DNA of 32,609 bases from an uncultured Armatimonadota bacterium (GTDB taxonomy: Bacteria > Armatimonadota > Fimbriimonadia > Fimbriimonadales > Fimbriimonadaceae), in contig CAILEM010000100.1 in the NCBI GenBank assembly GCA_903833215.1, positions 1 through 32,609 of the forward strand, given 5' to 3'. This document shows, piece after piece, positions 1-32,609 of the stretch. Under the pieces are notes generated by a model. That model was not told the origin of the DNA. It searched no databases and saw nothing but the letters and a program-made list of their open reading frames with translations. Position numbers and translations under genes: made by a program. Within the stretch, counting starts at the first letter, position 1. Each line of letters begins with the position of its first letter.

Positions 1-150
1 AAACCGTCGCTAGAGGATTTAGAAAGTTTCACAACTTCAGAATTGCCATTCTGTTCTTTCTTGGAAAACTCGAACTCCACCCACACAAAACCTCATAGAG
101 CCGCAATTAGGACGGTATTATCCGAACCGTCGAATCCCTTCTAACTTTCG

Positions 151-1353
151 GTGTACTCAATGATGCAGCGTCGATTACTTGTCCTCGATGATGATGACGC
201 AGTAGGTAACACTATTCGTCTTTTGGCAATGAGTCTCGGACTTGACGCTAGGTGTGTTAGTAACCCTAAAGGTTTTTTTGCGGAAATGGCTCGATGGGAA
301 CCGCATGTTGTGGTTATTGATCTGGCCATGCCGGAAATGGATGGTGTCGAGGTCATGCGACGACTTTCCGGCATCCAAAGTTGGGTGAAAGTCATCATCA
401 CGAGTGGGATGGGGAGTAGCGTCCTTGACGCAGCCCGACGGTCCGGTCTTGGCCATGGCCTCGATATCGTTGGTGTCCTGCCAAAGCCGTTGACGAAGCA
501 GGGCCTATGTGACTTGCTCGTAGAAATCCCCGAAGTCGTTCGTGGTCCCTCGGTCGAACCCAAATCGGCCCCAATTGAAACTCCGAGAACTTCTAAAGAT
601 GATTTGGTAAACGCTATTGCGAACCACGAATTCGTGATGATGTACCAACCCAAAATTGCGTGTCGGACCACGACCCTCGACGGCTTTGAGGCGCTGGTTC
701 GATGGAATCACCCCTCTCGTGGAATTCTAGCGCCAGATACATTTATCCCGGCTGCAGAAAACTTTGGGTTAATTGACGCGCTCTCCCAGCAGATTTTTCG
801 GCAGAGTATCGCTTGGTTTTCCCAAGCGTTCCCCGATTCTCAAGAAAGACTCTCACTGAATTTTTCTGCCAAGAGCATCAAAGATTTCAGCCTGATTGAT
901 CAGCTCTCAAATCTGTGTCGAGAATTTTCGATTGCGTCGGAAAGAATCATCCTTGAGCTAACCGAAACGAGTGCAATGGATGACCCCCTTCTCTCCCTCG
1001 ATTTGATGACTCGATTCCGGGTGAAGGGATTTCACCTGTCGATTGATGATTTTGGAACGGGCTATTCCTCCATGGTTCAATTGGTGCGACTTCCTTTTTC
1101 AGAGATCAAAATCGACCGATCATTTGTGGTCAAGGGCGCTCGCTCCCAAGAATCTAATACGATTATTAAGTCGATCGTTGACCTTGGCCAGAGCTTAGGG
1201 CTCGCCGTTGCCGCTGAAGGCGTCGAGGATCTCGACACTTTGCAGTATCTCGATAGTCTAGGCTGTGGTCTCGCTCAGGGCTATTTCATTGCCAAGCCGA
1301 TGCCGGGTGAAGTCGCCAGTCGCTGGGCGAAAGAACGAGCGGTAACTGCCTGA
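151..1353 (+). CDS. REC-EAL response regulator, probable c-di-GMP phosphodiesterase
   Basis: Two-domain signalling protein of about 400 residues. An N-terminal receiver domain (about 6-125) has an acidic cluster at 13-16, a phospho-acceptor Asp near 57 (VVVIDLAMP) and the conserved Lys near 112 (PKPL). A C-terminal EAL domain (about 150-392) keeps the signature EALVRW (180-185), the Asn of LNFSA, the Glu of LELTE, DDFGTGYSS (299-307), the Lys of EIKIDRSF, and AAEGVE. All metal-binding and catalytic positions seem intact, so hydrolysis of c-di-GMP to pGpG is expected, switched by phosphorylation. No GGDEF domain is present. The GTG at 151 is the longest start; ATG codons at 160 and 163 are equally plausible and none has a good ribosome site. 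It is cytoplasmic. It converges on the HD-GYP gene, with only 17 bases between the stops. Family call is confident; the cognate kinase is not visible. Confidence 0.93.
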   Translation: MYSMMQRRLLVLDDDDAVGNTIRLLAMSLGLDARCVSNPKGFFAEMARWEPHVVVIDLAMPEMDGVEVMRRLSGIQSWVKVIITSGMGSSVLDAARRSGLGHGLDIVGVLPKPLTKQGLCDLLVEIPEVVRGPSVEPKSAPIETPRTSKDDLVNAIANHEFVMMYQPKIACRTTTLDGFEALVRWNHPSRGILAPDTFIPAAENFGLIDALSQQIFRQSIAWFSQAFPDSQERLSLNFSAKSIKDFSLIDQLSNLCREFSIASERIILELTETSAMDDPLLSLDLMTRFRVKGFHLSIDDFGTGYSSMVQLVRLPFSEIKIDRSFVVKGARSQESNTIIKSIVDLGQSLGLAVAAEGVEDLDTLQYLDSLGCGLAQGYFIAKPMPGEVASRWAKERAVTA

Positions 1354-1370
1354 GGCGTCCCGAGGAAGAC

Positions 1371-2435
1371 CTAAGGTTGATGATGAGCGTTGGCGTCTGA
1401 AAAACCAGAAATCCGCAGAAAGGCATCGACAACTGTAGGGTCAAAGTAAGTATCCCTAAGGTCGTTGATAGCGGCGAGAGCCTCTAGTCGTGAATAGGTT
1501 TTCTCATTGCTACGTCCATGCGTCAGCGAATCGAACATGTCTGCCAGCGCAACGATTCGGCATGGCATTGGGATATCTTCTCCTTTAAGGCCATGCGGAT
1601 ATCCCGTTCCATCCCACTTCTCATGGTGGTGCAAAGCCAAATCACGTATCTCGCGCAGAATGGGTGAATTGCAGTCACCGATGATAGATTCACCGAGGAG
1701 TGTGTGCCGTTTCAGCTCTGCGAGTTCCGCTTGGGTGTATTCTCCGTCCTTTAGGACGAGGGACAACGGAAGACCGATTTTGCCAAGATCATGAAGTGGT
1801 GCGATCAACCCGATCATCTCCACCTCGGCGTCTTCGATCCCCAAGGCTCGGGCAATGCGTTCGCTCAGAAGCCCGACGCGTTTTGTATGTCCACCGCTAG
1901 CGTCTTCTCGAAATTCAAGGGCGCGTGCAAGGCAAAAGAACGCCTCTCCTCGTGCCTCAACCAACTCTCTCGTTCGAACCATGACGCGGTTCTCAAGCAT
2001 TGAATTAGCGTCCTGAACGGAGAGGTGCATACTCCGCATCCGTAGAAAGTTTCGAACCCTAAGGAGTAACTCGGTTTGCTCATAGGGTTTGGCAATGAAG
2101 TCGTTTGCGCCAAGCTTCAGCGCGCGCTGCCTAGCTTCGGGCGTGTTGTCCGAGGTGCACATTAGGATCGGAATGAACGAGTCTTGATGGGATCTTTTGA
2201 GCACCCTTTCTAAGATTTCGTAACCGTCCATATACGGCATGTGCACGTCAAGCAACACCAAGTCCGGCTGGTCGTGAAGGATCATTTCGACAGCATCACG
2301 AGAGTCTTGAAGGGTAGCGATATCGGAATACCCAGCGAGGAGGAGTACTTGTTTGGCAAGTCGGAGATTGTTGAGCTCGTCATCAATGACGAGAATCCTT
2401 GCATCGGGGAAATCCCAGCCGTTCGTCTTTCGCAT
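1371..2435 (-). CDS. REC-HD-GYP response regulator, probable c-di-GMP phosphodiesterase
   Basis: Receiver domain (about 13-130) with ILVIDDE, phospho-acceptor Asp near 63 (LLDVHMP) and Lys in AKPY, then a short helical linker and an HD-GYP domain. The latter shows GGHTKRVG, the HD pair at 215-216 (LHDLGKIGLP), RHTLLGE, and HHEKWDGTGYP ending near 280, then ALADMFDSLTHGR. This is the full metal-binding set of active HD-GYP phosphodiesterases, which hydrolyse c-di-GMP. The open frame extends upstream to 2648, but those 71 residues match nothing in the family. The ATG at 2435 starts just before the receiver domain and is preceded by a purine-rich GGGATGGG stretch, so it is preferred. With the adjacent EAL regulator, two unrelated classes of c-di-GMP hydrolase sit end to end. 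Confidence 0.9.
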   Translation of the reverse strand: MRKTNGWDFPDARILVIDDELNNLRLAKQVLLLAGYSDIATLQDSRDAVEMILHDQPDLVLLDVHMPYMDGYEILERVLKRSHQDSFIPILMCTSDNTPEARQRALKLGANDFIAKPYEQTELLLRVRNFLRMRSMHLSVQDANSMLENRVMVRTRELVEARGEAFFCLARALEFREDASGGHTKRVGLLSERIARALGIEDAEVEMIGLIAPLHDLGKIGLPLSLVLKDGEYTQAELAELKRHTLLGESIIGDCNSPILREIRDLALHHHEKWDGTGYPHGLKGEDIPMPCRIVALADMFDSLTHGRSNEKTYSRLEALAAINDLRDTYFDPTVVDAFLRISGFSDANAHHQP

Positions 2436-2653
2436 CGTCGCCCATCCCGTCTCGTGTGGAACTTGAGCACATGGAAGCGGGGCTTCCGCTTGTTGTTCTT
2501 TTCGAGGGGTCAATCCGTATTCTAGCGGAACCGTAGCTCCCAACGTGTAGTAGATCGTCAAGCATGTCGAAACGCCAATTTTGGGCCTGCTAACTGGCAG
2601 GAATCCGGCCCAGACTTGTCTCTCCTTCCATTCAGTTGGTTCGTCCAAATGGG

Positions 2654-2667
2654 CTCCAATATTGGAG
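2654..2667. promoter_or_regulatory. 14-bp perfect palindrome, candidate operator
   Basis: CTCCAATATTGGAG is a perfect palindrome with no spacer. It lies in the gap between the divergent HD-GYP regulator and the glutaminase-family gene. It suits a dimeric regulator. A second inverted pair, TGGGTCCA at 2704-2711 and TGGACCCA at 2761-2768, lies in the same gap. No protein can be assigned to either site. Confidence 0.3.
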
Positions 2668-2802
2668 TAACATGACCGGGCAGTTTGCAGATTTTGTCAA
2701 TGTTGGGTCCACCACAATGTCGTTTTTGGCTACGATATTTGACGCGACGCTGAACTGTGCTGGACCCACAGTGAAACCGAAAACTGCTGCTTCCCCAGAA
2801 TC

Positions 2803-4824
2803 ATGACAAATCCCAAAAGTTCTTTTCGTCCGCCCGCCGTTCCGTTGATCACGCACGATCCTTATTTCTGTGTTTGGTCCACGAGTGATACTTTGAATGG
2901 AGGGGTTACGAAGCATTGGACGGGATCCGAACAACCGCTTAATAGCCTGGTTCGGGTTGATGGAGAGACCTTTCGATTGATGGGTGCCGGTCCGGTGGAA
3001 CTGCCGGCAATGAATCAGACCAATCTCGTGGTGACACCCACGCGAACCCTTTACACTTTCAAAAACCAGACGGTCGAGGTTCAGCTGAGCTTCATCTCTC
3101 CGATCCTCGCAGATGATATCGATGTTTTGGCGCGACCTGTGACCTACGTGACTTGGGACATCAAGTCGATTGACGGAAACCGTCATCAGATTTCGGTGTA
3201 TTTCGATGCGAGTGGCTTACTTACTGTGGATAAGCCCGAACAGCTCGTTTCGGGAGAAGTGGTCGCTATGGACGGCCTAAACTCAGCCCGCGTTGGCTGC
3301 ACCGACCAGGCGGTGCTCAATCGGAGCGGCGACGATCATCGGATCGATTGGGGGCACCTGTACCTGGCAGGCGCTGCCGACGATAGCTCGGTTGCATATG
3401 TCCCAAGTGAGCAAGGGCTCTCTTCGTTCGTCGAACTCGGGCTCCTTCCAGACTCCGCAAACTCCAATATCGGGCCGGCGGGTGAAGGCTGGGCGTTGGC
3501 AGCTACTCTTTCCTTTGGAGAAGTTGGAGTTCAAGGTGCAAGCCGACGATTGATGGTGGCCTATGATGACAAGTACTCCATCCAGTACCTAGGTGAAAAC
3601 CTCAAACCCTATTGGAGAAAAGGAGGCTGGGAAGCTGCCGATCTGCTGCAAGCTGCCAACGCCGAATTCGAAAGCCTAAGAGCACGATGTGAGGCCTTTG
3701 ATGCTGAGATTGCTTCGGATTTGGAACTGGCCGGGGGATCTGACTATGCGTTTCTTGGAGCGCTTGCCTATCGACAGAGCTTTGCCGCGCAAAAGGTTGC
3801 CGCCGGGCTCGACGGGAGTCCTCTCATGTTTTCAAAGGAGAACTTCAGCAACGGTTGTATCGCAACTGTCGACGTTCTCTATCCGGCTGCGCCACTACTC
3901 CTTTTGCTCAGCCCAACTCTGATGAAGGCATCTCTGACCCCCATACTTGACTACGCGGCATCGTCGCGTTGGACTTTCCCATTTGCGCCACACGACCTAG
4001 GACAGTATCCGCTGGCTAATGGGCAGGTGTATGGGGGAGGAGAGAAGACCGAAGATGACCAGATGCCAGTTGAGGAATCTGGGAATATGCTGATCTTGCT
4101 AGCTGCGCTCGCAAAGATCGAAGGCAATGCCGATTTCAGTGAGAAATACTGGCCCGAGATCAGTAAGTGGGCGGATTACCTCGTGAAACAAGGGTTTGAT
4201 CCTGAGTTTCAGCTATGCACTGACGATTTCGCTGGCCACTTGGCTCACAACGTAAACCTTTCCGCCAAGGCGATTGAGGCGTTAGGAGGGTATGCCTACC
4301 TCTGTGCCATATCGGGGCGGAACGAAGAGGCGGCGACGGTTCGAGTTCTTGCCGAGCAATATGCGGCTCGTTGGGTTGTCGAAGCATCCGCTGGCGACCA
4401 CTACCGACTCGCCTTCGACAAAGAAGATTCTTGGAGCCAAAAGTACAACCTTGTTTGGGATCGATTGCTTAACTTCAGGTTGTTCCCTGAGAGTGTCGTG
4501 CGGACCGAGATGGATTACTACCTCACCAAACAGAACGAGTACGGCCTCCCGCTTGATAACCGCAAGGACTACACGAAACTTGACTGGATCGTCTGGACGG
4601 CGACGTTGACCGGCGAGAGATCGGACTTCGACGCTTTGATACAACCGATCGTCAAGTTCCTAAACGACACCCCCGACCGAATCCCGATGACCGACTGGTA
4701 CGGCACCGTTGCGCCGAACAAAGTCGGTTTTCAGGCCCGCTCTGTGGTCGGGGGTGTCTTCATCAAGCTTCTCGAAAACGAGGAAATTTGGCGGAAGTAC
4801 GCTGGCAGATTTTCTGCCAGGTAA
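2803..4824 (+). CDS. Glutaminase-type protein (DUF4964/DUF5127/DUF4965/DUF1793)
   Basis: A 673-residue protein with the architecture usually annotated as a glutaminase (GtaA-like). The N-terminus (PLITHDPYFCVWS...) is the DUF4964-type segment. A beta-rich DUF5127-like region follows, then an alpha-barrel region of DUF4965/DUF1793 type with the strongly conserved FPFAPHDLGQYP (about 387-398), MPVEESGNML (about 420-430) and CTDDFAGHLAHNVNLSAKA. Family members are often secreted, but no signal peptide is visible here, so this copy is probably cytoplasmic or its true N-terminus was missed. Known members hydrolyse glutamine to glutamate, while many relatives have unproven substrates. The ATG at 2803 has no strong ribosome site. 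The DNA glycosylase gene starts 21 bases downstream and may be co-transcribed. Confidence 0.85.
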   Translation: MTNPKSSFRPPAVPLITHDPYFCVWSTSDTLNGGVTKHWTGSEQPLNSLVRVDGETFRLMGAGPVELPAMNQTNLVVTPTRTLYTFKNQTVEVQLSFISPILADDIDVLARPVTYVTWDIKSIDGNRHQISVYFDASGLLTVDKPEQLVSGEVVAMDGLNSARVGCTDQAVLNRSGDDHRIDWGHLYLAGAADDSSVAYVPSEQGLSSFVELGLLPDSANSNIGPAGEGWALAATLSFGEVGVQGASRRLMVAYDDKYSIQYLGENLKPYWRKGGWEAADLLQAANAEFESLRARCEAFDAEIASDLELAGGSDYAFLGALAYRQSFAAQKVAAGLDGSPLMFSKENFSNGCIATVDVLYPAAPLLLLLSPTLMKASLTPILDYAASSRWTFPFAPHDLGQYPLANGQVYGGGEKTEDDQMPVEESGNMLILLAALAKIEGNADFSEKYWPEISKWADYLVKQGFDPEFQLCTDDFAGHLAHNVNLSAKAIEALGGYAYLCAISGRNEEAATVRVLAEQYAARWVVEASAGDHYRLAFDKEDSWSQKYNLVWDRLLNFRLFPESVVRTEMDYYLTKQNEYGLPLDNRKDYTKLDWIVWTATLTGERSDFDALIQPIVKFLNDTPDRIPMTDWYGTVAPNKVGFQARSVVGGVFIKLLENEEIWRKYAGRFSAR

Positions 4825-4845
4825 GGCCGACCATAATGGTCTGAC

Positions 4846-5682
4846 ATGCCCGAATTGCCCGAAGTCGAAACCGTTCGCCGAGTACTATCACGCGTCTTGC
4901 TAGGCAAGAAGATCGTGTCGGCAGAGTTTCCTGCTGACACAATCGTCCAGTCGAAACTGCCCGAAGGGAGTCTTCTCTCGGCGAGCTTGGGTGCTACCGT
5001 CACGAACGTTGGCAGGAAAGGGAAGTATTGGTGGCTGGAACTTGATCGCAAGCCGTGGGTCTTTGGGCATCTTGGCATGGCAGGCTGGATTCGCGAAATT
5101 GGGCAAGATTCGATTCGCCTTCGAGAACACGGAAACGCCCCATTTGACGACGAGAATGGGCGACCTCGCTTCCTAAAAATGATGCTGGAAGCCGAAGATG
5201 GGGGGCGTGTCGTAATGACTGACGGGCGCCGATTGGCTCGGCTATGGCTGGCCGCCGATTCGGCTTCGGGACTTCCCAAATTAGGTCCTGACATGCTGCA
5301 TGAACCTTGGTCTGCCGAGGATCTAGCCAAGCGCTTGGCAGGGAGAAGTGCGCCCGTCAAGGCCCTCCTGCTTGATCAAACATTATTCTGCGGGGTCGGT
5401 AATTGGATCGCTGATGAGGTCCTTTACCAAGCCGGAATTTCGCCTCGGCGCCCCGCTGGAGAGTTGTCGCTTGAGGAGTTGGGGCGACTCATGGCATCGC
5501 TTTCAGTGATTCTCTCTCTTGCGGTAGAGGTTGGCGCTGACTCCGGGAAATATCCGAACACGTGGCTGTTCAACAGCCGTTGGGGCGGTGCCAAGGGGCA
5601 AGAAACGCTTGACGGCGAGGCAATCATACGAGAGACGGTCGGCGGAAGAACTACCGCTTGGGTCCCAACTCGGCAGGTTTAG
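4846..5682 (+). CDS. mutM: Formamidopyrimidine-DNA glycosylase, plant-type zincless finger
   Basis: Base-excision repair glycosylase/AP lyase of 278 residues. The start is fixed by the processed N-terminus MPELPEVET, with catalytic Pro2 and Glu3. The beta-clamp Lys near 60 lies in RKGKYWWLEL, followed by HLGMAGW. The H2TH region is at about 175-200 (LLLDQ..FCGVGNWIADEVLYQ). Bacterial Fpg ends in a four-cysteine zinc finger; this protein has no C-terminal CxxC pairs. It ends instead in VGGRTTAWVPTRQV, with the DNA-contacting Arg at 268. That ending and the stretch VEVGADSGKYPNTWLFN match, from memory, plant FPG proteins (VEVDADSSQFPSNWIF, GGRTTAYVPELQ). It should act on oxidised purines, but substrate range may differ from E. 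coli MutM. It lies 21 bases after the glutaminase-type gene. Confidence 0.92.
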   Translation: MPELPEVETVRRVLSRVLLGKKIVSAEFPADTIVQSKLPEGSLLSASLGATVTNVGRKGKYWWLELDRKPWVFGHLGMAGWIREIGQDSIRLREHGNAPFDDENGRPRFLKMMLEAEDGGRVVMTDGRRLARLWLAADSASGLPKLGPDMLHEPWSAEDLAKRLAGRSAPVKALLLDQTLFCGVGNWIADEVLYQAGISPRRPAGELSLEELGRLMASLSVILSLAVEVGADSGKYPNTWLFNSRWGGAKGQETLDGEAIIRETVGGRTTAWVPTRQV

Positions 5683-5817
5683 GACAGCCTGAGCTCGTCG
5701 TACTAAGCCCATGTTGCACCGAGCGAGCAAGTAATTTGGTGAAAGTCACGAGTTTTCGGGCTCGCACTGGTTCTGCTGTTAACGGCGACCACCGTGCAGA
5801 ATTTGATTAACGCAGCT

Positions 5818-7206
5818 TCACCTCAAGTCTCGAGGTCCGTGTTGTCGCCGAAGCATCGTCTGATCAATATCCATCATCACGTTTGGTAGGCATTCCGCTA
5901 TTTGATTCAGTAGCTCTGGCTCTCGGCATCCGGCAGCCATGCCCGGCAGGCTTAGTCTCAATCGGGATAAGTCATCTCGGTACCTCTGCAGCGACTGTCC
6001 TTTGAGGCGGTCGAGGTAAATGGGAGGCCCTGCATACTCCGTTTTCAAAGGCTCGAAATCAAACTCGCCACCTGGCAATTTGCCAGCGCCTTTGATAAAC
6101 GCCATCTCAACTGCGAGAAGCCATGCTACGATTTCGGATTTTGTCTGGGTGTTCTTAGGTTTCAGCAGCTTATCGACGACCCGCCCCAAGCTGGTTTCAA
6201 TGGGTGCTTCTGGGTGCTGCAACTGCTCGCCAACGAAATGAAGCATCAGCTTTCCTTGAGGGTTGTTAAGTGGTCCGACGAAGAATTCAAACGCACTGCC
6301 TCCATCCTCGGCAAGCTCGCGGATGTTTGTGCCTGTGAGGTTCGCATGTGGGAAGAACCAGCGATCGCGATTCCACCTTTGGGGTGGAACGATAACAGGG
6401 CCGCCCAATGACCCAAGCGAACAAGGAAGCTTGGCGGACAGTTCCTTTCGGAAAGTCCGGCCTTTAGCGGCGGATTGGTCACTGACGTCGGTGACAAAGT
6501 CGAGGTTTTGTGAGAGCTTGACGGTCGACTCAAAGGGGCCGTCAATTTCGACGCCCCATCCACTCAGTCCGAGAATTAGGTTCTTGTCGAGCGATTTTGC
6601 GTAGGCGGCGGTTTCATTCGTGACGCGCGTGTAGTACTCAATATCGCTGAGAAGTTTGCACTCGTGGCAATAGCAGCGGCCAAGGTCAGCGGGTTGAAAC
6701 CCAAAGCCCTTGGCACCAAGGTCTTTCACGCAAAAGTCGATAATCCTTTGCATCCATGCTCGGGCGGATGGCTCGTGGTAACACATCGCGACCCCATTGT
6801 CAGGAACGATGCTCCCATAAACCATTCGACCTTCGTTGCGTGCACACGTTGGGTCATGTTTGATGATCTCGTCAAAGCCCCAGCTATAGACACCTATTCC
6901 AAAGAGAGCGGTGATCCCCTGCTTGTGCGCTTCCTCTAAGATGGCATCGACGAATTTCCGTCGTCGCTGAATCTCAGGGCTATTGAGTGGAACGGGCCAT
7001 GCATGAGAGCTGTAAAGACCCCATAGCGTGAACGCATTGAATCCCGCATCTTTAGCTTCTTGAAAATACGCTTTGTAGTTGGTTACGGTGTCTTGATCAA
7101 TCGAAATGTCAGGCCAAGGCTTGCCTTCCAGAGCATGCGGGCAGATGTCATTCACCCATCCGAGGAGCATTCGGTGCTTAAAGGGCCGAGATTTTGAGTC
7201 AGACAT
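5818..7206 (-). CDS. TIM-barrel-like exported protein, possible glycosidase
   Basis: Not firmly recognised. From the first conventional ATG (7206) it is 462 residues. The early part (LLGWVNDICPHA, FNAFTLWGLYSSHAWP, then a long helix and ALFGIGVYSWGF) alternates strands and helices like a (beta/alpha)8 barrel. Near 200 a cysteine cluster CYCHECKLL is followed by a helix and LILGLSGWG, reminiscent of DUF4838-type and other carbohydrate-active barrels in Planctomycetes and Armatimonadota. The catalytic acids cannot be named. The frame continues upstream into a clear Tat signal (7207-7284, separate entry), so the protein is probably exported and annotation from 7206 loses its signal. It is downstream of the SGNH esterase on the same strand, consistent with polysaccharide or ester turnover, but this is inference. 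Confidence 0.6.
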   Translation of the reverse strand: MSDSKSRPFKHRMLLGWVNDICPHALEGKPWPDISIDQDTVTNYKAYFQEAKDAGFNAFTLWGLYSSHAWPVPLNSPEIQRRRKFVDAILEEAHKQGITALFGIGVYSWGFDEIIKHDPTCARNEGRMVYGSIVPDNGVAMCYHEPSARAWMQRIIDFCVKDLGAKGFGFQPADLGRCYCHECKLLSDIEYYTRVTNETAAYAKSLDKNLILGLSGWGVEIDGPFESTVKLSQNLDFVTDVSDQSAAKGRTFRKELSAKLPCSLGSLGGPVIVPPQRWNRDRWFFPHANLTGTNIRELAEDGGSAFEFFVGPLNNPQGKLMLHFVGEQLQHPEAPIETSLGRVVDKLLKPKNTQTKSEIVAWLLAVEMAFIKGAGKLPGGEFDFEPLKTEYAGPPIYLDRLKGQSLQRYRDDLSRLRLSLPGMAAGCREPELLNQIAECLPNVMMDIDQTMLRRQHGPRDLR

Positions 7207-7296
7207 AGATAGGACCTGAGACAGCGGGGATAGGGCAAGAGCGCCAGCCCCCGCAACTTTGAGCAGTCGACGGCGGCTAACTATGAGCGATCTCCT
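7207..7296 (-). other. In-frame Tat signal region with AGGAG site and ATA start position
   Basis: Reading the minus strand upstream of the ATG at 7206, the same frame stays open and encodes VSRRRLLKVAGAGALALSPL, a textbook twin-arginine signal (SRRxxLK, then a hydrophobic Ala/Leu core). The codon where a start is expected (7284-7282) is ATA, seven bases after a perfect AGGAG (7296-7292). No ATG, GTG or TTG occurs in frame close upstream. Either AUA is used as a rare start, or an ATG mutated to ATA (or was misread) and the protein has lost efficient export. Confidence 0.6.
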
Positions 7297-7437
7297 GATG
7301 TGATCGCCGAAATACTTTCGGGAGGGGACTGAGCCGAAAACCTGGATTTCATCACTCCCACATTTGCCTGCTCCTTTATATCCAAGAGGGCAAAAGTCGC
7401 CCGATATTGAATATTTGAGTTATCCGCTGGCATCTTG

Positions 7438-8046
7438 TCACTCCCCCCGAATTGCCACGGCAATTGCTTGAGCCAAGGCATCATGTGCCGATTCGTCGAG
7501 GTGAACTCCATCGCTCGAACTTACACTCACTACCTGACCTGCATCCAAAAATGGGATGCCGAGACCATTTGTTAGCCGTCCAAGTTGAGCCGTAAATTCT
7601 CGACAGTAGGGAATGGCGACTTGCTCCTCAAATTCATCGTATTTGATTGGCGAGGCCATTGGCGGTGGGGCAACAACCAAGATTTTAGCTCCTGACTCGA
7701 GGGCGCACTGAATAATCTTCTGCAGACCCTTGACAGCATTTGCGACCGAGCCTCCCACCCGCTTCTTGGGATCGTTGGTTCCGAGCATGACAACAACGAT
7801 GTCCACCGGAGAGTGGGTTTCGAGAACCATCGGGAATACTTCGGCACCATTGCGAAGAGGAATCAGAGGATCTTCGAAATGAGTCGTTCGGTTGGGCAAA
7901 CCCTCTTCGATCACATGCCAACCGGAACCGAGGATTGAGGATAGCCGTCCCGGCCATCTTGTAGAGAAAGGGAACCGGGAAATGTCTGTCGGTGCCGCAC
8001 CCCACGTGTTTGAATCGCCAAAGCACAAGACAACTTTGTCACTCAT
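7438..8046 (-). CDS. SGNH/GDSL hydrolase, arylesterase/acyltransferase type
   Basis: A 202-residue serine esterase. Block I is CFGDSNTWG with nucleophile Ser12, block III is MLGTNDPK with Asn91, and block V is DGVHLDE with Asp179 and His182, completing the triad. The layout, including VIEEGLPNRTTHFEDP and VLVVAPPPM, closely resembles the Mycobacterium smegmatis arylesterase/acyltransferase (MsAcT) subgroup as remembered, rather than the lysophospholipase TesA group. There is no signal peptide, so it is probably cytoplasmic. The natural substrate is unknown; short acyl or acetyl esters, including sugar acetates, are plausible. The Tat-type barrel protein follows on the same strand about 150 bases on. 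Confidence 0.88.
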   Translation of the reverse strand: MSDKVVLCFGDSNTWGAAPTDISRFPFSTRWPGRLSSILGSGWHVIEEGLPNRTTHFEDPLIPLRNGAEVFPMVLETHSPVDIVVVMLGTNDPKKRVGGSVANAVKGLQKIIQCALESGAKILVVAPPPMASPIKYDEFEEQVAIPYCREFTAQLGRLTNGLGIPFLDAGQVVSVSSSDGVHLDESAHDALAQAIAVAIRGE

Positions 8047-8097
8047 ATGATGAGTCTATCTCCAAAATAATCCGCTTTCAGCGCAATTACTGGGGCG

Positions 8098-8158
8098 ATC
8101 TGCGGTGGCTCTGGAGTGGCTTGAGGGTGCCTTGGCTGGCATCTATCCGAACTCTATC
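8098..8158 (-). pseudogene. LD-carboxypeptidase 3' tail remnant
   Basis: On the minus strand this stretch encodes RVRIDASQGTLKPLQSH, matching the C-terminus of the intact LD-carboxypeptidase downstream (RARIDANQGTLELVESH). At DNA level an ungapped alignment of about 50 bases (8109-8157 against 10137-10186) shows roughly three quarters identity by eye. Nothing else of the gene body remains, because the match stops where the Fpg tail remnant begins. Confidence 0.6.
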
Positions 8159-8159
8159 C

Positions 8160-8287
8160 CAAATTTGGGTGTTTAATGGCCGGTGAGGTGGTGCAAAGGG
8201 GCCAAGACTCGCATCAAGGCGCGGAAATAGTCCGGGAGAACGTGGGTGGTCGAACCACCGCCTAGGTTCCACGTAGACAAGAATAAG
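8160..8287 (+). pseudogene. Fpg/MutM 3' tail remnant
   Basis: On the plus strand the first part reads WVFNGR*GGAKG, aligning with WLFNSRWGGAKG of the intact Fpg in this window. A one-base insertion then shifts frame, and from 8221 the sequence reads AEIVRENVGGRTTA*VPRRQ, aligning with the intact C-terminus EAIIRETVGGRTTAWVPTRQ. Two Trp codons have become stops (TGA at 8184, TAG at 8263). It has the same zincless ending, so it derives from a related gene rather than a standard MutM. Confidence 0.65.
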
Positions 8288-8350
8288 TCTGCCCACATAT
8301 CGATGAATCAAATTGATTTAGCTGCAGATCAAACTTACTCTGGCTCTTGC

Positions 8351-8372
8351 TGGATTGGTCAGCACCAATCCA
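8351..8372. promoter_or_regulatory. 9-bp perfect hairpin upstream of the gene at 8399
   Basis: TGGATTGGT, a four-base loop CAGC, then ACCAATCCA. It ends 26 bases before the GTG start and is not followed by a T-run. It could be a 5' leader hairpin or an operator for the downstream membrane protein gene. Confidence 0.35.
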
Positions 8373-8398
8373 TTCGGCGACTACCGTAAACTAGACCC

Positions 8399-9796
8399 GT
8401 GGATAGCCGTCACCCCAATAACTCCCAAAAAGGCTTCTGGTTAAAAGTTGCCGTGTGTGCAACAGCCTTGGTTGTGGTCGCGTGCTGGGTGGCATTGCAG
8501 CCCTCATTCAAACCTGCTTCACTGGAAGAGGTCCGGGCTTTGCTTCCGGCCGATCTGCTGAAAGAGCCTGCGGTAGATAAGGCTGCTCAGATCCGATTTG
8601 CTGCGCTGGTCAAGCTAATTCCCTCGATTGATGAACGTCAGATCGAAGAGATATGTGATGTGAAGGGCCCCATACCTCAGAGGTATGAAAAGTCACTTCA
8701 GTTTTGGCACAGCCATCAAGATGTTGACTCGATGGTGTTCAATTTGCTCGGAGAAGGACCGATCCAGTGGCCATCTGTACCGACGAATGGTCTCGACCAA
8801 CTATCGCTCCTTGAACCTATCGACCGGTTTTCCAGGCTCGCGACTTCAAGCGCTTTCCTGTTTGCCTCAATGGGTGACTTCATGCGAAGCGCCCGTATGC
8901 TTGGTTTAGCCGAACGACTAGGGCGAGGCTTGATGGGTGCTGGCGGTGATCTTCTCCAGTATTCGACTGCCGCTAGGATTCGAATCGCGACAGCCAAGGC
9001 GGTCACAGAGATTGTTGGGAATTCAAAGTTTCCATCCTCGGCGTGTGCGATGGTGTTGGCTGAGAATCTCCCTGCCCCAGAAGTCGACGAGGCGCTGGTC
9101 GACGGCATAAGGGAAGACTTTCAAAAAAAGCAGTTACGTTGGCTGCCGGATCCAACAAGAAATTTGGAATCTGCGGGATCACAGATTCAGGGTTCCAGCA
9201 TCCCGATGAGGTTTTGCGAGCCCGGATCAGGCGGATATGATGCGCTTGAAACGACGCGGATTTTTGCCAAAGTTGTGCCAGTGTCAATCGCCAATGCAAA
9301 GGTCTCATGGTCCAAATTCGATCAATCGGGAGATCAATTGGTCAAAAAGGAAACGAAGGATTTGCCTCAAAGGAGTCCTCAATCGGGCCCAGGTGGTGGT
9401 CGAAGCGCGTTCAACGGCTTGCGTTACGAGATCTCCATGCGGTTGACGCGAAATAGTATCGGTCGCGAGCTGATTCAGACTCTGGAGCACTCGGGGGAAT
9501 CTCCTGTTCTGATGTCTTGCGAATGGCGAACAGTCCACGATGTGGCGCGAGCCCTGCTTGCTGCAAGAATCTATCGTGCGAGTCACGGCGGAAAAGTCCC
9601 TTCTTCCTCCGCGGGGCTCGTTCCGAATTTGGGAATTTGGCCGCAAGATCCATTTAGCGGGAAGCCAATGATCTACAACGCAAAGGACGAAGTCGTGTAC
9701 AGCACGGGCAAGGACTTATCCGATGGCGGCGGCAAAGCCCTCGGAATCTCGATCGATGATTCAGACATTGGCGTCTCACTGAAACTGAAGCCGTAG
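8399..9796 (+). CDS. Membrane-anchored protein of unknown function
   Basis: A 465-residue protein, family not recognised. The GTG start gives a short basic N-terminus and one membrane segment (about 15-34, VAVCATALVVVACWVAL), leaving a large extracytoplasmic domain. The middle is helix-rich and contains FSRLATSSAFLFASMGDFMRSARMLGLAERLG, a pattern typical of repeat-like helical scaffolds. The C-terminal 80 residues (ALLAARIYRASHGGKVPSSS, LVPNLGIWPQDPFSGKPMIY, then VVYSTGKDLSDGGG) follow the pattern of pseudopilin-like endings common in Planctomycetes and Verrucomicrobia (helix, HG..P, LVP, DPFxGKPxxY, YSxGxDxxDGGG). It stands alone between convergent neighbours. A role in envelope processes is only inferred. 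Confidence 0.75.
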   Translation: MDSRHPNNSQKGFWLKVAVCATALVVVACWVALQPSFKPASLEEVRALLPADLLKEPAVDKAAQIRFAALVKLIPSIDERQIEEICDVKGPIPQRYEKSLQFWHSHQDVDSMVFNLLGEGPIQWPSVPTNGLDQLSLLEPIDRFSRLATSSAFLFASMGDFMRSARMLGLAERLGRGLMGAGGDLLQYSTAARIRIATAKAVTEIVGNSKFPSSACAMVLAENLPAPEVDEALVDGIREDFQKKQLRWLPDPTRNLESAGSQIQGSSIPMRFCEPGSGGYDALETTRIFAKVVPVSIANAKVSWSKFDQSGDQLVKKETKDLPQRSPQSGPGGGRSAFNGLRYEISMRLTRNSIGRELIQTLEHSGESPVLMSCEWRTVHDVARALLAARIYRASHGGKVPSSSAGLVPNLGIWPQDPFSGKPMIYNAKDEVVYSTGKDLSDGGGKALGISIDDSDIGVSLKLKP

Positions 9797-9872
9797 CGCC
9801 TCAAAGATGTCAATGGGCATGTTGCGGTTGGAAGCCAGGTCCAGCGAACTGGCCTAGCCCGATTCCAGCTAC

Positions 9873-9893
9873 GCAGCGATTTCAAATCGCTGC
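9873..9893. promoter_or_regulatory. 21-bp near-perfect palindrome
   Basis: GCAGCGATTT, one C, then AAATCGCTGC: ten perfectly matched bases on each side of a single central base. It lies in the 327-base gap between the convergent gene ends at 9796 and 10124, where no gene is seen. With a one-base centre and no T-run it is a better protein-binding site than an intrinsic terminator, though it could end transcripts from either side. The rest of the gap shows no convincing promoter, RNA or coding signal. Confidence 0.35.
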
Positions 9894-10123
9894 TCCATGC
9901 CGTGTCCCTGGTCTATTGAATATATCCAGGAGCTTGAATCTCTCCGACAGCCTTGGCGGCACCCGTCCTGACGAGGGGATTTTTGCTCTTCCCAGCGGCC
10001 TGAAGATCACCACTTGCTGGCGTCCCCATTCTTTGCAGGGCCGCTATTTGAGACCTGATTGGTCTGGTCATCGCGAAAGCCGAAATACGAACGAACATTT
10101 TTGGGGGAATCCCCATTTAATCG

Positions 10124-11071
10124 TTACGTGCAATGGCTCTCGACTAGCTCGAGAGTGCCCTGATTAGCGTCTATCCGAGCTCTCACCCCCAAGGGAATGG
10201 TCAGCATGTTTTCGATGTGACCGAATGGAAAGTCGATGATCAGGGGAATTCCAAGCGGCTCAAGTCGTTCACGGACGATCGCTCGCCAGGTGACGTTTTG
10301 ATACATCTCGCTAGGCTTTCCATCCGTGGTCTCTTTGCATAGCTCATCGGTTCCCGTCATCTCACCCATCACGATCCCGGCGCATTTCTGAATCTTGCCC
10401 GTACGAATAAGGTGGGTCAGGAGGGCATCGACACGGTGGGCGCGTTCGCCAACGTCTTCGATGAGCAGGATCTTGCCATCCATGTCGATCTCGTCCGGCG
10501 TCGAAAGAGAATCCATGAACGGCACGAGGCATCCACCTGTGGTGTCCCCTTCCGCCGTTCCGGGAACAACGCAGGTTCCCTTCGGATACGGGACGTCGAG
10601 TGGATTGTGCCCAGTTAAGCCGTTCAATAAAGAACGAAGGACCCAATCTGCCCGAGGCGTTCGCAATGACGACCCCATCGGAGAGTAAAGCGTCACCAAG
10701 CCTCGGCGATTTAGCGCGACATGGAGCGTTGTGATGTCGCTGAACCCGAGAAATACCTTGGCAGACTTGGCAATCGTACTCAAGTCGAGAAGCGGCATCA
10801 ATCGAGGGCAACCGTACCCTCCGCGAGAACAGAAAACGGCACTCACACTTGGGTCGAGAAACGCATCCATGATGTCGGCCGCGCGATCTTGGTCCGTGCC
10901 TGCCAAGTAATCCACATGGTCAAAGACGTGTTTGCCGAATTCAACTTGAAAACCAGCTTGCTCCAGCAATTCCTGAGCGGGGGAAAGGTGCTCGGACATT
11001 ACGGGCGAGGCTGGCGAAACAAATCGAATCTTGTCGCCTGGCACCAGAGCCTTGGGTTTGATTTTCACCAC
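10124..11071 (-). CDS. LD-carboxypeptidase, peptidase family S66
   Basis: A 315-residue enzyme of the LdcA/MccF family. It shows the N-terminal GDKIRFVSPASP, the oxyanion region CSRGGYGC (81-88), nucleophile Ser111 in FLGFSDITTLH, Glu205 in ILLIEDVGE and His285 in FPFGHIENMLTIPLG, so the Ser-Glu-His triad is complete. Family members remove the terminal D-Ala from the tetrapeptide during murein recycling in the cytoplasm; a MccF branch cleaves microcin-C-like adenylates, and the two cannot be separated safely from sequence alone. No signal peptide. A decayed tail of a related gene lies at 8098-8158. Confidence 0.92.
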   Translation of the reverse strand: MVKIKPKALVPGDKIRFVSPASPVMSEHLSPAQELLEQAGFQVEFGKHVFDHVDYLAGTDQDRAADIMDAFLDPSVSAVFCSRGGYGCPRLMPLLDLSTIAKSAKVFLGFSDITTLHVALNRRGLVTLYSPMGSSLRTPRADWVLRSLLNGLTGHNPLDVPYPKGTCVVPGTAEGDTTGGCLVPFMDSLSTPDEIDMDGKILLIEDVGERAHRVDALLTHLIRTGKIQKCAGIVMGEMTGTDELCKETTDGKPSEMYQNVTWRAIVRERLEPLGIPLIIDFPFGHIENMLTIPLGVRARIDANQGTLELVESHCT

Positions 11072-11255
11072 GAGCGAAAACTTACCACGCGTGATCTGAG
11101 TGACATTGGGCTCATTCGTTGTAAAACACTAAATTTGTACTTTGGCAGGGCGTCTGCTAAATGACTCAAAAAGTCTAGGAGTTAGTCCAATGACCTACAA
11201 CGATTCTTGGTCGAACGGATTCGTTGAGAAGTGACGGGAAACTGCGTCTCTAGGT

Positions 11256-13292
11256 TTGACTAATCGCACTCTGGATTCAAGCGCACCTTTATCGAGGTTC
11301 TTTCGTCTTAAGGACATGTCGTTGCTTGTTTCGTTTTTGCTGCTGTCGGTTCAGTCCCCACGGGTGACGATTTCGTTGTCGCCGATGCCCGCACCGGCTG
11401 CGATTCGGGCATTTTCTACAGCTTGCGGAAGACGATTGGCCGTTACTCCCGCACTGGCGGATGAGGTCCTGTTTCTGCGACTCAAGGATGCGTCGGTGGA
11501 GGGTGCGTTGTCTCATATCGCGGAAGTGCTCTGTGCGAAATGGGTTCGTCATTCGAACGGAACGTCCTGGTTGGAACCCAATCCTGAGGCACAAAAGAAC
11601 ATAGAAAATGCGAATGCAGCCGAGGATGCCCACCGACTAAGCAACTCGCTGAAGTACCTGCAAAACCGACTTTCCCAACAGCCAGAGCAGCTAGATAAAA
11701 AGGCGGTTGACGCCTATGTCCAAAAGAAGTTAGCTCAGGACCAGCGAATGAGCGATGCGGAGGCCAGGAAGAATTATTCCCGCGTCGTAATCGGAGCTCC
11801 CGCTAACCAAGGTTCCCCCGCATGGCGTGCGATGGCGCGACTAGTGCTCCAGATTGACCCGAAGGTGCTGCTTGCCATACCTGCCGATGGACGGGAAGTT
11901 TGGGCTGAGAACCCTACTCCGATGCAGCACGGGTTTTCTGAAACGCAAAAAGCAGCGCTACAGATTTATCGTCAAGAACTTGGCATCCTCGATTCGTCGT
12001 TGGAAGCAAATCGGGTGAAGTTGGTATGCCGCAAGGTAACTCTCGCCGAGGAATTCGTGGCGGAATTTGGGGTTACCGGTCCTGACGGCAAAGCGGTTGA
12101 TAGGTCCGTTGGGCGCCTAAATAGTTATGCCAACCAAATAGAGCCGCCTTCTTCCGAGGCAGATGCCAAAGCATCAAAGCCGGGCGAGATTCCCCTGCAG
12201 CCGACGGCCGAAGTCGTAGAGGCGCGCAAAGCCCTATCGCTGTTTTACGAAGGCGCCGATCGCAAAGCGATTTATGCCAAGTGGCGACCGAAGCTCCTAG
12301 ATCCAGTTCATTTTGAGCCGACAACTTGGGACCTTGGCGAAGAGCTGATGATGGTTGCGGAAAGTCTTGATCGCAACTTGGTGGGTACCGTAAATGATGC
12401 ATCTGCCGCCTCTTGGGATCTACTCACCAACCTCACTGCAACTCAGGTCTTGTCAAAGAACCGTGAGAGCCTGATTCCAACAGATGATGACTGGCTCGTT
12501 TTTCGAAGTCACGAGCAGAAACATCGGATATCCAGGTCGAAAGCCAGAGCGCTCCTCGCCAATTGCGTCAGACACGGCGGAATGACCGTGGATTTGGCGG
12601 CGGAGTGGGCAGCGCAGTCCTCAGACCCATATGCCTTCCAGAACTGGCTATGCAACTACGTTTGCCTGCTTGGCACTTCTGGCGGATTGTACAGTGATTT
12701 GTCCACGATCATGAATGACTATGCGTTGCGGCTGTGGGCTGCCATCGGTTCGTCTGGGATCGAGCATTTGCGAAACGGGGGAGTCGTTCAACTATCACGA
12801 TTGAGCCCCGCAGCGAAGGCGCAGATTTCCACCATGTTATATGACGACGAGTTGCAGGATGGGCGTGACCCCACCGACGCGCTGCCGAACGGAATTATTG
12901 ATGGGACGCTCAAGATGAGTATCGAAGAGCTTCCGGTCATGTATGCCTGGGCTAGTGCCGATGGCCCGCCTGTGGCACCTGTCGGGCTTGAGGCCAAAGA
13001 GTTTGGAACCTTGTTGGCCAAGGGCGAGCCGTGGAAGCAAGTTCCCCCCAGCGCCTATCAACGTTACGATCGGTTTCGAGTCGGAGTGGTTCGCAAATAC
13101 AAACTGAACCTCCTCCTCGAACCCGGTGACATCCCGATGACCGTTTCGCTGCCAGAAACCCTGTTTAATCCAGCAAGCAAGGAACTGTCCGAGTTGCCGC
13201 CTGCCTTCAAATCTGAAGTGGAAAAAGCCAGGTTAGCCGCGCTGGCCAAGCCGGTCGAGGTGCCGAAGCAAAGAGTGATCCCACCTCGTTGA
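11256..13292 (+). CDS. Secreted protein of unknown function with STN-like N-terminal segment
   Basis: A 678-residue protein with no recognised full-length family. A TTG at 11256 gives an N-region with Arg/Lys (RFFRLKD) before a hydrophobic core (SLLVSFLLLSV), as in a Sec signal; the ATG at 11316 starts directly at that core and would lack the basic part, so the earlier start is kept, though its ribosome site is poor. Residues about 45-100 (RLAVTPALADEVLFLRLKDASVEGALSHIAE) resemble the STN module of secretins and TonB receptors. The rest is a long mixed region without visible catalytic motif or further membrane segments. It is probably periplasmic. The membrane protein that follows could be co-transcribed, but 134 bases separate them. 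Confidence 0.7.
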   Translation: MTNRTLDSSAPLSRFFRLKDMSLLVSFLLLSVQSPRVTISLSPMPAPAAIRAFSTACGRRLAVTPALADEVLFLRLKDASVEGALSHIAEVLCAKWVRHSNGTSWLEPNPEAQKNIENANAAEDAHRLSNSLKYLQNRLSQQPEQLDKKAVDAYVQKKLAQDQRMSDAEARKNYSRVVIGAPANQGSPAWRAMARLVLQIDPKVLLAIPADGREVWAENPTPMQHGFSETQKAALQIYRQELGILDSSLEANRVKLVCRKVTLAEEFVAEFGVTGPDGKAVDRSVGRLNSYANQIEPPSSEADAKASKPGEIPLQPTAEVVEARKALSLFYEGADRKAIYAKWRPKLLDPVHFEPTTWDLGEELMMVAESLDRNLVGTVNDASAASWDLLTNLTATQVLSKNRESLIPTDDDWLVFRSHEQKHRISRSKARALLANCVRHGGMTVDLAAEWAAQSSDPYAFQNWLCNYVCLLGTSGGLYSDLSTIMNDYALRLWAAIGSSGIEHLRNGGVVQLSRLSPAAKAQISTMLYDDELQDGRDPTDALPNGIIDGTLKMSIEELPVMYAWASADGPPVAPVGLEAKEFGTLLAKGEPWKQVPPSAYQRYDRFRVGVVRKYKLNLLLEPGDIPMTVSLPETLFNPASKELSELPPAFKSEVEKARLAALAKPVEVPKQRVIPPR

Positions 13293-13299
13293 AATTGAA

Positions 13300-13316
13300 C
13301 CAACGTCAGACGTTGG
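13300..13316. promoter_or_regulatory. 17-bp inverted repeat downstream of the gene ending at 13292
   Basis: CCAACGTC, one A, then GACGTTGG: eight perfect pairs about a single base. It starts 7 bases after the stop codon and is followed by CTGGTTGATAAA, without a T-run. It may be an operator for the membrane protein gene starting at 13427 or a weak transcript end. Confidence 0.3.
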
Positions 13317-13426
13317 CTGGTTGATAAATCTCGAGCATGAACGGGGAAATCGAAATCTCAGCAGGAAACAAGACAGAGACGGCTGATTAGGTAAGTGAAT
13401 CGTCTCCTTTTTGGGGGATTTCAAGG

Positions 13427-15037
13427 ATGAAGCAGATTCAAGGCAATACAGGGGCGAAGCCGTGGGACCAATGGAGATTGGGAGGCTGGGGAGCCTTTCT
13501 CTTTCTGCTTGGAATTTTTTTGTTCTCCCATCCGGGACGAATTGATAGCCTTGACGCACAAGTTCGATTCGAAGTCTCCAGGAACATGGTGAACCTGGTT
13601 GGTCCAGAGATTCGTGACTACTACATCCTGTCGACGCCACTGCCGAAGAATGCGGCGACAGGTAAGACCTACAGCTTTTACACGGCACCGGCAAGTCTTG
13701 TACCGATTCCGCTAATGGTGGTTGCCAGGGCCTTTGTCGGGAACAACGTCGCCACCGACCATTTCAGCTTCTGCATCGTGAGCGCCTTTGCCGGAGCATG
13801 TATTGGCCCCCTTCTCCTTGCGTTCTTCAGGCGTTTGGGGGTGGATTTCAAGCAGGCGCTGGGTTGGATGCTTGTCTTTGGGCTAACAACTCTCTGGTGG
13901 CCAGGCTCGGAAACAGCCTTTGATCAGTGCCAACACGGTGTGGCCCTACTGGGGATGATCATGACGGCCTATGATGTCGTCAAGCGAGGGAGTTGGGGGG
14001 CAGCATTCGCAGCCGGACTGCTCGGGGGATTATTGGTGAACTACCGAATCCCCTTTGTGGCCCTGTTGCCGGCGATTCCGGTGTATTGGTTCCTCGAAGC
14101 CAAGCGTGCTCACACTGAAGGCAACTGGAAATCTCGCGTATTTGCTCAGACTTGCCTGTTCGGAGTGGGAATCGCGATTTGCTTTGTTGGCTACGCCTAT
14201 TACAACTGGGTTCGATATGGCAGTGTGAACATGCCTCACTTTGACAACGGTGGGGCTCAAATGCTTGCGAACCCGATCACGGGCTTTTTGACGCTTAGCG
14301 TGAGCCCTGGCAAAGGAGTGCTTTGGTTTAGCCCTCCCTTAGTGCTGGCCGTGATTGGTTTCAAGCAGTTCTTCAAAGCCGAGCGAGGTCTTGCTGGACT
14401 CATCTTTGCCATCACCGTGCTTCATTTCGGCGAAATGTCCTGCCTGTCTTTCGCCAGTGGTGACGAATGCTGGGGGCCAAGGTACATGATGGCGATCATG
14501 CCGCTATGGGCTCTGGCGTTTCCCTACATCGCGGTGAAGGTGGCAAAGTCTGTGTTTGCCTATACAGTCATTGGGCTTGGGCTCATCATTCAGCTCATGG
14601 CGGTTTCTGTGGACAACTCCCGTTTCTTCTCCTATCGAAGGCTGCCGCCTAATTTCTTCCTCGATGGTTGGGCCTACTTCAAGTACTCGCAGCTATTGGC
14701 ACGGCCGGCAGAATTGCTTGAGAATATCCAGACTCGCAACAAAGTCCGGCCTCATGTGACAAGCACCCCCGACGGAGACATAACGTATATGCCGTTTGGC
14801 CCTGCGCAACACATGACCGTTTCAAAAACCGGCCAGCGAATCATCACCTTCACCGATCCCAGGGTTTTTCAAGAGGATTACAAGGTGTTTTATGCTCCGC
14901 GACCATGGTGGGGTTGGATCAACGAAATTCCAACGGAAAAGCGGCCGGTTCCACCGGGGGCCTTTTTCGGGCTTTGCCTAGTTTCCACCGTTCTGGGGGC
15001 TGGACTCCTTTGGGGAGCAGTCGGTCGCAAGCAGTAG
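13427..15037 (+). CDS. Polytopic membrane protein, possibly GT-C-type glycosyltransferase
   Basis: A 536-residue protein with about ten or eleven membrane segments. The first (WGAFLFLLGIFLFSHPG) is followed by SLDAQVRFEVSRNMV, an acidic residue in the first external loop at the position used as catalytic Asp in GT-C enzymes such as PMT/ArnT-like transferases. Later segments include FCIVSAFAGACIGPLLLAFF, FAAGLLGGLLVNYRIPFVAL, GIAICFVGYAYY and VIGLGLIIQLMAVS; a final one is near 510-530. Loop residues SGDECWGPRYMM also recall DUF2079/GT39-like proteins. The ATG has AAGG closely upstream. It would transfer a lipid-linked sugar outside the inner membrane if the family guess holds; acceptor unknown. 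A strong terminator follows. Confidence 0.7.
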   Translation: MKQIQGNTGAKPWDQWRLGGWGAFLFLLGIFLFSHPGRIDSLDAQVRFEVSRNMVNLVGPEIRDYYILSTPLPKNAATGKTYSFYTAPASLVPIPLMVVARAFVGNNVATDHFSFCIVSAFAGACIGPLLLAFFRRLGVDFKQALGWMLVFGLTTLWWPGSETAFDQCQHGVALLGMIMTAYDVVKRGSWGAAFAAGLLGGLLVNYRIPFVALLPAIPVYWFLEAKRAHTEGNWKSRVFAQTCLFGVGIAICFVGYAYYNWVRYGSVNMPHFDNGGAQMLANPITGFLTLSVSPGKGVLWFSPPLVLAVIGFKQFFKAERGLAGLIFAITVLHFGEMSCLSFASGDECWGPRYMMAIMPLWALAFPYIAVKVAKSVFAYTVIGLGLIIQLMAVSVDNSRFFSYRRLPPNFFLDGWAYFKYSQLLARPAELLENIQTRNKVRPHVTSTPDGDITYMPFGPAQHMTVSKTGQRIITFTDPRVFQEDYKVFYAPRPWWGWINEIPTEKRPVPPGAFFGLCLVSTVLGAGLLWGAVGRKQ

Positions 15038-15057
15038 AGCCTGCATGAGGTTTGGGC

Positions 15058-15090
15058 GAGGAGGAACAAAAGACGTTCCTCCTCTTTTGT
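15058..15090 (+). terminator. Rho-independent terminator
   Basis: GAGGAGGAAC, a seven-base loop, then GTTCCTCCTC and TTTTGTT. A ten-pair perfect stem with a following T-run, 20 bases after the stop of the membrane protein gene. The A-rich loop start also makes it partly usable for the GH20 gene converging from the other side. Confidence 0.85.
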
Positions 15091-15100
15091 TACTGATTCG

Positions 15101-16708
15101 TTACGGGGCCTTGTCGAGTTTGCGGTAGTTCATCTTTTCCGCATCGAATCGCGAAAGGTTGTCCTTCAATCTCAGTTGGAACGACGACCAGTTGCGGGCT
15201 TCTTTGGGTGACCAAGCCAACTCGGCGAGGGCGCAACCGCGCGGCCATGCCATGTACTCCATGTACGAAGTTGTCGCAATATACTCGCCCCAGATATTGC
15301 CTTGGACGCCCAAGATGTGTTTTGCCTCGGTGTCGTTCAAGACGCTGGGAACCGGCTCGTAGCCATAGACCTTATCCAAAGGTACAAACCCGCCGATCGC
15401 GTGTGGCTCTGACCGCGGCGGCCCCTGGAAATAGTCGAAGTACATGTGGCTTGTTGGGCTCATCACGGCGTCGTGTCCCGCGCGAGCAGCAGCAATTCCA
15501 CCATCAATGCCTCGCCACGACATGACGGTCGCTCCCTGAGCCAAACCACCTTCGAGGATCTCATCCCATCCGATGAGGCGACGCCCATGGGCGGTCAAGT
15601 ACCCATCGATTTGGCGGATGAACCAGCTTTGGAGTTCATCCTCGCTCTTGAGGCCGCGCTGCTTCTTCAACTCCTGCATACGGGAATTGTGGACCCAAGG
15701 GCCTTTGTCCACCTCATCGCCACCGACGTGGATCCAGGTGCTTGGGAAGAGCTTCATCACTTCGTCGAGGACGTTTTTGTAGAACTGGACGGTTGAGTCT
15801 TCGGCATTCAGGTTTGAAGACTCCGTCGCCCAAGGATTCGCCTTGCGGGGGTTGCTCCACACGCCAAGGTCTGGATAGCTTGCGATCGCAGCAACCGAGT
15901 GCCCAGGCATCTCGATCTCAGGCACAACAATGATGTGCAGCTTCTTGGCGTAGGTGACCACCTCACGAATTTCGTTTTGGGTGTAGAAGCCACCGTGGTT
16001 CTGCCCGTCGATCGGCTTACCAAACGTGTCGAAGTTCTGGAGGGAGCCAACCTTGGTCAGGTTCGGATATCGCTTGATCTCAATCCGCCAGCCTGGATCA
16101 TCGGTGAGGTGCCAGTGGAAGTGGTTTAACTTGTGCTCAGCCATCGTGCTGAGCATCTTCATAACTTCCTCCTTGGGGAAGAAGTGGCGACTGACATCGA
16201 GCATCATCCCGCGCCAGCCAAATCGTGGACGATCAGCAATTTCAACCCCCGGCACTTCGTATGTGAAGGCTTGGTTGTTCATCGGACCATACGTTGTGGC
16301 GGGGAGCAGTTGGCGGAACGTTTGAATGCCGTAAAACAGCCCGGCTGAAGTAGCCGCCTCGATATCAACCTCCGATTTGCCAACCGACAGTCGGTAACCC
16401 TCCTCACCAAGCACGTCATCTGGCTTAACCAGCTTCAAAACGATCGTATTCTGAGTCGTCTTCGACGTACTCTTCAGTGGGAGGCCCGTGGAGCGAAGCG
16501 ACTGCCGGAGAAAGTCTGCATTCTCCCGAGCCGCTCGGCTGTTCGCGAATACCGTTGTCGAGCCGTTGAGCGTGAACGAACCGCCCTTCACTTCAACATG
16601 AGACGGCCAAGGGACGAGCGGTAGCGGACGCGACTCCGATTGGAGTAACGAAGCGGCTGCAAAGAACAACATGCCGCCAGCATGCCCCACACTTCGTCCG
16701 CACGTCAA
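15101..16708 (-). CDS. Beta-N-acetylhexosaminidase, GH20
   Basis: Exported glycosidase of up to 535 residues that removes terminal beta-linked GlcNAc/GalNAc by substrate-assisted catalysis. An N-terminal GH20b-like domain (about 30-155) precedes the barrel beginning GWRGMMLDVSRHFFP. The key motifs are HFHWHLTDDPGWRIE (196-210) and the catalytic Asp-Glu pair 331-332 in HVGGDEVDKGPW. The aromatic region near the end (GNIWGEYIATTSYMEYMAWPR) is also typical. The TTG at 16708 gives an Arg before a hydrophobic stretch (MLFFAAASLL), a passable signal peptide; the ATG at 16672 begins inside that stretch, so the start is uncertain. It is divergent from the GNAT gene and their possible starts overlap. 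Chitin or murein fragments are likely substrates. Confidence 0.92.
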   Translation of the reverse strand: MTCGRSVGHAGGMLFFAAASLLQSESRPLPLVPWPSHVEVKGGSFTLNGSTTVFANSRAARENADFLRQSLRSTGLPLKSTSKTTQNTIVLKLVKPDDVLGEEGYRLSVGKSEVDIEAATSAGLFYGIQTFRQLLPATTYGPMNNQAFTYEVPGVEIADRPRFGWRGMMLDVSRHFFPKEEVMKMLSTMAEHKLNHFHWHLTDDPGWRIEIKRYPNLTKVGSLQNFDTFGKPIDGQNHGGFYTQNEIREVVTYAKKLHIIVVPEIEMPGHSVAAIASYPDLGVWSNPRKANPWATESSNLNAEDSTVQFYKNVLDEVMKLFPSTWIHVGGDEVDKGPWVHNSRMQELKKQRGLKSEDELQSWFIRQIDGYLTAHGRRLIGWDEILEGGLAQGATVMSWRGIDGGIAAARAGHDAVMSPTSHMYFDYFQGPPRSEPHAIGGFVPLDKVYGYEPVPSVLNDTEAKHILGVQGNIWGEYIATTSYMEYMAWPRGCALAELAWSPKEARNWSSFQLRLKDNLSRFDAEKMNYRKLDKAP

Positions 16709-16723
16709 GCACGATTTCGTATC

Positions 16724-17248
16724 ATGTTCCCTGTGGCAGGAACTTCCCTATTTCTTACAGAGCGTCTCGAAGCTCGGCGGCTTACTGCAGACGATGCAGT
16801 GGAGATGGTATCCATCTTTGGCGATGTCGAAAGCATGAGATTTGTCGGTGACTCCCAGGTTCTTTCCGAAGAAGAATGCCGGCAGTGGGTGGTAGACGTC
16901 ACAGAGAGGAACTTCATCCAGAGGGGGTACGGGCTGATCGCCTTCTTTTCCAAAGATGGGGACGAAATGGTTGCCTGCGGTGGTGTCTTTCACCCTGATC
17001 AGCAACCCGAACCCGAACTGATGTATTGGGTTCGGCGTGAGCATTGGGGCAAAGGTTACGCCACCGAAATCGTCAAGCGCCTTGTCGAGTATGCAAAAGA
17101 CGATTGGGGAATCGGACACATGATCGCAACCATCCACCCCGATAACCTGCCATCCCAGCGAGTGATCGCCAAAGCCGGATTCCATCACGCGGAGGATCGC
17201 ATCGACGACGATGGGTCTGTCACGCAAGTTTGGGTGAAGGGCGACTAG
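16724..17248 (+). CDS. GNAT acetyltransferase, RimJ/RimL type
   Basis: A 174-residue acyl-CoA transferase. It begins FLTERLEARRLTADDA, the usual opening of the RimJ/L branch. The acetyl-CoA-binding loop is in YWVRREHWGKGYATEIVKRL (Gly-rich pyrophosphate loop). The C-terminal strand-helix pair is DNLPSQRVIAKAGFHHAED, the conserved N..S..V..K.GF signature. Substrates in this branch include protein N-termini, amines and antibiotics, and none can be picked. The open frame reaches back to 16682, but the ATG at 16724 fits the family length and avoids overlap with the GH20 gene. It stands alone. Confidence 0.88.
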   Translation: MFPVAGTSLFLTERLEARRLTADDAVEMVSIFGDVESMRFVGDSQVLSEEECRQWVVDVTERNFIQRGYGLIAFFSKDGDEMVACGGVFHPDQQPEPELMYWVRREHWGKGYATEIVKRLVEYAKDDWGIGHMIATIHPDNLPSQRVIAKAGFHHAEDRIDDDGSVTQVWVKGD

Positions 17249-17303
17249 ATGGTGACCGAAGGCTTAGAGCACTGCGAAGTTGTGTAGGGACTTCTTTGAC
17301 GTG

Positions 17304-17417
17304 ATGAGATCACTAAAACGATGTCAATCTAGGTGCGCTGTAAATATCGAAGCCGCTGTCATAGAGACGGCCAAGCGCCGAAAAATACTTTGGGAAGAAA
17401 ACTGGGGCAAGAGATGA
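17304..17417 (+). other. 37-codon ORF overlapping the broken XRE gene
   Basis: ATG at 17304 to TGA at 17415, encoding a basic 37-residue peptide ending ETAKRRKILWEENWGKR. Its stop overlaps the ATG of the XRE-type frame as ATGA, the usual toxin-antitoxin spacing. It is too short for a known toxin, but its end is reminiscent of the basic C-terminal tail of HigB/Gp49-like toxins. It may be the relic of the partner toxin or chance. Confidence 0.25.
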
Positions 17418-17749
17418 GTTGCATCAACGAACTGATTACTGACGAGTGCCGGGCATAGCCTGAATACAAGGCAGCATACGAAGTAGAAAGTGCACTGCGC
17501 GCTCTCGTGCGTGCCCGGAATGCTGCAAAATTAAGCCAGCGCGACTTGGCCGAAACGCTGCACCTTTCTCAGCCCTATATCGCCCAAGTAGAGCGTGGAA
17601 GCAAACTGATGAGTTTGTCACTAATGGTCCGCTACGCCAACGCAGTGGGTGCGACGATTGAGGTCAAACCGAAAAAGCGTGCCAAACATCCCGCAGTCGC
17701 CACAAGCTTCATTAGGGGTCGCGTAGCCGACGCACCGACAAAGCGATAG
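17414..17749 (+). pseudogene. XRE-family antitoxin-like regulator with in-frame TAG
   Basis: From ATG 17414 the frame reads SCINELITDECRA, a TAG stop at 17456-17458, then PEYKAAYEVESALRALVRAR and a full helix-turn-helix (LSQRDLAETLHLSQPYIAQVERG) followed by LMVRYANAVGATIEVK. HigA-like antitoxins normally read ...DPEFRAAYEA.. straight through this junction, so the TAG interrupts a conserved N-terminal arm. A GTG at 17507 could restart translation and give an 80-residue HTH protein, but it lacks a ribosome site. The last 38 bases overlap the opposite-strand membrane protein gene. A pseudogene or a readthrough product are the main options. Confidence 0.55.
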
Positions 17750-17990
17750 CGGGCAGCGCTACCGCAGCGAGGAGTGCTCCGAGCAGGAGTAAGAGCTTGC
17801 CCTTACTTACTGCGTCCTCTCCGGTCGTAGAGGGAAACCCAAGTTCGGGCCAGCCAATCAGGTACTTCTGGAAAACGGCGTAGTAACCTTGGCCCAGGAA
17901 CGCAGCGGAGAACTGGAGAGGCAGTGAGAAGGAGATGCAGAATAGGACAAAGGCAGCCCTACGCGAAAAGCGCTTTTTGCCGTCTGACAT
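17712..17990 (-). CDS. Small two-segment membrane protein, unknown
   Basis: A 92-residue protein beginning MSDGKKRFSRRAAF. It has a first membrane segment (AFVLFCISFSLPLQFSAAFLG) and a second near the end (LLLLLGALLAAVALPAIALS), followed by the basic tail VRRLRDP; both termini are probably cytoplasmic. No family is recognised. The frame extends to 18023, but ATG 17990 starts at a natural basic N-terminus. GACCAC-T-GTGGTC (18004-18016) lies 13 bases upstream of it and could be an operator. Confidence 0.55.
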   Translation of the reverse strand: MSDGKKRFSRRAAFVLFCISFSLPLQFSAAFLGQGYYAVFQKYLIGWPELGFPSTTGEDAVSKGKLLLLLGALLAAVALPAIALSVRRLRDP

Positions 17991-18099
17991 GGATTGATTG
18001 TACGACCACTGTGGTCTTCCCATGTACTAAGCGAACGCATCGCAGTGGACTGGTTCCGGTCGCGCTCACGACGAGGTCGTTGGGATCACTCCTCTGCTA

Positions 18100-18145
18100 A
18101 GAAGCTCGGACTCTTGCATAGTCACATGAGAGAGTCCGAGCTTCT
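18100..18145. terminator. 15-bp perfect stem-loop after the efflux operon
   Basis: AGAAGCTCGGACTCT (18100-18114), a 16-base loop, and AGAGTCCGAGCTTCT (18131-18145). It lies 6 bases beyond the stop of the TolC-type gene, where the minus-strand operon should end. No T-run follows in either direction, so it may act as a transcript-stabilising 3' hairpin or a factor-dependent end. Confidence 0.5.
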
Positions 18146-18151
18146 GCGGCA

Positions 18152-19804
18152 CTACCTGCCCACCTCCTTAGAAAGTGGGGCCGTTGAATAGCCAAGAGAC
18201 GTCTGAGTGTAGGCGTAGCGACCCACTGCTTTGTCTACCGTGGATCGACCGTTGTTGTAGTCGTACAGGGCATTGACGTAGTCGCTCTGGGCTTGGCTCA
18301 GGGTTTGCTGGGCGTTGCTAAGCTCAACGATGGGAGAGACGCCTTCCTGGGAGGTAACTCCCGTCGTATAGCGGAGTCGAGCCAGCCGATAGGCTTCATC
18401 CGCCTGGGCAAGGCTCTGACGTGCCGTTTTGAGCGAGAGCTCCGCTGCCTGAAGATTTAGATATGCCTTTCGTAGCTCAAGCGTAATCGAATCGATTGTC
18501 GCCCGCCGGTTCGTTTCTGCAGTCGCAACGCCAGCATGGGCTTGAGTAACCCGCCCGTGACTTGCCCCCGAATCGAAGATCGGAATGCTCAAAGTTAGTA
18601 GCCCGTATCCGGTTGTCTGCTGGCCGAAAGCGCCTGTGTTTGGCGTGTAGGCATAGTTGTAGCCAAGACTCAAGGTAGGCCGAAGTCCCGCGTTGGCAAT
18701 GGTCACGCCTTTTCTCGCCGCTGCGATGCTGGCGTCGTCCCGCAAGATTTCGGGCCTTGTTTTGATCGACTCGTCAAGCAAACGCCGATATTCGCCATCC
18801 TCGGGCCGCGGGTTTGGTATGGTCACGTCTTGGGCCGCTGCAGCGAGGGCAGCACCACGATCACCAACGGTTCCGTCTGCCCCGATCTTGAAGTCATTCT
18901 CGGGTGGCTTTGACGGCTTAAGGTCAGGGCCAGCGTAGGCAGATTTTGCGCTCTCGGGAATTTCGACCGCCCCGGTTGAGGTCAGCGTGAGTGCGGTATC
19001 CAAGTCAATACCCATCACGCTGTTCAGAGACGCAAACGCCTGGGACAGTGAATTCCGGTTGGAGATCAAGGTCCTTTCTGCGGTCGCCATATCGCTTTTC
19101 GCGGTGGTGACGTCGTAACGCGCCGATGTCCCCGCATTGACACGAAGCTGCGCGTCTGATAAACGGTCGACCGCGTTCTGCAAGGCATCTTGCGCCACCC
19201 TCACCAATGCTTGAGCACGAAGCACAGAATAGAAGGCACTCTTCGCCTGAAGCACAATTTCATTGCGAGTCCTGTTGATATCCAACTTGGCCGCGATCTG
19301 GTTGAACTTAGCCTGATCTCGCGCTGCTCGAAGTTCACCACTGATGTCAATGGGAACGCTGAACGTCGCATTCACCTGGTTCTGAAATTGCTGATTGGTA
19401 ACGATCGCTTGGCCGCCAAGATTGCTGGCTTGAGCGGCGTTGTAGCCATAAAGATTGTAGTTTAGGTTGATGGATGGGCCAAGTCCCGCCCGGGCAGTCG
19501 TTGATGCCCCTTGAGTTCGCAGGTATGACTCGGCTTGCAGCGCCAAGTCTCGGTTGGTAGCCAGAGCTATGGAAACGATGTCGTTCAACGTCAGTGCTTT
19601 TCCACGAAGTGAAACGGGAAGCCGAGGCGACGACTTCAGCGGACGGTCCGGTATAGGTAGCTCAAGAGCTGGTTTCGGAAGGGTGCCTTGTGGCACGGTC
19701 GTAGGGGACTGAGCGAGTGCCAAGGACGGCAGGGCAAGTGCTGCACCGAGAGCCCAGGACCAGCCTATCGTACGAAGAATCGTGGTATTTGACTGAAGCT
19801 TCAT
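18152..19804 (-). CDS. TolC-family outer-membrane efflux channel
   Basis: A 550-residue outer-membrane factor. It has a Sec signal (ILRTIGWSWALGAALALPSLALAQ) and two outer-membrane efflux repeats, each of long amphipathic coiled coils separated by beta strands (first about 60-240, second about 310-530). Typical motifs are LTLNDIVSIALATNRDLALQ, ARAGLGPSINLNYN, LRPTLSLGYNYAY, LLTLSIPIFDSG and SNAQQTLSQAQSDYVNALYDYN. The open frame runs far upstream, but only the ATG at 19804 (AAGGTG six bases before) starts a signal peptide; the ATG at 19819 overlaps the pump's TAA as TAATG, indicating coupling. It forms the outer-membrane duct for the RND pump encoded just upstream. It is the last gene of the operon. 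Confidence 0.93.
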   Translation of the reverse strand: MKLQSNTTILRTIGWSWALGAALALPSLALAQSPTTVPQGTLPKPALELPIPDRPLKSSPRLPVSLRGKALTLNDIVSIALATNRDLALQAESYLRTQGASTTARAGLGPSINLNYNLYGYNAAQASNLGGQAIVTNQQFQNQVNATFSVPIDISGELRAARDQAKFNQIAAKLDINRTRNEIVLQAKSAFYSVLRAQALVRVAQDALQNAVDRLSDAQLRVNAGTSARYDVTTAKSDMATAERTLISNRNSLSQAFASLNSVMGIDLDTALTLTSTGAVEIPESAKSAYAGPDLKPSKPPENDFKIGADGTVGDRGAALAAAAQDVTIPNPRPEDGEYRRLLDESIKTRPEILRDDASIAAARKGVTIANAGLRPTLSLGYNYAYTPNTGAFGQQTTGYGLLTLSIPIFDSGASHGRVTQAHAGVATAETNRRATIDSITLELRKAYLNLQAAELSLKTARQSLAQADEAYRLARLRYTTGVTSQEGVSPIVELSNAQQTLSQAQSDYVNALYDYNNGRSTVDKAVGRYAYTQTSLGYSTAPLSKEVGR

Positions 19805-19818
19805 AGGGTTCACCTTCA

Positions 19819-22800
19819 TTAGGAATGGGTCTCCGAACTGCGAGAAAAGCGATTCATGAAGCCGATGAGCGGTTTCTTCCTGCGGGTTATGAATCCCGAG
19901 AAATCGGCCATCAACGTGTAGACCACTGGGGTCGCGATGAGGGTAAGTGCAAGGGAGAGCGTTTGGCCACCGATAATGACATCGCCCGCCGAGTGGTTCG
20001 TGTCCGCACCGACCCCTTGCGTAAAGGCAAGCGGTAACATGCCTGCGACGAACGCGCATGTCGTCATCAGGATCGGTCGAAGCCTGTCTCGGCTCGCCAC
20101 CAACACCGCCTCTTCGCGGCCCATTCCTTTTGCGCGTAGTCCGTTGGCGTGGTCCACCTGAAGAATCGAGTTCTTCTTCACGATGCCAAAGAGCACGAGA
20201 ATGCCCAACATCGAAAAAATGTTTATGGACACGCCGGTTAGGATCATTGAGATCAATGCGAAGGGTACACACAGTGGTAGCGACATCAGGATCGTAAATG
20301 GGTGTAGCCACGATTCGAACTGAGCAGCCAGGATCAGGTACACGAACACGAACGAGAGGACCAGAGCCATTCCGAATGAAGCGAACGCCTTGCCTTGCTG
20401 CTTACTGAAGCCACCATACTGCCCAACATATTCTGGACCGGCATTCAGGCTCTTGAAAATCTTGTCGACTTCGTTCTGGACGGTTTGCTGAGAGGCTGTC
20501 TTCGCGATATTCACTTTGAGAGTGATTTGGCGTGACCGAGCGTATCGGCTAATCGAGGCGGGAGCAGTCCCGTCTTTCAATGATGTGACCTGGCTCAAGT
20601 CCACCATCTTGACCCCTTCCTTCGAACTCGGGACTGTAAAGAGGGAGAGGTCGGCACCATTTTGCCGGTACTGGGGTTCGGCACGCAGATTGACGTCGTA
20701 GCGGTGCCCGTTCTCCGTGAAGTTGGAGGCGGTCACACCGGCAACGGCGATTTGGGCCGTGTTCGCAATATCCGAAGCGGAAACACCTAGGTCTGCCGCC
20801 TGATTCCGGCGAAGGTCAAGTCGCAACTCTGGATTGCCGAATGTAGCGGAGGTATCAACATCAGAAACTCCGGGAATCTTGGCGATCTTCGCCACCATCG
20901 TGTCAGAAATTTGGCGCAGCTTGTCAAGGTTCGGACCGCTGACGATGTACTGCACCGCTGCCTGAGCAGCGCCGCCGCCAATCGCGCTGGTCGAGGAAAC
21001 TGTGATGCGCACATTCTTCGGGCTGCGGGGAACGATTTCGTCACGGACCCGCTGCATCAGAGTAAATTGCGTCGCTTTGGATTTGCGGTCCTTGATTTCG
21101 TTCAACTGGACCTGAATGTCGCCGCTATTGACCGCCCCGTCGGAGCCAGAACCGACGGTAACGACTGTAAAGCGAACGTCGGGCAATTCCCTAATCTGGG
21201 TAGCAATCCGCTCAAGTTGGTCGCTTGTAGCTTGCAGGGATGTGCCTTCAATCGTTCGGGCACTCACCACAAACTGGCTCTGGTCGTCGTCGGGAAGAAA
21301 TCCCTTATTGACGAGCGCCATCAACGGTACGATGCTGATGAAGACGGCGACGCAGGCAACCACAACGACCCACCGATGGTGAAGAGCCCAGCGCAGCACG
21401 TGCCAATACACTGTTTCTACTCGATGGTAAAGACCTTTCTTGTCAGCCTCAGGGGCCGGTTCGTCTGGAATTTGATGCGCAGCCCCAGGTGAAACGTGGG
21501 CTTTCTCCAACATCTGTAAATCGTTCTCTGATTCCTGGGAAGGATCGGAATCCTCCTCGTCTTCTGCTTTCAGCGCGCCGCGCTTGCCGCGAAGCCAGCG
21601 AGAAGACAGCATGGGTGTAAGTGTAAAGGCGACCAACAGCGAAACCATGATCGCAAACGACATGGTGTAGCCGAACGACGCCAGGAATCGTCCGAGAATC
21701 CCTGACATAAACGCTACCGGAATGAAAATCGCAACCAACGAAAGAGTAGTGGCGAGGACTGCTAACCCAATTTCCTGCGTAGCCTCCTGCGCAGCACGGC
21801 GCGGCGACACGTTCTTTTCGTTTACGAAGCGAACGATATTTTCCAGCACAAGAATCGCATCATCAATGACGATTCCCACGGCGAGGGTAAGGGCGAGTAG
21901 AGTGATGGTATTGAGGGTGAATCCCGCTACCGATATCAGAAGGAACGTCGCAATGATCGAGCTAGGAATCGCAAGCGCGGCAATGACAGTCGAACGCCAG
22001 TCCCAAAGAAATACAAGCACTGTGATGGCAGCGAGAATTGCGCCGAGGACGAGATGCTCTTTAACCGTGTCGACCGAAGCATTGATAAACGTCGATTGGT
22101 CACCGGTGATCTGAATTTTGTAACCTGCAGGTAGCGTTTTCGTGATCAGGTTGATCCGCTCTTTGATGCTGTCGATCACCGCGATCATGTTCGATCCGCT
22201 CTGCTTTTTGACTTGGAGAAGTACGGTGTTCTTCCCATTCAAACGGGCAATCGAACTGGCATCCTCTAGGGCGTCTTCCACTTTCGCGACGTCGCGAAGA
22301 TAGACCGGAGTCCCACCCTTCTGAGTCAAAACGAGCGACTCCATCTCTTTAGCACTCGTGAATCGGCCCATCGTCTTAACGGAAATGCGCCTTTCTTTGG
22401 TCTCAAGAGAACCGCCCGGAACTTCCACGTTTTGACGTTGAAGCCCGTCGCGAACGGCAATTGCCGTTAGTCCGTAGGCGCGGAGCCTCTGCGGATCAAG
22501 CGTGACGTTGATTTGGCGGAGCCTTCCGCCGACGATGGACACTTCACCGACGCCGCTTACGGATTCGAGTTGAGGACGCAACGTCTTGTCGGCGTATTCA
22601 GAAATGGTACGAATATCAGCGTTAGGAGCAGATAGAGCGAAAGAAACGACTGCCGCGGCATCCGCACTCATCTTTTGAACCGTGGGCTGATTGACGTCTT
22701 TTGGAAGGTTGGGCAACGCCAAATTGATCTTTGCCTGCACTTCAGAGAAGGCTACGTCGGCGGTCTTGGTCATCAGAAACGAAATCGAAACGATTGAGAT

Positions 22801-23064
22801 GCCTTCCGATGAAGTCGAAGAGATCGAGTCGATGCCCGCAATCGTGTTGACCTTCTTTTCGATTTCCTCGGTGACAGTCGTGTCAATTTCCTCTGCCGAG
22901 GCGCCGGGCAATGTCGTTGTAACCGTGATCATCGGCGAGTCGACGTTTGGAAACTGGTCAACAGTGAGACCGAAGTAGGCGTAAAGGCCCGATACACACA
23001 GTGCGAGGATGAGCACCGTAGCGAAGATGGGCCGCTTTATGGAGATTTGGGCAAGCCACTGCAT
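19819..23064 (-). CDS. RND multidrug efflux pump, HAE1 family
   Basis: Inner-membrane proton-driven transporter of 1081 residues. The N-terminus (QISIKRPIFATVLILALCVSG) is the usual first membrane segment. Porter-domain motifs GASAEEIDTTVTEEIE and SVSGVGEVSIVG are present. The proton relay in the fourth segment is GIVIDDAILVLENI with the paired Asp residues, and the matching Lys is in LFGIVKKNSILQVDHAN. Twelve segments in two repeats can be traced. Unusual is a central cytoplasmic loop of about 60 residues after SRWLRGKRG, rich in Asp, Glu and Ser (EDEEDSDPSQESEND). Likely substrates are drugs, dyes or detergents, with no basis for a specific one. Stop overlaps the TolC start; the membrane fusion gene ends two bases upstream. 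Confidence 0.95.
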   Translation of the reverse strand: MQWLAQISIKRPIFATVLILALCVSGLYAYFGLTVDQFPNVDSPMITVTTTLPGASAEEIDTTVTEEIEKKVNTIAGIDSISSTSSEGISIVSISFLMTKTADVAFSEVQAKINLALPNLPKDVNQPTVQKMSADAAAVVSFALSAPNADIRTISEYADKTLRPQLESVSGVGEVSIVGGRLRQINVTLDPQRLRAYGLTAIAVRDGLQRQNVEVPGGSLETKERRISVKTMGRFTSAKEMESLVLTQKGGTPVYLRDVAKVEDALEDASSIARLNGKNTVLLQVKKQSGSNMIAVIDSIKERINLITKTLPAGYKIQITGDQSTFINASVDTVKEHLVLGAILAAITVLVFLWDWRSTVIAALAIPSSIIATFLLISVAGFTLNTITLLALTLAVGIVIDDAILVLENIVRFVNEKNVSPRRAAQEATQEIGLAVLATTLSLVAIFIPVAFMSGILGRFLASFGYTMSFAIMVSLLVAFTLTPMLSSRWLRGKRGALKAEDEEDSDPSQESENDLQMLEKAHVSPGAAHQIPDEPAPEADKKGLYHRVETVYWHVLRWALHHRWVVVVACVAVFISIVPLMALVNKGFLPDDDQSQFVVSARTIEGTSLQATSDQLERIATQIRELPDVRFTVVTVGSGSDGAVNSGDIQVQLNEIKDRKSKATQFTLMQRVRDEIVPRSPKNVRITVSSTSAIGGGAAQAAVQYIVSGPNLDKLRQISDTMVAKIAKIPGVSDVDTSATFGNPELRLDLRRNQAADLGVSASDIANTAQIAVAGVTASNFTENGHRYDVNLRAEPQYRQNGADLSLFTVPSSKEGVKMVDLSQVTSLKDGTAPASISRYARSRQITLKVNIAKTASQQTVQNEVDKIFKSLNAGPEYVGQYGGFSKQQGKAFASFGMALVLSFVFVYLILAAQFESWLHPFTILMSLPLCVPFALISMILTGVSINIFSMLGILVLFGIVKKNSILQVDHANGLRAKGMGREEAVLVASRDRLRPILMTTCAFVAGMLPLAFTQGVGADTNHSAGDVIIGGQTLSLALTLIATPVVYTLMADFSGFITRRKKPLIGFMNRFSRSSETHS

Positions 23065-23066
23065 CT

Positions 23067-24662
23067 CTACTTGCCTCCTTGATCGGTTCCGGCGGTCTGG
23101 TCCGTTGTCTGAACCTTCTGACCGTCTTCGAGCACATCTTGTCCGGACGTTATTACGGTGGCACCGGCTGATAGGCCCAGCACTTCTACCGAGACGCCTT
23201 TATCAGCGCTGATCCCGGTGGTGACATCACGTGCGAGAACGATTCCGCCTTCGACGACAAGCACCTGCTTCTTTTCGCCTTTGATGATTACTGCAGTTGT
23301 CGGAACGATCGTGACGTTTCGGTGGGTTTGGACAACGATGGTGCCCTGGGCAAACATGTTTGGACGCAGCTTGTCTCCGGAATTTGGGAGCATCACACGA
23401 AGAGAGGTTGCGCGCGTGTCGGACGAACTTTGTGGATAGATCTTGGTAACCGATCCGAGGAATGTCTCGTTCGGGTATGTGTCCACATGCAAGGAAACCT
23501 GCTGGCCAACCTTTATCAACGCGACTTCGGAGTTGGATACCGCTGGCTCAAAATAGACCGAATCGAGAGAAACAACATGCAGAAGAACGGTCGCCGAAGA
23601 AACAACTTGCCCCGGTTCAGCTGATCGCTCTGAAACACGGCCCGCGATGGGCGCGCGAACCATGGAGTCCGAAAGGGCTTGCTGCGCGATAGCCGCCGCG
23701 CTTGTAGCTTCCTGGAGAGAGGCTTTTGCCGCCTCAATATCCGCCTGTTTCACGCGATTTTGCTTTCGCCCAGCGATCGCAGTATTCAAATCGGCCCGTC
23801 TCACGTCGTCGGTAGCACGCGCAGCGTTTGCTTGCCGTAATGCCTCCTCTGCCTGCCGAACGGTCTCCTTCGCCTGCTGAATATCTTGCCTTCGGCTGCC
23901 TTCTTGCTGCATTCTGAGCGCCGCACGCTTTGAATTCAGATCAGCTAGGGCAACATCGCGTGAACTGACGTACTTGTCGTACTCCGCGTCCGAGATGGCA
24001 CCCGCATCATGAAGCTTCTTGTAGCGGCGGAGATCGGATTCTGCTTTGCGGGAGTTTGCTTCTGCCGAGGCGAGGGCAGCCTCCGTCTGCTTACGCTCTT
24101 CGGGACGCGCACCTTCGAGCGTGGTGGAGAGAGCTGCTTTGGCGCTGGCGAGTTTGGATTCGGCGGATCGCACCTGGGCTGCCGAGGTTGCGGTCTGTTG
24201 GTTCAGAGCCGCCTGGGCAGAGTCGATTGATGCGTCAGTTTGCGCGAGTTGTTGCGCATAAGCAGCTTGCGCTTGTTCCAGTTTTGCCCTGGCCGAGGTG
24301 ACTGCAGCTTCGCTGGAACGAAGCTGTGAGCGAAGGTCCCTATCGTCGACTCGCGCAAGAATCTGACCTGCTTTGACGGTGTCGCCCTCACGAACCAACA
24401 CTTCGGTCAGACGCCCTGCCTGCTTTGCGGAGAGAGAAACGTCTTGGAGAGCAACAATTGAACCCGTTACTGACACGGTCTTCGAGACGTCTCCCGATCG
24501 TGCTTTCTGTACGCTAACAGTCGTAGTCTGCTTTTCTGCCGATGGCGAGGAGGAAGGGGCCATCTTCGGACCGCAGCTGGCGACGACGAGGGCCAACAGC
24601 ACAGACAAAAGACGCCCGCTTACGGACACCAATGTGCTACATGGACGCATGAATTCACTCAT
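23067..24662 (-). CDS. Periplasmic adaptor (membrane fusion) lipoprotein of the RND pump
   Basis: A 531-residue HlyD/AcrA-type adaptor. The signal SGRLLSVLLALVVASCG ends in a lipobox (VASC), so it is probably an inner-membrane-tethered lipoprotein. Domain order: half-lipoyl (VTGSIVALQDVSLSAKQAGRL, VREGDTVKAGQILARVDD), a very long coiled-coil hairpin (about 95-300, Ala/Gln/Glu/Arg rich), the second half-lipoyl (SMVRAPIAGRVSERSAEPGQVV), beta-barrel (VALIKVGQQVSLHVDTYP) and membrane-proximal part (TAVIIKGEKKQVLV). The hairpin is about twice the AcrA length, as in adaptors spanning a larger gap to TolC. Starts at 24668 (GTG), 24662 (ATG) and 24650 (ATG) are possible; 24662 is used because it overlaps the preceding small ORF. 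Confidence 0.93.
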   Translation of the reverse strand: MSEFMRPCSTLVSVSGRLLSVLLALVVASCGPKMAPSSSPSAEKQTTTVSVQKARSGDVSKTVSVTGSIVALQDVSLSAKQAGRLTEVLVREGDTVKAGQILARVDDRDLRSQLRSSEAAVTSARAKLEQAQAAYAQQLAQTDASIDSAQAALNQQTATSAAQVRSAESKLASAKAALSTTLEGARPEERKQTEAALASAEANSRKAESDLRRYKKLHDAGAISDAEYDKYVSSRDVALADLNSKRAALRMQQEGSRRQDIQQAKETVRQAEEALRQANAARATDDVRRADLNTAIAGRKQNRVKQADIEAAKASLQEATSAAAIAQQALSDSMVRAPIAGRVSERSAEPGQVVSSATVLLHVVSLDSVYFEPAVSNSEVALIKVGQQVSLHVDTYPNETFLGSVTKIYPQSSSDTRATSLRVMLPNSGDKLRPNMFAQGTIVVQTHRNVTIVPTTAVIIKGEKKQVLVVEGGIVLARDVTTGISADKGVSVEVLGLSAGATVITSGQDVLEDGQKVQTTDQTAGTDQGGK

Positions 24663-24804
24663 GAGCACTCACCGCGAACTCTCTATGGGTGGCACCGTAG
24701 CCGAAGTAGTAATGCTGATCGGCAGCCATCTTGTACGCTGCCGGAATAGCCGCCAAGGTGTGGGCTACCAGAAGTGCCGTTGTCGAATGCTTGCTGTGTT
24801 CCAA
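24655..24804 (-). CDS. 49-residue small protein in the efflux operon
   Basis: A short minus-strand frame starting at a TTG (24804) seven bases after a perfect AAGGAG (24817-24812). It encodes 49 residues beginning MEHSKHSTTALLVAHTLAAI, with PAAYKMAADQHYYFGYG in the middle. Its TGA (24657-24655) overlaps the adaptor's ATG (24662) by eight bases, so ribosomes could pass directly to the adaptor. It fills the otherwise empty gap between the kinase and adaptor genes. It has a mildly hydrophobic centre, and no family is recognised. It may be a real small pump-associated protein or a leader ORF that couples translation. Confidence 0.45.
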   Translation of the reverse strand: MEHSKHSTTALLVAHTLAAIPAAYKMAADQHYYFGYGATHREFAVSAHE

Positions 24805-24876
24805 TTCTCAACTCCTTGTCACCTTAAGAGTCTGGAGACAGGAAATGAGTCAAAAATGAGGATTACCAGCCGCAGC

Positions 24877-26286
24877 TCATTTGCCTTGTGGTAGTTCGAT
24901 GATAACGATCGTGCCGCGACCGATCTCGCTCCGGATTCTTACGTTGCCTTGGTGTGCTTCGACGATTGCCTTTACCAGCGCGAGGCCCAGACCAGTCCCT
25001 CCCGTCTCGCGTTCGCGTGAGGCATCGACCCTATAGAAACGGTCAAAGACATGAGGAATGTGCTCAGCCGCTATGCCACTGCCAGTGTCTTCCACCTGGA
25101 TAACGACATTCATGTCGCGATTGAAAGCGGTAAGCACGACCTCGCCATCCCTCGGCGTATGTCGTGCTGCATTGTCGAGCAGGTTTGAAAGAACTCGGGA
25201 AAGCTCGGCTGCATCTGCAGAAACTTGAAGGCCTGTCTCAACCCGGCAATCGATCTTGCGTCCGTATGCGTCTTCGACAATCGAAAGTGCCTCTTCGGCG
25301 AGCGACTCTACGGGTACGGATCGCCTCTTCCCCAAAAGCATCCCTTCATCTGCCCGGGCAAGCAGCAGGAGGTCGCTGACGATCGACGACATTCTGTCTG
25401 TGGAGCGTCTTAGCGAGTCAAGGTGATCCATGTACTTCTCAGGGGTCTGGACCTTTTGCGAAGCGACTCCAAGACGGGTCCGCATTGCTGTGAGTGGGGT
25501 CTTCAATTCGTGCGATGCATCCGCGACGAACAGCTTTTGCGACTTATAGGCACCTTCCAAGTCTCGAAACGCCGTCTCTAGCCGACCAAGCATCGAATTG
25601 AACACACTACCTAAATGAGCAAACTCGTCTGTGCCGATTACTGGCATGCGCCCCGAGAAGTTGGTAGCTCCAATACGTCCTGCTGCATCCGCGAATTCCC
25701 CAACCGGGCGTAGCGCTCGGCGCGTCAGCCACACTCCAGCTACACCTGTCAAAAGCAAGGCAAGGGGCAGCAGGAGTAATAGCACGCGTCCTAGATTCGC
25801 TACTGCCTTGTCGGCGTACTCCAAATTGGCCGCGAGTTGGGCCGAGCCAGCAAGACGTCCGTCCCTGTATAAAGGCAAGGACAGAACTCTCACCCGTCGC
25901 CGATCAATGTGGTAGTCAAACAATTCTCTGCTTCCCATAAGTGATCGATTGGCGGCGGCGACGTCCCAGGGACCGCCGTCTAGCGGCGCACCCCTGGTAT
26001 CGAGGAGATTGAGTCGAGGGCGGATGATGTAGTACTCGAACTCAATTTTGCGAAACTGTGCCGGATCGACACCGACGAGTTGCTCGGCTGGCATCGGAGT
26101 GTTTTTGGGAGGAGTTTTTGGGAGGTTTTGGAACGTCGACGTCAAGAAGTCGGCGCGAGCGATGAGCTCTTGGTCGACAGCTCCGTAAAGTCCGGCACGG
26201 GTGTACACAAATGCCACCAGGCCGACCAAAGTGAGGACTGCTGCTAGAACCACCGAATTCCACACGGTGAGTCGTGTACGAATCAC
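24877..26286 (-). CDS. Sensor histidine kinase
   Basis: A 469-residue transmembrane kinase. First membrane segment VVLAAVLTLVGLVAFVYTRAG, then a periplasmic sensor of about 140 residues (GAVDQELIARADF...), second segment LLLLLPLALLLTGVAGVWL, a HAMP region (RRALRPVGEFADAAGRIGA), HisKA with phospho-acceptor His in FVADASHELKTPLTAMR, N-box LSNLLDNAARHTP, and ATP-lid motifs VEDTGSGIAAEHIPHVFDRF and GGTGLGLALVKAIVEAHQG. The start is the GTG at 26286, which overlaps the regulator's stop as GTGA and has GGAG upstream; longer frames would run into the regulator gene. It should phosphorylate the adjacent regulator in response to an envelope or toxicant signal, controlling the efflux genes downstream. 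Close to CusS/MprB-like kinases in layout. Confidence 0.94.
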   Translation of the reverse strand: MIRTRLTVWNSVVLAAVLTLVGLVAFVYTRAGLYGAVDQELIARADFLTSTFQNLPKTPPKNTPMPAEQLVGVDPAQFRKIEFEYYIIRPRLNLLDTRGAPLDGGPWDVAAANRSLMGSRELFDYHIDRRRVRVLSLPLYRDGRLAGSAQLAANLEYADKAVANLGRVLLLLLPLALLLTGVAGVWLTRRALRPVGEFADAAGRIGATNFSGRMPVIGTDEFAHLGSVFNSMLGRLETAFRDLEGAYKSQKLFVADASHELKTPLTAMRTRLGVASQKVQTPEKYMDHLDSLRRSTDRMSSIVSDLLLLARADEGMLLGKRRSVPVESLAEEALSIVEDAYGRKIDCRVETGLQVSADAAELSRVLSNLLDNAARHTPRDGEVVLTAFNRDMNVVIQVEDTGSGIAAEHIPHVFDRFYRVDASRERETGGTGLGLALVKAIVEAHQGNVRIRSEIGRGTIVIIELPQGK

Positions 26287-26960
26287 GTCTCCAACTCCTC
26301 TCGCAGGACGTACCCGAGGCCATAGACTGTATGGATCAGCTTGTTGTCGAACCCATCGTCGATCTTCTTTCTTAAGTTCTTGATGCAAACATCCACAGTG
26401 TTTGAGACGCTGATGTCGTCCGACCACACTCTTTCCTGGATTGCCTCTCGGGATAGGATCTGTCCCTCGTGACCCGCGAGTGCTTCAAGCAGGGTGTACT
26501 CCCGCCCGGTCAGTGGGATCTCACGCCTCGCCCTCGACGCGGTGCGCGCTTGGGTGTCGACGACTAGATCTGCGATCTCGATGAGGCTAGACTTAACGAC
26601 GTTTTCACGCCGAAGCAGGGCCCGCACGCGTGCCAGCAGTTCATCGAACGAAAACGGCTTGACCAGATAGTCGTCAGCGCCGGCCTCCAGCCCAGCAATC
26701 CGTTCAGGAATCGTATCTCGCGCTGTGACCATGAGGATTGGGAGGTTGTTTCGCGACCGTCGAAGCCTGCGACAGATCTCCATCCCATCCATCGACGGAA
26801 GCATCAAGTCAAGAATGATGAGCGCATAGGGAGTCGTCTCTGCCAATTTCAGGGCACGGTCGCCGTCGCGAACGACATGAGTCGTGTACCCCGCGTCATC
26901 CAACCCCTCTCGGACCGCCATGGCAATCTCCGCATCGTCTTCGACGATAAGAATCTTCAT
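26283..26960 (-). CDS. OmpR-family response regulator
   Basis: A 225-residue transcription factor. Receiver domain 1-120: acidic pair in VEDDAE (8-9), phospho-acceptor Asp in LIILDLMLPSMDG (about 51), Thr in MVTARD, Lys in LVKPFSFDELLAR. C-terminal winged helix 130-222 with IPLTGREYTLLEALAG, LSREAIQERVW, SVSNTVDVCIKNLRKKID and IHTVYGLGYVLRE. It heads the operon of kinase, small ORF, adaptor, pump and channel, and presumably activates it. The ATG at 26960 is clear, although no strong ribosome site precedes it. Its promoter must lie in the AT-rich DNA above 26961. Confidence 0.94.
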   Translation of the reverse strand: MKILIVEDDAEIAMAVREGLDDAGYTTHVVRDGDRALKLAETTPYALIILDLMLPSMDGMEICRRLRRSRNNLPILMVTARDTIPERIAGLEAGADDYLVKPFSFDELLARVRALLRRENVVKSSLIEIADLVVDTQARTASRARREIPLTGREYTLLEALAGHEGQILSREAIQERVWSDDISVSNTVDVCIKNLRKKIDDGFDNKLIHTVYGLGYVLREELET

Positions 26961-27316
26961 TGTTTACCGGCACGATATCCCACAAAGATGATGCAAATAT
27001 GAGTGAAAATCGTAGTTCAGAGGGATCAAACTTACGAGCAGTTGACAGCGATCTCCATTGATGTCCTAGTAAAAATAATAGTATTTCTAAAACCAAAAAT
27101 GCACAAACGTGCGCTAGATTGCTAGGCGCTGATAAGAATAGCCTCTACTTTGGGCCCTCGAGTCGATCTCAATACGAGTGACCCACTGCGCAGTATCAGG
27201 TTAGTTAGCGAACAATTTCGAACCTCAAGCTCCGTTTGGTCTCAATCATCGATGACTATGAAACTGCAACACAATCGAAGACGGTTTTGCTCCTCTGATA
27301 CTTTACGTTCAAAGGC
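26961..27316. other. Gene-free AT-rich gap upstream of the efflux operon
   Basis: About 356 bases without a convincing gene. The 150 bases next to the regulator are notably AT-rich and should contain its promoter on the minus strand, but no clean -35/-10 pair stands out. On the plus strand TTGACA occurs at about 27040 with poor spacing to any -10 box. Nothing else is supported. Confidence 0.4.
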
Positions 27317-27361
27317 TTGGCACCCCCGACATGAATCGAACATGCTACCCACTGCTTAGAA
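27317..27361 (-). repeat. 3' half of tRNA-Arg(TCT), probable attachment site
   Basis: Read on the minus strand: anticodon loop CTTCTAA (anticodon TCT), right anticodon stem GCAGT, variable loop GGGTA, T-arm GCATG-TTCGATT-CATGT with full pairing, acceptor strand CGGGGGT, discriminator G and encoded CCA. It parallels the 3' half of E. coli argU. The 5' half is missing: the bases beyond the anticodon loop do not pair and show no D-arm. A tRNA 3' half starting at the anticodon loop is exactly what tyrosine-integrase elements leave at their far end. By this geometry the element lies at higher coordinates. Confidence 0.7.
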
Positions 27362-27929
27362 GGGAAAAGAAATCAGGTTCAATTACCTGCCGCTGAGTGC
27401 ACTGCCGTACGTGGCCGTACCAGACTGTGCGTGGTGTAAGAGAGACTTAAGAGAGACCGTGGCAAACCCTGGAAATAAGGCATTCCACCTGGCATAAAAA
27501 AGTCGAACTCAAGATGTCGATTCCCGCGCCGGATTTGAACCACGAGCACAGTCTTAGTCAGTTCTAGTGCTGGAGCACACTTACCCCCACTTGTAGCTCC
27601 TGGCTAGACAGCAAGGCATCGAAGTCGACCGCGACCTGAACTCCGAGCCAGCATAAAAGGTTCTAGGATTTGACACTGGTCATCCGTGACGTCAGTTTAG
27701 TGAGGGTGCCGTACCATCGACTCAAAGACGATCTAGACTTCCTAATCGAATCAACGCACAGAACTCAAATCGATAAGCACAGTGCGAGTTCGGGAAAACT
27801 CCCTTGGCGCACTTCCACATTTACAGATGCATTTCTACAATTGTTGGCTTTCGGCTTTCCCTTCACTCCAAACCGATCTTTGTTACAGTCCCCCCCCCAA
27901 TGCAATATCAAGTAAAATAATTACTGATG
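27362..27929. other. Gap with tRNA-like fragment and C9 tract, no gene seen
   Basis: About 570 bases without a supportable gene. A minus-strand stretch at about 27525-27560 reads GGTTCAAATCCGGC then GCGGGAA, resembling a T-loop and acceptor strand, but its stems pair only partly. The repeat AGAGAGAC occurs twice near 27440-27460. A run of nine C lies at 27890-27898. An 81-codon open frame at 27670-27915 shows no coding character. Confidence 0.4.
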
Positions 27930-28565
27930 CTACTTCAGAAACAATTCAGCAGCATCTAGCGAGTGGATCTCGGTGAGAACGCCTGTCTTGGACAAAACGA
28001 ACAGAGACGGCGTGCCACGTACCCCTATAGCTTTCGCCAGTCTCACTTCTCGAAGCACCTGCGATTCAAACGTGGCAGCCTGAGGTAAGCCAACCAGTCT
28101 TTTCAGTCCCATTCGGGCCAGATCTGTGTTCAAAGAGCTAGTCGAAAGGGAAACTTTATCTGACATCAAGTGCTCAGCCATAGCTTCACCCTGACCGAAT
28201 CTTCGAGCAATAGAGAAGCAAACCGCTGCAGCAAAAGCGTCTGGATGAACCGGCAAAGGATAGTTTACGAGTACCCAACGGATTTCGGGGTGAATCCTTC
28301 GGAAATCCTTAGCGCTCGGCCACAGTTGCCTGCAGGGCGAACACTGGAAGTCAAGAAACTCAACGATTATCGGCTGTCCTGGTTTGTATCCAACCTCCCT
28401 TTCGACGGAAAGAGCAGCTTCATGAGATTTGATTTCCCCTGGAAGTTGAGATCGAAGAACAGCGAAGTTAATTGTACGCAAAATGACGCAGCCACCTGCT
28501 GCCAATATGACCCCAATCAAACAGCGTCTGAACAGTTTCAAATCGTCGATGCGGATTCTGAGCAT
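27930..28565 (-). CDS. Membrane-anchored DsbA-like thiol-disulfide oxidoreductase
   Basis: A 211-residue protein with an N-terminal anchor or signal (CLIGVILAAGGCVILRTINFAVL, 15-37) and an extracytoplasmic thioredoxin-fold domain. The active site is FLDFQCSPCRQLWP (Cys75 and Cys78), followed by a helical insertion with FAAAVCFSIARRFGQGEAMAEHLM and the cis-Pro loop GVRGTPSLFVL near 185. This layout matches DsbA/thioredoxin_4-type proteins that form or shuffle disulfides in exported proteins. It faces away from a secreted eight-cysteine protein, with 107 bases between start codons; a substrate relationship is an attractive inference. Stop is at 27930, next to the C9 tract. Whether it oxidises or reduces cannot be told. 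Confidence 0.82.
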   Translation of the reverse strand: MLRIRIDDLKLFRRCLIGVILAAGGCVILRTINFAVLRSQLPGEIKSHEAALSVEREVGYKPGQPIIVEFLDFQCSPCRQLWPSAKDFRRIHPEIRWVLVNYPLPVHPDAFAAAVCFSIARRFGQGEAMAEHLMSDKVSLSTSSLNTDLARMGLKRLVGLPQAATFESQVLREVRLAKAIGVRGTPSLFVLSKTGVLTEIHSLDAAELFLK

Positions 28566-28625
28566 GGCTTTAAAATAAACTTTTCGCTAGTTGAGGGTTT
28601 TTGCTAAATAAAATCGACAAATCCC

Positions 28626-28654
28626 TTGCTAAAATTCTGGCGATGTCATATTCT
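28626..28654 (+). promoter_or_regulatory. Candidate sigma-70-type promoter for the cysteine-rich protein
   Basis: TTGCTA (28626-28631) and TATTCT (28649-28654) are separated by 17 bases; each matches four of six consensus bases. Transcription would start about 12 bases before the ATG at 28673. The gap is strongly AT-rich. Confidence 0.4.
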
Positions 28655-28672
28655 ACTGATGAGTGTACTATT

Positions 28673-28993
28673 ATGAAACTAAAAGTTGTCTTATTTTGTG
28701 CTTCGATGGCGGGTTCAGTAATCTCTTTGGCAGGTAGTCTTGGACCTTGCGGTGATTGGGTAAGCGGATCGTACCATATTGAAACCTCGTGCCAAATCGC
28801 GGGAGTAAATGAGAATTGCAGTGGTGCCCCATTTGGATACAACTCTAACTTCGAAGTGCAGCGAGGCGATACTATCAACGGTTGGACCGGGGGCTACACA
28901 TACACTTGCACTGGCTGGTCTCGCGATGGAAACTGTTGCACGAATGTGCAGAATCCGCTGAATCCCTGTCCGAGAAGCACTTGCTCTCCGTAA
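28673..28993 (+). CDS. Secreted cysteine-rich small protein, unknown
   Basis: A 106-residue protein. The signal peptide (MKLKVVLFCASMAGSVISLAG) leaves a mature part of about 85 residues with eight cysteines (26, 40, 49, 79, 88, 89, 99, 104), an even number suited to four disulfides. It is rich in Gly, Asn, Ser and aromatic residues (GGYTYTCTGWSRDGNCCTN) and ends NPCPRSTCSP. No known toxin, bacteriocin or enzyme family is recognised. The frame extends to 28601, but only the ATG at 28673 gives a sensible signal peptide. It is transcribed away from the DsbA-like gene and directly precedes the prepilin-type gene (16 bases to that gene's GTG). Confidence 0.65.
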   Translation: MKLKVVLFCASMAGSVISLAGSLGPCGDWVSGSYHIETSCQIAGVNENCSGAPFGYNSNFEVQRGDTINGWTGGYTYTCTGWSRDGNCCTNVQNPLNPCPRSTCSP

Positions 28994-29009
28994 GGTATTG
29001 AGGCTAAAT

Positions 29010-29735
29010 GTGACCAAATATCTCTGCCAAAAGTGGACTCAGACAGGTCAATATTCTTGTCTTGTAGATTACGAACCACGGTTGCGTCGTCTAAACGGGT
29101 TTACGTTGGTAGAACTCTTGACCGTAATCGGGGTCCTAGGTGTGTTGGCTGCGATCATCTACCCTGCGTTCAGCGCAACGCGGGGCAAGGCCTACCAAAC
29201 TCAAGACGCTTCAAATCTCCGGTCCTTTGGTGTAGCCCGGGCTCTCTACGAGGAGGACCATGGGCCAATCATCGACACCGTAGTTCTAGTGACAAATAAA
29301 ATCGTCCCGTTGCAATGCGTAGTCAGCGCCAGCGATCCGACACTTGTAGGCTACGCTAACATATTCCGAAGAACAGATGGAAACCCAGGGCAAGTTACGG
29401 TTTACAAGGACTCGTATCTGCCGCTGTCGTCTGCGGGGTCTCCGTACGCGTCCCGCCTGATACTTTCCAGCAGCAATCCAGGTTGGCTTGTTGCCTTCTC
29501 AGGATCGCATGATTATCTGAATGGCACCTCACTCGGCTACGATGGCCCTGAGACACCGATACTGCAAGGAACATATCTAAGGCTGATGTTGGACACAAGC
29601 GTGGTTGTGCGGCATTGCCACGTTAGGCACCATTACCCAAGTCCTCAAATTGAAAATTTTCAAAACCCGTTGTGGTTTTTTACCGACGACGATGATGCTG
29701 CAGAGCCCGGTCATTTAGCCACCTCCGCTGAATGA
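29010..29735 (+). CDS. Prepilin-type protein with cysteine-containing C-terminal domain
   Basis: The segment RRLNGFTLVELLTVIGVLGVLAAI is a type IV pilin/pseudopilin N-terminus: Gly before the cleavage point, Phe at +1, Glu at +5, then the hydrophobic helix. After it come a short helix (NLRSFGVARALYEEDHG) and a 160-residue domain with GYANIFRR, YKDSYLPLS, GWLVAFSGS, GTYLRLMLDTSVVVRH and LWFFTDDDDAAEPG, typical of the small H-X9-DG-like pseudopilins of Armatimonadota. GTG 29010 (GAGG six bases before) would give a long 34-residue leader; TTG 29082 would give the usual short leader MRRLNG but has no ribosome site. Its domain is repeated in the gene at 30577. Confidence 0.72.
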   Translation: MTKYLCQKWTQTGQYSCLVDYEPRLRRLNGFTLVELLTVIGVLGVLAAIIYPAFSATRGKAYQTQDASNLRSFGVARALYEEDHGPIIDTVVLVTNKIVPLQCVVSASDPTLVGYANIFRRTDGNPGQVTVYKDSYLPLSSAGSPYASRLILSSSNPGWLVAFSGSHDYLNGTSLGYDGPETPILQGTYLRLMLDTSVVVRHCHVRHHYPSPQIENFQNPLWFFTDDDDAAEPGHLATSAE

Positions 29736-29754
29736 GACCTAGATTCCAAGGAAG

Positions 29755-30192
29755 ATGAAAACCATGGACGCCCCACTGGCAGTTAAAAAATCACTTATCA
29801 CACGGTATCCTTTGCTGATAGCTGGGCTGATCACAGGGCCGCTAGGAAGGCTTGCATCTTGTGGAGTTGGGTGTAGTTTAGGCTATCTGCACTCAAACGT
29901 CTTTCGCGCCACTTCGATTTTCGAATTTGGATACATATTCACTCTGTTCCTAGTGCCCTTTTCTAAGGAGGATACCCTGTCGCCGATCCGATTCATAGTA
30001 GGGTGCATACTGGGCAGCTATTTGATCGTTCTCACGGGAAATGTGCTGACACTGTTCGTAAGTGCAAGCCATGCTAACCTCTATCCCTATCGATTTTGGT
30101 ATGACCCGCTCCTGACTTCAATCACCTGTGGCACTAGTGCTGTTCTTTATTGCTCTGGTCGACAAGTCGCTCGCTCATTCCTACCAAAATGA
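29755..30192 (+). CDS. Small polytopic membrane protein, unknown (1)
   Basis: A 145-residue protein with three or four membrane segments (LLIAGLITGPLGRLASCGVGCSLG, IFEFGYIFTLFLVPF, FIVGCILGSYLIVLTGNVLTLFVSA, SITCGTSAVLYC) and a basic tail. Five cysteines lie in or near membrane segments, including CGVGC. No family is recognised. It starts 19 bases after the prepilin gene and its TGA overlaps the next ATG as ATGA, so it belongs to the same operon. The surrounding DNA is more AT-rich than the left part of the window. Confidence 0.6.
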   Translation: MKTMDAPLAVKKSLITRYPLLIAGLITGPLGRLASCGVGCSLGYLHSNVFRATSIFEFGYIFTLFLVPFSKEDTLSPIRFIVGCILGSYLIVLTGNVLTLFVSASHANLYPYRFWYDPLLTSITCGTSAVLYCSGRQVARSFLPK

Positions 30193-30587
30193 ACGCCAGA
30201 CTTCTATCTTTGTCTCTGCTGCTACAGATAGCGTTTAGTGTCGCTGCTTATGTTATATATAAGTCAAGCGGAGGTACTTTGCTAAGCGAGATTAGTTTCC
30301 TGCAGCCGAGTTGGCCGTCGCTGCTCGGAATTTGCTGTGTTGGCACTGTCACTTGCTTTATTGCTACAGAGAAGATTAGGTTTGGAGGTGCCGTGCTGTG
30401 GGCATGCGCTGCGGGAAGCGGTATTGCAGTGTCAAAGATTGTTACCATCCCGGCGCTCTACTCGACAATGCCTATAAGAAGCATTTTTACTGATCTTTTT
30501 CAACTTACAGTTCGCATCATTGCTTGTTGTATCGCTTTGTCCTTAATCGACAGAAATCCTGGTGGGGTAACAAGAAATGAATCCTAA
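30189..30587 (+). CDS. Small polytopic membrane protein, unknown (2)
   Basis: A 132-residue protein with about four membrane segments (LLSLSLLLQIAFSVAAYVIY, LLGICCVGTVTCFIA, VLWACAAGSGIAVSKIVTI, LTVRIIACCIALSLI). It has six cysteines, in the pairs CC, C and CC. It could be a distant relative of the preceding protein by size, cysteine content and helix number, though sequence similarity is not evident by eye. ATG 30189 overlaps the preceding stop (ATGA), and its own stop overlaps the next start by 11 bases. No function assigned. Confidence 0.58.
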   Translation: MNARLLSLSLLLQIAFSVAAYVIYKSSGGTLLSEISFLQPSWPSLLGICCVGTVTCFIATEKIRFGGAVLWACAAGSGIAVSKIVTIPALYSTMPIRSIFTDLFQLTVRIIACCIALSLIDRNPGGVTRNES

Positions 30588-31212
30588 TGTTGTTAGCCAA
30601 GACTCCCGGCTCGCAGCCGGTCTTGTGATGTTCGCAGGGGCTTTTATGGTATCAGCGGTGGTCAGAACGAACGATCAATTCGACCGCAACACGGATATGA
30701 ACAATCTTAAGCAGATCGGGCAGGCCCAGCAACTATATTCCGAGGAATGGGGTGACGTCTATGCTACGAGACCGCTGGTTCTCTCCGGTGCAATTTCTAG
30801 GCAGATGCTGGTCAGTCCGAGTGATCGGACAAAGCATGGTTATGCCAACCTCTTTCGATCAATGACCAAATCGCCGTTGGATCCGGAGGCCTATTATCGC
30901 GACTCGTACCTTCCGATTAGTGCCGTAATGAATCCGTTAGGCATCAGTAGAGTAACCTCGACCAAAGACGCAGGGTGGCTTGTCGCATTTTCAGGAAGTG
31001 AACCTGAGCAGGCAAAGACGCGCCAGCCGTGCTTCTCAGGTACATTCTTACGGCTCCTGAAGGACGGGGCCGTCGTTGTGAAGAAACACCACATTTCCTA
31101 TGACTTTCCCAATAAAACCTATGGACCGTTCCAAGAAGTGTCATGGTGGTTCACGGATGACTTCACTGTCGCTGTGCCCGGATTCAAGCCACCAGCAGAC
31201 TTCAAAAACTAA
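30577..31212 (+). CDS. Pseudopilin paralogue lacking the prepilin motif
   Basis: A 211-residue protein whose C-terminal 150 residues parallel the prepilin-type protein at 29010: NLKQIGQAQQLYSEEWG, GYANLFRS, YRDSYLPIS, GWLVAFSGS, GTFLRLLKDGAVVVKKHH and WWFTDDFTVAVPG occur in the same order. The N-terminus, however, is MNPNVVSQDSRLAAGLVMFAGAFMVSAVV, a plain signal anchor with no G-FTLVE cleavage site and no Glu at +5. So a prepilin peptidase should not process it. It may be fixed in the inner membrane as a partner or regulator of the pilin form. Start overlaps the previous gene by 11 bases. Confidence 0.68.
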   Translation: MNPNVVSQDSRLAAGLVMFAGAFMVSAVVRTNDQFDRNTDMNNLKQIGQAQQLYSEEWGDVYATRPLVLSGAISRQMLVSPSDRTKHGYANLFRSMTKSPLDPEAYYRDSYLPISAVMNPLGISRVTSTKDAGWLVAFSGSEPEQAKTRQPCFSGTFLRLLKDGAVVVKKHHISYDFPNKTYGPFQEVSWWFTDDFTVAVPGFKPPADFKN

Positions 31213-31253
31213 TGGGGCGCAAGCCATAAAGTTTTACTGCGCTGGCGATTTCT

Positions 31254-31365
31254 CTACTGTGTAGGCTCAGGAACGTGATACTCGCCAGTTGTGCCAGCAT
31301 CGGCATCGTCCATGACCGGGTTTCCGGTGGAAGGATACTCTTGTGGATAGACGTCGTTGTCATCG
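31254..31365 (-). other. Acidic C-terminal coding remnant or micro-ORF
   Basis: Minus strand, from just after an in-frame TAA to TAG at 31254: YPQEYPSTGNPVMDDADAGT, then TGEYHVPEPTQ. The composition looks protein-like (Asp, Glu, Pro, Gly, Thr) rather than random, but only an internal ATG is available. It may be the tail of a lost gene. Confidence 0.2.
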
Positions 31366-31439
31366 TTTAGTTAAAGCATCCGGACGATGCCGATTTGGTT
31401 GCTGTTTGCGCAGAAATGGTCACCACTGATTTGACCCTG

Positions 31440-31823
31440 CGCAGCCAATGGTCTAGAGCAGTGAAGCAAACCGGTGGTGCGGGAATGGAAGCCGATAGCG
31501 CCATTCCTGCACGTTTCGCAAAGCGAGGATTACACATAATGTCCGACTCGCAGGCCCAATTCGGTCCGAGTTTGCGGTGCGCCTTTCGCCCGTGCGATAG
31601 CGTCGTCGAACGGGTGGCAGAACAATGGAGCCAACAACTGATGAACGCTCCCAATACTCGCTTCAGGATCGCGGCTCTTCAATGCTCCGAAGACCAATTC
31701 GGACCGAACAGTTGCGCAAACGGAGAGTTCGTCTGGGTGATGTGATCGAAAACGTTCTAGGACAGGTGGAACTCGACCACGGAGGTAGGAGATGCAAAGG
31801 TTCGCATCAAGCTGATAGATCAC
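31440..31823 (-). pseudogene. VapC-type PIN-domain toxin, frameshifted
   Basis: GTG 31823 starts MIYQLDANLCISYLRG, the VapC opening with the first metal-binding Asp, followed by VCATVRSELVFGALKS with the conserved Glu and FCHPFDDAIARA near 75. After that the frame goes wrong. A shifted frame continues ANSDRIGPASRTLCVILALR, matching the IGPxDxxIAAxAL part of the family but without the catalytic Asp residues, and a further frame gives LDHWLR as in the usual end. The nuclease is therefore very probably dead. Its start overlaps the antitoxin stop by 17 bases. Confidence 0.65.
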
Positions 31824-32046
31824 CTAGCGGCTCTCGAACGTCGAATTCGCCTTGCGGATGGCGTACAAATGACTCGTCCGATATGGCTCCGAATGTCGCG
31901 GCGAAATACCCTTCGGGCCAGCTAGTGGCATTGGTGCTGGATGCGCTGATGACAACTTCGACGCGCTCGCCAATCCTAAAAGGCAGGTGGTCCAGATGCA
32001 GCATCCCGCCTAACTCAATCGTCGCTTCCGCTCGATACGCCTCCAC
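31807..32046 (-). CDS. VapB-like antitoxin
   Basis: A 79-residue protein from GTG 32046 (EAYRAEATIELGGMLHLDHL). The N-terminal beta-rich part (LPFRIGERVEVVIS) resembles an AbrB/SpoVT-like or related DNA-binding and dimerisation arm. The C-terminal half, WPEGYFAATFGAISDESFVR then HPQGEFDVREPL, is the toxin-neutralising tail seen next to PIN-domain toxins in cyanobacteria and other groups. It seems intact although its toxin is broken. The longer open frame up to 32142 adds residues foreign to the family. Confidence 0.65.
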   Translation of the reverse strand: MEAYRAEATIELGGMLHLDHLPFRIGERVEVVISASSTNATSWPEGYFAATFGAISDESFVRHPQGEFDVREPLGDLSA

Positions 32047-32177
32047 AACGACATTATACGACACGGTTGGCGCCGATTCCCGTAGAAGCAAGTGCGTACT
32101 TGAACGCACCGTGGGGAACCGAGTCACTGATCTCGCTGACAATACAGACCCGGCCCGCGGGGCTTGAGGAGGACAAA

Positions 32178-32447
32178 ATGGCTAAAGAAGTAAGCGCGAA
32201 AGATGCCGAGCGAATTGGACAGGCTCTTGGCATCTCTTGGAACCGTTTTGACGTTGAGCAGTTTCGCAGGGGCGTGAAGGTGGATTTTGAGCATGGCTCA
32301 CATGATCCACAAACTGACGTAACTCACGACGACGAGATGGTGACCGGCAAAATCGCTTGGGCCCATCTTAAAGAGTTTCCGGATTACTACACCCGTCTTG
32401 AGAAGATGGAAACTGAAGCCAAGGAGTTCTGGGGCAAGACACAGTGA
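32178..32447 (+). CDS. DUF5661 family protein
   Basis: An 89-residue cytoplasmic protein with an excellent ribosome site (TTGAGGAGGACAAAATG). It reads AERIGQALGISWNRFDVEQF, RRGVKVDFEHG, DVTHDDEMVTGKIAWAHLKE and FPDYYTRLEKME, the conserved course of the DUF5661 family as remembered: I-G..LG..W...D..QF..G...E.EHG, then TGKIA.AHL.E.PDYY..L..ME. Members are often found in phage and mobile DNA and have no known function. It lies between the VapBC remnant and the IS3-family end. Confidence 0.75.
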   Translation: MAKEVSAKDAERIGQALGISWNRFDVEQFRRGVKVDFEHGSHDPQTDVTHDDEMVTGKIAWAHLKEFPDYYTRLEKMETEAKEFWGKTQ

Positions 32448-32468
32448 GGATCGCGGAAGGGACAGGAG

Positions 32469-32609
32469 TGTAGTGTCCCGATTTCTCCGCCAGATTTGGG
32501 TGATTTTTTAGGGGGAGGACTCGCCTCCTTTTTGTTGATTCCATAGGTTCCATACCTCTTTGGGTGTGAGATTTTTCAGGGACATATGGAGACGTTCATT
32601 GTTGTACCG
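32469..32609 (-). mobile_element. End of an IS3-family insertion sequence, continuing past the window
   Basis: The transposase frame enters from the right edge and stops at 32508. Beyond it come about 39 non-coding bases, with TGTAGTGTCCCGATTTCTCC from 32469 as the likely terminal inverted repeat, beginning with the TG usual for this family. The other end and the target duplication are outside the window. Confidence 0.5.
32508..32609 (-). CDS. IS3-family transposase C-terminus (partial)
   Basis: The last 33 residues of an OrfB-type integrase/transposase. RYNNERLHMSLKNLTPKEVW is the characteristic ending after the third catalytic acid (compare YNNERPHSSLGYLTPxEF), followed by NLWNQQKGGESSP and TAA. 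The catalytic DDE residues lie outside the window, so activity cannot be judged. Confidence 0.8.
   Translation of the reverse strand, partial: RYNNERLHMSLKNLTPKEVWNLWNQQKGGESSP

Follow-up and report, generated by a model that had tools for sequence, protein, structure and literature searches.

A recurring three-gene module in Fimbriimonadales: secreted cysteine-rich protein, pilin-like protein and small membrane protein

Related systems and the gene cassette

The closest described parallel to the genes reported here is type IVb pilus-dependent secretion, in which the minor pilin TcpB hooks the secreted protein TcpF, encoded in the TCP operon, and elongation and retraction of the pilus bring about its secretion (PMC9565799). 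In TcpF/TcpB, as in CofJ/CofB, a secreted passenger that reaches the periplasm first is co-encoded with its minor pilin carrier, and the present genes would share this layout. The genes of both pairs sit in a full pilus operon, whereas the module described below contains one pilin and a small transmembrane (TM) protein, with the core machinery encoded elsewhere. Its putative passenger is small and cysteine-rich and has no detectable sequence relationship to either pair; the profile of its family (A5, see below) found no relationship to the TcpF/CofJ structures and no solved structure at E ≤ 1, and we treat the likeness as analogy, not membership. The DUF1559 (PF07596) and related prepilin-motif proteins, which are expanded in Armatimonadota and Planctomycetes, have the GFTLxE N-terminus in common with the pilins of the module, but the latter possess their own C-terminal G-Y-RL-DGSV region and fixed Cys and TM neighbours. 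The Verru_Chthon proteins (TIGR02596 and TIGR02599) likewise belong to a cassette that encodes prepilin-type proteins and comes from a phylum outside the Proteobacteria, but the matches to them were weak (E = 0.07–0.13, far below the cut-off). DsbA, VKOR-DsbA, TlpA and MauE, whose Pfam domains were found at four of our loci, are general enzymes, whereas here one of them is placed beside one specific substrate-like gene.

The stretch of DNA analysed here (the window; 32,609 nt) makes up the entire contig C100, which belongs to a genome of 6.2 Mb. The original prediction placed six genes in it, the last three overlapping, and the open reading frames were confirmed at those positions (Table 1). 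Genes 4 and 5 overlap by 4 nt (ATGA) and genes 5 and 6 by 11 nt, and the start of gene 3 is likely the GTG at 29010, with a TTG at 28998 as the alternative. A scan for promoters and terminators performed no better than on shuffled sequence.

Table 1. Features of the cassette and its left flank in the window
Feature	Position	Strand	Evidence and remarks
tRNA-Arg(TCT) 3' fragment, attR-like	27317..27363	-	47 bp, 98% identical to the intact tRNA at its 3' end
DsbA-like membrane-anchored thioredoxin-fold protein (optional)	27930..28565	-	Pfam DSBA 2.9e-06, Thioredoxin_4 5.5e-04; divergent from the Cys gene
Secreted Cys protein (core part 1)	28673..28993	+	Signal peptide, 8 mature Cys, C-terminal CPxSTCSP; A5 profile 3.6e-17 in own genome
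Prepilin-like protein, gene 3 (core part 2)	29010..29735	+	GFTLVELL; PF07963, TIGR02532; A1 profile 8.5e-72
Small multi-pass membrane protein, gene 4 (core part 3)	29755..30192	+	Homologue directly behind homologous pilin in genome G004; size and topology recurring in 39/52 loci
Second small multi-pass membrane protein, gene 5 (optional)	30189..30587	+	Position, size and topology only
Second pilin-family protein, gene 6 (optional)	30577..31212	+	A1 profile 6.6e-66, full-length domain; no prepilin cleavage motif

Gene 3 carries the prepilin motif and hydrophobic helix of type IV pilin-like proteins and matches PF07963 (7.4e-06) and TIGR02532 (3.6e-06). Gene 6 is its paralogue (alignment E = 8e-31, 37% aligned identity) and keeps the C-terminal pilin domain, but neither a GFTLxE motif nor a PF07963 match was found in it; the anticipated prepilin pair consists of one protein with the prepilin motif and a pilin-family paralogue without the cleavage motif. 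The window copy is a module with its second half duplicated. The profile built for this pilin family, A1, split its matches cleanly into about 50 full-length members and hundreds that cover the N-terminal pilin helix only. Among 13 A1 members compared with Pfam, 12 matched PF07963 only and the 13th matched nothing; PF07596 was matched by none of the 13, window genes included, and by the pilin of locus L202 at 1.9e-7. A search of viral contigs with gene 3 gave no relatives. A search of a named genome collection gave three only; the close relatives from this collection are Fimbriimonadaceae MAGs. The structure model of the pilin (6 sequences; mean pLDDT 51) predicts a helix at 9–60; it was judged too weak to use, and the fold search with it returned noise only, with no informative fold match.

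The homologue of gene 4 lies at positions 9146–9586 of locus L024, and no homologue of gene 5 was detectable in the genus; locus L023 also carries two small multi-pass genes. Across loci the TM proteins keep their size and topology, yet are hardly alignable. In the original prediction cysteines recur in nearly every member of the cassette, membrane proteins included. The relatives of the membrane proteins have 0–7 Cys, which are not conserved, and Cys as a family feature of the membrane proteins was rejected. Neither the Cys nor the TM family matched Pfam, NCBIfam, PHROGs or PADLOC above threshold, sub-threshold matches being the only ones obtained. Matches of one Cys protein to Shiga-toxin models were single and weak (E = 0.004–0.2) and were judged to be due to chance, and a structure model built from 4 Cys-protein sequences (pLDDT 34) was likewise too weak for use.

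Recurrence and distribution of the three-gene core

The neighbours of the full-length family pilins (n = 52) show that the linkage goes beyond chance, the core being found again in dozens of genomes. A Cys gene adjoins upstream in 35/52, a TM gene adjoins in 39/52 and both are present in 28/52, leaving 17 pilins with no recognisable Cys gene; for other GFTLxE pilins from the same genomes (n = 38), the corresponding counts were 1/38, 1/38 and 0/38. The A5 profile was built from 17 proteins found beside family pilins, so that the HMM-based Cys count is partly circular. The converse search, which used A5 alone, is less so: it gave 43 matches in 113 genomes, many of them outside the training set, and 36 of the 43 lie beside a full-length family pilin and 6 beside a pilin gene that is partial, split or more divergent; the remaining one (L137) runs into a contig end. 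Two gene orders were observed, Cys-pilin-TM (mostly 8 Cys) and Cys-TM-pilin (12–15 Cys). Genes farther upstream are unrelated between loci, indicating that the linkage is confined to the module. The distance matrices of the pilin and Cys proteins are correlated (Mantel r = 0.64, n = 35; 0.40 within the 8-Cys class, n = 29), to which shared ancestry contributes.

The Cys protein, the pilin-like protein and the small 3–4-TM protein hence constitute a real, recurring module, a conserved unit of three genes. The original prediction asked whether all six genes stay together; this three-gene core does so, and the DsbA, second TM and second pilin genes are optional. A fixed six-gene unit was rejected from the neighbour counts and the unrelated upstream genes. 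The module is undescribed in the databases and papers searched, the latter being open-access papers, in which we found no account of it.

Within Armatimonadota, about 50 full-length pilin-family loci belong to the order Fimbriimonadales and two more to other families of the phylum. The type strain of Fimbriimonas ginsengisoli, Gsoil 348, is among the genomes of the order that have the module, which lies near 2180260–2181700 on the minus strand of its chromosome. Matches to the Cys family came from 26 genomes of the order and from genome G142 among the 291 Armatimonadota genomes searched, and genome G214 was added by a strong full-length pilin match. In G142 (locus L202) a TlpA-like protein is followed by the Cys protein (ending STCPGNTCLPPEQ), the pilin and a 4-TM protein; in G214 (locus L204) the order is MauE-domain protein, 12-Cys protein, pilin and 3-TM protein. 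The Cys protein of L204, which A5 did not match at E ≤ 10, was assigned from its position, Cys pattern and alignment. One genome of 3 Mb (G106) contains seven pilin-family loci at unrelated sites. At positions 3830–5037 of locus L038 and at L099 (family f2), a sigma-factor-like gene that is possibly a dedicated regulator lies directly upstream of Cys-rich, TM and pilin genes.

Thiol-redox neighbours and the mobile context

The DsbA-like protein of the window is assigned to that family by an N-terminal hydrophobic anchor, the active-site segment EFLDFQCSPC (CSPC) and a DSBA match above the cut-off. At four loci, including the window, the slot just 5' of the Cys gene is taken by a thiol-redox protein, a different one in each case. 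The other three are a divergently oriented VKOR-DsbA protein 103 bp from the Cys gene in L031 (VKOR, 3e-16; Thioredoxin_4, 2.6e-8), an AhpC-TSA/TlpA-like protein 31 bp upstream in L202, and a MauE protein (5.5e-15) overlapping the Cys gene by 4 nt in L204. Different redox families in one slot point to a link by function rather than descent, although the loci are few and the window was picked for this very feature. A CxxC membrane protein with no Pfam match lies 2.1 kb away in L032, and a membrane ORF that is thioredoxin-like and contains Cys lies upstream in L100. Since a redox gene adjoins in a small minority of loci, the enzyme is optional, not required; the cassette's supposed disulfide enzyme of its own is found beside the Cys gene in these four loci but is not a fixed part. 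The gene linkage and the redox neighbours fit the larger expectation that a disulfide-rich product is exported by a route of its own; a six-gene unit with Cys-rich membrane proteins found no support.

The proposal that the cassette sits in accessory DNA beside an att-like tRNA fragment is supported by the match of 46 of 47 bases to the 3' end of tRNA-Arg(TCT). Neither ARAGORN nor Rfam recognised a tRNA in the window, and in the absence of an Rfam family the fragment rests on the DNA match. The intact tRNA-Arg(TCT) occupies positions 1905–1980 of contig C135 of the same genome (G000), separate from the contig of the cassette, which is consistent with the cassette probably lying in a genomic island that was split by assembly. 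By geometry, the inserted element would lie rightward of 27363, with the cassette inside it; its other end may be positions 1–1903 of C135, which lie 3' of the intact tRNA. The stretches read contained no integrase. By eye, PIN-domain-like and antitoxin-like ORFs just behind the cassette (31530–32142, minus strand) resemble a broken toxin-antitoxin pair, and what looks like the end of an IS transposase gene lies at the contig end (32500–32609), which may account for the assembly break.

A possible export route and its alternatives

By analogy with the pairs described above, we propose, at a probability of roughly 45%, that the Cys protein is oxidized in the periplasm and that a type IV filament or a T2SS-like pseudopilus then exports or displays it via its cognate minor pilin. 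In favour of this reading are the linkage of the Cys, pilin and TM genes amid otherwise unrelated flanks, the correlated pilin and Cys distances, purifying selection on the Cys domain and mostly even Cys numbers (both given below), the four redox proteins in one slot, the secretion machinery in the genome and the TcpF/TcpB precedent. The Cys protein would cross the inner membrane by its signal peptide (Sec). In the periplasm its 6–14 Cys would be joined in pairs, either by general Dsb enzymes or by the adjoining redox enzyme where one is encoded. The prepilin would be processed by a shared prepilin peptidase and enter the filament or pseudopilus, the core machinery of which is encoded elsewhere; the genome of the window encodes 7 secretins and has T2SSF/PilC homologues at 5 genes, so that a lone pilin could be served by shared machinery. 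The pilin would then bind the folded Cys protein and either take it through a secretin or keep it at the filament tip, and the 3–4-TM protein may be an inner-membrane partner that loads or stabilizes this pair. Points against export are the poor structure models, the small minority of loci with an adjoining redox gene, the missing prepilin motif of gene 6 and the 17 pilins with no recognisable Cys gene, together with the fast divergence of the TM proteins, which is unlike that of a conserved assembly factor.

The same divergence is often seen for immunity proteins, and the TM protein could just as well be one, which leads to the main rival explanation, an antagonism module in which the Cys protein would be a disulfide-stapled, bacteriocin-like toxin, the 3–4-TM protein its immunity protein and the pilin a means of export or contact delivery. 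Several diverse copies per genome (7 in G106, 5 in G026), insertion at many unrelated sites and the att-like tRNA fragment adjoining the window copy are also in its favour. We nevertheless consider it unlikely, because no PADLOC anti-phage defence model was matched and the closest pair compared (L071 and L072) shows 21 synonymous versus 1 nonsynonymous change in the Cys domain, 15 versus 17 in the leader and 54 versus 18 in the pilin. This indicates that the Cys domain is conserved as a functional unit, under strong purifying, not diversifying, selection, behind a leader that is loosely constrained. Next in probability, and improbable as well, is retention of the Cys protein on the pilus tip as an attachment subunit that is not released. 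F. ginsengisoli, a non-motile, fimbriate bacterium with 79 PulG-like genes, has pili that are thought to serve attachment (PMC4072686), which would suit such an adhesin. Multiple paralogous pairs per genome would likewise fit different binding specificities, but searches with the Cys family turned up nothing resembling an adhesin or lectin; release and display of the Cys protein are indistinguishable by sequence. It is very improbable that the Cys protein binds metal or is an extracellular redox carrier kept reduced by the redox enzymes, since despite the CxxC near the domain N-terminus in many members and the ability of TlpA-like and MauE proteins to serve reducing pathways, even numbers of mature Cys dominate (34/43 Cys-family proteins, which are related sequences and not independent), VKOR-DsbA fusions are typical of oxidation, and the Cys protein is exported.

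Returning to pilin-dependent export or display, a broader proposal appears doubtful to us, namely that the module is a mobile, self-contained and minimal pilin-based system for disulfide-stapled proteins, with interchangeable redox enzymes and one pilin per passenger, which would represent an undescribed type IV filament-dependent secretion that evolved in Armatimonadota. If the mechanism is true, pilus-dependent secretion would reach beyond enteric pathogens and their type IVb pili, and a carrier of their own would be at hand for small disulfide-rich proteins that have no known function. Fimbriimonas genomes contain many pilin-like genes with no assigned role, such as the PulG-like genes of F. 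ginsengisoli (PMC4072686); one pilin subfamily is now tied to specific secreted and membrane partners, which makes its role testable in the cultured type strain.

Two further arrangements were observed in these genomes. Locus L026 (10228–12417) encodes a separate 10-Cys secreted protein (11463–11804) along with a short pilin of its own and a thioredoxin-like protein that carries GQCGSC, and two copies of the module lie nearby. A recurrent set of a DsbA-like protein, a small secreted 8–10-Cys protein, a secreted protein of about 350 aa, a protein of about 10 TM segments and a MauE/DoxX-like protein was found at L195 (458–4304; contig C19 of the genome of the window) and L194 (2387–6333; genome G018), and is possibly another uncharacterised disulfide-rich secretion or peptide system.
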